Assembly: GCA_019694165.1 (NCBI GenBank)
Contig: JAIBCL010000003.1
Span: 372,001-436,000, forward strand
Reading direction: 5' to 3'
Length of the DNA: 64,000 nucleotides
Origin: Verrucomicrobiaceae bacterium
GTDB lineage: Bacteria; Verrucomicrobiota; Verrucomicrobiia; Verrucomicrobiales; Verrucomicrobiaceae
The notes under the pieces were generated by a model, which saw only the letters and a list, made by a program, of their open reading frames with translations, searched no databases and was not told where the DNA came from. The position numbers were made by a program, and so were the translations under genes. Every line of letters starts with the position of its first letter. Position 1 is the stretch's first letter. This document shows positions 1-64,000 of this stretch, piece after piece.

Positions 1-1314
1 AGACTTCCACTTCACGATGCGCGCGATGTGATCGCCCCAGATCGGCTCGCAATCGTCGAGCGTGAAGCCGGGCATGGGTTTGCCATCGGCATCTTGAATC
101 TCGACACGCATCTGACCGGCGGCGCTGGTGGAGTAATTGATCTCCAGTTTGCCGCCGGTGAAGGTGATCGGCTTCGTGATGAACTCACCGCCTGCGAGCG
201 GTGCATTCACGGACACAAAGCCATCTAGGCGCAGCGTGTAGCGTCGGCCGCCGGTGAGGAAGAGCGACATCTCGGCGTCGCCAGTCTGATGAATGCCGAT
301 GGCGGCGTAGTTCGCGCGGTCAGCCCAGCCGTCTTTGCCAATGCCGGGTCGGATGAAGCTCTGCGTGAACTCGCGGTCGAATTTGCTGCCGCCGCGCGTG
401 CTCATGAAGAGGATGTCGGTGGCGGCGCCGCGCTTGTCCATGAAGCGCGTGGGAGTGGCGACATAGATGTGCGGCGCCCGGAAGTAGGGTTGCGTGCAGC
501 TCGTGTAGAGATGCTCTTTCGGCAGGTTCGCCTCCATCTCGACGAACGGCGTCCAGGTGATGAAGTCCTTCGAGGTCGTGCGCGCGATGCCGCGCCAGCC
601 TTTGATGAAGCGTCGGAAGTAGCACACGTAGCACTGTTCGGTCTCGCTCCAGAAGGCGTAGTTCTGCGAGTCGAAATACTTGCCCCAGTCCTCGGGCACG
701 ACGGGTTCCTCGCGCAGTTTTTTCCAATGAATGCCGTCGGGTGAAACGAACGCCTTCAGGCCACCCGGTCCACGTTTGTCACGCACGGCGAGATGCTCGG
801 GATGCGGCTGGTAGGCGATGCCACCGAGCGCCTTGTATTTCTCCTCGGGTGGCACGCCGGGCTTTGTGTCGATGAACGGCGTGAAGTTGTGATTTACGAG
901 GAACTCGTTCATGAGCACGATGTTGCCCTGCGGAAAGGTCTCGTGCTCGAAGAGGTCGAGCTTCGGCAGCGTCCAGTGAATCGCATCCTTGCTCTCTGCG
1001 TAGAGGGTGACCTCGCCTGCGTGATACTGCTCCCAGCCTTGCTTCCAATGATTGCCGGGCTTCGTGTCGCCGCGGTAGTAGAACTGGAACTTGTCATCCG
1101 CCTTCAAGACGGTCGCGTAATGCCCGTTCGGTCGCGGCGGCGTGATGGGCTGCATCAACTGCGGCTCGTGCAGCTTTAGAGTCGTTCCCTTCAACTCGCC
1201 GACGAGGTATCGATCGACGAACAACTCTCGACGCGTCCCGATGGCGACGGGTTCATCGGCCAGAACGACCAGCGAATGCAAAAAGAGAATCCCGGGGAGC
1301 CATCGTGTTTTCAT
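1..1314 (-). CDS. Secreted glycosidase-like protein (GH32/GH43-type propeller), 3' end outside window
   Basis: The minus-strand frame opens at ATG 1314 and stays open to the left edge (438 codons), so the C-terminus is missing. It starts with a signal peptide (MKTRWLPGILFLHSLVVLA) followed by a mature region that reads like a five-bladed beta-propeller glycosidase: an early RRELFVDRYLV segment, YAESKDAIHWTLP and FVSPDGIHWKKL blade motifs, and FWSETEQCYVCYFRR. A beta-sandwich-like stretch (GGRRYTLRLDGFVSVNAPL onward) follows near the edge. The start lies 7 bp after the stop of the PSD1 gene, so it is the distal gene of that operon. A role in trimming exported polysaccharide is inferred from fold resemblance and context. 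The catalytic acids cannot be assigned with confidence, and the family call is tentative. Confidence 0.8.
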   Translation of the reverse strand, partial: MKTRWLPGILFLHSLVVLADEPVAIGTRRELFVDRYLVGELKGTTLKLHEPQLMQPITPPRPNGHYATVLKADDKFQFYYRGDTKPGNHWKQGWEQYHAGEVTLYAESKDAIHWTLPKLDLFEHETFPQGNIVLMNEFLVNHNFTPFIDTKPGVPPEEKYKALGGIAYQPHPEHLAVRDKRGPGGLKAFVSPDGIHWKKLREEPVVPEDWGKYFDSQNYAFWSETEQCYVCYFRRFIKGWRGIARTTSKDFITWTPFVEMEANLPKEHLYTSCTQPYFRAPHIYVATPTRFMDKRGAATDILFMSTRGGSKFDREFTQSFIRPGIGKDGWADRANYAAIGIHQTGDAEMSLFLTGGRRYTLRLDGFVSVNAPLAGGEFITKPITFTGGKLEINYSTSAAGQMRVEIQDADGKPMPGFTLDDCEPIWGDHIARIVKWKS

Positions 1315-1321
1315 ACTCGAG

Positions 1322-4300
1322 TCAACGCAGGGTCACGAAGTCGTTGTGACTGAGCAGCGCCTGCAAAAACAGGCTGCGGTTCCGATTCATGGATGCAAAA
1401 CCCTCCGAGCTTGCGGTGCGCTCCGCTTCGGTGGGCGGGCGATTGAGGATGGTGATGAAGGATTGCTCGATGAACCCCTTCTCATCGAGCTTGCTCATCT
1501 GCGCAGCGAGAGCATCGGCGCATTCGCGGCTGAGCTTGCTGTTCGTCAAAGCGAGCGCCTGCTGCGGAACGACGCTTTCATTGCGGCGGTAGCATTCGAG
1601 GACGTTGCTGTTGTCGAAGGTCGCGAGGAAGCGGTGCTCGGTATCGGCATTCTGCACAAAGTAGAGTGAGCGGCGCGGGCTCGATTCCGATTTGTCGGGA
1701 TCGAGGCTGGGACCACCGAGCGTGAGATCGAGTTTGCCAGCGAGATGCAGCAGGCTGTCGCGCACGACCTGGCTCTCCATCCGGCGCGGGTTCATGCGCC
1801 AGTAGCAGGCGTTGTCGGGATCAGCGGCGACGGTGGCTGCGTCGGCATTCGCATTCGAGGAGCTGCGACGATACAAATCGGAGAGCACCATGGCCCGGTG
1901 GAGATGCTTCATGCTCCAGCCGTTGGCCATGAAATCGACCGTCAGCGAGTCGAGGATGTCCTGATGCAGCGGTGCAGGACAGCGCAGGCCCATATCATCG
2001 CCATTCGGCACGAGCGAGGCACCGAAATGCCGCGTCCACACCTGGTTTACGAGCACGCGAGCCGTGAGTGGATTGCGCTTGTCGGTAATCCAGCGCGCGA
2101 AGGCGAGGCGGCGGCCGGTGCTGGTGTCGGGATACGACTGCACCGTCGCGTTGTTGTTCTCCTCCGGACCTTCCCGTGCTTTCAGGCTTGCGGGAAGCGA
2201 GGTGTAGGTGTCACCGGGCGATTCAACTTTCTTCTTTGCTTTCTCCAGCGCTTCGCGAGCGGCTTTGATCTTCTTGTCAGCATCCTTGGCCTTCGGATCG
2301 GCTTCGGCTTTGGCGAGTTCGAACTCGGCTTGTGCGAGTTTATATTTCGACTCGGCAGCGGCAGCGGACTGCGCGAGCGTCTTGTCCTTGCTGCCCCTCT
2401 CCGCGGCAAAAACGGCGCGAATCATCGGGACGCGAGCCTTCGCTGCGGCGAGCTGTTTTTCGGCGAGGGCGACAGCTGATTTGGCATCGGTCGCCGAAGC
2501 CACCGGTCCACTGCCCGCCTCGCGGAGGACGACCTTTGAGTCGAGTTCCGTGAGCTGGAAGCGGTGAAACTCGACGTCGCAATCGAAGGCAGTGAGCGCC
2601 ATCACGCCGGCACGACGCGGCTGCGTGAGACGATACGACAAAACAGGCTCGCCATTGATGCTCGCATTGAGAAGCTGGTCGCGGATGCGCACGTTGAGCG
2701 TGTAGCGCACGTCCTGCGCGATGGGCCGCGCCACTGCACCTGCCGCCGGATAGACCGACTTGCCGTCTTTGCTCGTCGAAAACTGAATCTTCGATCCGCC
2801 GCTGACCGCGCTCATGTAAATCATCGTGTCTTCGCCATTCGCACTGTCAAAAACGAAGCCGACGGATTTCCATTTCTGACCTCCGCGAATCGTGAAGCTC
2901 ACGCTGGCATCGAAGTCGGCGGGTGGTTCGGCTTTCAATTGCATCACTCGACGCTCGGCGCCGATCTCACGCTGACGCACGCCTGTCGCAGAATACTGCC
3001 AGTCGCCTTTGATGATCTGCCAGCGATCCGGCGCGGCTTGTTTGAAGTCATCGCTGATGCTCACCTTCGATGTGGCGACGGCCTTCGCCGCTGGCGGCGA
3101 AGATTTGGCGAGCGCCTGCTTCGCGTTGTCGAGAGCCTTTTGCGCAGCGGTGACTTCGCGTTCGGCAGCCTTGAGCTGATCGTCGAGCACGAAAGGCAGA
3201 AGCGCGGGTTTTGCAGTCGCGGCAGGAAGTTTGATCTTCGACGGCTGGAACGATGCAAACTCGAGCACCGGCGGGATGCCGGGCTGCATCGGCTTGGATT
3301 TGTCCTCGTTTTTCTCGTCGCCGCGCACATGGCGGAATGTTTTCTGATCGAGATGGAGATCGAAGACACGCGGCAGGCCGTTTTTCTCGAAGTCCGTCTC
3401 GCCGGGCCACGGATCGAGCCGCACGTGCATCGGCTCGAAGATGGCCCTCATGCGATAGTAGTCGGGCTGGTCGATGGGATCGTACTTGTGGTCGTGGCAC
3501 TTCACGCACTGCATCGTGACGCCGAGGAACGCGCGGCAGGTGTGCTCGATCGTTTCATCCAGCCACGTGGTGCGATTGAAGAGATAATAGCTGCGCGCCA
3601 GGAAGCCGGTGGCGCGGAGATTGTCGCGATCCTCGGGCGCGAGTTCATCGGCGGCCAGCATTTGCACGATCATCTTATCGTACCCTTTGTCGGCATTCAG
3701 CGACTCCACGATCCAATCGCGCCAGTGCCAGATGTGCTTCTGCGAATGCCGGAGCTGGTCACCAAGGCCATACCAGTCGCAGTAGCGCCAGATGTCCATG
3801 AAGTGCCGCGCCCAACGTTCACCGTATTGGGGAGAAGAGAGAAGCGAATCAACGATCTTTGAGTCGGACTCGTCGGACCTGGCAGGCCGGGCGATATACT
3901 CCCTCACTTGCTCCGCCGTCGGTGGCAGGCCGATGAGATCGAGATAAACGCGCCTCAGCCAAACCTCCGGCGCCGCCTCCGGCTGTGGCTTCAGATTCTT
4001 CGATGCAAACCGCGCAGCGAGCAGCGCATCCATCGACTTCCCCGAAGCTTTCGGCGGCTGATACGCCCAGTGCGCACGCGGATCAGCCTGCGGCAGTTCA
4101 TTTGCGGGAGCAGGCGCGCCGGCCTCGATCCATGCCTTCAGCTTCGCAACTTGCTCCGCTGTGAGCATCGATCCCTCGCCCTCCGGCGGCATTCGGTCGT
4201 GTTTGTCAGTCGTCGTCACACGCTCGATGAGCAGCGAATGCTCGCGTGAGAGAATGTCGCCCCCTTCCCCGCCCTTGCGCATCGCAGTCGCCGTATCGAG

Positions 4301-4453
4301 CCGCAAGTCTGCCTTCTGCTTCAGAGCGCCGTGGCAGGTGTAGCAGCGCTCCTTCAGCAGCGGCTTGACGTCGCGCGCATAGTCAACACCCTGCGCCGTC
4401 GTCACGAACGGCAACAAGAAGGCGAGCAGGATGAGATCGGATCGGCAGCGCAT
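1322..4453 (-). CDS. PSD1 domain protein (PSCyt1-PSCyt2-PSD1) with inserted LamG/DUF1080-like domain
   Basis: This is a 1043-residue exported protein with signal peptide MRCRSDLILLAFLLPF. Domains in order: a PSCyt1 c-type-cytochrome-like domain with the heme motif CYTCH near residue 37, a DUF1549/PSCyt2 domain around 140-330 with a second CVKCH motif, a coiled-coil, a jelly-roll DUF1080/LamG-like domain around 464-636, a long Ala/Lys/Glu coiled-coil, and the DUF1553/PSD1 domain from about residue 779 (RRLAFARWITDKRNPLTARV). Such proteins are abundant in Planctomycetes and Verrucomicrobia, where their exact reaction is unproven; a periplasmic redox role linked to carbohydrate breakdown is usually suggested. 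Ordinary members, including the 676-residue one in this window, lack the central lectin-like insert. The gene is 32 bp downstream of the phosphoesterase gene and 7 bp upstream of the glycosidase-like gene. Confidence 0.93.
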   Translation of the reverse strand: MRCRSDLILLAFLLPFVTTAQGVDYARDVKPLLKERCYTCHGALKQKADLRLDTATAMRKGGEGGDILSREHSLLIERVTTTDKHDRMPPEGEGSMLTAEQVAKLKAWIEAGAPAPANELPQADPRAHWAYQPPKASGKSMDALLAARFASKNLKPQPEAAPEVWLRRVYLDLIGLPPTAEQVREYIARPARSDESDSKIVDSLLSSPQYGERWARHFMDIWRYCDWYGLGDQLRHSQKHIWHWRDWIVESLNADKGYDKMIVQMLAADELAPEDRDNLRATGFLARSYYLFNRTTWLDETIEHTCRAFLGVTMQCVKCHDHKYDPIDQPDYYRMRAIFEPMHVRLDPWPGETDFEKNGLPRVFDLHLDQKTFRHVRGDEKNEDKSKPMQPGIPPVLEFASFQPSKIKLPAATAKPALLPFVLDDQLKAAEREVTAAQKALDNAKQALAKSSPPAAKAVATSKVSISDDFKQAAPDRWQIIKGDWQYSATGVRQREIGAERRVMQLKAEPPADFDASVSFTIRGGQKWKSVGFVFDSANGEDTMIYMSAVSGGSKIQFSTSKDGKSVYPAAGAVARPIAQDVRYTLNVRIRDQLLNASINGEPVLSYRLTQPRRAGVMALTAFDCDVEFHRFQLTELDSKVVLREAGSGPVASATDAKSAVALAEKQLAAAKARVPMIRAVFAAERGSKDKTLAQSAAAAESKYKLAQAEFELAKAEADPKAKDADKKIKAAREALEKAKKKVESPGDTYTSLPASLKAREGPEENNNATVQSYPDTSTGRRLAFARWITDKRNPLTARVLVNQVWTRHFGASLVPNGDDMGLRCPAPLHQDILDSLTVDFMANGWSMKHLHRAMVLSDLYRRSSSNANADAATVAADPDNACYWRMNPRRMESQVVRDSLLHLAGKLDLTLGGPSLDPDKSESSPRRSLYFVQNADTEHRFLATFDNSNVLECYRRNESVVPQQALALTNSKLSRECADALAAQMSKLDEKGFIEQSFITILNRPPTEAERTASSEGFASMNRNRSLFLQALLSHNDFVTLR

Positions 4454-4485
4454 CGAAGAAGTAGTACGGCGAACGAACTGGGGAT

Positions 4486-5616
4486 TTACCGCCGACGAGT
4501 GATCTCCGTCGTATCGAGCACCTCGCCGCGCAGGTTCTTGAACTGCATCTTCATCGTCGGTGCACCGGCTTCGACGGTGAGCAGCAGGTAGTTGTCTTCG
4601 CGCGCGAGGAACTTCGAGTTCGGGTCTTTATAAACATCGCCGTCGCCTTTGAGGCAGGTGTTGAAATACGGCAGCCCGCCTTTCAGCTCGGCGCGATCCG
4701 CGAAGTAACCGAAGCCCGTGATCAAGGCGCTGCTCTTGCTCATCGGCGGCAGCCACGCGCCTTTCGTGAGGCCCATGAGCTGGCTTTGTTTCTCGTTCAT
4801 CAGGGTGAAAACGAAACCCTGCTTTGTGGCGGCGATGAGGTCGGCATACCACTTGAACTGCTCCGAATCCGCCTGCCACGCATGACAGGTCTGCCATGTG
4901 GTGCCGAAGTCCTGAATGTGATTCAAATCGAGCGCGATGAGCCGCACGTCGAAGGCCGGGATGTCGAAGTGCCACTTCCACTCGTCGCCCGGCAGCGCGA
5001 AGAACTCGCGATACGCCTTCGCATCGGGATCATAGACAGGCTTCTCCGGTGGCTTCGGTCCGCGTCCGGTGATCTCGCGATCATGATTGCCCAGGATCGG
5101 CATGAACGGCGTGCTGCGAAACAACTCGCGATTTGAGTCGATGAGCGCGCTGAACGCCTTCGTTCCTTCTCTGCCCTTCTCGTGAAGGCTCCGCACGTTG
5201 TCACCGGCGGTGCAAAGCAGATGCACATCGTCCTTCACGAGCGTGCTCAGATTCTTGCCCGGCGCATAACCCCAGTCGCCAACGATGGCGATGCGGAGTT
5301 GTTTCGTCGGATAGCCCTTGAGGCTAAAGACCTCGGAGGCGTCATCGCCGCTGCGCACGCGGTAGTGATAAACCGCATCTGTCTTCGCCAGCGGAATCTC
5401 GACGTGGTGCAACGTGACCTTTTCCTCCGCACTCACGCGCTGGCCGAGCGAAGCGTCATTGCCAAACTCGACGATGGAGTTCGAGGGCTGATCCGTCTCC
5501 CAGTTGATCACGATCTTCGACGGATCGTTCGACTGATGAGTGAGCCAGAGGCGCTCGATGGGGGCACCGTTGGCGAGGCTTGCGAACGCAAGCGTGAGGG
5601 TGAGGCGAGTGAGCAT
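4486..5616 (-). CDS. Purple-acid-phosphatase-like metallophosphoesterase, secreted
   Basis: The 376-residue product has a signal peptide (MLTRLTLTLAFASLANG), a fibronectin-like N-terminal domain typical of purple acid phosphatases (RLWLTHQSNDPSKIVINWET) and a calcineurin-like phosphoesterase core. Metal-ligand motifs are visible in order: GDWGY, GDNV and GNHD, with later histidines in the C-terminal half. It should hydrolyse phosphomonoesters or diesters outside the cytoplasm. The start is 2 bp after the stop of the upstream phosphodiesterase gene, so the two are probably translated together, which suggests coordinated release of phosphate from organic substrates. Substrate specificity cannot be read from the sequence. 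Confidence 0.88.
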   Translation of the reverse strand: MLTRLTLTLAFASLANGAPIERLWLTHQSNDPSKIVINWETDQPSNSIVEFGNDASLGQRVSAEEKVTLHHVEIPLAKTDAVYHYRVRSGDDASEVFSLKGYPTKQLRIAIVGDWGYAPGKNLSTLVKDDVHLLCTAGDNVRSLHEKGREGTKAFSALIDSNRELFRSTPFMPILGNHDREITGRGPKPPEKPVYDPDAKAYREFFALPGDEWKWHFDIPAFDVRLIALDLNHIQDFGTTWQTCHAWQADSEQFKWYADLIAATKQGFVFTLMNEKQSQLMGLTKGAWLPPMSKSSALITGFGYFADRAELKGGLPYFNTCLKGDGDVYKDPNSKFLAREDNYLLLTVEAGAPTMKMQFKNLRGEVLDTTEITRRR

Positions 5617-5618
5617 CG

Positions 5619-6977
5619 TTACTTGGCTAGGATCTCTTCCAGCACGCGACCATCCGCATTAGCAATCTTCAAGCCCATCAGCTCGGCAATGGTCGGTGCG
5701 ACATCGAGATTCGCCATGCGCTCGAGCACGACGCCTTTTTTGATGCCGCGACCGTTGGCGATGAAGATGCCGTCGAGTTCGGGGTCGCCGTTGAAGTAAC
5801 CGTGCGTGCCGCCGTAGTTCACGGACGGTGTGACGATGGCATCGCCAGCGGCGTCGTTCTTGAAGGCGTAGCCGGGCTTTGGGTAGAGCACGACGTCACC
5901 CATGCCGGGATTTTCAGCAGGTGTGGGCATGCCGAGCGTGGGGCCGTCGTTGCCGTCGATCACGCGATCGACGCCTTCGGTTTGCGTGAAGAGTTCCTTC
6001 AGCTTTGGCAGCAGCTCGGCTTTGCGCGCCGGGTTCGTGATGTAAACAAAAGCCATGCCTCCCTGCGTCATCGCGTAGGCGTCGCAGGTGTTGATCGTGG
6101 GGCCGAGCCCTTGAGCGAGACCTGCCTTCTTCAACGCGACGTTGAGCAGGCAGATCTTGGTCACCTTCTTGAAGCCGTGATCGGTGGCGACGACGATGGT
6201 GGTGCGGTCACGCAGTCCGCTCTCATCGACGGCCTGCACGAAATCGCCGACGAGACGATCCGCATACGCGAGAGCGGTGTAGCTGGCCATGGAGCCGGGG
6301 CCGTAGCTGTGATGCGTCGCGTCGGTGTTGAGCGTATGAAAGAGCAGCAGGTTGGGTTTGTGCGTTTTCCAAATGTGGATCGTGGCCTTGGTCCACATGT
6401 TGTCGAGAAAGGTGACGTTCTTCCGCTGCGGTCCCATTTGCATCCACGCGATGTGCTCAGGCGTGATCAGGTTCGCGGCGATCATCTCCTTCTCGATGGC
6501 TCCATCTGGCGTGGGCAGTTCCGCGAAGCTCCAGTCGATGGTCTTCGCACGTGTGACGGCGACCCAATCCGACTCCGCCGTCGTGAGCCCGGCATCGTGC
6601 GCGAGATCGTAGAGTGTCGGCGCAAAAACCAGCCGCGTCTTGTCCACCCACTGTTCGATCTTCGGCGGCTTGTTGTCGCCTTGGCGCACGAGCAAGCCAT
6701 TGAAGAGCACGCCGTGTTTGCGCGGCTCCACGCCTGTGACGAGCGTGGTGTGATTGATCCAGGTGATCGACGGATTGCTCACCACCATCGCCTTCGTGCT
6801 CGCGCCCTCCGCAGCGAGCTTGCGGAGGTTCGGCACCATCAGCGACTCATCGTTCCAAAGCCACGCCGGGAAGCCGTCGAGGCTGATGAGGATGACGTGG
6901 TTGGCCTTGTCGGGTTTTGCGTGCAGAGGCAGCGTGGCTAAAATGGCTGCCAAGAGGAAGAAAAAGCGGCGAAACAT
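5619..6977 (-). CDS. Alkaline phosphatase superfamily protein (nucleotide pyrophosphatase/phosphodiesterase type)
   Basis: I chose ATG 6977 because the signal peptide MFRRFFFLLAAILATLPLHA begins there; an in-frame ATG at 7073 would add an implausible charged leader. The mature protein begins with the metal-binding motif VILISLDGFP and has the nucleophile region SNPSITWINHTTLVTG, where the threonine of the NHTTL segment is the likely nucleophile. Further metal ligands are DATHH and TDHGF. This pattern is that of the type I phosphodiesterase/nucleotide pyrophosphatase family. It is the first gene of the minus-strand operon, divergent from the LamG gene at 7076, and its promoter must lie in the 98 bp between them. 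Length (452 residues) is normal for the family. Confidence 0.9.
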   Translation of the reverse strand: MFRRFFFLLAAILATLPLHAKPDKANHVILISLDGFPAWLWNDESLMVPNLRKLAAEGASTKAMVVSNPSITWINHTTLVTGVEPRKHGVLFNGLLVRQGDNKPPKIEQWVDKTRLVFAPTLYDLAHDAGLTTAESDWVAVTRAKTIDWSFAELPTPDGAIEKEMIAANLITPEHIAWMQMGPQRKNVTFLDNMWTKATIHIWKTHKPNLLLFHTLNTDATHHSYGPGSMASYTALAYADRLVGDFVQAVDESGLRDRTTIVVATDHGFKKVTKICLLNVALKKAGLAQGLGPTINTCDAYAMTQGGMAFVYITNPARKAELLPKLKELFTQTEGVDRVIDGNDGPTLGMPTPAENPGMGDVVLYPKPGYAFKNDAAGDAIVTPSVNYGGTHGYFNGDPELDGIFIANGRGIKKGVVLERMANLDVAPTIAELMGLKIANADGRVLEEILAK

Positions 6978-7075
6978 GGAGGCACATCTACGCAGCTCAT
7001 CGACCGGATTGCTCCGCATTGATGGCGCAAATCGGATGAAAGCCGGTCTTTGTTGGGCATGGTGATCGACCATCC

Positions 7076-8044
7076 ATGCCCGCCTTCATGATTCTTCGTC
7101 GTGTCTGCCCAGCCCTCGCTCTCCTCTCCTGCTTGCCTCTACCGCTTTGTGCCGGGGATGCCGGCGTGGTCGAGAGAATGCCCGGGCTTATCGCTTTCTG
7201 GACATTTCGCGAGGAAGCCGGTCAGAAGCGTGTTTCCCAAGGGACGAAAGAGCAACACCCGCTCAGCGAAGTCAACGGTCCCATCAAGCGCAGCGCAGGC
7301 GGGCCGTTCTCGGGATATGCCGCCGACTTGAATGGCAGCCAATACTTTGAGATCAAGCACAGCGAGACCGGCGACCTCAACATCAGCGGGAAGAACGCGC
7401 AGGTCAGTCTGTTTGCCGTGGTGCGCATCGTCGATCTCAAAAAGAGCCGCACCATCGCCGGTATGTGGAGCGAAGGGAAGGGTGCGAACGACGACACCGG
7501 CACGCGGCAATATGCGCTGCTCATGAACATGCCAACGTATGGCGGGAGTCGTCAACTCGTGCCGCACATCAGCGCCGAAGGCGGCGTGACGATGCGCGCG
7601 GACGGCACGAAGTTCCCTTGGTGCGCCGACTACGCAGCCACGAAGAGCGAAGTCCCCGAGGAGCAGTGGTGCACGCTGGCCTTCACCTACGACTCGAAAT
7701 ACATCCGCGCTTACATCAACGGCGTGCTCGACGCGCGTTCGCTCGATCCCGTCAAAGACAAGCGCAACGACCACTACTTCACCAAGGAAGGGCCCGACGG
7801 CAAAGATCGCGGCATGAATCCCTACTATCACGGTCGCGGCATCTTCAAATATGACCCCTTGCTGCACGCAAAGACGAAGATCGCCCCATCCGACTTCACC
7901 GTCGGCGCGCGCATGGCCGTGGGTTCGATGACCGGCGAGGCCACGATTGGGAAGTTCGGCGGGCTGGCTGTGTTCAATCGCGCGCTCAGTGATTCAGAGA
8001 TGAAAAAACTTCACGACGCCGCGAACATCGCCGATTTGAAATAA
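7076..8044 (+). CDS. Secreted LamG/concanavalin-A-like domain protein
   Basis: The 322-residue protein has a signal peptide ([26 protein letters not shown]; a second ATG at 7088 is an alternative start) followed by one concanavalin-A-like jelly roll. Typical signs are [12 protein letters not shown] at the N-terminus, [36 protein letters not shown] in the middle and [22 protein letters not shown] at the end. It has no recognisable catalytic domain, so binding of a glycan or surface polymer is the likely role, by analogy with LamG proteins. It is divergent from the phosphatase operon and 14 bp upstream of the acetyltransferase gene. Confidence 0.8.
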
Positions 8045-8058
8045 CAGACCACGACATC

Positions 8059-8484
8059 ATGCCTGTCACCATCCATCTCGCCGAGTCATCGGAATCCATC
8101 GCGCGCTGCTTTGTCGTAATGAGCGAGCTTCGCCCGCACGTTGCGAAGGATGCGTTTGAGTCCCGCGTGCGTCGTCAGCAGGAACAGGGCTACAAGCTGG
8201 CCTGTGCCGAAAGCGAAGGCGAGGTGCGCGCGGTGGCCGGCTTCCGTGTCTTCGAGACGCTCGCGTGGGGTCGGATTTGCTACGTCGATGATCTCGTGAC
8301 GCGTGAGGCGGACCGTGGCGGCGGCTTTGGCAGCGCACTGATCGACTGGCTCGTGGCCGAGGCGCGCCGCGCCGGCTGCGACGAATTCCATCTCGACTCC
8401 GGCGTGCACCGTTTCGGCGCGCATCGGTTTTATCTGCACAAAGGCATGGACATCACCTGCCATCACTTCGCGATGAAGCTTTGA
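8059..8484 (+). CDS. GNAT family N-acetyltransferase
   Basis: The protein is 141 residues, a normal length for a single GNAT domain. The core is seen in the order beta-strand VAGFRVFE, then ICYVDDLVT followed by the acetyl-CoA pyrophosphate loop DRGGGFGSALIDWLV (the R-x-x-G-x-G pattern), then CDEFHLDSGVHRFGAHRFYLHKGM, the usual motif B region. It should transfer an acetyl group from acetyl-CoA to an amine. The acceptor cannot be predicted. The gene starts 14 bp after the LamG gene and is followed 18 bp later by a possible small membrane protein. Confidence 0.9.
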   Translation: MPVTIHLAESSESIARCFVVMSELRPHVAKDAFESRVRRQQEQGYKLACAESEGEVRAVAGFRVFETLAWGRICYVDDLVTREADRGGGFGSALIDWLVAEARRAGCDEFHLDSGVHRFGAHRFYLHKGMDITCHHFAMKL

Positions 8485-8502
8485 TGCCACGCCGCCTTAC
8501 CC

Positions 8503-8649
8503 GTGAACCAACGCGCCATCGTCACCATCAAGAGCCTGCTCATCACCACCGTGGTCGCCGTGGTCTTTCTTTTCGGCAATGTCGCGCAGACCGTGCTGCT
8601 CGGCATCATCGTGTTCCGCGTTTACGAGCCGATGGCGGGTGCGGAATGA
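8503..8649 (+). CDS. Possible small single-pass membrane protein (GTG start)
   Basis: A 48-codon frame runs from GTG 8503 to TGA 8649. It encodes a basic N-terminus (MNQRAIVTIKS) followed by a long hydrophobic stretch (LLITTVVAVVFLFGNVAQ, then TVLLGIIVF) and a short polar tail ending MAGAE. That is the arrangement of a small bitopic or hairpin membrane protein. It lies 18 bp after the acetyltransferase stop in the same direction. There is no convincing Shine-Dalgarno sequence before the GTG, so it could be chance; the codon pattern and hydrophobic run are the only support. Confidence 0.42.
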   Translation: MNQRAIVTIKSLLITTVVAVVFLFGNVAQTVLLGIIVFRVYEPMAGAE

Positions 8650-8870
8650 CCGCCTCCGCACAGCGCCAGGGTCATGCTGCCTGGGAGTTTCATCATGCCG
8701 GACGAAGGCGGGTGGTGACTGTGCCGTTCATCCGGCCTCTGCTTTCCGGCAGCAACCCGGCACGCGTGCGCATACCGGAGCACCGGGCCTGATGGCGGTC
8801 GAACGCGGGGAAGGCCGTCACGTTTTCCCTCCAAAACGTCAATCACCGGTGCGAGCATCTGCCGCGAACC

Positions 8871-9596
8871 ATGACCACACCACGCCGCCCCCGTTCCGCA
8901 TCGTCCTTTCACACCACGCGCTGGACGCGTGTCTGCCTCGCGAAGGCGGACTCCGAGGACGGCCGCAGGGCGCTGGCGGATTTGTGCGATGCGTACTACG
9001 AGCCGGTCGTGACCTGGCTGCGCCATGCGCTGAAGGACGCGGATGCGGCGCGGGACGCGGCCCACGCGTTCTTCGCCGGAATGCTGGGCGGCGGCAGGAT
9101 CGACACGGCGGCGCGGGACCGCGGGCGTTTCCGCTCCTTCCTGCTGGGGGCGGTGAAGCATTTCCTCGCGCACCAGCAGGAAGCGGTGCTGCGCTTGAAA
9201 CGCGGTGGCGGCACCGAATCCGTGGCGCTGGACGATTCCGAGGCCGGTGAGGTGGCGGACGCGCGGCAGCCCCAGCCCGACGTGGAATATGACCGGCAGT
9301 GGGCGATGACCGTCATCACGCGGAGCATCGACGCCTTGCGCGAGGAATGCGTGGCGGAAGGGCGCGGCGACTTCTTCGACCGCGTCAGCAGCATCCTGAG
9401 CGGCCAGGCGGACCACGGAGACCAGACCAAGATGGCAGCGCAATGCGGCATGGGTTTCGATGCCTTCCGCATGGCGGTCAGCCGCCTGCGGAAACGCCTG
9501 CGCCAGTGCGTGAAGGCCGAGGTGGCCGGCACGCTGGATGATCCGGCCGCCGTGCAGTCGGAAATGGAGACGCTGTTCGCGGCGTTGAGCCGGTGA
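8871..9596 (+). CDS. ECF-type RNA polymerase sigma factor (first module)
   Basis: The 241-residue protein opens with a TRWTRVCLAKADSEDGRRALADLCDAYYEPV segment, the start of sigma region 2, continues with DAAHAFFAGML and RFRSFLLGAVKHFL, and ends with a region 4 helix-turn-helix (TKMAAQCGMGFDAFRMAVSRLRKRLRQ). It recruits RNA polymerase to a small regulon. It shares this layout, including an RGGGTE linker, with the sigma factor at 14332. The kinase gene starts 45 bp downstream, so sigma factor and kinase form one unit. The family pattern suggests that the membrane kinase controls the sigma factor by phosphorylation. No anti-sigma gene is present. Confidence 0.87.
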   Translation: MTTPRRPRSASSFHTTRWTRVCLAKADSEDGRRALADLCDAYYEPVVTWLRHALKDADAARDAAHAFFAGMLGGGRIDTAARDRGRFRSFLLGAVKHFLAHQQEAVLRLKRGGGTESVALDDSEAGEVADARQPQPDVEYDRQWAMTVITRSIDALREECVAEGRGDFFDRVSSILSGQADHGDQTKMAAQCGMGFDAFRMAVSRLRKRLRQCVKAEVAGTLDDPAAVQSEMETLFAALSR

Positions 9597-9641
9597 AAAA
9601 TGTTTGTTCGGTTTGTGACGCGGGCACGTCAGGATACTGAC

Positions 9642-12600
9642 ATGAGCGGCTCATCCTCCATGCAAGCCTGTTCGCACTGCGGCGCGGTGCTGCCAGAAGG
9701 CATGCCGCAGAGCCGGTGCCCGCGCTGCCTGATGGCGCAGGTCATCAAACCGACGCAGGCGGGCGGCCAGCCGTCGGCCATCCCTCCGCTCACGCCCGAA
9801 GAACTCGCACCGCATTTCCCGCAGCTCGAAATCATCGAGTGCCTTGGCCGCGGCGGCATGGGTGTGGTTTACAAGGCGCGGCAGAAATCACTGAACCGTC
9901 TTGTCGCTCTGAAACTGCTCGCACCAGAGCGCGCGGACGATCCGCAGTTCGCGGCGAGGTTTGAAAAGGAAGCACAGGCTCTCGCGGCGCTGAACCATCC
10001 GCACATCGTGGCCGTGTATGATTTCGGCAGTGTGGAAGCGACGCCCTCGTGCCCTCTCTACTTCATCATCATGGAGTTCGTCGATGGCGTGAATCTCCGA
10101 CAGCTCCTGCAAACCAAGCGCCTCACGCCAAAGGAGGCATTGAGCATCGTGCCGCCGGTGTGCGATGCGCTGCAATGCGCGCACGACCGCGGCATCGTGC
10201 ATCGCGACATCAAGCCGGAGAACCTTCTTATCGACAAGAACGGCACGGTGAAGATCGCGGACTTCGGCATCGCGAAGATGTACGGCAGCCATCTCGCTCC
10301 GCGAGATGAGCCTTGCGCTGCCGCAGGCTCGGAAACCGCTGGAACTGCGGCAGCACACGCCTCCGACGAAAACGCCCGGCTCATCTCGCGGAGCGAGATG
10401 GCTACTTTGGGCACGCCCGACTACGCCGCGCCAGAGCAGGCAAGCGGCAGCGCGGACCACCGCGCGGACATCTACAGCCTCGGCGTCGTGCTTTACGAAA
10501 TGCTTACCGACGAGCGGCCGAAGGAAAACCTCGTGCCACCCTCGAAGCGCGTGCAGGTGGACATCCGCATCGACGAGATCGTGCTGCGCGCGCTGGAGAA
10601 GGTGCCCGAGCTGCGCTTCGCCACAGCAGCGGAGTTCCGCACGCAGGTGGAAGCCGTGACCACGCTCTCCAAGCCTGGCACAGCAACCACAGGCATCTGG
10701 TTCAACCGGCTCGCCATGCTGATCAGTGTGAACGTCTGGGCCGCCATGGGCAGCTACACATTGCTGTGCAACATGACCGGCAAGGACTCCTCACGGCACT
10801 GGTATCCCGCCATCGCGGCAGCCGTGCTGCCCGTGCTCTTGTTGTTAAACGGGATCTTCATGCGCTTGTGGAAGCAAGTCTCGCCGGAAGAAGAACTGCG
10901 AAAGCGGCGGGAACAGAAGAAGCGCCTCGACATGCTCCTGGCCGCCTCAGCCCCGAAACGCCCGGGAGCCACCGAGCCCGCGCCGGACTTTGCCGTCGGC
11001 GCGGTCCTCTTTTTCACCGTATTCTTCGCTGGGATGCTCTGCTTCGAAGGCATTGGGCTCGACTCCATACGCTGCTACCTGCTGCTCATCTTCGGAGCCT
11101 TCTTCATCGCCATGCCGCTTGGCTGGTGGGGCAGCCTGGTGCTGTATGGGCGTGTCTCGTCGCGGGACGAAGCCCTGCGCACGTCCGCGCTCCGCTGGTT
11201 CCGCACGCTGTCAGCGCTGTCATTCGGGCTCGCCGTTGCTGCCATGCTGTTTTGCGGCATCAGCTTGTTCCGGTTGATGGCCAATGACGGGCAATGGCAC
11301 TCCACACCGCGCGAGTGGCTCATCGCCATCTCATCCACCACCGGCACCGTGCTCATGTTCGGCGCGCATGTGCGGCTGAAGCACATCGCCGCCCAGCCCA
11401 TGCACTCATGGACCCGAGGCACCTCCACCTTCACCGGTTGCCTTGGTCTCTTCACCATCAGCGCCGTTGTCGGGGTTCTCGTGGTATTAAAAAGCTGCCG
11501 GCCGTCTCGCTCGTCGCCAGTGCGAGCGGACGGCACAAACATCGCCGAGAACACGTTGGTCGAAGCGGCAAAGCAAAAACTCGAACACATGCGCGCAACG
11601 GTGCCGTTTGCCGTTCACTACTTGGGAGCGGAGGCGGCACGGCAGGATTTGTTGGCCGAGCATCCCGAACTGGCGGGTGCGATTGGCTCAGTGGACACGG
11701 CAACGAACACCATCACGCTGCGTCCGAAGGGCCCTGGGTTTGAAAAGGCGCGCCGGCTTCTCGAAGCACTCGATCAGCGGCCTGACCAAGTCTTGCTGCG
11801 ATGTGAGGTGAGAGAGATAGTGAAGGGCGCGACGGGGCATCGCGAAGAGAAGGTCATCTCGCGCCCGACGCTGTATGGAATTCCGAACCGCGCGGTGACG
11901 ATCAGCACAGGCATCAGGGCGTCCGCTGGCGCTGGTGGCTCCCGTGCTCTGGCTGTGAATCTCACTCCGTCCGGCGAAGGCGGTGGCGCGGACGGCGCGA
12001 CGCCCAAGCGGATAGCTCTTTCCGGCAATTTCACGGAGGTTCAGGAATCAAACATCGTTGGCGCACCGCCGCATCGCGGACTCGACACGCCGCTGGGTAC
12101 CGTCACCGTTGCATCCGGCGGGACTGTGGAGTTCACCCACACGACAACGGGAGGCCGCACGCTCCGATTGCTTGTGACACCCCGATGGGTAAATGGCGAC
12201 AAGTTCGGGGAGCGGTCCACCACCTCGATCCAAGGCACCATGAATGACGACGACCTCAAGAAGCTCTCCTGGCATGAGTTTGATCAGTCGCCAGGCAAAT
12301 ACTGGCGCGAGCTGGCCGACGTGCGGCGCTTCGTGGACGCCGCCAGGCTCATTGAGCGGTATCTTGTGCTGCATCCCGAGATCGAGCCGATCAATGCGGC
12401 CAATCTTCACTTTCACACCGGTCAGTGCCTCGCGATGGGTGGCGAGACGGAGTCGGCCATTGAGAAACTCAAACTCGCTCGTCACGCGTCCGAAATCCTG
12501 GGCGGATTGCTTTGGAACGACTACGTCGATGGCACGGCGGCTTTTCTGAAACGTGACAAGCAGGCCCTTCTCGACGCACACATCCGGCTTGCCGGGGGCG

Positions 12601-13133
12601 ATGTGATCAACAAGCCAAATGTCGGCGTGCTCGACCGCTTGGTCGCGCACTTCGGCAAAACCTACGCCGACGCATACGAAACCGCCGGCCAGGATCACAA
12701 GAACCTCAGCGCCGACTGCTTCAACCTCGCGTGGGAGCTGCTGCAAAAGAAGGACCGCACCAAGGAAGACGACGCGCGCATGATCTCGCTCGCGCACGAG
12801 TCGCTGGCTCACTGGCGGATGCGGGACGACTGCACGGATCGAAATCTGAGCATCGGCTACTGGCAGATCTCCCGCGTGTATGCCGTGGTCGGCCAGGGAC
12901 ACAACGCGGGACGCTACGGCGAGCTATGTTTGCAGGTCAGCGGAAAGGAGGAGCCGTTTTACCTCGCCTACGCTCATGAAGCGCTGGCGCGTGCGGCATT
13001 GCTCAACCAGCGACGTGACCTCTTCGACAAGCACCTTGCCGAGGCGCGGTCGCTCTCCGCGAAAGTTGCCGACGCGGGTGAAAAAAAGATGCTGGACGAT
13101 GATCTGGCCGGTCTTGTATGGAAAGGCGACTGA
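9642..13133 (+). CDS. Membrane serine/threonine protein kinase with secretin-like and TPR-like C-terminal regions
   Basis: I place the start at ATG 9642, preceded by AGGA at 9631; an upstream in-frame ATG at 9600 has no such site. The 1163-residue product has a zinc-ribbon-like N-terminus (Cys10, 13, 26, 29), then a Hanks-type kinase: P-loop 69-74, Lys91, HRD 187-189, DFG 207, GTPDYAAPEQ near 257. Residues 216-254 in the activation segment are encoded by a perfect inverted-repeat element. Several transmembrane segments follow (about 350-630), then a region resembling secretin N-domains (ATNTITL, RRLLEALDQRPDQVLL, LRLLVTPRW) around 683-865, and a helical TPR-like region to the end. It likely senses an envelope signal and phosphorylates targets, perhaps the neighbouring sigma factor. 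The secretin likeness is by eye only. Confidence 0.87.
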   Translation: MSGSSSMQACSHCGAVLPEGMPQSRCPRCLMAQVIKPTQAGGQPSAIPPLTPEELAPHFPQLEIIECLGRGGMGVVYKARQKSLNRLVALKLLAPERADDPQFAARFEKEAQALAALNHPHIVAVYDFGSVEATPSCPLYFIIMEFVDGVNLRQLLQTKRLTPKEALSIVPPVCDALQCAHDRGIVHRDIKPENLLIDKNGTVKIADFGIAKMYGSHLAPRDEPCAAAGSETAGTAAAHASDENARLISRSEMATLGTPDYAAPEQASGSADHRADIYSLGVVLYEMLTDERPKENLVPPSKRVQVDIRIDEIVLRALEKVPELRFATAAEFRTQVEAVTTLSKPGTATTGIWFNRLAMLISVNVWAAMGSYTLLCNMTGKDSSRHWYPAIAAAVLPVLLLLNGIFMRLWKQVSPEEELRKRREQKKRLDMLLAASAPKRPGATEPAPDFAVGAVLFFTVFFAGMLCFEGIGLDSIRCYLLLIFGAFFIAMPLGWWGSLVLYGRVSSRDEALRTSALRWFRTLSALSFGLAVAAMLFCGISLFRLMANDGQWHSTPREWLIAISSTTGTVLMFGAHVRLKHIAAQPMHSWTRGTSTFTGCLGLFTISAVVGVLVVLKSCRPSRSSPVRADGTNIAENTLVEAAKQKLEHMRATVPFAVHYLGAEAARQDLLAEHPELAGAIGSVDTATNTITLRPKGPGFEKARRLLEALDQRPDQVLLRCEVREIVKGATGHREEKVISRPTLYGIPNRAVTISTGIRASAGAGGSRALAVNLTPSGEGGGADGATPKRIALSGNFTEVQESNIVGAPPHRGLDTPLGTVTVASGGTVEFTHTTTGGRTLRLLVTPRWVNGDKFGERSTTSIQGTMNDDDLKKLSWHEFDQSPGKYWRELADVRRFVDAARLIERYLVLHPEIEPINAANLHFHTGQCLAMGGETESAIEKLKLARHASEILGGLLWNDYVDGTAAFLKRDKQALLDAHIRLAGGDVINKPNVGVLDRLVAHFGKTYADAYETAGQDHKNLSADCFNLAWELLQKKDRTKEDDARMISLAHESLAHWRMRDDCTDRNLSIGYWQISRVYAVVGQGHNAGRYGELCLQVSGKEEPFYLAYAHEALARAALLNQRRDLFDKHLAEARSLSAKVADAGEKKMLDDDLAGLVWKGD
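10287..10403. repeat. Palindromic element inserted in kinase activation segment (perfect 26-bp inverted repeat)
   Basis: Positions 10287-10312 and 10378-10403 are exact reverse complements over 26 bp. A second inner pair, CTGCCGCAG at 10318-10326 and CTGCGGCAG at 10345-10353, lies between them. Each long arm is itself nearly palindromic around CTCGCTCCGCGAG. The whole element is 117 bp, a multiple of three, and is translated in frame as kinase residues 216-254. It looks like a small non-autonomous palindromic repeat rather than part of the ancestral kinase. Confidence 0.85.
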
Positions 13134-13253
13134 AGACTCGGCGAGCGTGCGGGGTGAATCACATGGAGTGAGGCTGTTCGTCGGAAAAGAAGTCGAAAAA
13201 CAAAACCCATGTTTTCGTCATCTCGCGCGTTTAACCGGGGAACACTACTGCTT

Positions 13254-14195
13254 ATGAAATCACGCATCATGTCGCTCGTCCTGTTGTCGTCGTTTGTGAT
13301 TGGCACTGTCGATGCACGCGAGTGGACGTCGGCGGACGGGAAGAAGCTGCAGGCGGATTTTGTGTCGCTGAGCGGAGATCAGGTGGTGCTGAAGCTTGCG
13401 GGTGGAAAGACGGTGAATGTCCCGCTGGCGCGATTCTCGGCGGAGGATCAGGTTTTCGTGAAAGAGCAGTCGGCAGGGGAGAAGCCGGCGGCCGCGACGG
13501 GTGCGGTAAAGAAGATTGAGGGACCCTATGCGGCGCTCATCACCGGCGGGTGGGAATTGTCGGAGCACAAAGGGCTGCCCTTTGCGCTTTACGGAAGCAA
13601 AGACCTCGGCGCCGCGCAGAAATACCCGCTGGTGCTCGCGCTGCATGGCAAGAGCCAGAACAACGAAAACGGCAGGCAGGTCGGCGGCTGGATGAAAAGC
13701 TTCGCGAAGGATGAGAACTACAAGGAGCGGCCGTGCATCGTCGTCGCGCCGCTCTGCTATCAACCCTACGGCGGCACAGGTGGCGGCTGGTACGACAAGC
13801 CCGGCGTGCAGGCCATCGCGCTCGTGAAGGACCTGATGAAATCGCTGCCCATCGACAAGGACCGCATCTACGTCGTCGGCCACTCGATGGGCGGCTTCGG
13901 CACCTGTCATCTCATCAACACGGAGCCGCGTCTCTTTGCCGCGGGCATTCCGATGTCGGGCTGCACCGGACCGGAGACGGCGGGCAACCTCAAGAAGGTG
14001 CCCATCTGGATGTTCCACGCCGCTGACGATGCGACGGTGCCGCCGGATGCGGCGCGCTCCCTCGCCGCCGCGCTGAAGCGTGACAAGAGCTTCAAGTACA
14101 CCGAGTTCGAGACCGGCGGGCACGGCATTCCGCCGAAGGTCTTCGATGACAAGATCACGCACGAGTGGCTCTTCTCCCAGACGCGTGGCAAATGA
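13254..14195 (+). CDS. SHD1 domain-containing secreted esterase (alpha/beta hydrolase)
   Basis: I prefer ATG 13254, which puts the signal peptide (MKSRIMSLVLLSSFVIGTVDA) at the N-terminus; ATG 13209 would add 15 residues. The mature protein begins with an SHD1-like module (REWTSADGKKLQADFVSL, then VNVPLARFSAEDQVFV), common in Planctomycetes and Verrucomicrobia. An alpha/beta hydrolase of the polyhydroxybutyrate-depolymerase/phospholipase type follows: LVLALHGKSQNN oxyanion region, nucleophile elbow VGHSMGGFG, acid in WMFHAADDATVP, and histidine in ETGGHGIPP. It probably hydrolyses esters outside the cytoplasm. It sits alone between the two sigma-kinase modules, on the same strand. Confidence 0.88.
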   Translation: MKSRIMSLVLLSSFVIGTVDAREWTSADGKKLQADFVSLSGDQVVLKLAGGKTVNVPLARFSAEDQVFVKEQSAGEKPAAATGAVKKIEGPYAALITGGWELSEHKGLPFALYGSKDLGAAQKYPLVLALHGKSQNNENGRQVGGWMKSFAKDENYKERPCIVVAPLCYQPYGGTGGGWYDKPGVQAIALVKDLMKSLPIDKDRIYVVGHSMGGFGTCHLINTEPRLFAAGIPMSGCTGPETAGNLKKVPIWMFHAADDATVPPDAARSLAAALKRDKSFKYTEFETGGHGIPPKVFDDKITHEWLFSQTRGK

Positions 14196-14288
14196 TGCGC
14201 CCCATCATCCGTGCGGCCGCGCATCACCACCGGTCCATCCGGCTGATGAGTACACTCCGGCGTACGTCGTGCCGGCTCGTTGCAGCGC

Positions 14289-14317
14289 GTAACCTTGACG
14301 ACCACATCTCCAAGGAA
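14289..14317 (+). promoter_or_regulatory. Conserved upstream block, copy 1 (GTAACCT-N11-TCTCCAAGGAA)
   Basis: GTAACCT at 14289-14295 and TCTCCAAGGAA at 14307-14317 are separated by 11 bp, ahead of the sigma factor gene at 14332. The same two blocks with the same spacing recur ahead of the kinase gene at 15081. The AAGGAA part is a plausible ribosome-binding site; the GTAACCT part may be a promoter or operator element. Function is inferred only from the repetition. Confidence 0.4.
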
Positions 14318-14331
14318 TCCGTCACCCCGTG

Positions 14332-15042
14332 ATGAACCGTGCCCAGACTCCCGCCAGCTTCGCCCGCACACGCTGGACGCTCGTGTTGCGCGCGCGACCT
14401 GAATCCGCCGAGGGCCGCTCGGCATTGAGCGAGCTGTGCGGGGCGTACTACCAGCCTGTTTTCGTTTTCCTGCGCCGCATGGGCTTTGCCGACGATACCG
14501 CACGGGATCATGCGCACTCGTTCTTCGCTCATCTGCTGGAGCGCGGCTTTCCCGGTGCTGATCCGGCGCGCGGACGCTTTCGCAGCTACCTGCTCGGCGC
14601 GGTGAAGTACTTCGTCGGCGATCTCATCGCTCATGCGCGGCGGGAGAAACGCGGCGGCGGCACCGGGCATGAGGTCATCGATCCCTCTGATGATCACTCG
14701 CCTGCGCTGGCTCTCGGTGATGCCGGCGCTCCAGCGGTGCCCGAGGTCTTCGATCGCGAATGGGCCCTGGCGGTGATGAACCGCGCGGTGAACACGGTGG
14801 CAGCGCTGCACACGACGGAACGCTTTGCCGCTCTGCGGCCCTGGCTGATGGGCGATGCGGCGGCATCGCAAGCAGAGAGCGCCCGGGTTTCAGGCATGTC
14901 GGAAGGCGCTTTCAAGGTCGCGGTGCACCGCATGAGGAAGGAGTTCCGCGAGGCATTGCGGCATGAGGTGGCACAGACCGTGGAGGCGGATGCCGACATC
15001 GACGACGAGCTGCGCTATCTATGCTCCGTGCTCGCGCAGTGA
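14332..15042 (+). CDS. ECF-type RNA polymerase sigma factor (second module)
   Basis: The 236-residue protein starts at ATG 14332 (a GTG directly before it is also possible). It has the same layout as the sigma factor at 8871: FARTRWTLVLRARPESAEGRSAL, then DHAHSFFAHLLERGF and RFRSYLLGAVKYFV in region 2, an RGGGTGHEVID linker, and a region 4 ending SGMSEGAFKVAVHRMRKEFRE. It is followed 38 bp later by the second kinase gene, repeating the sigma-kinase order. The conserved upstream block at 14289-14317 precedes it. It is probably a paralogue of the first sigma factor with its own regulon. Confidence 0.87.
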   Translation: MNRAQTPASFARTRWTLVLRARPESAEGRSALSELCGAYYQPVFVFLRRMGFADDTARDHAHSFFAHLLERGFPGADPARGRFRSYLLGAVKYFVGDLIAHARREKRGGGTGHEVIDPSDDHSPALALGDAGAPAVPEVFDREWALAVMNRAVNTVAALHTTERFAALRPWLMGDAAASQAESARVSGMSEGAFKVAVHRMRKEFREALRHEVAQTVEADADIDDELRYLCSVLAQ

Positions 15043-15046
15043 TCGT

Positions 15047-15075
15047 GTAACCTCCGCCGCTCCGTCTCCAAGGAA
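15047..15075 (+). promoter_or_regulatory. Conserved upstream block, copy 2 (GTAACCT-N11-TCTCCAAGGAA)
   Basis: GTAACCT at 15047-15053 and TCTCCAAGGAA at 15065-15075 repeat the block seen ahead of the sigma gene, with identical 11-bp spacing. AAGGAA lies 5 bp before the kinase ATG at 15081 and is a good ribosome-binding site. The 38-bp gap between sigma and kinase genes is almost wholly filled by this block, so it may let the kinase be transcribed or translated separately. Confidence 0.4.
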
Positions 15076-15080
15076 CAGGC

Positions 15081-17390
<2,310 letters not shown>

Positions 17391-17574
17391 CGATGCAAAT
17401 GTCTGAATGATCTGGAACATCGCCTTGCCGCCGGCCGACGCGCCCACTCATAGAGCAGCCAATCATTCAACCCAAAAAGCATCAAGCCGGGACGTCCGAA
17501 TCGGCCTTGTGCGCAAACGGCTCTGTCACCATCGTCATCCCCGCGAAAGGTTGCTTCGTTTACCATCCTGATCC

Positions 17575-18225
17575 ATGCGCCTGCTCATCGTCGAGGACGA
17601 ACCCGATCTGGCCCGCTCGCTCGCGAGAGCATTGCGGGAGGATGGCTATGCGGTCGATGTGGCGGAAGACGGTGACGAAGGCCGCTTCAAGGCGCTGGAG
17701 AATGACTACGATGCGATCATTCTCGACTGGATGCTTCCCGTGATCAGCGGTCTGGAGGTGCTCGTCGATCTTCGCAAAAAGAAGCGCACGCCTGTGCTGA
17801 TGCTTACCGCGCGACGCGCGGTGGATCAACGTGTCGAGGGACTGAATGCTGGCGCGGATGACTATCTCGCGAAGCCCTTTGACCTGAAGGAACTGCGCGC
17901 GCGACTTCGAGCCATCATCCGTCGCTCAGCCGGTGAAGCTCGCGATCAAATCGAGATCGGCACCGTGGTCATCGACACATGGGGAAAGAAGATCACGCTC
18001 GCCGGGCAAACTGTCTCGATCACAGCGCGTGAATATGCGCTCGTTGAATACCTCGCGCTGCGACGTGGCAAGATGATTTCCCGCACCGAGCTGTACGAGC
18101 ATCTCTTCGACGAGAACGAAGACTCGCTCTCAAACCTGCTCGATGTCCGCGTCTCGCTCGTGCGCAAGAAGCTCGGCGCGGACTTCATCGTGACCCGCAG
18201 AGGACAGGGCTACTGCATCCCATGA
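17575..18225 (+). CDS. OmpR-family response regulator
   Basis: The 216-residue protein has a receiver domain with acidic pocket VEDEPD, phospho-acceptor Asp51 in IILDWMLP, the switch threonine in LMLTARR and conserved Lys in LAKPFDLKELRAR. A winged-helix DNA-binding domain follows (ITAREYALVEYLALRRGKMISRTELYEHLF, then VRRKKLG-like VRKKLGADFIVTRRGQGY). Its stop overlaps the start of the histidine kinase gene as ATGA, so the pair is co-translated. The signal and target genes cannot be told from the sequence. Confidence 0.94.
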   Translation: MRLLIVEDEPDLARSLARALREDGYAVDVAEDGDEGRFKALENDYDAIILDWMLPVISGLEVLVDLRKKKRTPVLMLTARRAVDQRVEGLNAGADDYLAKPFDLKELRARLRAIIRRSAGEARDQIEIGTVVIDTWGKKITLAGQTVSITAREYALVEYLALRRGKMISRTELYEHLFDENEDSLSNLLDVRVSLVRKKLGADFIVTRRGQGYCIP

Positions 18226-19622
18226 AATGGCCGTCTTCCAGCATCCGCACTCGCATCCAGCTCTGGCACGGGCTTTTGCTGGCGTGCATCCTCGTCGCGT
18301 TGGGAATCGCTGCGTGGCGCTTGCGATGGAATGATGAACTGAGGCGCGTGGACCGGGAGCTGAACGAAGCGCTCTCGCAGATGCATCGCATTCTCGGTGC
18401 CGGACGTCCGGCCGCCATGCGAGGCAATGCCGGAACTCCGTCGCCGCCTGAGCAGTTTACGATGCCTCCAGACATCGCCGCGCAGATTGCGGAGAGAGGC
18501 TGCTACTACGCGCTCTGGACACGCGCGGGCAAACTCGTTGCGCATTCAAGCAATGCGCCAGCCACACTCACAATGCCAAAGCTCGAATCGGGCGGCACGA
18601 TCGTCACGCATTGGCGGAACAGCGGCGATGCACGCGAAGGCTACGTCTTCACGCCGCCGGGCGAGTGCATCTTTGCCGGTGTGTCTGTCGCCCAGGAGCG
18701 CGCGGCGATGGTGCGCTTCGGCTGGTGGCTCGTCGCGCTCGGTGGCGGCGTGCTAGGCATCGGCCTGCTCGTCGATGCATGGATCGTGAGACGCGCCATT
18801 CAACCGGTCGAGGACATCATCGGCGCTGCCGAGCGCATCAGCCGCGGTCACTTGTCTGCGCGCATCGACTCCGACAGTGCCAGCCATGAATTGAAGCGGT
18901 TGACCAAGGTGCTCAATGAAACCTTCGCCAGCCTCGATGCGGCCTTCTCTCAGCAGGCTCGATTCAGCGGCGATGTCGCTCACGAACTGCGCACGCCCGT
19001 GGCGGTGATCGTCACGGACGCTCAGAATGCCTTGGAGCGAGAACGCAGCGCCGAGGAATATCGAGAGACGATTGCCACTCACTTGCGATCCGCACAGCGA
19101 ATGAGTGCGCTCATCGAGTCGCTGCTCGATCTCGCACAGATTCAGTCGCACACAGATGCAGCGCATGATCCGTGTGATCTCGGTGCGCTGACGAATGAGG
19201 TCGCCGAAAGCCTTCGTTCGCTGGCGGAGCAGCAAGGCATCACGATCGAGACTTCGCTTTCCCCTGCCCCCTGCACAGGCAACACCCTGCAATTGGTGCA
19301 GATCATCACGAATCTTGTGAGCAATGCGATTCAGCACAATCGCAGCGGCGGGCACGTGCGCATTTCCTCGAAAACCGAAGACGGAAGAGCCGTGTTGCGC
19401 GTCGAGAATTCCGGCCCTGGCATCTCCCCTGAGCACCTGCCGCACATCTTCGATCGATTTTACCGAACCGACGCCTCGCGCAATCGCAAAACAGGCGGAG
19501 TGGGCCTCGGCCTCGCGATCTGCAAGGCCATCGCCGATGCGCACGGCGCGGAGCTCACCGCATCGAGCCAGCCCGGAGCGAGCACGGAGTTTGCGCTCAG
19601 AATGCCTTCGAGTGCGAGCTGA
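18222..19622 (+). CDS. Sensor histidine kinase (HAMP-HisKA-HATPase)
   Basis: The 466-residue membrane kinase has a first transmembrane segment near 14-32 (LLLACILVALGIAAW), a periplasmic sensor region of about 130 residues and a second segment near 165-185 (WLVALGGGVLGIGLLVDAW). A HAMP domain and the HisKA dimerisation helix follow, with the phospho-accepting histidine in DVAHELRTPVAVI. The ATPase domain shows the N box (IITNLVSNAIQHN) and G boxes (NSGPGIS, GVGLGLAICKAI). It is translationally coupled to the preceding response regulator, its cognate partner. The sensor region matches nothing I recognise. Confidence 0.94.
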   Translation: MKWPSSSIRTRIQLWHGLLLACILVALGIAAWRLRWNDELRRVDRELNEALSQMHRILGAGRPAAMRGNAGTPSPPEQFTMPPDIAAQIAERGCYYALWTRAGKLVAHSSNAPATLTMPKLESGGTIVTHWRNSGDAREGYVFTPPGECIFAGVSVAQERAAMVRFGWWLVALGGGVLGIGLLVDAWIVRRAIQPVEDIIGAAERISRGHLSARIDSDSASHELKRLTKVLNETFASLDAAFSQQARFSGDVAHELRTPVAVIVTDAQNALERERSAEEYRETIATHLRSAQRMSALIESLLDLAQIQSHTDAAHDPCDLGALTNEVAESLRSLAEQQGITIETSLSPAPCTGNTLQLVQIITNLVSNAIQHNRSGGHVRISSKTEDGRAVLRVENSGPGISPEHLPHIFDRFYRTDASRNRKTGGVGLGLAICKAIADAHGAELTASSQPGASTEFALRMPSSAS

Positions 19623-19633
19623 TGGCCGGCAAT

Positions 19634-20296
19634 TTACGAGGAGCAGGCCGCCGCATTGATTCGCTGATGCCAGTCGCGAACGCGCGGCAGCTTCGCCGGC
19701 AGCTCGTAGCGGCCGGACCACAAAAAGCACTCCAGCATGGCGGCAAGATCGAGATCGACGAAGCGAGGGCTTTCATCGAGCAGGAACGCATGATGGGCGA
19801 GCATGAATTCGAAGGGTTCAAGCCGATCCGTGAGCTGGTCGAGCAGCGCCGATTGCGAGCGACTCCACTGGTCGATGCAACTGGGACCAAAACGTCGCTC
19901 CTTGTATTGCAAATGCCGCAATTGTTCATCCTCTGGAAGCCATTCGCGGAAATAGATGTCGTTCAGACGAAAGGCCGGATCTTCGACCTCATTCTCGATG
20001 TAGCGCCACAGAATGGTCTGCACGCCGTCGAGATGAGCCGGGAATAGTCCGAGCTTGAACCGCTCATCGAGATACCGCGCGATGACCTGCGTGTCGTGAT
20101 CGCTTTCGACTACGGGTGCATCATCATCGACCAGCAACGGGACGCGATAGCTGCGATGACCACTGAGCCTCCACGGCAGAGATCGATCGAGCGGAGGGAT
20201 GTTGATGATCTCATGCTGAATGCCGCCAAAACGCAAGATGGCGCGCGTGACCATACAATAGGTGCTCCAGGGAAATTGGACCAATTTGAGGCTCAT
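19634..20296 (-). CDS. Glutathione S-transferase family protein
   Basis: I chose ATG 20296, giving a 220-residue protein of normal GST length. The longer frame to 20494 adds a leader without protein-like character. The N-terminal thioredoxin-like domain is seen as LVQFPWSTYCMVTRAILRFGGIQHEIINI, with the fold's cis-proline and Glu-Ser pair in YRVPLLVDDDAPVVESDHDTQVIARYLDERF. The remainder is an all-helical C-terminal domain. Proteins of this type conjugate or reduce electrophiles with glutathione or a similar thiol. The gene ends 12 bp from the histidine kinase stop (convergent) and is divergent from the YHYH gene. Confidence 0.85.
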   Translation of the reverse strand: MSLKLVQFPWSTYCMVTRAILRFGGIQHEIINIPPLDRSLPWRLSGHRSYRVPLLVDDDAPVVESDHDTQVIARYLDERFKLGLFPAHLDGVQTILWRYIENEVEDPAFRLNDIYFREWLPEDEQLRHLQYKERRFGPSCIDQWSRSQSALLDQLTDRLEPFEFMLAHHAFLLDESPRFVDLDLAAMLECFLWSGRYELPAKLPRVRDWHQRINAAACSS

Positions 20297-20431
20297 GGTG
20301 ATGAACAAGTGTGCGAGCAAGTAGGCTGGATTCAGCGCCCTGGCAATTGCGACCACTCGACGAACCACGCCGGGATCAGCAAGATGACTTCCCGTCACGT
20401 TCCTGAAAGGTGACCGCTGCATCGTGGTCTC

Positions 20432-21946
20432 ATGATCGCGCGCATCGTCTGCCTTTTGTCCCTCATCGTCTCCGTCGCCAAAGCGGACCCGCAACTCTCA
20501 TCGTGGCTGACACAATGGACCGGCAACTACGCTCGCGTTTACCTCACCGATGCCGACGTGTCATCGAACACGACCTACACCACATGGAGCCGCAACACGA
20601 TGACGCAGTCATTGCCGACCTATGCAGGCGCGAGCGAGGTGTCGTATTCCGCCGACTATGTTTACATCCGCACGACAGGCCTCGCGCCTTATGTGATGGG
20701 GCCTTGGTATAACGGCACGGGTCACGTCACGCTCTTTCCAAATGTGCCGACGAATCTCGCGACGATCTACCGCATCCCACGCACGCCAGTGCAGCCGACG
20801 AACAAGGTGGCGACGCTTGCCGGCTTCAACGGTCTCTTCGTCGATGGCGTGGCCATGTTCGACATGCGCGACGTGTTTTCGGTCGCTGACCCGACTGGCA
20901 CAGAATCATCGACGACTGGCCTCAAGATTTGGAACCGCGACGCCACGGTGATCGAAGGCGTGACGTTCGATCCAGCCTTCGCGCATTCACAAGGCGCGGG
21001 GATGTATCACTACCACTCGAATCCACGCGGCGTGCGCTATCTGCTCGGCGACAACATGCTCTATAACGCCACAACGAAGGCGTATTCCGAGAACACGGCA
21101 AACACGAACCTCAAACACTCTCCCATCATCGGCTGGGTGCGCGACGGCTATCCGATGTATGGCCCCTACGGTTACAGCAGCGCGATGAATCCGAACAGCG
21201 CCATCCGCCGCATGGTGAGCGGCTACGTCCTGCGCAACGGGCAGAACGGCACGGAGAATCTCAGTTCGACAGGACGTGTTCGCATTCCCAACTGGGCCGT
21301 GCGCTCTCAGGGCGGCCTTTATGCCACTCTCGACTCCACTCAGTATGGTCCCGCCGTCAGCGGCACGCGCGCGCTGGGCCGCTACATCGAGGACAACGAC
21401 TATCTCGGCGATCTTGTGAATCCGAGCACGGGATCGAGCTACGTGCAGGGCGCGGACTTCGATCTCGATGAGTTCAACGGTCGCTTTTGCGTCACGCCGG
21501 AGTTTCCCGGCGGCACCTATGCCTACTTCGTCTCCATCAATGCCGACGGCACACCGAAGTTCCCGTATTACCTCGGTCGCATGTATTACTCGCGTCCGCT
21601 CGGCGGCGTGGTGACGAGCATCACGGAAGCAGTGACTGTTTTGTTTTCAGGTGGGCCAAAGAAGACTCTCGCCACCGATGCACCATCGATTAATTCAGCG
21701 AATGGCAATGTCTCGTTGACCTGGAGTGCGATCGACGGCGGCACCTACACGGTCGAAACTTCGTCGAATCTCAGCACATGGAGCACGCTCGGCACCAGCG
21801 CACCGGCGACGCAGACACTCGCTCCGACTCCTTCTGCAACTCGCACGATCACCGATCCTGGCGCCGCGTTCGGCGGGGCGCTGAAGTTCTACCGCGTGCA
21901 GCGCACGGCGATCGCGACCTTCGACTCAAGCGGTTTCGGACCATGA
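20432..21946 (+). CDS. Secreted YHYH domain-containing protein
   Basis: The 504-residue protein has a signal peptide (MIARIVCLLSLIVSVAKA) and the hallmarks of the YHYH family: a GMYHYHSNPRG motif and SPIIGWVRDGYPMYGPYGYSS. YHYH proteins are exported and of unproven function, and occur widely in marine bacteria including Verrucomicrobia. The last 100 residues form a separate fibronectin-like module (VSLTWSAIDGGTYTVETSSNLSTW) seen on many secreted proteins of this phylum. A strong palindrome begins on the stop codon. Confidence 0.85.
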   Translation: MIARIVCLLSLIVSVAKADPQLSSWLTQWTGNYARVYLTDADVSSNTTYTTWSRNTMTQSLPTYAGASEVSYSADYVYIRTTGLAPYVMGPWYNGTGHVTLFPNVPTNLATIYRIPRTPVQPTNKVATLAGFNGLFVDGVAMFDMRDVFSVADPTGTESSTTGLKIWNRDATVIEGVTFDPAFAHSQGAGMYHYHSNPRGVRYLLGDNMLYNATTKAYSENTANTNLKHSPIIGWVRDGYPMYGPYGYSSAMNPNSAIRRMVSGYVLRNGQNGTENLSSTGRVRIPNWAVRSQGGLYATLDSTQYGPAVSGTRALGRYIEDNDYLGDLVNPSTGSSYVQGADFDLDEFNGRFCVTPEFPGGTYAYFVSINADGTPKFPYYLGRMYYSRPLGGVVTSITEAVTVLFSGGPKKTLATDAPSINSANGNVSLTWSAIDGGTYTVETSSNLSTWSTLGTSAPATQTLAPTPSATRTITDPGAAFGGALKFYRVQRTAIATFDSSGFGP

Positions 21947-22055
21947 AACGAAAACTTCTCCTCCGCTGGCACACCACCCCGGAAGCTGGCTGGTCGCGCG
22001 ATCGGGTGATCGCGAATGTCCAGCCCGCTGTGCCAGCGGAGGCGTTTTCGTTTTC
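21945..22055. terminator. Long hairpin after YHYH gene (terminator or palindromic element)
   Basis: The arms 21945-21974 and 22027-22055 pair through a 14-bp perfect block (CCTCCGCTGGCACA with its complement) and an outer AAACGAAAAC/GTTTTCGTTT block. A smaller hairpin, CGCGATC-GGGT-GATCGCG, sits inside. The right arm ends in a T-rich GTTTTCGTTTTC run. It overlaps the stop codon, so it may terminate transcription, but its size also fits a mobile palindrome. Confidence 0.6.
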
Positions 22056-22265
22056 ACCGTCATCTTGCCGCAAGGTTTCCGTTTCCATGCGAGCCTCGCC
22101 GAATGAGACATCTCATTTTCCAGGTTTTCGCCGCCGCCCGTCAAGCCACGGCGGGTGTTCATGTGCGGGCGGAATCTTCGCCGGCAGGGACGCCACCGCA
22201 TTTTGCACAAGCTCCCGGCTTGCGATCATTCAACGCGGACCGCGTTTGGCAAACTAAGGTGGCGG
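22056..22265. other. Leader region of the sigma-70 gene, no gene seen
   Basis: With the hairpin, the gap between the YHYH stop (21946) and the sigma-70 start is 319 bp. The frame of the sigma gene is open back to 22155, but the residues it would encode are arginine- and cysteine-rich and unlike sigma factors. I see only the AAGG ribosome-binding site at 22256. Confidence 0.5.
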
Positions 22266-23711
22266 ATGATCGAACACACCGACGAGTCATTGAAGCCGCA
22301 GCCTGTCGTGCAGGTGGCGGCGGTGCATCGGACGGCGGGCAGCAGGGGCGGACCGCGCGCGGATGACGTGGACCCCGTGCGCTCCTACCTCGCGCAGATC
22401 ACCCGCATCCGCCGCGTCACCCGCGAGGAGGAGGGCGAGATCGTCGCCCGTCTGGAGGCGGCGGAAAGAAGGCTCGACGCGGTGCTCGGCGGCATGGGCT
22501 TTGCCTTTGCCCACTACGCGTCGATTGGCGAAGACATCATCGGCGGGCGCGCCCGCATGGACCGCTTCGTGATGGAACGGCATGTGCCGGACCGCGAGGC
22601 CTTTCCACGCCGGCTCGAGTGGCTGTGCGCCGAGCTGAAGAAGGGCATCGATCAATGCGAACGATGCCACGCGGAGCTGACGCGGGCGGACGACGACGCA
22701 TGGGCCGAAGCCGGCGCGAGATTCGAGGCGGTGCTCGGCCATGTGCGTGCCCTGCTTCCGTCTTTCTGCTTCAAGCGGCGGGTAAATGCGGACTTCGTCG
22801 CGCTCCTGCCCGGTCTGCTGGATGAACTGGCGAGCATCGAGGCGCGCCTGCACGACGGACACGACTCCAGCGCCGCCGCGGCGGAACTGCGGGAGTTTGA
22901 AAGGCGCGCATGGATGAGCGCGCGGATGTTTCGAGAGAGGGCGGCGGAGGCACGGCAGGCAGATGCGGACTGCGCGGCGGCGAAGCAGGCCCTCGTCGAA
23001 GCCCACCTCTGGCTGTCGGTGCTCCTGGCGCGAAACTACAACTGCCCGAGCATGACCTTCCTTGACCTCGTGCAGGAGGGAAACATGGGGCTCATGCGCG
23101 CCGTCGAGATGTACGACAGCGATGCCGGCAGCCGCTTTGGGAACTACGCCTCCTGGTGGATCCGGCAGGCCATCACGCGCGGCATCGCGGAGCAGGCGCG
23201 GCTCATCCGGCTGCCGGTCTATCTGAGCGCCACGGCCGGCACCATTCTGCGGGTGCAGCGGGAGCTGGCGATGGACTTCGGACAAGATCCATCCGTGGAG
23301 GACATCGCCGAGGAGATGAAGATGCCGCCTGAACGCGTGCGCTCCATCCTCGCTACGCTGCAGCCGCCGTTGTCCCTGCAAATCAAGGTCGGGGACGGGA
23401 ACGATGCACCTGAGCTGGGCGACATGATCGAAGATCCGCGCAGCGCTCCGCCCGATGACTCGGCGGCGGTCAATGCGCTGGGCGACCGCCTCGATGAAGT
23501 CCTGGCCACGCTGACCGAACAGGAGCGGCTCGTCATGTCCAGCCGTTACGGCCTGGCGGACAGTACCAGCCGCTCGATGCGGGAGGTGGGCCGGCAGGTG
23601 AATCTTTGCCCGCAGCGCATCCAGCAGATCGAGGCCAAGGCGCTCAAGAAACTGCGCCACCCCGTGCGCATCCGCATGCTGAACCGTCTGCTCGGGCGTG
23701 ATCTCTCCTGA
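22266..23711 (+). CDS. RpoD-family (group 2-like) sigma-70 factor
   Basis: I take ATG 22266, 6 bp after AAGG, giving 481 residues. Region 1.2 is visible (DPVRSYLAQITRIRRVTREEE), then a non-conserved region of about 220 residues. Region 2 follows with the core-binding and -10 recognition helix (LDLVQEGNMGLMRAVEMYD, FGNYASWWIRQAITRGI), then region 3 (SVEDIAEEMKMPPERVRSIL) and region 4 (LTEQERLVMSSRYGL to IQQIEAKALKKLRHP). The order and the tryptophan-rich 2.4 segment are those of primary-like sigma factors. Divergence in the first half suggests an alternative rather than the housekeeping factor. Confidence 0.9.
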   Translation: MIEHTDESLKPQPVVQVAAVHRTAGSRGGPRADDVDPVRSYLAQITRIRRVTREEEGEIVARLEAAERRLDAVLGGMGFAFAHYASIGEDIIGGRARMDRFVMERHVPDREAFPRRLEWLCAELKKGIDQCERCHAELTRADDDAWAEAGARFEAVLGHVRALLPSFCFKRRVNADFVALLPGLLDELASIEARLHDGHDSSAAAAELREFERRAWMSARMFRERAAEARQADADCAAAKQALVEAHLWLSVLLARNYNCPSMTFLDLVQEGNMGLMRAVEMYDSDAGSRFGNYASWWIRQAITRGIAEQARLIRLPVYLSATAGTILRVQRELAMDFGQDPSVEDIAEEMKMPPERVRSILATLQPPLSLQIKVGDGNDAPELGDMIEDPRSAPPDDSAAVNALGDRLDEVLATLTEQERLVMSSRYGLADSTSRSMREVGRQVNLCPQRIQQIEAKALKKLRHPVRIRMLNRLLGRDLS

Positions 23712-23756
23712 CACTGTGCGGCACAGCCTCGCCGCCAGCGCTCACCGCCAGTCCGG

Positions 23757-25256
23757 TCACAGGCCCCGCAGCACATCCAGCGCCTTCTTTTCAAAGACGG
23801 CCTGCCACTCGGGTGCCACGAGTGAATCACAATCTTCCTGCGCGTAGCCGGTGTTCCTGCGCTGCACGGCGGTCGGCGTGTAGTAGATGTAGCCGTTCGT
23901 GTAGCCGGACACGAAGGCGTGCGGATCACCGGCGGCTTTCTTGATGCCCAGCCCCACCTGCACGGTGACCTCGCCGGGAAAGGTGACGAGCTTGAAGTCG
24001 CCGACGCGCAAGCCGCACACCTCCGCATCGATCACCGGTTTCGGAGCCGCCTTGGTTTGCGCGAGGTGCATCTTGAGCAGCGCGAGGTTGGTGTTCAGCC
24101 GTGTGAGCTGCTCCATGATCTGGATGTTTTGCAAATAAGCTTCCACGCCCGCGCGGTTGTCGGCGTCGAGCTGCGGGATGGGCTTGCGGGCCAGTGACTG
24201 GTCGTGCAGGTAGCTCTGTGCGTGGTGGGAGGGAAACTCGGGCCACATCTTGTGCTCGAGCAGCAGCGGCAGGAAGCTTTTGAAGTTGATGTTCGTGGGC
24301 TTCAGCGCGCCGAGCAGCTTCTTCTGCTCCGCCTCGATGGCGGCGATGCGCTTCTCGTAGTCCGTCGCGCGTGGCACTGCGACGGCCTCATTAAGCACGT
24401 TCAAGACGGCGTCTGCCTTTGTCTCGATTTCACGCGCCGTCGCGAGCACCGTGGCACCGAGCATGGAGCCGAGCGGCTCGGCATCCGCCGGGCGGCTCGT
24501 CTCCTTGTAGCGCAGCGGATTGATGTCGCCGCCGCACCCCTGCACGAAGAAGGCCATCGCGCCGTCGCCGAGCGCCTGCTCGATCACCTTCGATGCGAAT
24601 CCGGGATAATCCGCCGAGCTGCCCTTGCCCGGCGGATTCATGATCGGATGGCAGGCGAACTGGTAGACCACGGCCAGCGGACTGCCGTCCGCGCGATCCA
24701 GGCGCAGCACGCCGACCTGCGGATCGATGGGGCCTACGTCCGCCACGTCCTCGTCACGCGGCATGGAGTAGGCGCGCCGCATGTCCACCTCGGAGCCGTC
24801 CTTCATGTTCAACCGCCGGTTTTCACTGATGCGCTTTTCCACCCCCACGCCCGTGCCCGCCCTGACTGGCACGAGATTCTTCAGCGCCTGCTTCGCGGCA
24901 TCGATCACGAGCGGCCCGAGGTCCGCGCGCACGATGCCGTGACAGTGGCTGGCATTCACCACGAGGCTCGATGGAGCGATGCCGGCATCCTTTTGCAAGG
25001 CCGCGCGCAAGCCGGCCAGGAAGCCGTCCCCGATGCGCCCGATGCCGCCGATGGCCACCGCATCCACGGTCACCAGCACCGCAGTGGCATCGCCGCGCTT
25101 CAGCGCGAGCACTTTCGCGAAACAGGGGTCGTTCACCGGTACCGAGCGGTCCGTGATGTCCACCTTCGCAACGCCGGCGAGAAGCTCCGCGCTGAGCGGA
25201 GACGTGGGTGCCAGGACCAGGACGAGGACGAGGAAAAGAAGACGGGCGCAATTCAT
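23757..25256 (-). CDS. Neutral/alkaline ceramidase N-terminal-like secreted hydrolase
   Basis: I place the start at ATG 25256, where the signal peptide MNCARLLFLVLVLVLAPTSPLSA begins. The mature part resembles the neutral/alkaline non-lysosomal ceramidase N-terminal domain: GVAKVDITDRS at the start, a LVTVDAVAIG strand, the metal-binding NASHCHGI motif, and later FACHPIMNPPGKGSSADYPGFASKVIEQ and FVQGCGGDINPLRY. In Verrucomicrobia and Planctomycetes such proteins are common and their substrates are mostly unknown. The 499-residue length is shorter than true ceramidases because the C-terminal domain is absent. It ends convergently with the sigma-70 gene. Confidence 0.85.
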   Translation of the reverse strand: MNCARLLFLVLVLVLAPTSPLSAELLAGVAKVDITDRSVPVNDPCFAKVLALKRGDATAVLVTVDAVAIGGIGRIGDGFLAGLRAALQKDAGIAPSSLVVNASHCHGIVRADLGPLVIDAAKQALKNLVPVRAGTGVGVEKRISENRRLNMKDGSEVDMRRAYSMPRDEDVADVGPIDPQVGVLRLDRADGSPLAVVYQFACHPIMNPPGKGSSADYPGFASKVIEQALGDGAMAFFVQGCGGDINPLRYKETSRPADAEPLGSMLGATVLATAREIETKADAVLNVLNEAVAVPRATDYEKRIAAIEAEQKKLLGALKPTNINFKSFLPLLLEHKMWPEFPSHHAQSYLHDQSLARKPIPQLDADNRAGVEAYLQNIQIMEQLTRLNTNLALLKMHLAQTKAAPKPVIDAEVCGLRVGDFKLVTFPGEVTVQVGLGIKKAAGDPHAFVSGYTNGYIYYTPTAVQRRNTGYAQEDCDSLVAPEWQAVFEKKALDVLRGL

Positions 25257-25354
25257 GCCATCAAAACGCCGCTCGCCGCCCCTTTTCACGAACGCCATTC
25301 CATCGCCATCGCGGTGTCAGCGGACCAGACCAGACCAGATCGCCACCCTTTCAA

Positions 25355-26140
25355 TCACTTGCGCGAACGCGCCAGGATGGAAACCACGCCGGCGAAACGC
25401 TTCACGCCCGGAATGGCGAGCAGCATCTGGTCGAGCCACATCACGGTCATTTCCAGTTTGAAGAACCACTCGTCGCTCACCATCCGCAGCAGCCGGGCTG
25501 CCAGATAAAAGTGGCGCTGCTGCTCGATGACGAAGCGCTCGCCGATGCGCCGCACCTCGGCCGCACTGAGCTGCCGTTCATCGGGGCTCACGTCCTTCTC
25601 CACCGGAGAGCGGTCCCGCAGCCACTGCAGCGTGCGCGAGTAAGCGACCGGCTCCAGCAATGCCGCGCGGCCGCCCGGACGCAGCAGCCGCTCGAGCGCG
25701 TCCAGCGCATCGTCCAGCGGCATGTGATGCAGCACCGACATCGCCAGCACGGCGTCGAACGCCCCGTCCGTGATGCCCGCGCTCGCACCATCGGCGACGA
25801 TGAAGTCCACCTTGTCGGCCACGCCCTCGAGCACGGCGCGCTCGCGCGCCACCTCGATCAGGTCCGGCGACACATCCAGTCCCGTCACCCGGTAGCCCAG
25901 ACGCCCCAGCCGGCAGGCCATCTCCCCGCTGCCGCAGCCGAAATCGCAGATGTGCTCCGGCTTGTGCAGCGTGAGGTAATGGATGACACACTCCGGGTAG
26001 CGCGTGCGCCAGCGTGCGCATGTGCGGTAGCGCTCCACCAGCTCCGGCGGCGTGGGCGCGAGGTTCGCCCGCTCCCGCTCGGCGATCCCGGCATGAAAGG
26101 CCACTTCGTTCTCCAGCCGCTGCTCGTTCGTCGTGGACAT
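25355..26140 (-). CDS. Class I SAM-dependent methyltransferase
   Basis: The 261-residue protein carries a Rossmann-fold methyltransferase domain: motif I ICDFGCGSGEMACRLG, motif II VTGLDVSPDLIEVARERA, motif III region KVDFIVADG and FDAVLAMSVLHHM, then LRPGGRAALLEP. The pattern is that of the methyltransferase 11/25 type acting on small molecules or lipids. The hydrophobic C-terminal third (FKLEMTVMWLDQMLLAIPG) may bind a membrane or substrate. It is divergent from another methyltransferase-like gene at 26263, so the two may act on related substrates. The acceptor is unknown. Confidence 0.88.
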   Translation of the reverse strand: MSTTNEQRLENEVAFHAGIAERERANLAPTPPELVERYRTCARWRTRYPECVIHYLTLHKPEHICDFGCGSGEMACRLGRLGYRVTGLDVSPDLIEVARERAVLEGVADKVDFIVADGASAGITDGAFDAVLAMSVLHHMPLDDALDALERLLRPGGRAALLEPVAYSRTLQWLRDRSPVEKDVSPDERQLSAAEVRRIGERFVIEQQRHFYLAARLLRMVSDEWFFKLEMTVMWLDQMLLAIPGVKRFAGVVSILARSRK

Positions 26141-26262
26141 GAGTTCTGTGTCGATGATGGATTCTTCTTCCCGGCGGGATTGATGGCACGGCGCGGTCTG
26201 GTGCGGCGCGGCGGGCGATGTTCCCCTTGCTTTTCAGTTGGCTTGATTGCATCAACGGCGCA

Positions 26263-27075
26263 ATGAAAAACTTTGTCCGCGGCCTCATCGACAAGCCCAC
26301 CGTCGCCATTTTCCAGTGGCAGTGGGCCGGCCGCATCGGGGCTTTCTTCGCCTACCAGCACCGCCGCGCCATGCGCCGCCGGCTTGAGGAGCGGCTGCGG
26401 GCGGAAGGGGCATACGGCGACTCGGTGATCGAGGGACCCTTTCGCGGGCTGAAGTATCCGCCGCTGGAGCAGTGGGCCTCGTGCCGCTTCGAAAAAATCA
26501 ACGGCACCTACGAGCACGAGCTTCACCCGCTTCTCGCACGCCTCGCTGCGAAGCCATACACCACCGTCATCAATGTCGGCGCGGCCGAGGGCTTCTACAC
26601 CGTGGGCTTCGCACGGCTTTTTCCGCAGGCGAAGATCGTCTCCTACGAAGCCCAGCCGCAGCATGTGGAGTTCTGCCGGCGACTCGCAATTCTGAACGGC
26701 GTGGACGGCCGCATCGACTTCCGCGGCCGCTGCACGGCCGAGGAACTGGCTTCGTTGAAGCCGGACGGCCCCGCGCTCGTGTGGATGGACATCGACACCG
26801 GCGAGCGCCCCGTGCTCGATCCGGCGAAGGTACCGTGGCTCAAGAACGCGGACATCCTCGTCGAACTCCATGACTGTCTCGAAGCCGGCCTCACCGATCT
26901 CATCCGCGGACGCTTCACCGGCACGCATCGCATCGAGCAGATCACCAACGCCGGTCTCGACTATGCACGCTACCCCGTGCTGCGGAAGATGACGTTTCCC
27001 GAGATCGAGGCGCTCGTCGGCGAGGACCGCCGCGGACTGCAGGACTGGTTCTTCATGGAGCCTTTGGCATCGTGA
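26263..27075 (+). CDS. FkbM-like SAM-dependent methyltransferase
   Basis: I prefer ATG 26263; an in-frame ATG at 26218 would add 15 residues, and neither has a strong ribosome-binding site. The 270-residue protein has the Rossmann motif I TVINVGAAEGFYTVGFARLFP followed by IVSYEAQPQHVEFCRRLAILN (motif II with the acidic ribose ligand) and LVWMDIDTGERPVLDP. This order resembles FkbM-type O-methyltransferases that modify sugars or lipids. The N-terminal 70 residues are basic and aromatic-rich. It is divergent from the methyltransferase at 26140. Confidence 0.75.
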   Translation: MKNFVRGLIDKPTVAIFQWQWAGRIGAFFAYQHRRAMRRRLEERLRAEGAYGDSVIEGPFRGLKYPPLEQWASCRFEKINGTYEHELHPLLARLAAKPYTTVINVGAAEGFYTVGFARLFPQAKIVSYEAQPQHVEFCRRLAILNGVDGRIDFRGRCTAEELASLKPDGPALVWMDIDTGERPVLDPAKVPWLKNADILVELHDCLEAGLTDLIRGRFTGTHRIEQITNAGLDYARYPVLRKMTFPEIEALVGEDRRGLQDWFFMEPLAS

Positions 27076-27441
27076 TCCGTGCGCTTCGCGGCCACATAGC
27101 GAGGTTCTGGCGGCCTGACTGGCTGCCGTGGAGCTTCCGCGCCACGTCACCCACGCGCTCACCGGTCGCACCGCGATCATCCCGAGCCTTCCCTCGTCAC
27201 GCGGAGACGGGCGGATCGGTTCCGCGCCGGTCTCAAGCCCCTCCGTGACCAGGTTTCGCGCGTTGGTCATGCCTGGCAAGGAAGGAACCAGCGTCCGAAG
27301 ATCAAATCATCTTCCGGCTCGTTGTCGCGGTTCGATTCCCGTTTGCCAAGCCAACCGGACCAGCTACTCTGCGCGCCCCAAAAATCCGGCGCACGTGCAG
27401 CCTTGCCCGGCCCCATCATCCTCCGCCCGCCCCATTCCGCC
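27076..27441. other. Gene-free region with tRNA-3'-end-like sequence, upstream of trigger factor
   Basis: No convincing coding frame lies in these 366 bp. Two structures stand out. AAGAT-CAAATC-ATCTT at about 27298-27313 is a small hairpin. At 27329-27353 the sequence GGTTCGATTCCCG runs into TTTGCCAAGCCA, which looks like a tRNA T-loop, acceptor strand and CCA. A possible 5' acceptor strand, CTGGCAA, is at 27273-27279. The T-stem and a 7-nt anticodon loop do not form, so I do not call a tRNA. Confidence 0.4.
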
Positions 27442-28791
27442 ATGAACATCAATGTCGAACACCAGCCGAACTGCCGCGCCATCGCCCATGTCCGCGTGCC
27501 CGGTGAGGAAGTGAACAAGAATCGTGACGAGATCGTGTCCTACTTCGCCCGCCAGGTGCGACTGCCCGGCTACCGCCCCGGCAAGACGCCGAAGTCCGTG
27601 GTGGCAAAGCGCTATGAGGCCGAGATCCGCTCCGAGCTGGAGAACCAGCTCGTCAACGAGGGCCTGCGCCAGGCCATCAAAAACGAGGGCCTCGAAGTGC
27701 TCAATGTCCTCTCCGTGAAGGACAAGCTGCACCATGACCCGGACCGCAGCTTCTCCTTCAGCGCCGAGCTGATGCTCGCGCCGAAATTCGAACTGCCCGA
27801 CTACAAAGGCATCCCCGTAAAGCTGCCGCGCATCGAGGTGACCGACGCCGACATCGACCACGACCTTCTCCACATGCGTGAGCGCCAACAGACCTTTGAA
27901 GACGTGGACCGTGCCGCCGCGAACGACGACGTGGTGAGTCTCTCTTACAGCGTCAGCCTCGACGGCCGGCCCGTTGAGCAGACCGTCCCCGATGTGCCCG
28001 AGCACCTCAAGAAAGTCGAAGAGCAGTGGTTCCTTCTCGACACGGAGGAGGACTTCCTCCCCGGCTTCTACGCCTCCATGCAGGGCATCACCAAGGGCGC
28101 GCAAAAGAAGGTGGAGGTCGCCCTGCCTGATGACTTTGGTGTCGAGGCCCTCCGCGGCAGGACCATCGTGCTCGATGTCACCTGCTCCGCCGTGAAGGAG
28201 AAGCGCCTGCCGGAACTGACCGAGGAGTTTGCCAAGAAAATCGGCGGCGAGGAAATGACCGTCGAGACCCTGCGTGGAGAAGTGCGCGAGGCCGTGCGGC
28301 GCCGGCGCGAGCAGGCTCGCGACCAGTCCACCACGAACCAGGTGCTCGCCGCGTTGCACGACCGCATCGAATTCGACATCCCGCAGGAGATCATCAACCG
28401 CGAGGCGCAGCGCCGCACCAATGAGATGGCCCAGCGCGCCATGCAAAGCGGCATGGGACAGGAGGAACTCATGAAACACCAGGAGGAGATCGTCGGTGCC
28501 GCCACGCAGCAGGCGCGCCAGAGCGTGAAAGTGAATTTCATCCTCGAGCAGGTGGCCCAGAAGGAGCAGATCGAAGTCTCCGACCAGCAGCTCAGCGCCG
28601 CGCTCGCCTCCTGGGCGGCGCGCAGTGGCATGCCGGTGAAGAAATTCCTCGCCGAGGCGAAGAAGGGGAGTCTCATCGAGAACCTCCGCGGTGATCTGCT
28701 GCTGCAGAACACACTCAATTTCCTCAAGGACAATGCCGCCGTCGAGGAAACCGATCCCGAGACCGAACGCTGCGAGGTCCACGGACGGTAA
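27442..28791 (+). CDS. tig: Trigger factor (ribosome-associated chaperone, peptidyl-prolyl isomerase)
   Basis: I choose ATG 27442, giving 449 residues, a normal trigger factor length. The ribosome-binding N-domain carries the signature loop as GYRPGKTPKSVV, preceded by a basic/acidic beta-sheet start (MNINVEHQPNCRAIAHVRVP). The FKBP-type isomerase domain begins around residue 150 (DDVVSLSYSVSLDGRPVE) and ends with GRTIVLDVTCSAVKEKRLPEL. The rest is the long helical chaperone arm (FDIPQEIINREAQRRTNEMA). The protein should cradle nascent chains at the ribosome exit. It is not followed by clpP or clpX as in many bacteria; an MFS gene comes next. Confidence 0.93.
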   Translation: MNINVEHQPNCRAIAHVRVPGEEVNKNRDEIVSYFARQVRLPGYRPGKTPKSVVAKRYEAEIRSELENQLVNEGLRQAIKNEGLEVLNVLSVKDKLHHDPDRSFSFSAELMLAPKFELPDYKGIPVKLPRIEVTDADIDHDLLHMRERQQTFEDVDRAAANDDVVSLSYSVSLDGRPVEQTVPDVPEHLKKVEEQWFLLDTEEDFLPGFYASMQGITKGAQKKVEVALPDDFGVEALRGRTIVLDVTCSAVKEKRLPELTEEFAKKIGGEEMTVETLRGEVREAVRRRREQARDQSTTNQVLAALHDRIEFDIPQEIINREAQRRTNEMAQRAMQSGMGQEELMKHQEEIVGAATQQARQSVKVNFILEQVAQKEQIEVSDQQLSAALASWAARSGMPVKKFLAEAKKGSLIENLRGDLLLQNTLNFLKDNAAVEETDPETERCEVHGR

Positions 28792-28916
28792 GCAGTGTGC
28801 GGGCGGCTGCGGGAAATCCCGGACGGGAGCGGAACTGGAAGCACCGTTCCGGTGGCTGCCGTTCGTGCTTGTCGAGCACCGGGGCATCCTGCATCCTGCA
28901 TCCCGCTCTCCTCGTC

Positions 28917-30152
28917 ATGTCCGCTCCGCTTCCCCGTTTTGCCTGGCTCACCGTCGGCCTCCTCTGGCCCGTCGCACTCCTGAATTACCTCGACCGGCAG
29001 ATGCTCTCCACCATGGGCATCTCCATCAAGGCGGACATCGTCGAGCTGCAGAGCGCGGAGATGTACGGCAATCTCATGGCCGTCTTCATGTGGGTGTACG
29101 CCGTGTGCAGTCCGCTCGGCGGCATCATTGCGGATCGCGTCAGCAAACGCTGGCTCATCATCACCAGCCTCGCCGTGTGGTCATTTGTCACGTTGATGAT
29201 GGGGCATGTGCACGGCTACCGGGCGCTGTACGGCCTTCGTGCGGTGATGGGTGTGAGCGAGGCATTCTACATCCCGGCGGGCCTCGCCTTGATCGCTGAT
29301 TATCATCGCGGGGCCACCCGCTCGCTTGCGGTTGGCATTCACATGAGCGGCATCTATCTCGGCCAGGCGCTGGGAGGACTCGGCGGCTGGGTGGCGCAGG
29401 AAATCTCGTGGCGCGCCGCGTTCCAGGGCTGTGGTGTCATCGGCGTGGCGTATGCCTTTGTGCTCATCGCGCTGCTGCGGGAGCGGGACAAGGCTGATGC
29501 GGCTGACGGGTCCGATACGTCCGACCTGTCTGACAAACCCTCCGCGTTGGCGCAACCCAACTGGGCCGGCTTCATCGTCCTCATGCTCTGTTTCTCTCTT
29601 CCCAGCCTGCCCGGCTGGGCGGTGAAAAACTGGCTGCCGACGCTGTTGCAGGATCGCTTCTTGATGGAGCAGAAGACTTCGGGACTCTGGGCCACGGTCG
29701 TCGTCGCTAGCGCGGGATTTCTTGGCGTGCTGATCGGCGGCCGGCTTTCGGATCGTTTGTCGCAGGAGAATGTGCGCGGCCGCACATGGGTAAGTGCGAC
29801 GGGACTCGTCCTGATCGTCCCTGCGCTCGCCGGCATCGGACTCGCGCCGAGCTTTTGGGTTGTCATCGCCTGCACGGCGGTCTTTGGCATCGCCTTCGGA
29901 CTCTTCGACACCAACAACATGCCCATCCTCTGCCAGCTCATGCCGCCGCGGCTTCGTGCCACGGGATACGGGCTGCTGAATCTGGCCGGCATCGGCTCCG
30001 GTGCCTTCCTCACGCCCTTGCTCGGCAGGCTCAAGGACCAGGGCGTTCCGCTGGCTTACGGTTTCGCCTGCTGCGCCGTCCCGGCCCTCATCGCTGCGGC
30101 TCTCATGCTCTCGCTTCGCCCGGCGTCCCGAGATTGCGGTACCCCGGGCTGA
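28917..30152 (+). CDS. Major facilitator superfamily transporter
   Basis: I take ATG 28917, where the first transmembrane segment begins; 28797 would add a cysteine-rich leader. The 411-residue product has about 12 hydrophobic segments. Landmarks are LLNYLDRQMLSTMGISIKAD after helix 1 and GGIIADRVSKRW in loop 2-3 (the MFS motif A region). GRLSDRLSQENVRGRTW is in loop 8-9, the equivalent repeat in the second half. NYLDRQ is typical of anion/sugar-acid symporters of the ACS/hexuronate type, so import of an organic acid is plausible. The gene is 125 bp after the trigger factor gene. Confidence 0.88.
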   Translation: MSAPLPRFAWLTVGLLWPVALLNYLDRQMLSTMGISIKADIVELQSAEMYGNLMAVFMWVYAVCSPLGGIIADRVSKRWLIITSLAVWSFVTLMMGHVHGYRALYGLRAVMGVSEAFYIPAGLALIADYHRGATRSLAVGIHMSGIYLGQALGGLGGWVAQEISWRAAFQGCGVIGVAYAFVLIALLRERDKADAADGSDTSDLSDKPSALAQPNWAGFIVLMLCFSLPSLPGWAVKNWLPTLLQDRFLMEQKTSGLWATVVVASAGFLGVLIGGRLSDRLSQENVRGRTWVSATGLVLIVPALAGIGLAPSFWVVIACTAVFGIAFGLFDTNNMPILCQLMPPRLRATGYGLLNLAGIGSGAFLTPLLGRLKDQGVPLAYGFACCAVPALIAAALMLSLRPASRDCGTPG

Positions 30153-30200
30153 CACGGATCGGATAGGAGGAATCGGTTCAGGCACGGGCGATGTCGCCAG

Positions 30201-31178
30201 TCACGGCCTGCGCAACTGCGCCTCGACACTCGCCGCCACCGCAGTAGCGAGCACTTCGTAGCCTTCGGCGGCGAAGTGAACGTCATTCGGGCGGCCATGT
30301 TTCTCCATGATCGGCTTCGCGATGGCATAGAGGTCGTCGATGGCCACGTCGCTCGACTGCATGAGCTGCACGGCGAGCTTGTTGCGCTCCTCCACGCTGT
30401 CGAATTTCCGTGTCGGCGAAAGCACGCCGCCCATCGGCACCGGCGTGGTGGTGGCAAAGACCAGCTTCGCGCCCGTGGCCTTCATCTTCACGATGAGCTT
30501 CTTCAGGTTCTCGATGTATTGCTCGCGAGAGGCACGCTGCGTGGTCTCAGAGTTGTACTTCGCATCGTGCAGGCCGAAGTTGAAGTGAATCACGTCCCAC
30601 TTTCCGTCGCCGAGCCACGCAGTCATCTTTTCGAGGCCGATCTCCGTCGCGCCGCCGTTTTGCGGGATGCGATGCACGTTCGCCTTGCCCTTCAGCTTCT
30701 CGCGCACCGGCAGCGTGTAGCCGATGGAGATCGAATCGCCGATCAACAGCACACGCGGCAGCTTCGGATCGTCCTTCACCGGCGTCATCGCGTCGTTTTT
30801 CTTCGAATCGGAGTCCGCCACACTCTCGCCCTCGTTTGCCTTGTCGAGTCCGAGCTTCTTCAACTCGGCCTGTTTCGCCAGCAACGGCTCCAACGTCGCA
30901 TCGACCGCGAGAATGGCCTTCTTCAGCGCCGACTCATAAACTGCCGTCGCCTCGCGCCAGGCCTTGCCCGCGTTCTTGTCGCGATCCGCGGGGAACTTCT
31001 TCCGGTCCTCCGTGTAGGCTTTGCGTGCGGCGCTGTATGTCTTCGCCATTTCACGCATCTCCGGCGTGCGTTTGGCAGTGATTTCAGCCTCCGCGAGCCG
31101 CTTCTTCTCCGCATCGGTGAGCGGTTCGACAGCGAAAGCATGCGCGGCGAGGAGAAGGAGGAGAAGCTGGTGTTTCAT
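30201..31178 (-). CDS. Secreted SGNH/GDSL hydrolase
   Basis: I choose ATG 31178 at the signal peptide MKHQLLLLLLAAHAFA. The 325-residue protein has a charged helical region of about 120 residues, then an SGNH esterase domain: block I RVLLIGDSISIGY, block II with the oxyanion Gly-Asn region (HRIPQNGGATEIG), block III HFNFGLHD and block V DVHFAAEGY holding the Asp-His pair. Such enzymes remove acyl groups, often acetyl, from polysaccharides. It is the last gene of the minus-strand operon, 26 bp after the DUF1501 gene, which fits deacetylation of the substrate handled by the sulfatase. Confidence 0.88.
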   Translation of the reverse strand: MKHQLLLLLLAAHAFAVEPLTDAEKKRLAEAEITAKRTPEMREMAKTYSAARKAYTEDRKKFPADRDKNAGKAWREATAVYESALKKAILAVDATLEPLLAKQAELKKLGLDKANEGESVADSDSKKNDAMTPVKDDPKLPRVLLIGDSISIGYTLPVREKLKGKANVHRIPQNGGATEIGLEKMTAWLGDGKWDVIHFNFGLHDAKYNSETTQRASREQYIENLKKLIVKMKATGAKLVFATTTPVPMGGVLSPTRKFDSVEERNKLAVQLMQSSDVAIDDLYAIAKPIMEKHGRPNDVHFAAEGYEVLATAVAASVEAQLRRP

Positions 31179-31204
31179 GACAAGATCGTGCGAAGAGGAA
31201 TGCC

Positions 31205-32596
31205 TCACGCCAGCGCTTTCGTCACCACACGCCGTTCCTCGACGCCGGTGAGACGCTGATCGAGGCCCTGATGGTGAAAACTCAGCCGCGTGTGATCCAC
31301 GCCCATGAGATGCAGGATCGTCGCGTGCAGATCGCTCACATGCACGCGATCCTCGACCGCTTTGAAGCCGAGTTCATCCGTCGCGCCGATGGCCTGGCCG
31401 CCTTTCACACCCGCGCCGGCCATCCACATCGAAAAGCCATGCCAGTCGTGGTCGCGACCCGGTTTGCCCACGCCTTCGCTCGTTGGTGTGCGGCCGAATT
31501 CGCCGCCCCACACGAGCAGCGTCTCGTCCCACAGGCCCGTGCGTTTCAGATCGGCAATCAGCGCCGCGATGGGCTGGTCCGTCTCGCCCGCATGCAGCGT
31601 GTGATTCGTGATGCAGTCGTTGTGACCATCCCACGTGTCCTCGATGTGCCCGCCGCCGGAGTAGAGCTGGATGTAGCGCACGCCTTTCTCGATGAGCCGA
31701 CGCGTGATGAGGCACTTGCGGCCAAAGTCGGCCGTGAGCGGATGATTCAGCCCATACATCTCGCGCGTGGCAGCGGATTCGCGGTCGAGATCGACCACAT
31801 CCATCGCCTCCGTCTGCATGCGATACGCGAGTTCATACGATTCGATGCGTGCATGAAGTTCCGACTGCTCGGGATGACGCGCGAGATGCTCTTCATTCAA
31901 CGCTTTGAGCAAATCGAGGCTGCGCCGCTGCGTGCGGTCGCTCGTGCCCGTCGGCGTGGCGAGATCGAGCAAGGGCGAGCCGCCGCTGCGGAACAACGTG
32001 CCCTGAAACGCCGCCGGCATGTAGCCCGCCGACCAGTTCGACGCGCTGCCGATCGGTCCGCCGCGCGGATCGGTCATCACGACATAGCCGGGCAGGTTTT
32101 GATTCGTCGAGCCCAGCCCGTAGCTCAGCCACGAGCCGAGGCTCGGCTTGCCGATGAAGATGCTGCCCGTGTTCATCTGCAAACAGCCCGACGCATGCGC
32201 CGCCGTGTCCGCATGCATCGAGCGGATCACGCACAAGTCATCCGCATGCATCGCCGTGCGCGGAAACAGGCTGCTGATCTCCAGCCCGCTCTGCCCATGC
32301 CGCGTGAACTCAAACGGCGACTGCATCAGATGCCCCACCGCTCGTCCGTTCGATCCCACCTTCGCATCGCCCGTGTAAGGCTGGCCGTGAAACTTTTTCA
32401 GCGCCGGCTTCGGATCAAACGTGTCCACTTGCGACGGCCCGCCGTTCATGAACAAGAACACGCAATGCTTCGCCTTCGCCGCAAAGTGCCCCCGCCTCTC
32501 CGTCAACGGCCCCGCCATCAAATCCGCCAGCGCCAGCCCCGCGAAGCCACCCGTGGCCCGCAACAAGCAATCGCGTCGTGTGAATAGAGAGTTCAT
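31205..32596 (-). CDS. DUF1501 domain-containing protein (Tat-exported, sulfatase-like fold)
   Basis: The start ATG 32596 gives a Tat-like signal with FTRRDCLLRATGG near the N-terminus and 463 residues in all. The family pattern is clear: KAKHCVFLFMNGGPSQVDTFDPKPALKKFHGQ, GSWLSYGLGSTNQNLPGYVVM, YIQLYSGGGHIEDTWDGH, LVWGGEFGRTPTSEG, and GRDHDWHGFSMWMAGAGVKGG. DUF1501 proteins have an alkaline-phosphatase-like fold and in Verrucomicrobia and Planctomycetes nearly always follow a PSD1 gene, as here with a 4-bp gap. Their reaction is not established. A periplasmic partner of the cytochrome-like PSD1 protein is the usual inference. Confidence 0.94.
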   Translation of the reverse strand: MNSLFTRRDCLLRATGGFAGLALADLMAGPLTERRGHFAAKAKHCVFLFMNGGPSQVDTFDPKPALKKFHGQPYTGDAKVGSNGRAVGHLMQSPFEFTRHGQSGLEISSLFPRTAMHADDLCVIRSMHADTAAHASGCLQMNTGSIFIGKPSLGSWLSYGLGSTNQNLPGYVVMTDPRGGPIGSASNWSAGYMPAAFQGTLFRSGGSPLLDLATPTGTSDRTQRRSLDLLKALNEEHLARHPEQSELHARIESYELAYRMQTEAMDVVDLDRESAATREMYGLNHPLTADFGRKCLITRRLIEKGVRYIQLYSGGGHIEDTWDGHNDCITNHTLHAGETDQPIAALIADLKRTGLWDETLLVWGGEFGRTPTSEGVGKPGRDHDWHGFSMWMAGAGVKGGQAIGATDELGFKAVEDRVHVSDLHATILHLMGVDHTRLSFHHQGLDQRLTGVEERRVVTKALA

Positions 32597-32600
32597 CGGG

Positions 32601-34631
32601 TCATTCAGGATAAACAAACTCGTTCAAATTGAGGATCACGCGGCAGAGCTGCTCCAGTGATTCGTTTTGCAAAAACGCATGCATCTTCGCCAGTTCATCG
32701 CTCGATGGCTCCCGACACAAAGCGAGCCGCCACGCGAGGGAGATCTGTTTTGTGGCATCATCGCCGGCTTCGCGTTTCAGGCGGGCGGCAAAGTGTTTCG
32801 CCTGTTCGTTCACGAAATCACCATTGAAGAGCGTGAGGGCCTGCGGGGCGACGGTGGTGACCTGGCGTTGGGGGCAACTGCTCACGGTATCGGCGAGGTC
32901 GAGCGTTTCGAGCATCGGCACAACGAGACCGCGCTTGATAAAGGTGTAGATGCTGCGGCGCGAGGCCTCGCGTTTATCTGAGGGCTTCCAGATCTTGTCT
33001 TTGTCGGTGTTTGCCTCCAGCGCGGCGGCGGGAATGGCGGGACGCATCGCCGGACCGAAGCGCTTCGGATTGAGCTGGCCGCTGACGGCGAGGATCGAAT
33101 CGCGAATCGCCTCAGCCTCCAGACGTCGGTAGCGAAGCAGCGAATCGTCTGATTTGACCTGTTGCCATGCCCTGCTCGTCAGAATAAGCCGGTGCAGCTT
33201 CCTCAACGACCATTTCGCCTCATGCACGAACCAGTGCGCGAGCCAGTCGAGCAGTTGGGGATGCGAGGGGGCTGCGCCCATAAGGCCGAAGTCGTTTGCG
33301 GTGCTCTCAAGGCCCTGCCCGAAATGCTGCTGCCACACGCGATTGACGATCACTCGCGCGGTGAGCGGGTTTTTCTCGCTCGCGATCCACTGCGCGAGGC
33401 CGAGGCGAGATTTTTGCCCGAGTGTTTCATTCAAGATGGCCGGCGAGGCAGGCTCAACACGATCTCCCAAACGCGAGGGCGAACCACGCAGCAGCACGTG
33501 CGTGAGCGGTGGTGTGCCTTCGGCCTGTTTCCAGGTGTAAACCTCCGTGTTGTCGATCTTCACCGTCAGTTCGGTGCGTCCTTGGCGCGGACGCTCGAGC
33601 GGATTGAAGACGGCGACGAGGCTGTAGTAGTCGCGCTGGCTCAGCGGCTCGAATTTGTGATCGTGGCAGCGAGCGCAGCCGATGGTGAGGCCGAGAAACG
33701 CCTGCCCGGTCGTGCTGACGATGTCGTCGAGTTGGTCGTAGCGATCCGTGGGCGGATCCGCGGGTTCGTCATCCCAATGACCAAGCCGCAGAAAGCCGGT
33801 GGCGATTTGTGTCTCGAGCGATTTGTCCTGCAACTCATCCCCGGCGATCTGCTCGATGACAAACCGGTCGAAGGGCTTGTCCTTGTTCAGCGCTTCGATG
33901 ACGTAGTCGCGGTAGCGCCACACGAAGGGCTTTTCCGCATCGCGCTCGTAGCCGTTGGTGTCCGCGTAGCGCACCACATCTAGCCAGTGGCGTGCCCAAC
34001 GCTCGCCGTATTCGGGACGTGTGAGGAGATCGTCGATCACGGTGGCATAGGTCTCATTCGTCGCATCACTCCCATGAGACTGATGTGAGGAATGGGAGTC
34101 ATGCGCAAAGCGCGCCTGTTCATCCAACGTCGGCAGCAGTCCGATGAGATCGAGAAACACACGACGCAGCAACGCATTCGGTGCCGCACGAGGCGCGGTG
34201 GTCTTGTCACCAAAGACAAACGCATCAATCGGATGCGCATGCGCCGACTTCGGCACCGCTGGGCGCTTCACCGGCTGAAAAGACCAGTGCTCCGAAGGCT
34301 TCTTCGGAATCACTTCATCACGCGGATAGGGCGCACCGGCCGCAATCCACTGCCGCAACGTCTCCACCTGCATCGGCGTGAGCCGCGCGCCTTCCGGCGG
34401 CATGCGTTCGTCTTCATCGTGGGATTTCACGCGTTTCAGCAGCTCTTGATGCACGTCCTTTGAGATCAGCGCACCCGCATCGAGCCGCAGATCACCTTTT
34501 TGCTTCACGGTGCCGTGGCAGGAGGCACAGCGCTCCTTCAGCAGCGGTTTGATGTCCTTCACGTAATCCACCGCGCCCGCTGCCGTCGTGGCAGCGAGGG
34601 TGAGGCAGGGAATGAAGAGGACGCATTTCAT
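32601..34631 (-). CDS. PSD1 domain protein (PSCyt1-PSCyt2-PSD1), compact form
   Basis: The 676-residue exported protein has a signal peptide (MKCVLFIPCLTLAATTAAG), PSCyt1 with heme motif CASCH near residue 36, DUF1549/PSCyt2 (from about residue 130, with a second CARCH motif), and DUF1553/PSD1 toward the C-terminus (LGLAQWIASEKNPLTARVIVNRVW). It lacks the lectin-like insert and coiled-coils of its 1043-residue paralogue at 1322-4453. Its start overlaps the stop of the FAD oxidoreductase gene as ATGA, and the DUF1501 gene follows 4 bp after its stop, so all are made from one transcript. A periplasmic c-type-cytochrome role is inferred. Confidence 0.94.
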   Translation of the reverse strand: MKCVLFIPCLTLAATTAAGAVDYVKDIKPLLKERCASCHGTVKQKGDLRLDAGALISKDVHQELLKRVKSHDEDERMPPEGARLTPMQVETLRQWIAAGAPYPRDEVIPKKPSEHWSFQPVKRPAVPKSAHAHPIDAFVFGDKTTAPRAAPNALLRRVFLDLIGLLPTLDEQARFAHDSHSSHQSHGSDATNETYATVIDDLLTRPEYGERWARHWLDVVRYADTNGYERDAEKPFVWRYRDYVIEALNKDKPFDRFVIEQIAGDELQDKSLETQIATGFLRLGHWDDEPADPPTDRYDQLDDIVSTTGQAFLGLTIGCARCHDHKFEPLSQRDYYSLVAVFNPLERPRQGRTELTVKIDNTEVYTWKQAEGTPPLTHVLLRGSPSRLGDRVEPASPAILNETLGQKSRLGLAQWIASEKNPLTARVIVNRVWQQHFGQGLESTANDFGLMGAAPSHPQLLDWLAHWFVHEAKWSLRKLHRLILTSRAWQQVKSDDSLLRYRRLEAEAIRDSILAVSGQLNPKRFGPAMRPAIPAAALEANTDKDKIWKPSDKREASRRSIYTFIKRGLVVPMLETLDLADTVSSCPQRQVTTVAPQALTLFNGDFVNEQAKHFAARLKREAGDDATKQISLAWRLALCREPSSDELAKMHAFLQNESLEQLCRVILNLNEFVYPE

Positions 34632-37282
34632 GGCTGACCCGCCTGCGTGAGCAGGCGTGCCACCCTTACGGCGAATTCACCGGCTTTCAGCGCGGCGGCG
34701 GGCAATTCGGGCGATTTTCCCATGTGCGCGGCCACGCGATCGAGCACCTGCTTTCGCTCTTCCGCGCTCAATTCGGCCTCCACGCCCCATTTCGCCTTCG
34801 AAGCTAGCGGCACGGTGCTGTCGCGATCAATCTCTCCCGGGCGGTCCATGATCTGATGCAGCGACAAAAGCTGCGTCGCTCGCCAAAGCTCGGTGCCCCA
34901 GGGCACATCGGCATACCAGCGCTGGATCAGCGTGCAGCCGGAGTCGAGCAACGCCTGCTGCACGGTGATCGTCTTCAAGGCACGAGGCTGAACGCCTTGT
35001 TTAGCCGACAGCGCGGCGATCGTGCCTGCGGCCTGACCGGTGAGCATCGTGATCGGTTGCAGGCGTGTGGCTCCATTCGCCAGACGAGACTGCGAGAGGT
35101 TTTTCTCCGCAGGGATGAAGCCGTCGATCTTCTCCGGGATGAAGACTCCAAACGGCACCTGGAACGGCCCGCCGCCGGGCTTCGGCAGCTCGCCACCATC
35201 CAGTTCCGCTTCAATCGCATGGCCCGTCTTGCCGTGATCGAGGTCCATGAAGTAGTCGCCCATCGCGACGGAAGTCGTGACATGCTTCGCCTGCTCGAAG
35301 CGACCGAGATCATGCGCGGTGAGTGTTTCCACGCCGATGATGCGGCGGCACTCGCGCACATACGGATGCTGTGGGAGATGCGCGGCGATGGCTTCCAGAT
35401 CAGGACGCAGATCAAGCGACTTCATCTTCGCGCGATTGGCTTCAGTCGCGTAGCCTTCATCTTCGGCGAGCGACCAGTTCAGGCCGAGTTCATGCTGGAA
35501 GTAATACAGCGCGCCGAGGGTTTTGTAGATGCCCTCACGTTCATCGAGACGACGCTGCGCTGTGTCTTCGATGGTAGCGACGGTCACGGGGTAATCGTTG
35601 CCGCCATTGAAGCCGCATCGCGTATGGCGCTGCCAGCTTGCCTCGCCGATGAGCGGGCTGTCACCATCGGCCATGCCGCGCCACGCGAAGTAGGACGACC
35701 AATGCCGCGGTCCTTTGTAGCCCTTGCCGGCTCCGCCCCAGATGATGGGGCCGTCGTTGGTGTATTTGCGGTAGCGTTTGCCACTGCCCTTCGCATAGCC
35801 GGGCGGCGGCTCTTTGATGATGAGATGCCCGGGCACGCCCTCGGGATACTCGCGCACGATGCAAGTCCAGGTGTGATCCTGCACGAGCGCAGTGGGATCG
35901 ATCTTGTCGCTCGTGACATTGCCCACGCGATAGCGTGCGCCCGTGAGCGGGATCACATCGCCATACTCGGAGGCGTCGATGAGCACCTTGCTCGCGATGT
36001 TTTGTGTGACGCCATTGGCAAAGGTCAGTGTCGCTCCGGTGACGGTGTCGCCCTGCTTCTTCACGGCTGAAACACTCGTGCGCAGCGACACATCGAGCAC
36101 CGCGCCGCGATCACGCACCTCCTTGATGAAGCCATACATCACGGCGCGTGCGGCCTTCGGTTCGTAGCCACCTTCCATCTGATCTGGCCATCCGTAGTAG
36201 GCCACCTGTGGGTCCTTCTGCATCGTGAGGTAATGCAGCACCATGCTCTCACTGAACTCGCGATAGATCCCACGCTCGCGCACGGGGAACTTCATCCACA
36301 CGCTGTCTTCGTCCATCGTCGTCACACCGGCAGCCGCCATTTGCCCGCCGATCCAGTCGCTCTCCTCCATCAACAAAACGCGCGCACCCAGTCGCGCCGC
36401 CTGCACCGCTGCCGCCCAGCCTCCCGTGCCAGCGCCGGCGACGATGACATCGTAGTCCTTCACGAGCGCATCCCGAGGGGTATCAAATTCAGCCGCGTTC
36501 CACTGGGCCTGCAATACAGGATAGTCCGGCTCGTTCGCGGAGATCACTGCATTGCGCTTCGCCAGTCGTGCGGGATCTGCTTTCGACTCGATGGGTTTGA
36601 GCGCGGAGATTTGAATCGAAGAGGTCGCGGCAAACCGGGTGCAACAGAAGCCGGGATTGCCCTTCTTGAACTCATCATTCACGGCGGAGAGCCGTGCTTG
36701 AGCGATTCCATCTCCATCGAAGATCATGGCTTCGATCCGGCTGCCTTCCAGGCGAAGCGACATCGACCACCGATTGCCGCTCACATACTTTTGCATGGTG
36801 ACGCGGCCCGTCGGACGTCGCTCCTTCAGGTCCTCCATCGGCACCGCGTCGAGCGCGGACTCGACGCCGTCTTTCACGATCAGCAACTCCAGCCGGTTCC
36901 CTCCCCTGAAGCGTGCGAGGTAGTAGTTGCTACGATCCTGCACACGGCCCGCGATGCCGAACGACACGCTCTCGTCATCGGTCTTGATGAAATCAGCGAC
37001 GATGATCGCATCCGCCAAAGCGCTCGCTGGCTTGGGCTCAGACGTGTAGCCGTCATACACGATGAGGCCCGTGTGATTCTTGATCGTGTGCCGGAGATCG
37101 CCTCGGCCATCCACGGCCCAGTTGCGGCTCGGGCGGATGTTGGTGAGATCGCGCCAGCCCTTGGGCGTGCGACCATACGCAGTCTGCACGAACTCCTCCA
37201 CGTAGAAGATGTTGTCGTTCGACACCGCGACAGCCTGACCAATGGAAGCCATGAGCCAGGCGATGACACACGCGCGTCTCAT
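34628..37282 (-). CDS. Secreted FAD-dependent oxidoreductase with N-terminal lectin-like domain
   Basis: The 884-residue product has a signal peptide (MRRACVIAWLMASIGQAVA). A jelly-roll, DUF1080/LamG-like region of about 200 residues follows (SFGIAGRVQDRSNYYLARF, PGFCCTRFAA). From about residue 272 there is a FAD-binding Rossmann domain (DYDVIVAGAGTGGWAAAVQ, RVLLMEESDWIGGQMAAAG). The C-terminal half has the FAD-dependent oxidoreductase pattern of this phylum (LIDASEYGDVIPLTGARY, MLTGQAAGTIAALSAKQG). It probably oxidises a sugar or other hydroxyl compound in the periplasm and could pass electrons to the PSD1 protein encoded next to it. Both ends overlap neighbouring genes as ATGA, with the sulfatase upstream and PSD1 downstream. 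Confidence 0.9.
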   Translation of the reverse strand: MRRACVIAWLMASIGQAVAVSNDNIFYVEEFVQTAYGRTPKGWRDLTNIRPSRNWAVDGRGDLRHTIKNHTGLIVYDGYTSEPKPASALADAIIVADFIKTDDESVSFGIAGRVQDRSNYYLARFRGGNRLELLIVKDGVESALDAVPMEDLKERRPTGRVTMQKYVSGNRWSMSLRLEGSRIEAMIFDGDGIAQARLSAVNDEFKKGNPGFCCTRFAATSSIQISALKPIESKADPARLAKRNAVISANEPDYPVLQAQWNAAEFDTPRDALVKDYDVIVAGAGTGGWAAAVQAARLGARVLLMEESDWIGGQMAAAGVTTMDEDSVWMKFPVRERGIYREFSESMVLHYLTMQKDPQVAYYGWPDQMEGGYEPKAARAVMYGFIKEVRDRGAVLDVSLRTSVSAVKKQGDTVTGATLTFANGVTQNIASKVLIDASEYGDVIPLTGARYRVGNVTSDKIDPTALVQDHTWTCIVREYPEGVPGHLIIKEPPPGYAKGSGKRYRKYTNDGPIIWGGAGKGYKGPRHWSSYFAWRGMADGDSPLIGEASWQRHTRCGFNGGNDYPVTVATIEDTAQRRLDEREGIYKTLGALYYFQHELGLNWSLAEDEGYATEANRAKMKSLDLRPDLEAIAAHLPQHPYVRECRRIIGVETLTAHDLGRFEQAKHVTTSVAMGDYFMDLDHGKTGHAIEAELDGGELPKPGGGPFQVPFGVFIPEKIDGFIPAEKNLSQSRLANGATRLQPITMLTGQAAGTIAALSAKQGVQPRALKTITVQQALLDSGCTLIQRWYADVPWGTELWRATQLLSLHQIMDRPGEIDRDSTVPLASKAKWGVEAELSAEERKQVLDRVAAHMGKSPELPAAALKAGEFAVRVARLLTQAGQP

Positions 37283-38841
37283 TTTGCAGTCTTTCCTTCG
37301 TTCAGGAATTCCTCCTTCGTGATGCCGCCATCGTGGTTGGTGTCGAGCTTCTTGAAGCGGGCTTCATTGGCGGCTGGATCTTTGGAAGAGGCGGTGGTGA
37401 CGAACTCATCGTGATCGATGCGACCGTCCTTGTTCTTGTCGCGGAAGGCATAGCGGGCGTCCTTGTCTTTCAATGAAGCAGGCGGTGGCGCGGTGACAGC
37501 CTCTTCGCTCTTTTGGTTCTTCTTGCCCGTCTTCGGCTCCATGCCGGGATGCGGCTTGGGCTCGGGCATGGTGGCAAGGATGGAGGCGAAGCGCGCGCGC
37601 GCGGCTTTGACCTCGGGCTCGGTGGAGTCCGTCACATCCTTGTAACCGGTGCCGTCACGGCTTTCGCCGCAGTCGAAGAACTTCTCGCCTTTGCCCGCCT
37701 TCGCTATCTCCAGCAGCCAGCGCGAGTCACGCAGCACGCGGCCGTCATCAAGGTGGCTGTAGATCCAGTCGCGATGCTTTTCCTTCTCACCGCGCAGCAC
37801 AGGGCCGAGGCTGTGACCATCGAAGGGCTCATCCTTCGGCAACGTAGCACCGCCGAAGTCGGCGAGCGTGGGCATGATGTCGGTCAGATCGGCGACTGCG
37901 CGCGAGACGACGCCTCGCTTCACACCGGGACCGCGAATGATGCAGGGCGTGCGCGCGCCGAGTTCCGTGACGGTGCCCTTGCCATCGCCGCCGGTTCCGT
38001 TGTCGCCGATGAAGATGAGCAGCGTGTTATCATCGAGACCTTCGCTTTTCAGCGAGGCGAAGAGTTTGCCCATGAGATGGTCGAGGTATTCGAGGTTCGA
38101 CTTGAAGGTCGCCGGCCACCGTTTGCCGGGGTGCACAGGATCGGGCGTTTCGAGGTGCGGGCCATGCGTGAGCACTGACGTGTAGTAGATGAAGAAGGGC
38201 TCGGATTTATGACGTCGCGCGAAGTCGATCACGAAGTCATTGAAGAAGTCCGGCCCGTAGTCGTCCGGCTTTGTGGGCAGGTAGTTGCCGTTGTCGATGA
38301 TGCTCGCCTGCCAGTAGCGCGCGGCATTGCCACCATCACCACGCTCATGCGCGGGATGCTTGATGCCGGGCGGCAGATTTTGGTCATAAGCCCACATGCG
38401 GTATTCGTCGAAGCCGCAGTCGCGCACGAGCGTGGGCAGCACACCGCTGAGCTGCCACTTCCCAGACTGCGCCGTCGTGTAGCCAGCCGACTTCATGAGG
38501 TCTGCGTGCGTGAAATGATTGCCGATCTCGGCCTTTGGATCGGTTTTCAGAGGTTTGAATGCCGGATTCGCCATGCCGAGGAAGCCGTTGTGACAGCCGT
38601 ATTGTCCGGTCATGAGGCACACGCGCGTGGGTGTGCAGAGCGGCATCGCGTAAAACGTCTCGAAGCGCGTGCCCTCCGCCGCCATGCGGTCGAGGTTCGG
38701 CGTTTGATGCACCTTGCTTCCGTAGCACGACAGCTCCTTCGCACCGAGATCGTCCGCGAGGATGAGGATAATGTTCGGCTTCGATGCAGCGGAGAGCGAA
38801 GAACTGAGGGCGAGGAGGCAGAAGATGAAGGCGCGGTTCAT
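37279..38841 (-). CDS. Arylsulfatase-type sulfatase with C-terminal EF-hand pair
   Basis: I choose ATG 38841 at the signal peptide MNRAFIFCLLALSSSLSA, giving 520 residues. The sulfatase signature is present: metal ligands IILILADDLG, the formylglycine cysteine in LCTPTRVCLMTGQYG, and later IFIGDNGTGG. The Cys-type motif needs a formylglycine-generating enzyme, not seen here. After the catalytic domain, two EF-hand loops are clear near the C-terminus (DKNKDGRIDHDE and DTNHDGGITKEE), suggesting calcium-dependent stability or attachment. The stop overlaps the FAD oxidoreductase start. Desulfation of a marine or plant polysaccharide is the likely role. Confidence 0.94.
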   Translation of the reverse strand: MNRAFIFCLLALSSSLSAASKPNIILILADDLGAKELSCYGSKVHQTPNLDRMAAEGTRFETFYAMPLCTPTRVCLMTGQYGCHNGFLGMANPAFKPLKTDPKAEIGNHFTHADLMKSAGYTTAQSGKWQLSGVLPTLVRDCGFDEYRMWAYDQNLPPGIKHPAHERGDGGNAARYWQASIIDNGNYLPTKPDDYGPDFFNDFVIDFARRHKSEPFFIYYTSVLTHGPHLETPDPVHPGKRWPATFKSNLEYLDHLMGKLFASLKSEGLDDNTLLIFIGDNGTGGDGKGTVTELGARTPCIIRGPGVKRGVVSRAVADLTDIMPTLADFGGATLPKDEPFDGHSLGPVLRGEKEKHRDWIYSHLDDGRVLRDSRWLLEIAKAGKGEKFFDCGESRDGTGYKDVTDSTEPEVKAARARFASILATMPEPKPHPGMEPKTGKKNQKSEEAVTAPPPASLKDKDARYAFRDKNKDGRIDHDEFVTTASSKDPAANEARFKKLDTNHDGGITKEEFLNEGKTAK

Positions 38842-38969
38842 GATGGATGTTGCAACGTGGTGGCGAGGCACACCTTGCGAGGCTCGCATCAGTCGCGCCG
38901 GTCAGAAGGGCGGATTGACAAGCGAGCCTGTGGAAGGGCGAGGGATGGAAGGTGGTGTGAGAACAGAGG

Positions 38970-39821
38970 TCACTTCGATGTGCCTCCGGTGGGAGCGATC
39001 TCACTGAAGAACTTCCAAAGCTCCAGCGTGGGTGGATCGTCCGCGCCGCCGAGGTCGGTGCTGATGCTGCCGTGCGTTTTGTTTTCTCCTGCCACGACAC
39101 GCGCCGCGACTCCGGCATCCTTCAACTTGTCCGCGAACCAGTGTGACTGGGCTTTCGTGTCCTCGCGTGAAGCAACGTGCAAGATGAGGAAAGGCGGAAT
39201 GCCCTTGCCCTTCGCGATGTGATACACGGGCGAGAACTCGCGATGTTCCGCCTCCGTCTCGCCGAAGATGGCCGTATAGGTCGCGGGCGGGACACTGCCG
39301 CCTTCCTTGAGCCGCTTCGGCAGATCATAGGCGGACACATCGATCGGCACGCAGCCTCGGAGGCAGCTCATCGGCACGCCCGCAGCCTTCAGGTAGCCGT
39401 CGTCAGTGCAAATCAACGCCGCGAGATGTGCCCCCGCCGAGTGGCCCATGACGATGATTTGATTCGGATCACCCTGATGCTCCGCGATGTGCTCGTGCGT
39501 CCAGCGGAGGCCGTTCGCGATGTCACCCATCATTGTTTTCAAAGTTACGTCGGGGATGAAACGGTAATTGACCGACACCAGCACGAAGCCCTTGTCCACG
39601 AACGCCTGCGGCTTCTGTTGCAGACCCGCCTTGTCCCCCTTCTTCCATCCGCCGCCGTGTATCCACACGATGACCGGATGTTTCCCGCCAGTGGCCGGTG
39701 AATACACGTCGAGCGACTGCAGCTTGTCCTTTGCCTCGGTGTAGAACACATCACGCGTTGCCACGGGTTCAGCAGCGTAGGTGGAAACGACAAGAAGGAT
39801 GGCGGGGATGAAGGGGCGCAT
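38970..39821 (-). CDS. Secreted alpha/beta hydrolase, HSL/carboxylesterase type
   Basis: The 283-residue product has a short signal peptide (MRPFIPAILLVVSTYA) and the hormone-sensitive-lipase signature: IVWIHGGGWKKGD for the oxyanion hole, SVNYRF, nucleophile elbow VMGHSAGAHLAALI, and late residues for the acid and histidine (THGSISTDLG). It should cleave acyl or aryl esters, such as acetyl or feruloyl groups on polysaccharides. It is the first gene before the sulfatase operon, 128 bp upstream, on the same strand, and divergent from tamB. It may have its own promoter in the 172 bp before 39994. Confidence 0.9.
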   Translation of the reverse strand: MRPFIPAILLVVSTYAAEPVATRDVFYTEAKDKLQSLDVYSPATGGKHPVIVWIHGGGWKKGDKAGLQQKPQAFVDKGFVLVSVNYRFIPDVTLKTMMGDIANGLRWTHEHIAEHQGDPNQIIVMGHSAGAHLAALICTDDGYLKAAGVPMSCLRGCVPIDVSAYDLPKRLKEGGSVPPATYTAIFGETEAEHREFSPVYHIAKGKGIPPFLILHVASREDTKAQSHWFADKLKDAGVAARVVAGENKTHGSISTDLGGADDPPTLELWKFFSEIAPTGGTSK

Positions 39822-39993
39822 GGGTCTCGGTAACGCGACAAACCGGGAGAACTCTCAGCGCTTGGCATTGGACGGGAGGCTGGCGAACGTTCGTTGCTTT
39901 GCCGAAACACTCGGAACGATGTCATTGCACTGAGCACATGCGTGCGTGGTTTGTCAGATTGCACTCGCGTCATTCCATAGCATCTAATCCCGA

Positions 39994-42900
39994 GTGAGTT
40001 CACCGCAGCCAGCCAAGCCCCCGCGTCGTCTTTGGAGATGGTTCAAGCGGCTGCTGCTTCTCGGGTTTCCGTTGCTCGTGGTGCTGGTGGTTTTTCACCG
40101 GCCCATCTTGCTCGCGCTCATCCAGTGGGCGGGGCCGAAGGGAGCGGCGACGCAGAAGCTGCCGCTCGAGTGGCAGGTGGGCGGCTCGCTTTGGAAGGAT
40201 TTTGAAATCAACAAGCTCAAGACCGGCGGCGGCGTGACGCATTGGCTGCCGCGCGCGACGATTGGCCGCCTCAGCGTGGCATATGACACGGACGCGCTGA
40301 TTCACTCGAAGTTCGAGCACGCGGTGAAGTCCGTGACGCTGCACGACACGGACGTGGAACTCGATCTCCGCAAACTGCCGAAGTCGGAGCCGGTGCCGGA
40401 AAAAAAGGCCGCGCCGCCTTCTGACAAGCCGCCGCCGCTGGTGTGGCCGGAGGTGATCGACCTGAAGGGTATCAATGCGACCGTCACGCTCGCGGAGGGG
40501 AAGCGCATCGTCGTGCGCGGCTTCTCGCTGCGCATCGGCGCGGGAATGCCGGGCATCTTCGAGTGCAAGGAATTCCGCATGGAGCCGGACGGACTGACCC
40601 TCGGGCCGTTGAATGCCGGCGTCGCATGGGAGCCGCGCAAGATCACGATCACAAATTTGTCGCTGCCTCAGAATGTCGTGCTGGAGAAGTTCGTGGCCGA
40701 TCTCGCGGGCTACGATCAAGGAAAAGTGCTCGCGCAATTCGCGGCGCATCTCGGCGCGGCGAAGTTCACTGTGGGTGCGGATGTGTCCGGACTCTTCAAA
40801 GGGCCGATGCATGTGAAGGCCGACGTGAAAGGCAGCGACCTGCGCGCGGCGGAATTGCAGACGCTCGGCTTGCCGAAGAGTGTCGAGTTTGAGAAAGGCG
40901 GTGTCGATCTTCATGTGGAAGGCGATCCGCTTGCGCCGCAAAAACTGACGATGGATGCGAACTTCAGCGTGTCGTCCATTCGCACGGCAGGCGCGACGGT
41001 CGATGAAGTGAACGGCGCGCTCGCCTTGCATGACGGTCACGCTGAAGTGAAGAGCCTCCAGGTCACGCGAGCTGGCAACAAGATCGACGCCACCGCCAAG
41101 GCCGATTTGCCAGTTGAAATTAAAGAGTGGGAGAAGACGAAGTGGACCGCGAGCACAAAGGCCACGCTGTCCGACGCGGGTCGCTTCCTCGACAATCCGC
41201 CGCCGCTGAAAGGCCGGCTCGCGCTCTCTGCCAAAGCCGAAGGCATGGGTGCAACACCGACGAGTGTGAGCGGTGAGCTGAACGGCGATGCACTGGAATT
41301 TCAGGAATACAGGCTGCCGAAGCTGCGCACGACCTTTGGCATCGATGGCAAGCAGGCGCGTCTGGACATTCCTTCGCTCGAACTTGGCGCGGGCAACACG
41401 GTGTCTCTCACCGCCGCGCTCGAGATGAACGATGCGATGCCGGTGGATGCGAAGTGGAGCGTGCGTGTCGCTGATGCGGCGGCGTTGTTTGCCGCGACGG
41501 GCCTGACACCGCCGCCGGCGCCGGTCAAAGGTGCGATTGAGACACAAGGCACGGCAAAGTTCACGGTGAAGGATCTCACTGCGCAGGACTTCACGAAACT
41601 GCTGGCAGATGTGAGCGTGTCGTCGCGCGATCTCGCGTATGGCAGCAAGGCCGGCGTGAAGCAGATCGATCTCAAGGCACACGTCGAGAACGGCAAGGCC
41701 GTGCTGCCGTCGTGCGTGGTGCAGTTTGACGCGGAAAACAAAGTCGATCTCGGCGGCGACATGGTGTTGCAGAAGCCCTTTGCCTTCACCGCGCGCGGTG
41801 ACGTGGCGCTGCCAAAGCTCACGGCGCTGGAGCCGTTGATCGGTCCGGTGCTGAAGAGCGGCACGGTGTTCAGCAAACTCGACGCGCGCGGCCAGCTTCA
41901 GCCGTGGCAATGCAGCGGCAGCGCGAATTTGACCGCGAGCGATGTACGCACCGACAAGATGCCGGACGCGGCGAACGCGTTGCTCGAAGCAAAGTTTGAG
42001 GGCACGCGGGCCGATCTCGCGAAGCTGGAGGCCACGCTCGGCCCATGGAAGCTCGGCGCGAAGGGCGTGGTGGATGACAAGCATGCCGATCTCAGCGAGA
42101 TGCATCTGTGGCAAAAGGACACGCAACTCCTTGATGGTCACGCGCAGGTGCCTTTCGATCTGATGCAGCCCGGCACGGCGAAGATGGACGTGGCGATCCG
42201 CGCGAAGGATTTGAAATTGCACGAGGTGCTCGCATCGGCCGGCATCACTGGCGTGCCAGCCGCTGTTTTGAATGCCGACATCGCGCTCGGCGGACGGCTC
42301 GACTCGGCGAGTGGCGGCGTGAAGGTGAACGTGCGTGACGTGAAGGTGCCGAATGCTCCGAAAGCCTTTCAGGCGGCATCGCTTGATCTCGATGTGACGC
42401 TGGCCGACAAACAGGTGAAATCGCTGGTGAAGGTGTCGCAACCGCCGCTGCAGCCGCTCACGGTCGAAGGCGAGCTGCCGCTCGACATCGCTGCGATGAT
42501 GAAGGAGCCGAAGTCGCTGAATGACGCGCCGATCAAGGTCAGCGCGAAGCTGCCGGAGAGTGATCTCGGCTTTCTGCGCGACTACGCGCCGGAGATGATT
42601 CAGAGCCTGCCGGCGAAGTTGAAACTCGACGCGAGCGTGAGCGGCAAGTTGAGCGCGCCGGTGATCAATGGCGCCCTCGATGTAGATGCAAAAGAAGTCG
42701 GCTGGGCGAAGCCAGACATGCCTTCCGTGCGCGACGTAAAGGTGCGCATCCGCGCGAACGAGAAGAAGGTGAACATCGAAGACGTGTCCGCAACGCTCGC
42801 AGGCGGCAAGGTGAAGCTCGGCGGCGCGGTGGACATCAGCGACGTGAAGCAGCCGGGGCTCGATTTGAAGATCGAAGCACGCGAGGCGCTCGCGTTTCGT

Positions 42901-43797
42901 GATCCGACGATGTCCGCGCGCGCGAACGCGGACATCACGTGCAAGGGCACGCTAGCGGCGGCGAAGGTCGCGGGGCTGGTGGAGGTCGTGCGCGGTCGTG
43001 TGTTCAAGGAGATCGACCTCATGCCCGCGCTAAAGCTCCCCGCCGACGTGCCGCCCGTGCCGCCGAACACGAAGCGCAGTGACGACAAGCTCACGCTGCC
43101 GCCGGTGCTGAAGGACTGGACGTTCGATCTGAAGGTGAAGACGCGCGATCCCGTGCTCGTTTCCGGGAATCTCGTGAACGCGGCCATCTCCACCGACATC
43201 AGCTTCGCCGGCAGCGGCGCCGCGCCGTTGCTGAATGGCGGCGTGAACGTGGACCGCATGTTGCTGCGGTTGCCGTTCAGCATCGTGAAGATCACGAAGG
43301 GCGTGGTCACGCTGAACCCCGAGAAGCCCTTCAATCCGAAGCTCGACGTGCGCGGCGAGTCGCGCATTGGGCCGAATGACATCGTCTTTTATGTGTATGG
43401 CGACGCCGCGCAGCCGAAGACGCGCTTCACTTCCACGCCACCGATGAGCGAGCCGGACATCATCACGCTCCTCGCCACCGGCACCACGATCAGCGGCTCG
43501 GCCAGCGAACTGGCGACGGAAGCGGCCACGCGCGCGGCGTTTCTTTTTCTCGCCGAGCAGTATCGGAAGACGTTTCACAAAAAGAAAGTCGTGCGCGATG
43601 AGCCGCCGAAGCTGAACATGACCTTCAACCCATCGGGATCGGATCGCGGCAACGACAGCGTGCAGGCCACCTACGATCTCACGGAGAAGTGGCGCATCAT
43701 CGGCCGCTTCACGCAGTCCGGGCGCATGAGGGCTGCACTCGGATATCTGCTGCGTTTTGGAAAAGCCGCGCAGGCGACGGAGGAGGTGGGGAGATGA
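39994..43797 (+). CDS. TamB/DUF490-like translocation and assembly module protein
   Basis: The 1267-residue protein starts at GTG 39994 and has one N-terminal membrane anchor (LLLLGFPLLVVLVVF) followed by over 1100 residues of repetitive beta-strand segments of AsmA/TamB type (repeated DLKA, VDLGGDM and FALTARGDVALPKL-like strands). The C-terminus is the conserved DUF490 region, with DVRGESRIGPNDIVFYVYGDA, PPMSEPDIITLLATGTTISGS and a terminal beta-strand motif. TamB-type proteins span the periplasm and move lipids or help insert outer-membrane proteins. The next gene encodes an Omp85-type partner, as in tamAB operons elsewhere. Confidence 0.88.
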   Translation: MSSPQPAKPPRRLWRWFKRLLLLGFPLLVVLVVFHRPILLALIQWAGPKGAATQKLPLEWQVGGSLWKDFEINKLKTGGGVTHWLPRATIGRLSVAYDTDALIHSKFEHAVKSVTLHDTDVELDLRKLPKSEPVPEKKAAPPSDKPPPLVWPEVIDLKGINATVTLAEGKRIVVRGFSLRIGAGMPGIFECKEFRMEPDGLTLGPLNAGVAWEPRKITITNLSLPQNVVLEKFVADLAGYDQGKVLAQFAAHLGAAKFTVGADVSGLFKGPMHVKADVKGSDLRAAELQTLGLPKSVEFEKGGVDLHVEGDPLAPQKLTMDANFSVSSIRTAGATVDEVNGALALHDGHAEVKSLQVTRAGNKIDATAKADLPVEIKEWEKTKWTASTKATLSDAGRFLDNPPPLKGRLALSAKAEGMGATPTSVSGELNGDALEFQEYRLPKLRTTFGIDGKQARLDIPSLELGAGNTVSLTAALEMNDAMPVDAKWSVRVADAAALFAATGLTPPPAPVKGAIETQGTAKFTVKDLTAQDFTKLLADVSVSSRDLAYGSKAGVKQIDLKAHVENGKAVLPSCVVQFDAENKVDLGGDMVLQKPFAFTARGDVALPKLTALEPLIGPVLKSGTVFSKLDARGQLQPWQCSGSANLTASDVRTDKMPDAANALLEAKFEGTRADLAKLEATLGPWKLGAKGVVDDKHADLSEMHLWQKDTQLLDGHAQVPFDLMQPGTAKMDVAIRAKDLKLHEVLASAGITGVPAAVLNADIALGGRLDSASGGVKVNVRDVKVPNAPKAFQAASLDLDVTLADKQVKSLVKVSQPPLQPLTVEGELPLDIAAMMKEPKSLNDAPIKVSAKLPESDLGFLRDYAPEMIQSLPAKLKLDASVSGKLSAPVINGALDVDAKEVGWAKPDMPSVRDVKVRIRANEKKVNIEDVSATLAGGKVKLGGAVDISDVKQPGLDLKIEAREALAFRDPTMSARANADITCKGTLAAAKVAGLVEVVRGRVFKEIDLMPALKLPADVPPVPPNTKRSDDKLTLPPVLKDWTFDLKVKTRDPVLVSGNLVNAAISTDISFAGSGAAPLLNGGVNVDRMLLRLPFSIVKITKGVVTLNPEKPFNPKLDVRGESRIGPNDIVFYVYGDAAQPKTRFTSTPPMSEPDIITLLATGTTISGSASELATEAATRAAFLFLAEQYRKTFHKKKVVRDEPPKLNMTFNPSGSDRGNDSVQATYDLTEKWRIIGRFTQSGRMRAALGYLLRFGKAAQATEEVGR

Positions 43798-43840
43798 GGG
43801 CGGGCGCGGACAGATGTTTGGGCAAGGTGAGAGAGGGGTC

Positions 43841-44108
43841 AGTGCTCAGTACTCAGTGGGATGATGCCCGGAATTTGAGGACGACAGAGCGAAGGGCGAA
43901 CTTCCCCCTCACCCCAGCCCTCTCCCAATGGGAGAGGGAGCAGGACGAGCTGCCGCTCGGATTTGCAACGGATGGTTTCTCCCTGGCGGGGCAGCGCCAT
44001 CGTCTCCCTCTCCCACGGGGAGAGGGCTGGGGTGAGGGGGACGATGTTCGGCAGCCCAAGCAACTCACGAATCGATTCCCACTCACTTTACACTGCGCAC
44101 TGAGCACT
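43841..44108. repeat. Nested palindromic repeat between TamB and Omp85 genes
   Basis: Two inverted repeats are nested. The outer arms 43841-43858 and 44091-44108 match in 16 of 18 positions and carry the AGTGCTCAGT type motif. The inner arms 43904-43926 and 44018-44040 are exact reverse complements over 23 bp. Within each inner arm region a smaller hairpin forms from CCCTCTCCC and GGGAGAGGG. CCCTCACCCCAGCCCTCTCCC-type palindromes are known dispersed repeats in many bacteria. The element separates two genes that are otherwise likely to be adjacent. Confidence 0.85.
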
Positions 44109-44111
44109 TTC

Positions 44112-46160
44112 GTGTTTTGCCTCTGCGCATTCTTTTTCCTCCTCCCTGCGCTTTCATACTCCGCACCCGATGCCACCGCCGCACACACCATCACCGAGGG
44201 CCCGCTCACCGTGATCGTCGATGGCGCGGATGAGCCGAATTGGGAGGCCATCAAGCCGATGCTCAAAGATCAGCTCACGCTCTCCGGCAACACTGCGCCG
44301 ACCGAGCCGCTGGCGGATGACCTAGCGTTCTTCACGCGGCAGCATTACGTGCGCGAGGGCTGGCCCGCCGCGGCGGTGAAGTGGGAGATTCAGAAGGACG
44401 GCATCCATTTGACCGTCGCGAGCGGCGAGCGCATCCGCGTGGGCGAGATCACATGGAAGGGCGATCTCATCCTGCCGGAGGATGAGCTGAAGAAGTTTCT
44501 CCTGCGCCCCAGCATCGAAAAAGAAGACGCCGACAAGAAGCTGCCGACGTGGGTGGATGCGGACTTGAAAAGCGGCGCGTCGCTCGTCGAGCGACGTCTG
44601 CGCGCCGAAGGCTATCTCAATGCCGAGGCCACGCTGCTGCCCGCGCCCGAGGCGAAGGACAACCGGCGCGATCTCACGATGGAGATCAAGCCGGGGCCGA
44701 GGTTTGTCTTTGGCGACGTGGCGCTGCGCGACGCGCCCGCCGAACTTGAAAAGCTCATGCGCGACCAGATCGAGAAGACGACCGGCAGCCCCTTCAATGA
44801 AGCCAGCGTGCAGGCGCTGCAATCGAAGCTGAAGACCATCGCCTTCGAGCGCGGCTACATTCAGGCGGAGGTGCTCGCGGATTATCAAATGGGCACGAAG
44901 GGCGGCAGCGTGGATGTCACGTTGCGTGTGAAAGCCGGCGGGCGCGCGAAGATTGCGCGCGTGACGCCGCATCCCGGTTTCAGCAAAGGCGCTCAACGCG
45001 TGCTAGCGGCAGATTTCCGCCCGGCCGTCGGCAAATACTTCTCGGCGGAGGAGGTGGACTTCTATTTCCGCCGCGCGCTCGACACGCAGATGTTTGCGCG
45101 GCTCGATGATGATCTCGTCGTGCTTGCGCCTGATGGTGATGGCTCGCAGGTGGAGATGAAACTCAGCGGCGAAGAGACGAAGCCGCACACGCTCGGCTTC
45201 GAGATCGGCTTCGATACCTTCCTCGGTCCACAGGCCGGCGTGACGTACCGGAACACGAACTTCCGCGACTCAGGCAACACGCTCGCCGCCGCGCTGAACT
45301 GGAGCACCGCCGGACCGCTCGGCTTCGTGCAATTCACAAATCCCGCGATCTTCGGCTCGCAGTATTCGTCGAGCGTGAAGCTCGCGGTCGAAAACTTCGG
45401 CCTCTTTGAGTACTCGCGCTACGGCACCAGCCTGAACTTCGAAGTGACGCGGCGCGTGAACCGGGCGTTTTCATACAGCGGCTTTCTCGGCATGTCGGCA
45501 AACACCGTCTCCACCGACATCCTCACGCCGGAGGAACTCGGCCCCGAGGACTACGGTCTCGCATCCGCAGGGCTGAGCACGATGCTCGACTACCGCGACA
45601 GTCCGGTGCTCACGAAAAAGGGCTGGTTCGTCAGCGCGCGCATCGAGTCGAGCCTCGATGTTGCGGGATCGAACGTCTCGTTTTTGCGCAGCGACCTGCG
45701 CGGCGCGTGGTATCGGCCGATCACAAAGAAGTTCCGCTTCGCCACCGGCGCGGCATTGATGTCAATCCAAGGCGCGGCAGCCGAGGATCTGCCGATCGAC
45801 ACGCGTGTCTTCAACGGCGGCCCGAACACCGTGCGCGCCTTCGCCGAGCGCGAACTCGGCCCTGTTACGCCCGGTGGCACGCCGCTCGGCGGCACGAGCG
45901 CGGTGGTCGGCAGCGCGGAGTTCAGCTACGAAGTGTATCCGAATCTCGAGTTCGCCGTGTTCAGCGACATCGGCAGCCTGGGGCGGCAGAACAACGGCTC
46001 GCCCTTCGATTACTCATCCGATTTCCGCTCCGCCGTCGGCGCGGGGCTCCGCTACCACCTGCCATTCGGCCCCATCCGCATCGACTACGGCCACAACGTC
46101 TCGCCGCGCGAAGGCGAGAGCAACGGCGAGCTGCATGTGACGGTGGGGTTTGCGTTTTGA
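44112..46160 (+). CDS. Omp85/TamA-like outer-membrane protein
   Basis: The frame is open back to 43689, but the signal peptide (FCLCAFFFLLPALSYSA) begins only at about 44112, so I choose GTG 44112; ATG 43794, overlapping the tamB stop, is an alternative whose first 100 residues come from the palindromic repeat. The 682-residue protein has POTRA-type domains (GPLTVIVDGADEPNWEAIKPML onward, then RIRVGEITWKGDLILPEDELKKFL, ARVTPHPGFSKGAQ). A beta-barrel follows from about residue 360, ending in the outer-membrane signature LHVTVGFAF with a terminal phenylalanine. It probably works with the upstream TamB-like protein in outer-membrane assembly. Confidence 0.87.
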   Translation: MFCLCAFFFLLPALSYSAPDATAAHTITEGPLTVIVDGADEPNWEAIKPMLKDQLTLSGNTAPTEPLADDLAFFTRQHYVREGWPAAAVKWEIQKDGIHLTVASGERIRVGEITWKGDLILPEDELKKFLLRPSIEKEDADKKLPTWVDADLKSGASLVERRLRAEGYLNAEATLLPAPEAKDNRRDLTMEIKPGPRFVFGDVALRDAPAELEKLMRDQIEKTTGSPFNEASVQALQSKLKTIAFERGYIQAEVLADYQMGTKGGSVDVTLRVKAGGRAKIARVTPHPGFSKGAQRVLAADFRPAVGKYFSAEEVDFYFRRALDTQMFARLDDDLVVLAPDGDGSQVEMKLSGEETKPHTLGFEIGFDTFLGPQAGVTYRNTNFRDSGNTLAAALNWSTAGPLGFVQFTNPAIFGSQYSSSVKLAVENFGLFEYSRYGTSLNFEVTRRVNRAFSYSGFLGMSANTVSTDILTPEELGPEDYGLASAGLSTMLDYRDSPVLTKKGWFVSARIESSLDVAGSNVSFLRSDLRGAWYRPITKKFRFATGAALMSIQGAAAEDLPIDTRVFNGGPNTVRAFAERELGPVTPGGTPLGGTSAVVGSAEFSYEVYPNLEFAVFSDIGSLGRQNNGSPFDYSSDFRSAVGAGLRYHLPFGPIRIDYGHNVSPREGESNGELHVTVGFAF

Positions 46161-46258
46161 TTTTTTGCCGGTCCTCCAAGGCGTTTCGCGGACACACGTC
46201 AGGTCGGATCACCCGCGTGCACGTTCCGTCGATTCGTGAGCATCAAGGCGCTCCGTTT

Positions 46259-47491
46259 TCACTTGGAGCCTGCTGACTTCACGCTTCCCAGCACGCTCAT
46301 CACCTTCACGTTGCCTTCGTTGAACAAATGCACGCCATCGGCGCCGGCGGCATACCAGCGTGCCGCGCGGGACTGGTACTGCTCGAGGGAGAGCGCGGCG
46401 CGGGGCGGCGGCTTCATCTTGCCCGCGGCGATGAGCTTGTCCTCCTCGGAAGTGGTGTCGTGGCCGCTGAGGATGGCCTCCTCGCCAAACAGGATGGCGC
46501 AGCCGGTGCCTTCAGCCTTTTGTACGAAGGGTGCGATGTCGAACTCGTAGCCGCCGAGCGTGTGCTGGGCGATGACGAGGTAGTCGAGCAAGCCTTCCTT
46601 CAGCCAGGTGTCGATATCGCAGCCCCATGTCTTGTATTCCTTCCAATCGACGCGGGCGCCGAGGCCGAGGTGGCGGCCTTTCGCCTGGCCGGCGTCGTCG
46701 AGAATCTTCCGCACGTCGCGCAGGAATCCGGTCATGATGCCGGCGCGGAGCTGCAGCCAGCGCGGGTCATCGGTGGCGAGGTTGCGCGGATCCTGGCCGT
46801 GCCTGGCTTTGAACGCGGTGATCAGCGGCTCCTCGTAGCCGAAGCAGGGCGGATGGCGGAGGAAGTCGAGATCGATGCCGTCGATGTCGCGTCCGGCGGC
46901 CTCGCGCAGGATGCCGAGCTTGAAAGCACGCACCTCGGGGAAGGCATAGGAGAGCTTCGTCTGATCCTCACCCTTCTTCCCACGTACCCGGAACTCGGGA
47001 TGCTGCCACCAGAAGGTGCTGTTGAGCATGCGCGGCAGCGCCTCGCCCATCCAGCTCGCGGGGTAATCGCCATTCATGCGCAGCGATGCGTAGCAGAGGA
47101 CTCCGGCCTCGTGGCACGCGGCGGCGACGACCTGCAGCGTGTCCATGCCTTCGCCGGCCAGCTTGTGCAGTGTCTCGGCCGCCAGTCTGTCGCCGCGGCG
47201 GGGAAACTCGGTGACGCCCGTGCCGATAAGTTCACTCGTCTTGGATGGAAAGTTCACGCGGCTGCCCGCGGCGATGCACCACTCGAACACGGCCACCTGC
47301 GTGCCCCGGAGCCCGAGCATCTGTTTGCGCAAATCCTCCGCCGTCTTGTAGCGGCCGCTGTAGAAGGAACTGAAGCCGTCGTCGTTGATGATGATCAGCT
47401 TCTCGCCGTTGCGCGGCTTTGGCGGTTCGGCGCGGGCCGGCAAAGAAATGGCAAACGCAAGGATGGTAGCGAGGAGGCGGGCGGCGATCAT
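46259..47491 (-). CDS. Secreted glycosyl-hydrolase-like TIM-barrel protein (GHL10/DUF187-like)
   Basis: The 410-residue protein has a signal peptide (MIAARLLATILAFAISLPARA). It reads as a TIM barrel: IIINDDGFSSFYSG at the start, LHKLAGEGMDTLQVVAAACHEAGVLCYASLRMN, GRDIDGIDLDFLRHPP with clustered acids, LGLGARVDWKEYKTWGCDIDTWLKEGLLDYLVI, and AARWYAAGADGVHLFN. The placing of Asp residues at strand ends resembles the glycosyl-hydrolase-like 10 group common in this phylum. A catalytic role on glycans is likely but unproven. It ends convergently with the Omp85-type gene. Confidence 0.7.
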   Translation of the reverse strand: MIAARLLATILAFAISLPARAEPPKPRNGEKLIIINDDGFSSFYSGRYKTAEDLRKQMLGLRGTQVAVFEWCIAAGSRVNFPSKTSELIGTGVTEFPRRGDRLAAETLHKLAGEGMDTLQVVAAACHEAGVLCYASLRMNGDYPASWMGEALPRMLNSTFWWQHPEFRVRGKKGEDQTKLSYAFPEVRAFKLGILREAAGRDIDGIDLDFLRHPPCFGYEEPLITAFKARHGQDPRNLATDDPRWLQLRAGIMTGFLRDVRKILDDAGQAKGRHLGLGARVDWKEYKTWGCDIDTWLKEGLLDYLVIAQHTLGGYEFDIAPFVQKAEGTGCAILFGEEAILSGHDTTSEEDKLIAAGKMKPPPRAALSLEQYQSRAARWYAAGADGVHLFNEGNVKVMSVLGSVKSAGSK

Positions 47492-47541
47492 GTGTGCGGA
47501 CTTTTACGCCCCGAAAGCACCGCTGCTTCCCGGTGATTTGA

Positions 47542-48864
47542 TCATGCCAACGGCGGCGTGATCGCGAAGACGGGCTTGTGCGCGCGGGCGAGTACTGACT
47601 GCACAGTGGAGCCCAGCAGCGCTGCACCGGTGCGCGAGCGACCTTTGGCAGCCATGCAGATCACGTCCGCGCCGAAGCGCTCCGCAGCGTCGCAGATGGC
47701 CGCAGCAACGTCGTGGTGGGCGAGCACTTCGGTGGAAACCGTCAGGCCCGGCGCGGTCAGCAGCGCGGAGGGCAGCGCCTGCATCTTCGCCGCCGCCTCC
47801 TCCTTCGCCTTCGCGGTGGCGATACTGTGATCGAAGTACACTTCGGAAGCGATGACAGGGTTGATCCCGCGGGAAGGTTCGAGACAGACGTGGATGATAT
47901 GCAGCGCGCCGCCGCCCGGCAGCAGGGCGCGAGCATGGCGCAGCGCGGTGGCGGTGCCCGGATCACCGAAGTCCGTGGCGAGCAGCACACGCTGGATTTT
48001 CGGGATGCTTATGTCGGGTCGTGCGGTGGAGGCGGGCACGCAGAGCACGTTCGTCGTCGAATGCGCGAGGACGTTGCGCGAGAAGGACGGGGCGGAGAGC
48101 CGCTGCCAGCCGTGGCGCTGATGCGTGCCGACCACGAGCAGGCCGGAGTGCTGCTCATCCGCAGTGTGCAGGAACTCAGCCCCGGGCAACCCGGCCACGT
48201 CGCGCACATGCACCTTCACGGGCACGTCGCCGAGGATCGCGTGCAGGCGCTCCCACACGTCCCGCTGACGGATGCTGACTTCTTCGCGCGAGGCGGCCGG
48301 ATCGTCCGGCGGCCGCACGTACGCGGCCTCCACCTCGCCGCGCCCGAGCGTGACGAAGTCCTGGAGCGCGCAGATGGCCGCATCTGCCGAGGCGGTAAGA
48401 TCGACTGCGCAGAGCAGGCGGAGCGAGGCGCCCGAATTCAGCCAGTCGAGCAGCAAGTCGGCCTGCCGGACGACAAGTGTGGGCACCGGCGCGCTCTCGG
48501 CCACGCGCTCCGCCACGCTGCCGATCAGCCAGCGCTCGGCCATGCCCTTGCCCGCCGAGCCGATGACGATCATTTTTGTGGGTGTCGCGGCCGCCACGTC
48601 CACGATCTGGAGGCTGACGCTGCCTGTGCGGAACTCCTCCGTAACCTCCACGCCGGTCGAGCGCAGGCGTTCTGCCTCCTTCTTGAGTTCCTCACGCGCG
48701 GGCTGCGCGCTGACGGCGACGACGGGCAGGTCGCCCATCACGATGAAGTCCTGGGCGCAATGCACGAGGCGCAGCGGAAGGCTCATTTTCCGGGCCAGTG
48801 CAGCCGCCACGTCGGCGGCAACAGCGGCGTGCTTTGAGAAATCAGTGGCACAGAGGATTTGCAT
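47542..48864 (-). CDS. Universal stress protein with three tandem Usp domains
   Basis: The 440-residue protein is three Usp units end to end, about 147 residues each. Unit 1 (1-131) starts MQILCATDFSKHA and has the ATP-type loop GSAGKGMAERWLIGSVAERV. Unit 2 (about 145-280) starts LRLLCAVDLTASADA; its loop GTHQRHGWQRLSAPSFSRNVL lacks the usual glycine spacing. Unit 3 (287-440) starts IQRVLLATDFGDP and has AAKGRSRTGAALLGSTVQSVL. So the outer units look able to bind ATP and the middle one not. Most Usp proteins have one or two units. It lies 47 bp downstream of the phosphoribosyltransferase gene, at the end of the stress island. Confidence 0.9.
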   Translation of the reverse strand: MQILCATDFSKHAAVAADVAAALARKMSLPLRLVHCAQDFIVMGDLPVVAVSAQPAREELKKEAERLRSTGVEVTEEFRTGSVSLQIVDVAAATPTKMIVIGSAGKGMAERWLIGSVAERVAESAPVPTLVVRQADLLLDWLNSGASLRLLCAVDLTASADAAICALQDFVTLGRGEVEAAYVRPPDDPAASREEVSIRQRDVWERLHAILGDVPVKVHVRDVAGLPGAEFLHTADEQHSGLLVVGTHQRHGWQRLSAPSFSRNVLAHSTTNVLCVPASTARPDISIPKIQRVLLATDFGDPGTATALRHARALLPGGGALHIIHVCLEPSRGINPVIASEVYFDHSIATAKAKEEAAAKMQALPSALLTAPGLTVSTEVLAHHDVAAAICDAAERFGADVICMAAKGRSRTGAALLGSTVQSVLARAHKPVFAITPPLA

Positions 48865-48911
48865 GGCAGGCGAGGGGGTGAGGTGGACGGGAGGAATGGG
48901 GAGTTCAGTGG

Positions 48912-49616
48912 TCAGTGGAGAGGTTCGGTGAGTGAGGGACAGGTTCCGGGTTGCCTCCGGGGCATTGGCGGGCGTGCGGCATCAGCGAGGAGGCTGGTAA
49001 CTTCCGTGTCGGAGGTCTGGTCAAAGTTTTCGTACCACTGCCCCACGGCGCGAAAGTCCTCCGGCGTGGCGAGGGCGATGAAGTCGTCCACCAGCGGCTC
49101 GAGCATGTCGCGCGCGTCAGCGGAAGACACGGGCACGGCGATGGCGATGTGCTCCGCGCCTTGGTGCCGCAGCGCCAGCACGGCGGCCTTGATGGTGGAG
49201 CCAGTGGCGATGCCGTCATCGACGACGATCACCGTCCTGTCCTCGATCTCCGGCGCGCCTTCGTGGCCGCGATACGCCATCTCGCGGCGGCGCAGTTCCT
49301 TGAGCTGTGCGGCGGCAACCTCATCGATGGCGGCCTGCGAAATGCCGGCGCGGCGTACCACCTGCTCATTGATCACGCGCACGCCGCCGCTGGCTATGGC
49401 ACCCATCGCCAGCTCCTCCCAGCCTGGCACGCCGAGCTTGCGCACCACGATGACATCAAGCGGCGCGCACAGTTTTTTCGCGACCTCGAAGGCCACGGGC
49501 ACGCCGCCGCGGGGCAGGCCGAGCACGAGCACGTCCGCGCGGCCCGCGTATTTTCCGAGGGCGTCGGCGAGCAGGCGCCCGGCGTGCACGCGGTCTCTGA
49601 AAACCAGATCGTTCAT
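48912..49616 (-). CDS. Phosphoribosyltransferase family protein
   Basis: ATG 49616 overlaps the stop of the upstream hydrolase gene, and gives 234 residues. The type I phosphoribosyltransferase core is clear: DVLVLGLPRGGVPVAFEVA near the N-terminus, LDVIVVRKLGVPG, and the PRPP-binding loop RTVIVVDDGIATGSTIKAAV, then IAIAVPVSS. Such proteins next to dienelactone-hydrolase-like genes occur widely, often with stress genes, but their base substrate is unknown. The last residues (SLTEPLH) are encoded in an AGTGGTCAGTGG-type short repeat at 48906-48917, so the C-terminus may have been altered by it. Confidence 0.88.
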   Translation of the reverse strand: MNDLVFRDRVHAGRLLADALGKYAGRADVLVLGLPRGGVPVAFEVAKKLCAPLDVIVVRKLGVPGWEELAMGAIASGGVRVINEQVVRRAGISQAAIDEVAAAQLKELRRREMAYRGHEGAPEIEDRTVIVVDDGIATGSTIKAAVLALRHQGAEHIAIAVPVSSADARDMLEPLVDDFIALATPEDFRAVGQWYENFDQTSDTEVTSLLADAARPPMPRRQPGTCPSLTEPLH

Positions 49617-50314
49617 GCGCGATCCTCCTGATGAACCGGCACACGCATGTGCTCCTTGAACCAGTGCGCGCTGAACTGCGCCACCTGCTCGAGCTTGCCC
49701 GGCTCCTCGAACAAATGCGTCGCACCAGGCACGACGCGGAAGTCCTTCTCGCATCGCAGCCGGGCGAAGGCATCGTCATTGAGCGCGATGACCATCTCGT
49801 CGTAGCCGCCGACGATGAGCAGCGTGGGCGAGGCGACGAGCGGCAGCGCATCCCACGCGAGATCAGGACGTCCGCCGCGGGAGACCACGGCGCAGATACG
49901 ATCCCCCAGGGTCGCTGCGGCCATGAGCGCCGCGCCGCCGCCGGTGCTGGCACCGAAGTAAGCGGGCTTCAGACGGCGCGTATTGGGATGCCGTGCCAGC
50001 CAGCGCGTCACGCCGGCGAGCCGCTTCGCCAGCAGCGGGATGTCGAAGCGCAGTGCGCCGCTTACCGCATCACGCTCATCTTCCGCGTGCGTAAGCAGAT
50101 CGATGAGCAGCGTGCCGATGCCCGCGTCGCGGATGACTCGCGCGACGAATTGATTCCGCGGACTGTGGCGGCTGCTGCCGCTGCCGTGCGCGAAGATCAC
50201 CACGCCAGGCGCATTTTCCGGCAGCTCGAGTTCTCCTTCCAACACCACGCCATCGACGGGAATGTTGATGGTTTCGTGCGTGGCCTCGATCGAGCTGTTT
50301 GCGGGCGGTTTCAT
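49613..50314 (-). CDS. Dienelactone-hydrolase-like alpha/beta hydrolase
   Basis: The 233-residue protein starts at ATG 50314, 4 bp after the groEL stop. It has the alpha/beta hydrolase order: VVIFAHGSGSSRHSPRNQFVA near the oxyanion site, nucleophile elbow AYFGASTGGGAALMAA, acid region LLIVGGYDEMVIAL, and histidine in PGATHLFEEPGKL. No signal peptide is present, so it acts in the cytoplasm. Its stop overlaps the phosphoribosyltransferase start as ATGA, a pairing seen in other phyla. The substrate is unknown. Confidence 0.88.
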   Translation of the reverse strand: MKPPANSSIEATHETINIPVDGVVLEGELELPENAPGVVIFAHGSGSSRHSPRNQFVARVIRDAGIGTLLIDLLTHAEDERDAVSGALRFDIPLLAKRLAGVTRWLARHPNTRRLKPAYFGASTGGGAALMAAATLGDRICAVVSRGGRPDLAWDALPLVASPTLLIVGGYDEMVIALNDDAFARLRCEKDFRVVPGATHLFEEPGKLEQVAQFSAHWFKEHMRVPVHQEDRA

Positions 50315-50318
50315 GGTC

Positions 50319-51947
50319 TCACTCCAGTCCGGGTTCCATCGGCGCGCCGTGTGCATGCCCCTTCGGCTCGGGCACCTCGGTCATCGTGGCCTCGGTGAGC
50401 AGGAGGATGCCGGCGGCGGAGACGGCGTTCTCGAGCGCGATGCGCACGACCTTCGTCGGATCGATGATGCCGGCGGCGACGAGATCGCAGTACTCGCCGC
50501 GCGCGGCGTCGAAGCCGAGATTGCCGCCGCCCTCGAGCATCTTGTTCACCACGACGCCGTCGTCCGCGCCGGAATTCTCGGCGATCTGGCGCGCGGGCGC
50601 TTCAAGCGCGCGCTTCAAAATGAGCAGACCGGTGCGCTCGTCGCCAGTGGCGGTGGCGATCTCCTTGTCCACCGCGCCGATCACACGCAGCAGCGCGAGA
50701 CCACCGCCGGGCACGATGCCCTCGGCGATGGCGGCCTTTGTGGAACTGATCGCATCGTCGAAGGCGTCCTTGCGCGCCTTCATCTCCGACTCGCTCGGCG
50801 CGCCGACACGCACTACGGCCACGCCGCCGCTGAGCTTGGCCAGGCGCTCCTGAAGTTTCTCGCGATCGTAGTCGGATGTGGTGTCCTTGATCTGCTGGCG
50901 GAGCTGATTGCAGCGGCCCGTGATCAAATCCTTGCGCCCCTCGCCACCGACGATGGTGGTGGCGTCCTTCGTCAGCACGACGCGTTTCGCCTTGCCGAGA
51001 TCATGCTGCGAGAGTTTTTCCAGGGTCATGCCGAGTTCGTCGGACACGACCTTGCCGCCGGTGAGCACGGCCATGTCCTGCAGCATCGCCTTCCGGCGGT
51101 CGCCAAAACCCGGCGCCTTCACCGCCACGCACGAGAGCACGCCGCGCAGCTTGTTCACTACGAGCGTGGCCAGCGCCTCGCTCTCGACGTCTTCGGCCAC
51201 GAGCACCAGCGAGCGGCCCGACTTGGCGATCTGCTCGAGCAGCGGCAGCAAGTCCTTCATGTGCGTGATCTTGCGCTCGGTGAGCAGGATGAGAGGATCG
51301 TCGAGCACGGCCTCCATCTTCTCGGCATTCGTGACGAAATACGGCGAGATGTAGCCGTGATCGAACTGCATGCCCTCCACGACCTCGACGCTCGTCTCCG
51401 TCGTCTTCGCCTCCTCGACGGTGATCGCGCCTTCGGGGCCGACCTTGTCCATCGCATCGGCCACCAGTTCACCCATCGCGGGGTCGTTGTGCGCGGAGAT
51501 CGCGGCGACCTGCGACTTCTCCTTCTTGCTCTCGACGGGACGTGACAGCGCGCGCAGCGCATCGACAGCGGCTTTTGCGCCGCGGTCGAGGCCGCGCTTG
51601 ATGTCCACGGCGGCGGCGCCGGCCGTCACATTGCGCACGCCCTCGGCGAAAATGGCGTGCGCGAGCACGGTTGAGGTGCTCGTGCCATCTCCCACCGCCT
51701 CACCCGTGCGCTCAGCGGCCTGGCGGATCATCTGCGCACCGAGGTTTTCCTCAGCATCCTGGAGATCGAACTCCTTCGCGATGGTCACGCCGTCGTTGCA
51801 CACGAGCGGCTTCCCCCACTTCCGCTCGATGAGCACGCTCTTCGACTTCGGCCCCAGGGTGATGCGCACGGCATCGGAGAGCGCCTCGGCACCGCGCAGG
51901 ATTTTCTCACGCGCCGCAGCTCGGAAGGTGACTTTCTTGTGGGGCAT
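50319..51947 (-). CDS. groEL: 60-kDa chaperonin GroEL, second-type copy
   Basis: The 542-residue protein has the full GroEL order: [28 protein letters not shown] (canonical is GDGTTTATVLA), [37 protein letters not shown] and [17 protein letters not shown]. It should form an ATP-driven folding ring. Several signs mark it as an extra copy. No groES gene is adjacent, no CIRCE operator is seen upstream, and the C-terminus lacks the Gly-Gly-Met tail and ends in [13 protein letters not shown]. It sits inside a stress island between a 94-residue protein gene and an alpha/beta hydrolase gene. Confidence 0.93.
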
Positions 51948-51996
51948 GGCGGGTGGGCGGTGCGGTGTTTCCGGCGCGGCTGCGCCGCGGACTGGC

Positions 51997-52281
51997 TCAA
52001 GTGGCGAAACCGAAACGGTGCTTCACCGCGGCGGGATCGAGATCAAGCGATGCACCCAGCATTCGCGAGGCGAGACGCTCCGCAGCGACGCGCAGCATTT
52101 GCGTGGTCTTGGTCTGGTCGAGTTCCGCGCCCTCGTGCTTGATCGATTGAATTCGCGTGCCGGAGGCGAGGAGCTGCATGAGGAACTCCTCGGCTTCGAC
52201 GGGATCGTCGGTGCGATGAGTGTCCACGCGCTTGTTGTGCTGCGGGTAGATGATGTAGTCGATGGAGAATTTGGCGAGCAT
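51997..52281 (-). CDS. Conserved-looking 94-residue protein of unknown function
   Basis: The protein begins [22 protein letters not shown] and continues with [21 protein letters not shown], a pattern of alternating beta-strand and helix with an acidic/basic surface and no signal peptide or membrane segment. I do not recognise the family. It lies 49 bp upstream of groEL and 153 bp downstream of the Hsp20 gene on the same strand, so it is likely expressed with the heat-shock genes. A GC-rich hairpin (GGCGC-loop-GCGCC at about 51973-51986) follows its stop. Confidence 0.7.
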
Positions 52282-52434
52282 GGTGGTGGAAAGGACAGGG
52301 GTTGTCTTCGTCTGTGGGGCCGGAGTGTCCGGTGATGAAAGCGTTTCCCCGGAGGCTGGAGGCGCGCTGCCCCGCGCCTCCGGGGCACATGAAGAAGCGG
52401 TTGTACGGTGGGCAGGGGGGCGTGACGGCGGGAG

Positions 52435-52914
52435 TCACTGGACCTTCACTTCGACGGCCTTCGGTTTTGCCTTCTCGTCCTTCGGCAGATGCACCTCAAG
52501 CATGCCGTTCTTAAACTCGGCGGCCACCTTCTCGGCATTCACGCCTTCGGGCAGCGTGAAGCTGCGCACGAAACTTCCGTACGAACGCTCGATGCGGTGG
52601 TACTTCTTCCCTTTCTCCTCCTTCTCGAACTTGCGTTCGCCGGAGATGGTCAGTTCCCCCTTCTCCACCGTGACTTTGACCTCCTCCTTCTTGAGGTCGG
52701 GCAACTCGGCTTTGACGAGGTATTCCTTCTCGTCCTCGGTGATGTCCACCGCTGGCGACCATTGTGCCACGGTCATGGCTTCCTTCTCGCCACCGTTGCC
52801 GGTGAGGAAGGGACGGCCGAAGAATTTCTCCAGGCGATTTTCAAACGTGCCGAGATCACGAAACGGATCCCAAGCAGTGGAGCGGAAGGGATTGAGTGCG
52901 GAGAGTGTGTTCAT
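52435..52914 (-). CDS. Small heat-shock protein, Hsp20/alpha-crystallin family
   Basis: ATG 52914 gives 159 residues; the frame extends upstream but the extra residues are not heat-shock-like. The N-terminal region (NPFRSTAWDPFRDLGTFENRLEKFF) is typical of bacterial class A Hsp20. It is followed by the alpha-crystallin domain: WSPAVDITEDEKEYLVKAELPDLKKEEVKVTVEKGELTISGERK split over strands, then SFTLPEGVNAEKVAAEFKNGMLEVHLPK, and a short C-terminal extension. It binds unfolding proteins without ATP. It is the first gene of the minus-strand stress island, so its upstream region (52915-53237) should hold the main promoter. Confidence 0.95.
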   Translation of the reverse strand: MNTLSALNPFRSTAWDPFRDLGTFENRLEKFFGRPFLTGNGGEKEAMTVAQWSPAVDITEDEKEYLVKAELPDLKKEEVKVTVEKGELTISGERKFEKEEKGKKYHRIERSYGSFVRSFTLPEGVNAEKVAAEFKNGMLEVHLPKDEKAKPKAVEVKVQ

Positions 52915-53237
52915 GGTGTGAGTTTCAGATGGTTTGTTGATCGGACGAGGCAGACTACCGGCGGCACATCCGCCAACAATGAGCAGACCGGCGCATCCCG
53001 GCTCATCCGATGGATGACGTGTTCTCAGGCACATCCCGCCATCGGCAGCGTGCACGCTCCCGGCTGGTGCTGCCGCTGGCAAGCATGCTCGTGACGTTGC
53101 AGGAGAATGCGCGCTGCGCGTTCGTGATGGAGGCGAAGAGAAACGTCAGAAGTCCGATGGCTCCGGCGGGAACGTCACGCCCGCAGCCTCTTCAAGACCA
53201 ATTTGTACCATGACACGCAGATGCAGCGCCGGGGCCA
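52915..53237. other. Gene-free 323-bp region upstream of Hsp20
   Basis: This stretch between the lipoprotein stop and the Hsp20 start has no convincing coding frame. It must contain the promoter of the stress island. I see no CIRCE operator and no recognisable heat-shock sigma box. A short related pair (CCGGCGGCACATCCGCC near 52966 and CAGGCACATCCCGCC near 53027) is the only structure that stands out. Confidence 0.5.
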
Positions 53238-53579
53238 TCACCGATGGCGCGGACCTCCATGCGGTCCAGCGTGCGGACCGGCGTGGGGAACTGCGCGATG
53301 TTCAATGCGGCCGCCATACAACCAGCGGCTGCCTACCCGATAGCGTCCGTCATACCATCGGCCGCGATGGTAGAAGCGCCCGGCGTAAAAGCGCCCGCCA
53401 TAGTACCAACGGCCATCGTGCAGGTAGCCATCGCCCGCGAACCCAACGGGCGGGCGGCCCACAAAGTACCCCACGCCCGGCGCATCAGGCGGCGGTGGCG
53501 GCAGGGGACCCACGCAGGAAGAAAAGGACAAGCTGGCGAGCGAAAGCGCCGCGACGGAAAGCAACCGGGTTGATTTCAT
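53238..53579 (-). CDS. Small Gly/Tyr/Arg-rich putative lipoprotein
   Basis: ATG 53579 gives a 113-residue protein with a lipoprotein-like signal (MKSTRLLSVAALSLASLSFSSC), the Cys at position 22 being the likely lipidation site. After a proline run, the mature part is repeats of aromatic and glycine residues (GRWYYGGRFYAGRFYHRGRWYDGRYR) and a His/Pro/Gly tail. Such YGGR-type proteins occur as surface or envelope proteins in several phyla and have no known activity. It is upstream of the stress island on the same strand. Confidence 0.75.
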   Translation of the reverse strand: MKSTRLLSVAALSLASLSFSSCVGPLPPPPPDAPGVGYFVGRPPVGFAGDGYLHDGRWYYGGRFYAGRFYHRGRWYDGRYRVGSRWLYGGRIEHRAVPHAGPHAGPHGGPRHR

Positions 53580-53791
53580 ATGGGTGACGTTTGGACGGTG
53601 ATCAATCATGCATACGTCCGGCACCGATGAGCCGGGCGAGAATTCGACGGGGATGATGTCACACGCCGCATCGCACGCAAGCCCGCGTCTTGCGCGGTTC
53701 AGCTCAGTCTATGGCTGAGGCTGTGTCATCCTCGCGCAAGCAACATCCAAGTTCTTCCCTGTGAACAGAAAACCGCGGCTAAATCCGTGCC

Positions 53792-54412
53792 ATGCCGCGC
53801 CCTCATGGTATGGTGCACAGCCCGTCCGCCGGGAGAATGGCCATGCCGCGCGTCACCCGCTATCTGAAGAACATCGCCTGCCTCGAGTCGCTCTGGGACG
53901 AGGATCTGGAGAACCGCCTGAGCGTGCTGCCCATCCTCGAACTCACCGCGCGCTCCACATCGGCGAAGTTCATCTACCTCACATGCAACACCAGGGCCGA
54001 GCTGCGGCACAATCTCGGCCTGCTCTCGCGCAAGAAGTCTTATGGTGTGCTGGTGCTCGCCTTTCATGGCGATACCGGGAAGATCGAACTGGCGGAGCAT
54101 GTGCTCGTGTCCCTCGACAGTCTGGCCACGATGATGAAGCGGCGCTTCGCTGGGTGGCTGGTGCATTTCTCAAGCTGCGGCACCATGCGCATCAGCGAAG
54201 AGCACCTCGCGCGCTTCGTCTCCGAGACGAAGGTTGCGATGGTCACGGGCTTCGCCAAGGAAGTGGACTGGACCGACGGCGCGGTCATGGACCTCCTCCT
54301 GCTGCGCTGGGTGCAGTACTACCGGGATCTCGGCGCGCTCTGGCGGCATCTGCGGAAACATTACGCCGACCTGATCGCGACCACCGGCATGAAGGTGTAT
54401 CCGACGACGTAG
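53792..54412 (+). CDS. Caspase-like (CHAT/C13-like) putative cysteine peptidase, standalone
   Basis: The product is up to 206 residues (ATG 53792; ATG 53837 gives 191). Two short motifs are placed as in caspase-fold peptidases: YGVLVLAFHGDTGKIEL at the end of one beta-strand (candidate His) and AGWLVHFSSCGTMRI at the end of the next (candidate Cys). A further strand follows (VAMVTGFAKEVDWTDGA). No signal peptide or membrane segment is seen. I cannot name the family, and activity is inferred only from this His/Cys placement. It is divergent from the stress island, with 212 bp between, which could link it to stress or to regulated proteolysis. Confidence 0.75.
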   Translation: MPRPHGMVHSPSAGRMAMPRVTRYLKNIACLESLWDEDLENRLSVLPILELTARSTSAKFIYLTCNTRAELRHNLGLLSRKKSYGVLVLAFHGDTGKIELAEHVLVSLDSLATMMKRRFAGWLVHFSSCGTMRISEEHLARFVSETKVAMVTGFAKEVDWTDGAVMDLLLLRWVQYYRDLGALWRHLRKHYADLIATTGMKVYPTT

Positions 54413-54453
54413 GCACCGGAGCGGGCATGATCCCGGACTGTCTGGCCGCGACT

Positions 54454-55896
54454 CTACGCCGCCTTCTTGGCGGGTGCTGCCTTGGCGGCCGGCTTTCTGG
54501 CGGGCACGGGTGGGGCGGGCTTCACTTCGACCTTGAGCACGGGCGGCTGGTTGGCCTTGTAAATCTCGTCTTCGATGGCCTCGGCCTTCTTCACGAGTTC
54601 GGCTTCCTTCGCGCGCATCTCCGGCAGCCAGGCTTCGAATTCCTTCATGTCATTCTTCGCCCTGGCATTGCGGAGGCGGCCTTTGCGCTGGCTGTAGAGA
54701 TCACGCAGCGGATGAATGGCCTCGTCGTTGCGCTTCTTGTTCAGTTCGAAAATTTTCCGCGCCTGCTGATGCGTCGGCGACTCTTTGTTGTCCTCGATCT
54801 CCGCGTGCACGGCGAGCATGCGCTCGTCGAAGACACCGACCTTCTGGCCGTTCAGCAGCAGGTCGTAGCGTCCCGACTTCAAACCGACGACGATGTGAGA
54901 CTCCTGCCCGAGCGTGTGGCCGGCGTGAGTGAAGCGCGCACCGATCGGCGCAGCATCCGCCACCACCCACGGCAGCGCCTTCGTCTTCACGGTGTAGCTG
55001 ACCGTCGTGCCTGGCTGGCCTGAGATATCAGCGACCTGCGGCGAACTCGGTTTCCACTGGCCGTCCACGAGGCGCGCTCCGGTGCCGAGAATACCGCCGC
55101 CTTCACCGACCTGCTTCAAAAGCGAATACGCCATCACGAGCTGGCCGTCGATGGCCGGGTGAATCGCGTCCGGGATCAGCGTGAATTGCGGATCCGTCTT
55201 CCGTTCTTCGATGGTGAAGGTGTTGAGCGGTCCATACATGTCCACGAACTGGTAACCGCGCTTCCGCGCCACCTCCTGCGCCCACTTGCCGTAGAAAGCG
55301 AGCACGGCGTTGTAGTTCGTAACATCGCGGCCTTTGGCTTTCTCAGGGTTTTGCCGGATCATCGCGTCCCACGCCTGGTGGTCGAACATCGTCGGGCTCA
55401 TCAGGATGACGCGGCACTTGATCGCATCGAGACGGTCCATGAGCTTGAGCATGTCCTTGGAGTAGGTCTCGAAGGTTGGCATGTCGAAGTTCTTGTAGGT
55501 TCCGTCATTCATGCCGAGGAGCACGGTCGCGACGGTCGGCTTGAACGAAGCGATGTCGTCGTCAAAACGGTCGAGCGCATCGGCCGCGCGGTCGCCGCTC
55601 ACGCCGGCGTTGCGGAAGTGAATCCGTGTCTGCGGATAGCGCGTGAAGAAGAAGTTCTCCACAAATTGAGTGTAGAGGCACTGATGCGTGATGCTGTCGC
55701 CGATGAAGATGAAGCGGTCGCCATCCTTGAGGCCTAGTCCCGGAGGCTTTGGCGGCACGACGGGCTTCCTCACTTGCGGAGCGGGGGCCGGCGGCTTCGC
55801 GGCGGGGGCGGGTTTCTTCTCCTGGGCAACTGCCGGCAGGGCAAGCGTGGCGCAGACCGCGAGCGTGGTCGCGAGTGAACGGGTGGTCGGATTCAT
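54454..55896 (-). CDS. Secreted SGNH/GDSL hydrolase with Lys/Ala-rich tail
   Basis: ATG 55896 gives 480 residues with a signal peptide (MNPTTRSLATTLAVCATLALPAVA) and a proline/alanine linker. The SGNH domain shows block I FIFIGDSITHQ, block II NAGVSGDRAADALDRFDDD, block III VLLGMNDGTYKN and block V PDAIHPAIDGQ. After it comes a beta-rich region, then a charged helical region (NELNKKRNDEAIHPLRD-like), and a Pro/Lys/Ala tail ending PAKKAA. It likely cleaves esters on exported polysaccharides. It stands alone, convergent with the caspase-like gene. Confidence 0.88.
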   Translation of the reverse strand: MNPTTRSLATTLAVCATLALPAVAQEKKPAPAAKPPAPAPQVRKPVVPPKPPGLGLKDGDRFIFIGDSITHQCLYTQFVENFFFTRYPQTRIHFRNAGVSGDRAADALDRFDDDIASFKPTVATVLLGMNDGTYKNFDMPTFETYSKDMLKLMDRLDAIKCRVILMSPTMFDHQAWDAMIRQNPEKAKGRDVTNYNAVLAFYGKWAQEVARKRGYQFVDMYGPLNTFTIEERKTDPQFTLIPDAIHPAIDGQLVMAYSLLKQVGEGGGILGTGARLVDGQWKPSSPQVADISGQPGTTVSYTVKTKALPWVVADAAPIGARFTHAGHTLGQESHIVVGLKSGRYDLLLNGQKVGVFDERMLAVHAEIEDNKESPTHQQARKIFELNKKRNDEAIHPLRDLYSQRKGRLRNARAKNDMKEFEAWLPEMRAKEAELVKKAEAIEDEIYKANQPPVLKVEVKPAPPVPARKPAAKAAPAKKAA

Positions 55897-56108
55897 GAGT
55901 GTGTGGAGTGAGGCCAGAGAAACGTCGGCGGGCGGCGAAACTTCCGTGGAGATCGTCGCCGGCCTCCAGCATCCCATGTTTTTATCAGGGCTTGCGCACA
56001 AAATGACACGTCGTTTCGGTTCCTCCCACCGATTCGAGCAGGCCCGCCGATTGCACCCAAGCAACAGTCAGCGGGCCTCCGTGAATCTCGAGGGAGACGC
56101 CCCAGCCC

Positions 56109-56720
56109 CACTGCCATTTAGTTAAGATTTCCGCATCAACCCCGCTGAACAGATCGTAGTGTGGACGCATGTACAACCACACGGCTCGTATCGGGGTTTG
56201 CTCACTGAATTGATCGCCACGCTGCGCGAGCGTTTGGTGGCCCCGGCGTTTTGCCGGCGTCACCGGCTCCAATGCAGCGCCGGCACCTGGAGCCAGGCGC
56301 GCGCCAAGCTCTCCCACAGTGCTTTTGTCGAACTCAACGACGAGTTGCTCATCCCGATGGCTTACGCGGCGGGTGATCCCGCGGACCTGCCCAAGCTCTG
56401 GCGCGGCCACCGGCTAATCTGGGGAGCCTGCTCACACGCCGGGCGCAGCAGTGCCTTGATGAACCCGGGGCGCAGCGCAAGCACGCGCGGCAAGTCAACC
56501 GATCGATATCCTACCACGCGCTCAAGAGCCATGTGGTGGAACTGCTCACAGCAAAGGACGAGCCGGAAGTGGTGCTCGAAAAACTCCACACCTTGTTCAT
56601 CGCCACGCCGGTGACCTGCCGTCAGGCCCGCGCCTCCCCGCGCGGTTCGCAAATCCCCGCCCGTTCCTACCTCTACCAACGAACCCTCCGAAAATGTGTC
56701 TTCTAAACTAAATGGCAGTG
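56109..56720 (+). mobile_element. Internally deleted IS4-like insertion sequence with intact terminal inverted repeats
   Basis: Positions 56109-56123 and 56706-56720 are exact reverse complements over 15 bp (CACTGCCATTTAGTT). They bound a 612-bp segment holding the start and end, but not the middle, of a transposase gene. The right repeat begins on the last base of the transposase stop codon. I see no target-site duplication. The element is probably immobile alone but could be mobilised by a related full-length copy. Confidence 0.75.
56126..56706 (+). pseudogene. IS4-family-like transposase remnant, N- and C-terminal parts joined out of frame
   Basis: One frame (56126 to about 56420) reads RINPAEQIVVWTHVQPHGSY and FCRRHRLQCSAGTWSQARAKL to LWRGHRL, the style of an IS4-type N-terminus. 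A second frame, shifted by one base, reads from about 56452 to TAA 56706: RQVNRSISYHALKSHVVELL, LEKLHTLFIATPV and RSYLYQRTLRKCVF, the style of an IS4-type C-terminus. The catalytic DDE core, normally a few hundred residues between these parts, is absent, so a deletion removed it. Family assignment is by eye. Confidence 0.72.
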
Positions 56721-56872
56721 CGCCCTGGCTCCCCCGCTTGACCATTCCGCTTGACCATTCGTGCGTATGCCCTAAAAGCGATCTACCGCCGGGCAAATCT
56801 CCAGTTGCGCCACCGGGTGCTCGCCCTATACTCCGCGCCCTTTTCACAGAACCCCTCACTCTTTCTACAGTT

Positions 56873-57025
56873 ATGTCCCAACATCGCAGCCTCAAGGGTG
56901 CCAGCAGCGTCGGCTCGAAGCGCAGTGTCTTGAAGCGCGGCGAGCGCATCAAGCTGATGAAGGCGCGCGGCCAGTGGAAGGAAGGCCGCCTGCCGACCGG
57001 CCTGCCGAAGACGAAGTCCGAGTAG
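56873..57025 (+). CDS. Small basic protein conserved in the PVC superphylum (TIGR04137-like)
   Basis: The 50-residue protein begins MSQHRSLKGASSVGSKRSVL and continues with KRGERIKLMKARGQWKEGR, ending GLPKTKSE. It is very basic and has no signal peptide. This matches my memory of a small basic protein family found in Chlamydiae, Verrucomicrobia and Planctomycetes and thought to associate with the ribosome; I could not check a profile. I chose ATG 56873 because everything upstream in the frame (from 56696) is unlike it and reads out of the insertion element. It is followed 99 bp later by an rRNA pseudouridine synthase gene. Confidence 0.8.
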   Translation: MSQHRSLKGASSVGSKRSVLKRGERIKLMKARGQWKEGRLPTGLPKTKSE

Positions 57026-57124
57026 CCCGGGCCGACGTCCTCTCCTCATCGTCAAAGGCGGCCGCCTGCGCCCCCGGGTGCCTGGCCGCAATTGTGACCG
57101 GCGCATTTTCTTCACGTCACCGTC

Positions 57125-57997
57125 ATGCGCCTGAATCGCTACCTCAGTCTTTGCGGCATATCGTCACGCCGAGGTTCGGAGCAGGTCATCCTGGACGGCC
57201 GGGTGACGATCAACGGCGAAGTGTGCCGCGAACTGGCCACGCAGGTGGAGACCGATGATCGCGTCTCCGTCGATGGCAAGCCCGTGCGGACGGCGCTCGG
57301 AGTGGTCATCGCACTGCACAAGCCGAAAGGCTATCTTTGCACCCGTGGCGACACGCATGACCGCGCCACGATCTACGACCTGCTGCCGTCGCGCTTCCAG
57401 ACCCTGCATCATGTGGGCCGTCTGGACCAGGACAGCGAAGGGCTGATCCTCCTGACGAACCGGGGCGAGCTGTCCCAGCGCCTGTCCCATCCGAGCCAGG
57501 GCGTGGAAAAGGAGTACGAAGTCACTCTCGATCAGGAGCCCGACTCCGCCGCGCTGGCGAAGCTCACACGCGGAGTGCTCACCGCCGAGGGTTTCGCGAA
57601 GGCCGAGCGCGCCTGGCAGGCCGGGCCGCGGAAGGTACATGTCATCCTCAAGCAGGGCCTCAAGCGGCAGATCCGCCTCATGTTCTACCGCCTTGGCTAC
57701 GAGGTGGAGCGGCTGATCCGCATCCGCATCGGCTGGCTCCAGCTCAAAGGCATGTCGCGGGGCGACTGGCGTGAACTCACCGAGGCGGAAATCCAACGCT
57801 TCCTCGCGGAGGGCAAACGGCAGCGGGCAGACGATGCTCCGCCACCCGCTCCCAAAACGCAGCGTCAAACCGCGACGCGGAGCGGAAAGCCCGCCGGGCG
57901 GAAGTCCACGGGCGACACGCCGCACAGCTCACCGTCGAGCTGGAAGGGCACGGGCCGCCCTGCGCACTCCACGCGCAGGGCGCGGACCTGGAAGTAG
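57125..57997 (+). CDS. RsuA/RluB-family rRNA pseudouridine synthase
   Basis: The 290-residue enzyme has an N-terminal S4 RNA-binding domain (RLNRYLSLCGISSRRGSEQVI, GRVTINGEVC) and the catalytic domain with ALHKPKGYLCTRGD and the active-site motif HHVGRLDQDSEGLILLTNRG, where the Asp of GRLDQDS is the catalytic residue. ILKQGLKRQIRLMFYRLGYEV is the usual second motif. It isomerises a uridine in ribosomal RNA. The tail after about residue 235 is low-complexity and basic; its last 133 bp overlap, antisense, the 3' end of the lipid kinase gene, and that part was probably gained by read-through of an older stop. Confidence 0.92.
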   Translation: MRLNRYLSLCGISSRRGSEQVILDGRVTINGEVCRELATQVETDDRVSVDGKPVRTALGVVIALHKPKGYLCTRGDTHDRATIYDLLPSRFQTLHHVGRLDQDSEGLILLTNRGELSQRLSHPSQGVEKEYEVTLDQEPDSAALAKLTRGVLTAEGFAKAERAWQAGPRKVHVILKQGLKRQIRLMFYRLGYEVERLIRIRIGWLQLKGMSRGDWRELTEAEIQRFLAEGKRQRADDAPPPAPKTQRQTATRSGKPAGRKSTGDTPHSSPSSWKGTGRPAHSTRRARTWK

Positions 57998-58755
57998 TCC
58001 AGGTCGAGGCTCTTCTCGTAGCCGTCGATGAGCACCGCGCGCAGCAGTTGGGCGATCTCCCAATAGCCGAGCTGCTGGAAAATCAACACGTCGAGCAGAC
58101 TGTCATCGTTCCTGGCGGTGCGGAACAGGGGAAACGGCCCGCCATAATGCACGCCGCTGCCCACGAGCACCACGGAGCCGGGCATCGGCGGGCGGTCCTC
58201 GATGTGGACGGTGAGCACGGGCGCCTTTTGAAACCATGCCTTCACCGCAGAGATCACGTAACTCAGCGGCCCGAGACGCTTCTTCATCTCCCATGGGGTG
58301 AGCTGGATCACCTCGGCATCGAGGCCGACGCCGGCAAGCTGCACGAAGTAGTGCTCGTTCGCGCACCAAAGATCGACTTCGCGGCGGCGACCCGAGGTGA
58401 TGGCCGCCCAGCATCCGGCCAGATCCGCGGCCTTCATGCCTAGCTCGAGTGAAAACACGTTCATGGTGCCCATCGGCAGCACGCCCAGTACCGTGTGGTC
58501 GGCGGGATCGCTCCGTCCGGCGTTCACTTTGCAGATTCCTTGCAGCACCTCGTTCACAGTGCCGTCGCCGCCTGCCGCTACGACGAGCCGCCGGCCCTGA
58601 CGTGCCAGTTCTTCGGCGATTCTCGATGCATCGCCCACACCCTTCGTGAGGTGAATCTCGGGTGAGGGCGAGAGACCGCGCACCTGGTCCATCCTTGCCG
58701 CTGCTTTCGTGCTGCGGGCGGCCGGATTCAGGATGATGGGCACTGGTGCATCCAT
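57865..58755 (-). CDS. Diacylglycerol kinase/YegS-like lipid kinase
   Basis: The 296-residue protein has the catalytic-domain signature of diacylglycerol kinases: IILNPAARSTKAAARMDQV at the start, LVVAAGGDGTVNEVLQGI (nucleotide loop), VLGVLPMGTMNVFSLELG, then the C-terminal beta-sandwich (VGLDAEVIQLTPWEMKK, VPFQLDGELCGVSPVDFRP). It phosphorylates a lipid such as diacylglycerol or sphingosine-like alcohol. Conserved residues run to the last 30 residues, so the kinase C-terminus is genuine and the opposing pseudouridine synthase tail is the newer partner in the overlap. The gene is divergent from the large secreted protein gene at 58900. Confidence 0.92.
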   Translation of the reverse strand: MDAPVPIILNPAARSTKAAARMDQVRGLSPSPEIHLTKGVGDASRIAEELARQGRRLVVAAGGDGTVNEVLQGICKVNAGRSDPADHTVLGVLPMGTMNVFSLELGMKAADLAGCWAAITSGRRREVDLWCANEHYFVQLAGVGLDAEVIQLTPWEMKKRLGPLSYVISAVKAWFQKAPVLTVHIEDRPPMPGSVVLVGSGVHYGGPFPLFRTARNDDSLLDVLIFQQLGYWEIAQLLRAVLIDGYEKSLDLDYFQVRALRVECAGRPVPFQLDGELCGVSPVDFRPAGFPLRVAV

Positions 58756-58899
58756 GGGATGAGATCGCTATGGAGCAGGGCGCGGCAGTCCTCAAGTCCC
58801 GGCATCATCCTGCACGCCTTTCCATCCCGGGCCGCTTATCGGCACTGTCGGGCACGGCCTCACGCATTGACAGGAGAACGAGCCGACTGACTGTCGGGA

Positions 58900-60981
58900 G
58901 TGGCACTGCTTCCGCGCATTCAACTTTTTCTCCCGCTGCTGCTCGTCGCGCTCGTCGGAGCTGCACGGGCTGCGGACGAGGTCATCACCACGCGGACGGA
59001 CGCCGTCGGCAAGCTGCTCAACCGATGGGCCGCGGAGAAAACCGCCGCGGGCCTGAAGCTCATCCAGTACGAGAATCGCGACGGCGGCCATTCGGCTCTG
59101 AACACGGCACAGTATCCGGGCTTGAGGGTCTATCAGCCCACGGAGCAGGAAAAGAAGTCAGGCCAGGACAAGGGCGTGGCATTGCTCGTGCGCCCGGAGC
59201 CGACAGTGGGCAATTGCTCGATGGCGGCGCCACCCGCGTCTGGCGGCAGCCTGCCGCGTCTCTACTACACACAGGAGGGCGGGCTGGCCTTCCTGAACCA
59301 GCAGTACCTCTCAAACAACCTCATCATCTACCCGGAGCACCTCGACCATGATCCAGGTGGCAATGGCGCGGGCGGCTGGGGCGACCTTTTTCCTGCGAAC
59401 AGCGCATGCACCATCATTACACAGGGCTCTTCCTTCACGGACATGCCCTTCGTCAATGCGGTGCTCGCCACTACCGCGGCTTTCGATCCCGACGTGCTCA
59501 CCATGCTCCTGCGCAAGCGCATCCTCATGCCCACCTTGCAGGCCGTCTTCCGGCAGTCGAACAAGATGGTGAAGTCGGAGGCGGACTACTTCACGGCGGC
59601 GGCGCATCCGGTGGTGTTCGACGGCTCGCAGATCGACGAGGAGAAAATGGTCATCGCCGCGCACACCATGACGCGTGCCGCCGTGCCGCCGATCGTCTTC
59701 ATCAAGGTCGTCTCCGAGAGCGAGGCGCTGCCAGGCAGGGATTTCTTCGAGCGCGCCGGCATCACCTCCGAGCGGCTGGGGGACACGGCCTCGGCCATCG
59801 CACGCGTCTTCCGCGGCAATGATGCGGAACATGAAATGGTGGTGACGACCAGCGGCTCGGGAGATCTGCTCGGGCGTCCGTTGAAACTCGAATGCAAGCT
59901 GCTGCGCGGTGATCCCGCGCTGGTGCGCATCGAGTCTGCGGACGCTCCAGGCCAGTTCCGTATCCGCGTGAAGTGGCACATGCCCATGATCACCGAGACC
60001 GGCATCCGCACGCATCGCGTGGACCTCGCCGTTTTCGCCAGCAACGGTGTCTCCACCTCCGCGCCGGCCTTCATCACGTTTTACATGCTGCCGAACGAAG
60101 TGCGCTCCTATGACGCAAAGGGCCGGGTGAGCGAGGTTTTCTACGAAGCGCCGAACCCCGACACGGGCCTGCCATACTCGCCTGCCGATGCGCGCTGGCT
60201 TGAGGTCTTCCGCGCGGCGCTGCTCACCGGCGGCGATCTGCCAGGAGGACTGATGGAGCAGGCCGTCACCGACAAGCAACGCATCGTGATCGGCCGGCTC
60301 CTCAAGGCCCTCGTCACCCGGCAGGCGGAGATCGGGGTGCTGCAAAAAGACGAGACGAGGAAAAACGATGTCGCGGCCGTGCAGGGGGCCTTTGACCGCG
60401 AGATGGCCGCCGCGCTCGCCACGCCCATGTCAGGCGACGGGAAGCTCACGGTGCGGCAGATGCTCGAGCGCGCCTTTGACAGGATCGCCGGCCAGACCGC
60501 CCTTTTCACCACGCTGCAGCGCAAGATCGAAAAGCTCGCCCCCGCCTCCGGCAAGGCCGGTGCGCCCGGCGAGCTTGCGGCGGAGGTGAAGCGCCTCATC
60601 GACCTCGGCGTGCTCATCCAGGATGCATCCGGCGCGGTGCAGACCGTGCATGAAGCGGGGCAGCTCTCCTCGGGTGAGCGCCACTTGCTCCGTTGCTTGA
60701 ATCTCATGGTCATGAGCCAGGTGCTCTATCCGAGGGCGCTGGAGCGCTCCACCGCACCGGCATGGGTGGATCCGCGCCTGAGCCTGCCGAAGCCCTGGCG
60801 CGACGTCTTCCGCTACGACACGAAAGGCCGCGCAGCCGGCTGGGTGCGCTACTTCGAGGGCCGCACTTTTGTTTTCGACAATGACGGGCGGCTACTGCCC
60901 GAAGGTGCGCTCGGTCCGGACAAAGCCGTGCGCGTGAACTATGCCGAAGACGGCAAGGGCCGGCTCACCTTCCCGCACTGA
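58900..60981 (+). CDS. Large secreted protein of unknown function (693 residues)
   Basis: The frame starts at GTG 58900 with a signal peptide (MALLPRIQLFLPLLLVALVGAARA). I recognise no domain. Visible features are a first part with mixed alpha/beta character (LRVYQPTEQEKKSGQDKG, YLSNNLIIYPEHLDHDP), a middle beta-rich region (PLKLECKLLRGDPALVRIESADAPGQFRIRVKW), a helical segment around 470-600 with heptad-like Leu/Lys spacing, and a short C-terminal block (RGYDTKGRAAGWVRYF-like). It may be an envelope protein. It is 53 bp upstream of a TPR protein gene and in the same direction, so they probably work together. Confidence 0.8.
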   Translation: MALLPRIQLFLPLLLVALVGAARAADEVITTRTDAVGKLLNRWAAEKTAAGLKLIQYENRDGGHSALNTAQYPGLRVYQPTEQEKKSGQDKGVALLVRPEPTVGNCSMAAPPASGGSLPRLYYTQEGGLAFLNQQYLSNNLIIYPEHLDHDPGGNGAGGWGDLFPANSACTIITQGSSFTDMPFVNAVLATTAAFDPDVLTMLLRKRILMPTLQAVFRQSNKMVKSEADYFTAAAHPVVFDGSQIDEEKMVIAAHTMTRAAVPPIVFIKVVSESEALPGRDFFERAGITSERLGDTASAIARVFRGNDAEHEMVVTTSGSGDLLGRPLKLECKLLRGDPALVRIESADAPGQFRIRVKWHMPMITETGIRTHRVDLAVFASNGVSTSAPAFITFYMLPNEVRSYDAKGRVSEVFYEAPNPDTGLPYSPADARWLEVFRAALLTGGDLPGGLMEQAVTDKQRIVIGRLLKALVTRQAEIGVLQKDETRKNDVAAVQGAFDREMAAALATPMSGDGKLTVRQMLERAFDRIAGQTALFTTLQRKIEKLAPASGKAGAPGELAAEVKRLIDLGVLIQDASGAVQTVHEAGQLSSGERHLLRCLNLMVMSQVLYPRALERSTAPAWVDPRLSLPKPWRDVFRYDTKGRAAGWVRYFEGRTFVFDNDGRLLPEGALGPDKAVRVNYAEDGKGRLTFPH

Positions 60982-61034
60982 TTTCGCTTTGATCGGAAGT
61001 GGCGTTTTCAGGTCATAATCCTAAAGTGCGCCCG

Positions 61035-62204
61035 ATGATGATGACGAGAGCTGCCGCCGTTTTGTTTTTGCTTGCGATCTCCGCCGCACTGGCCGGCGCA
61101 GGTCCCACCGAGGACGCGTTGCGCGTGGGTGAGGAGGCGTTCGCGAAGAAGGAGTACGCCAGCGCCGTCACAACATGGACGAACGCCTACAACGAACGCG
61201 CCACCGCCGGCACCGCCGATGACGAGACCTGCGCCACCGTGCTCTTGAAATTGGCCGACCTGCTGGTGCAGGTGGGCAGGGCCAAGGAGGCCGTCGTTTG
61301 CTATGAGAACCTGCTCGTCCTGCGCAGGAAGCTCGGCGGCGAGGAGAACCTCGAGATGCACAAGGCGAAGCGGGCCCTGGCCGCTCAGATCGCCAACACC
61401 GGCGGCAATCTCGACCGTGCCGAACAGCTCGCGCGCGAAGCCGCCGACGGCTTCGGCAAGCTCGGCGGCGAATCCTCGGAAGACCGCCTCGTCGCCATGA
61501 CCACGCTGGCCGGAGTGTTGCTCGTCAAGAAAGAGCGCATCGACGCCCACGAGATTTATTCCCAGGTGCTGGCGCTCTCCGAGAAGGATGGGGCGAAATC
61601 CATGAAGTGTGCCGTCGAGGCGTGCAACGGCATGGCAGCCATCGCCGACTTTTTCGGCAGGTCGAAGGACAAGTTGCAGTACATGCGCAAGGCCGTGGAC
61701 CTCTCCCGCCAGCACCTGGGCGCCCACGATCCGGCCACCTACCTCGCACGCATCGACTACGCCGGCGCGCAGTCCGCCTCCGGCCTGAATACCGATGCCA
61801 AGGCCACCTACGAGGGCATCCTCGCCGACCTCGAAAAGAAACCGCCATCACCCTCCGAGCGCGTGCTCCAGCAGCGCTGGGCCGTCGCCGCCTACCGCCT
61901 CGCTTATGTCGAATCCGCGCTCGATCACCCGGACCGCACCTACGAACTCGCCAAAGAGGCGCTCGTCCATGCAAAATCGGGCTGGGGCGATCTTGATGCC
62001 AATACGATGGCCGTTTACCTCGACCTCGCCAAGCTCCACATCATGCACAAGAATTTCGACGAAGGCGTGAAGTGCTACCAGAAGGTGCTCGACATCCGCC
62101 GCCGCGAGCTGGGTCCCGACCACGAGAGCACCCGCGAGACGCAGAAGATACTCAACGAACTCCTCGAGGACGTACGCAAAGCCCGGGAGGCGGCGAAGAA
62201 GTAG
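61035..62204 (+). CDS. Secreted TPR-repeat protein
   Basis: I choose ATG 61035 (MMMTRAAAVLFLLAISAALAGA), which gives a signal peptide and 389 residues; a GTG at 60999 is less likely. The mature protein is a chain of TPR-type helix pairs: EEAFAKKEYASAVTTWTNAY, LADLLVQVGRAKEAVVCYENLL, LAREAADGFGKLG, KAVDLSRQHLGAHDPATY and LAKLHIMHKNFDEGVKCYQKVL. Such scaffolds bind partner proteins or peptides. It follows the 693-residue secreted protein gene in the same direction and precedes the NYN gene by 47 bp. Confidence 0.88.
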   Translation: MMMTRAAAVLFLLAISAALAGAGPTEDALRVGEEAFAKKEYASAVTTWTNAYNERATAGTADDETCATVLLKLADLLVQVGRAKEAVVCYENLLVLRRKLGGEENLEMHKAKRALAAQIANTGGNLDRAEQLAREAADGFGKLGGESSEDRLVAMTTLAGVLLVKKERIDAHEIYSQVLALSEKDGAKSMKCAVEACNGMAAIADFFGRSKDKLQYMRKAVDLSRQHLGAHDPATYLARIDYAGAQSASGLNTDAKATYEGILADLEKKPPSPSERVLQQRWAVAAYRLAYVESALDHPDRTYELAKEALVHAKSGWGDLDANTMAVYLDLAKLHIMHKNFDEGVKCYQKVLDIRRRELGPDHESTRETQKILNELLEDVRKAREAAKK

Positions 62205-62251
62205 CGCGCGTTCCGCCTCGCACCCGGCGCTTTCGCGTCTATCCTCCGCCC

Positions 62252-63091
62252 ATGGCTTCCGCATCCGACCGCACCCACACCATGGCCGTGTTTTGTGACT
62301 TCGAGAATCTCGCCATCGGCGTGCGGGAGGCGAAGTACGACAAGTTCGACATGACAAAGGTGCTGGAGCGCCTGCTGCTCAAGGGCAGCATCGTGGTGAA
62401 GAAGGCGTACTGTGACTGGGACCGCTACAAGGCATTCAAGTCCGCCATGCATGAGGCCGCCTTCGAGCTGATCGAGATCCCGCATGTGCGGCAGAGCGGC
62501 AAGAACTCCGCCGACATCCGCATGGTCGTGGACGCGCTCGACCTCTGCTATACGAAGTCTCATGTGGACACCTTCGTCATCGTCAGCGGTGACTCCGACT
62601 TCTCACCGCTCGTGAGCAAGCTGCGCGAGAACAACAAGACCGTCATCGGCGTGGGTGTGAAAAATTCCACCTCCGATCTCTTCATCGGCAACTGCGACGA
62701 GTTCGTCTTTTACGACGATCTCGTCCGCGAGAAGGCCAAACGGACCCGCAGTACGGCGCCGAAACGCGAGCCAACGGCCAAGCCCGGGGAAGAAAAAGCG
62801 CCGCCACAAGCCGACAGCAACGGGAAGCCCGACAAGCCCGCGGGCGATCCTGACAAGGCGATCGATCTCGTCATGGAAACGGTGGACGCGCTCATCACCG
62901 AACGCGGAGTGGACACGATCTGGGGCTCGATGGTGAAGCAGACCATCAAGCGCCGCCTGCCGCAATTCAGCGAGCGCTTCCATGGCTTCCGATCCTTCAA
63001 CGCTCTGCTCGAAGAAGCCGCCAAGCGCGGGCTGCTTTCCCTCGAATGGGATGAGAAGTCCGGCGGTTATCGTGTGAAGGCCATGCGGTAG
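62252..63091 (+). CDS. NYN domain (PIN-like RNase) protein with C-terminal LOTUS/OST-HTH domain
   Basis: ATG 62252 gives 279 residues. The N-terminal NYN domain (DUF88/LabA type) has its acidic pocket as AVFCDFENLAIG, GKNSADIRMVVDALDL and FVIVSGDSDFSPLV, the residues that coordinate metal in PIN-like nucleases. A proline- and lysine-rich linker follows, then about residues 205-275 form a LOTUS/OST-HTH-like winged helix (WGSMVKQTIKRRLPQFSERFHGFRSFNALLEEAAKRGLL). This pairing is typical of RNA-binding or RNA-cutting proteins. No signal peptide is present. The target RNA is unknown. It is the last gene before a strong bidirectional hairpin. Confidence 0.9.
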   Translation: MASASDRTHTMAVFCDFENLAIGVREAKYDKFDMTKVLERLLLKGSIVVKKAYCDWDRYKAFKSAMHEAAFELIEIPHVRQSGKNSADIRMVVDALDLCYTKSHVDTFVIVSGDSDFSPLVSKLRENNKTVIGVGVKNSTSDLFIGNCDEFVFYDDLVREKAKRTRSTAPKREPTAKPGEEKAPPQADSNGKPDKPAGDPDKAIDLVMETVDALITERGVDTIWGSMVKQTIKRRLPQFSERFHGFRSFNALLEEAAKRGLLSLEWDEKSGGYRVKAMR

Positions 63092-63138
63092 GCCGCGCCC
63101 GGCAACTATTGGCGATTGATTCGCGACACCAAACGCGA

Positions 63139-63168
63139 CCGCCCGCCAGCGTGCGAACTGGCGGGCGG
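63139..63168. terminator. Bidirectional hairpin between convergent genes
   Basis: CCGCCCGCCAG (63139-63149) and CTGGCGGGCGG (63158-63168) form a perfect 11-bp stem with an 8-nt loop. It lies between the NYN gene stop and the stop of the gene coming from the right edge. Neither side has a T-run, so it may act by blocking convergent read-through rather than as a classic intrinsic terminator. Confidence 0.7.
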
Positions 63169-63220
63169 CTATGGCTGATGTTCCGCCTCCCGAGCAGAAC
63201 ACCGAAACTGTGTCGCTAAA

Positions 63221-64000
63221 TCAAGGAATGAACGCAGCGGGCAACTGGCCGAAGAAGAACGTCGAGGTGCCTTGTGTGAGCGCGATCGTCTGACCGGCAG
63301 CCGCGAAGTTCAGCGGAAGTTCGCCGACTACGGGCACGGTTTTAAAGACGATCGTGCCGCGAGGACCGTTCGGTGTGGTGACGAGGCTCACGGTGCCGCG
63401 TGCGGCGTCGCCGATCATGAGGGTGTAGTCACCGAGCGGCAGTTTGGCGGCTTCGATTTGAAGCTCGATGGCACCATTGGCGCCGAAGACGATGGTCGCG
63501 CTGGCTTCTGCCTCATTGCTAACGCCGGGAGCGCGAGTAAGCGTGACCACATTGCTGCCAACGCCGCCGGTGTCCGTGGTCGTCGAAGGCGTGGGACCGA
63601 CGCCGACGAAGTGATTGATGGCACCCTGACGGATGACGATGGCCTCACCGGCGACGGCGAAGTTTAGCAAGAGATCGCCGCTGCCTGAGTCGGCCGTTTT
63701 GAAGACGAGCGTGCCGCGGGTCTTATTGCTCTGCTGTGCCACGTTCAGCGTGCCGCGCACGACTCCGCCGACGAGGAACTCATAAGAGCCGACGGATGCA
63801 TCACGCACATCGAGCGCCAGTTTGGCGGAACCGGTGCCGAGCAACTGATAAGTAACGCGGGCCGTGCTTCCTGAGGGCGCGGCGGCCTGGCGAGTGAGAT
63901 CGGCCTGCACTTCGGCCTCACCATCTTCGGGATGGTGATTCGCCTCGTCGATATCGGGGATGCCGTTGTTGTTGTCATCGTTGTCGAGGCGGTCGCTGAT
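63221..64000 (-). CDS. Secreted repeat-domain protein, N-terminus outside window
   Basis: The minus-strand frame is open from the right edge, so only the C-terminal 259 residues are seen. The visible N-terminal part holds a calcium-loop-like run (RLDNDDNNNGIPDIDEANHH), resembling thrombospondin type 3 repeats. Two homologous beta-sandwich-like units of about 100 residues follow. Each has a GxYxFLVGG/GDYTLMIGDAA strand, an RGTLVFKT/RGTIVFKT strand with identical spacing, and a final strand ending in FVG or FFG. Function is unknown; adhesion or cell-surface structure is plausible. It ends convergently with the NYN gene beyond a hairpin. Confidence 0.75.
   Translation of the reverse strand: MSDRLDNDDNNNGIPDIDEANHHPEDGEAEVQADLTRQAAAPSGSTARVTYQLLGTGSAKLALDVRDASVGSYEFLVGGVVRGTLNVAQQSNKTRGTLVFKTADSGSGDLLLNFAVAGEAIVIRQGAINHFVGVGPTPSTTTDTGGVGSNVVTLTRAPGVSNEAEASATIVFGANGAIELQIEAAKLPLGDYTLMIGDAARGTVSLVTTPNGPRGTIVFKTVPVVGELPLNFAAAGQTIALTQGTSTFFFGQLPAAFIP

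Follow-up and report, generated by a model that had tools for sequence, protein, structure and literature searches.

A REPIN-like palindrome in the activation segment of a PknB-type kinase, a loop occupied by at least six REP families in its clade

No control element of protein kinases is better known than the activation loop, and REPs have long been regarded as mainly extragenic; how, then, does a palindrome of mobile appearance come to lie in frame within such a loop? The question is raised by a 64-kb stretch of Verrucomicrobiaceae DNA, hereafter the window, in which a preliminary description had noted a 117-bp palindrome with perfect 26-bp arms and an inner hairpin between the DFG and GTPDYAAPEQ motifs of a kinase gene. 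The palindrome, its frame and its position in the activation segment are all as described, and its true ends give 121 bp.

The host gene (9600–13133, forward strand; 1177 residues, with the start ATG at 9600 or 9642) encodes a PknB-type (Hanks) Ser/Thr kinase with a C-terminal membrane/sensor region, as judged by its ORF, a profile match of the N-terminal part to PF00069 (E = 2.2e-43) and the predicted fold. In the kinase alignment, the catalytic D, K, N, DFG and APE columns are invariant and the motifs of the window kinase are intact, so that both domain and motifs place it among the Hanks-type kinases (PF00069). An AlphaFold2 model of the kinase domain, built with 42 sequences, adopts the PknB fold (pTM 0.82), and the closest solved structure is that of Mtb PknB. 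The modelled domain is 38–42% identical to PknB and has in common with PknB-type bacterial Ser/Thr kinases (PDB 1mru, 5u94, 6i2p) the fold, the catalytic lysine, HRD, DFG and APE, but differs from them in an activation segment of 59 residues (10259–10435, forward strand, beginning with the DFG at 10259), about 40 of which are REP-encoded. Since pLDDT falls below 50 only at residues 162–201 (window 10281–10400) and exceeds 90 in the core, the REP-encoded stretch probably lengthens the segment in an open, disordered form. The reading frame implies that the element is translated, giving the peptide GSHLAPRDEP...ARLISRSEMAT. Directly upstream of the kinase, the ORF at 8871–9596 resembles, by eye, an ECF-type sigma factor.

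The element (10285–10405, forward strand) is REPIN-like in its inverted repeat, its copies and its folding, and consists of two inverted REPs and a spacer with outer GCAG ... CTAC. Because other genome copies run 5'-GTAGCC ... GGCTAC-3', beyond the ends first given, comparison moved the ends outward to GCAG at 10285–10288 and CTAC at 10402–10405. The left REP (10285–10312, forward) comprises GCAG-C and the hairpin CATCTCGC-TCC-GCGAGATG, and the inverted right REP (10378–10405, reverse strand), with GTAG-C and the same hairpin, matches the family consensus GTAGCC-N-TC-N-CGC-TCC-GCG exactly. The arms, 31 nt each (10287–10317 and 10373–10403), are 94% complementary, with the outer 26 bp perfect, while an inner imperfect pair (10308–10326 and 10345–10363, 84% complementary) accounts for the inner hairpin of the spacer (10313–10377, forward). 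The arm hairpin follows the pattern C-N-T-C-N-C-G-C (TCC) G-C-G-N-G-A-N-G, and its variable stem pairs are complementary in 97/101 and 99/101 arms from the source genome and relatives, with several pair types. As single-stranded DNA, 10285–10405 folds at -51.6 kcal/mol against -24.1 ± 2.5 in shuffles (z = -11), and none of 200 shuffles is as stable. The spacer diverges faster than the arms, with 39/65 positions identical between the window and the related kinase L224, compared with 53/56 in the arms.

A search for further copies, suggested in the preliminary description, recovered 24 arms (at most two mismatches) at 13–14 places in the window's own 7.8-Mb genome (G000), where the hairpin core matches 12 times per orientation against 0–1 for the reversed control; within the window itself, four matches were found where 0.15 would be expected. 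Eight pairs in this genome are exactly inverted, with 62–92 nt between the cores, and single arms are also present. The family occurs in 17 of 57 genomes, all from the source's own taxonomic family, and the reversed pattern gave no matches. Some copies in G000 are intergenic, and several lie in frame in well-coded genes, including those for a TIR/NACHT protein, an FtsX-type permease, an STN/TPR protein and an alpha-2-macroglobulin. The genes for a DUF7133-cytochrome c protein and for a laminin-G/plastocyanin-type protein contain, likewise in frame, REPs of a second family, CAGACAYTCCTGTCTG. Given that copies of two families are read through in several genes, REPs within reading frames are common in this genome. 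The suggestion that the element is mobile is thus supported as far as membership of a multicopy repeat family is concerned; the clean gap expected in orthologues was not found, since they have something else at this place, in several cases a different palindrome.

The usual partner of REPs is a RAYT/Y1 transposase gene flanked by the same REP. Because no such gene directly flanked by the GTAGCC..CGCTCCGCG REP was found in 11 genomes, a RAYT-type enzyme can only be presumed to mobilize the element. Y1_Tnp matches number 16 in G000 and are many in 10 relatives, the closest REP copy lying 1.2 kb from such a gene, at C50. No target-site duplication is evident by eye around the element. In L084, L085, L148, L155, L159 and L170, Y1_Tnp genes are flanked by inverted repeats of other types, such as GCCCAGGG..CCCTGGG, and are candidate REPtrons.

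Among known systems, REPs and REPINs are described as having a GTAG-type foot, a perfect stem, a short loop and inverted dimers (PMC3733652, PMC8266576). The window element shares with this GTAG superfamily (REP/REPIN, also BIME) a 20–30 bp hairpin after a GTAG-type tetranucleotide, a perfect stem with a loop of 3–4 nt (3 nt here), inverted dimers with a spacer and some intragenic copies; the tetranucleotide with a hairpin of 20–50 nt, compensatory changes and the coexistence of single units with inverted dimers all speak for membership. It differs in the lack of a cognate RAYT/REPtron in the genomes searched, in its low copy number (24 arms) and in that several families recur in one protein loop, which was not found described for REPs. 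It is also like a MITE, a short, non-autonomous, multicopy inverted-repeat element, but each of its arms is itself palindromic and single arms occur. Opitutus terrae, another member of Verrucomicrobia, has been reported to be rich in intragenic REPs (PMC3733652). In-frame palindromes of about 100–150 bp, the RPEs, are translated within protein genes of Rickettsia, where a guanylate kinase with an RPE is reported to be still active, with altered substrate affinity (PMC2229807). The likeness to RPEs is one of behaviour only, a translated palindrome in frame in a protein gene; RPEs belong to another lineage and are described as scattered over many proteins, in contrast to the multi-family turnover of one regulatory loop.

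That the loop is a recurrent landing site emerges from 54 related Verrucomicrobiota kinases, collected by genome search and from GTDB loci, in part with the peptide pattern DFGIAKMY from the window's loop, which biases the set mildly toward the window loop type. Their activation segments vary widely, from 29 to 59 residues. Strong palindromes, defined as inverted repeats scoring at least 12, occur in 15/54 activation segments against 5/1994 other, equal-sized windows of the same genes (Fisher 3.6e-21). By region, in 120-nt windows, they amount to 1/228 in the N-terminal part, 4/162 at beta4-beta5 and 0/131 in the rest of the N-lobe, and none was found in 196 windows of the C-lobe. Elsewhere, 2/1137 coding windows of flanking genes and 2/742 other coding windows of the 64 kb have one, the latter including the loop of the neighbouring kinase. 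This next kinase in tandem (gene 15051–17387) has an activation segment of 50 residues (15677–15826, forward strand) with a weaker, imperfect palindrome of score 13. About half of the 54 loops have no recognisable REP. A palindrome as a general property of kinases is rejected, as none scores above 7 in 13 other G000 kinases, whose loops have 30–34 residues. In the window, a coding inverted repeat of score 12 was also seen at 27700, in the gene at 27100–28788.

Comparison of the loops shows at least six unrelated REP families occupying the activation loop of this kinase clade. CATCTCGC-TCC is found in the window, L211 and L224, with half elements in L189, L198 and L191; AACGAACT-TCC in L057, L176, L178 and others; and CAGACA-YTCC in L187, L201 and L186. 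Single kinases carry AACGAGAT-TTCC (L220), CCGCGAG (L192), GAGGGCG-ACC (L193) and CACGGGCA-TCC (L060). Most of these palindromes have matching GTRR/YYAC ends (GTAG/CTAC, GTGA/TCAC, GTGG/CCAC or GTAA/TTAC), and many families converge on nearly identical codons. For several of them, such as CAGACAYTCCTGTCTG, AACGAACTTCC.., GGCACGGGCATCC.. and GAGGGCGACC.., multiple copies exist at other places in the host genome or in relatives. Members of the AACGAACT family are few; the genomes richest in them have them mostly in kinases, a distribution consistent with spread by kinase duplication. The loop of L194 has, at 3594, a hybrid dimer with a left arm AACGAACTTCCGAGTTCGTT and a right arm of another type, CCGACTTTGGAAAGTCGGGCTAC.

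The distribution of loops points to replacement more than to descent. Kinase pairs whose flanking DNA is 86–94% identical have unrelated loops between the flanks, and where orthology is assigned from the C-terminal sensor tails, the tails of L199, L200 and L201 are 71–78% identical, with loops of the AACGAACT type, of 35 residues without a palindrome and of the CAGACA type, respectively. Loop class likewise differs within the tail-orthologous pairs L192/L195 and L187/L198. The tail orthologues of the window kinase (L189, L192, L195 and L216) each have a different loop, that of L189 with part of the window's left arm, and none of them offers a clean empty site in the activation segment. On a tree built from the alignment with the loop cut out, in which bootstrap support is not fully settled and is weak in places, loop classes are scattered, with 24 changes against a shuffled mean of 25.4; counting only well-supported branches, three loop classes need a minimum of 5, 3 and 3 changes. 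L211 and L224 share the 59-residue loop of the window kinase, and the insert thus occurs beyond the source genome as well. As these two kinases have a different tail, loops probably also move between kinases by recombination.

Taken together, the most probable reading, at a confidence of about 0.83, is that a REPIN-like palindrome inserted into the gene of a PknB-type kinase, where its translation lengthens the activation segment by a disordered stretch; across the clade, this loop has been refilled or exchanged. REPs would arrive through RAYT-like single-strand transposition or REP–REP recombination and would be retained since both arms are open in the reading frame and since disorder in the loop need not prevent folding of the kinase core. 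Fillers may then decay by point mutation or be exchanged: a new REPIN may take their place, or recombination in the conserved DFG and GTPxYAAPE flanks may bring in the loop of another kinase. As a likely result, the length, charge and phospho-acceptor residues of the loop would change quickly.

The alternative that survives best, somewhat short of an even chance, is that loops are passed around chiefly among kinase paralogues, through homologous recombination or gene conversion, with few original REPIN insertions. It agrees with the high conservation of the flanks, with window-type loops and homologous spacers on unrelated tails (window versus L224/L211) and with the AACGAACTTCC family in G010 and G017, which is located mostly within tandem kinase paralogues; moreover, such recombination could itself scatter the loops on the tree. 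It cannot, however, account for the origin of at least six REP families without relation to one another, and several of these also occur outside kinases. Rather doubtful is a one-off tolerated insertion, in which REPINs hit coding DNA at random and the activation loop is merely permissive, with no tie to kinases. Such tolerance fits the predicted disorder of the loop and the in-frame presence of the same REP families in FtsX-type permease, alpha-2-macroglobulin, TIR/NACHT, DUF7133-cytochrome c and laminin-G proteins, but not the convergence of many families on nearly the same codons. Moreover, C-terminal tails, expected to tolerate inserts, have strong palindromes in 0/1237 windows against 15/54 in the loop, and this speaks for something beyond tolerance, with site preference, REP–REP exchange and selection as candidates. 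That the palindrome is kept for a role of the nucleic acid and not of the peptide, as an mRNA hairpin, a DNA cruciform or a co-translational pause between the kinase lobes, is improbable: the hairpin is indeed very stable and its arms are better conserved than the spacer between the window and L224, but many homologous loops keep the frame with a decayed palindrome or none, and many genome copies are intergenic or in unrelated genes. An ordinary low-complexity loop whose palindrome stems from chance or codon bias can be dismissed, for although great length and variability (29–59 residues) are usual for loops of this clade, perfect 26-bp arms, covarying stems, copies elsewhere in the genome, enrichment in the loop and the folding energy refute it.

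Returning to the entry and turnover of REPINs in the loop, a further and distinctly speculative step, which we consider unlikely on balance, is that activation loops of Verrucomicrobiaceae serve as a diversification site, where REPINs are captured and exchanged and selection keeps those loops that alter autophosphorylation, partner choice or the insulation of paralogues. If mobile palindromes repeatedly supply the code for this loop, the clade would be a natural experiment on the origin of new regulatory loops, with orthologues differing mainly in the loop as a directly testable set, and REPs would turn out to contribute coding sequence repeatedly to one gene family. Intragenic REPs and the RPEs of Rickettsia are already known; for recurrent, multi-family occupation of an activation loop, or for REPs in such kinase loops at all, no account was found in the open-access literature searched.

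The beta4-beta5 loop is, by sequence comparison, a second and rarer landing site. It has 5 residues in 32 kinases, 18–40 in eight and 10 in the window kinase, where a probable decayed REP (GTGGAAGCGACGCCCTCG...) is recognised at about 10032–10056 (forward strand) by comparison with its intact counterparts in L193 (GTAGAAGCGACGCC..CTAC) and L220. GTAG...CTAC palindromes are intact in these two of the eight long-loop kinases, and a clean empty state is available here, for example, between the orthologues L199 and L201. The GTAGAAGCGACGCC.. family is multicopy in relatives, with 47 arms in G006, and occurs once in G000. Outside the kinases, REPINs with differing arms are present at the same place in two paralogous large genes (L129, 7063–7181, and L130, 7200–7318), of which that of L129 has a TIR match and a weak NACHT match, and a AACGAACT REP pair sits in frame within a membrane protein whose likeness to KdpA was judged by eye (L245, G051:C98, 1500–1568).
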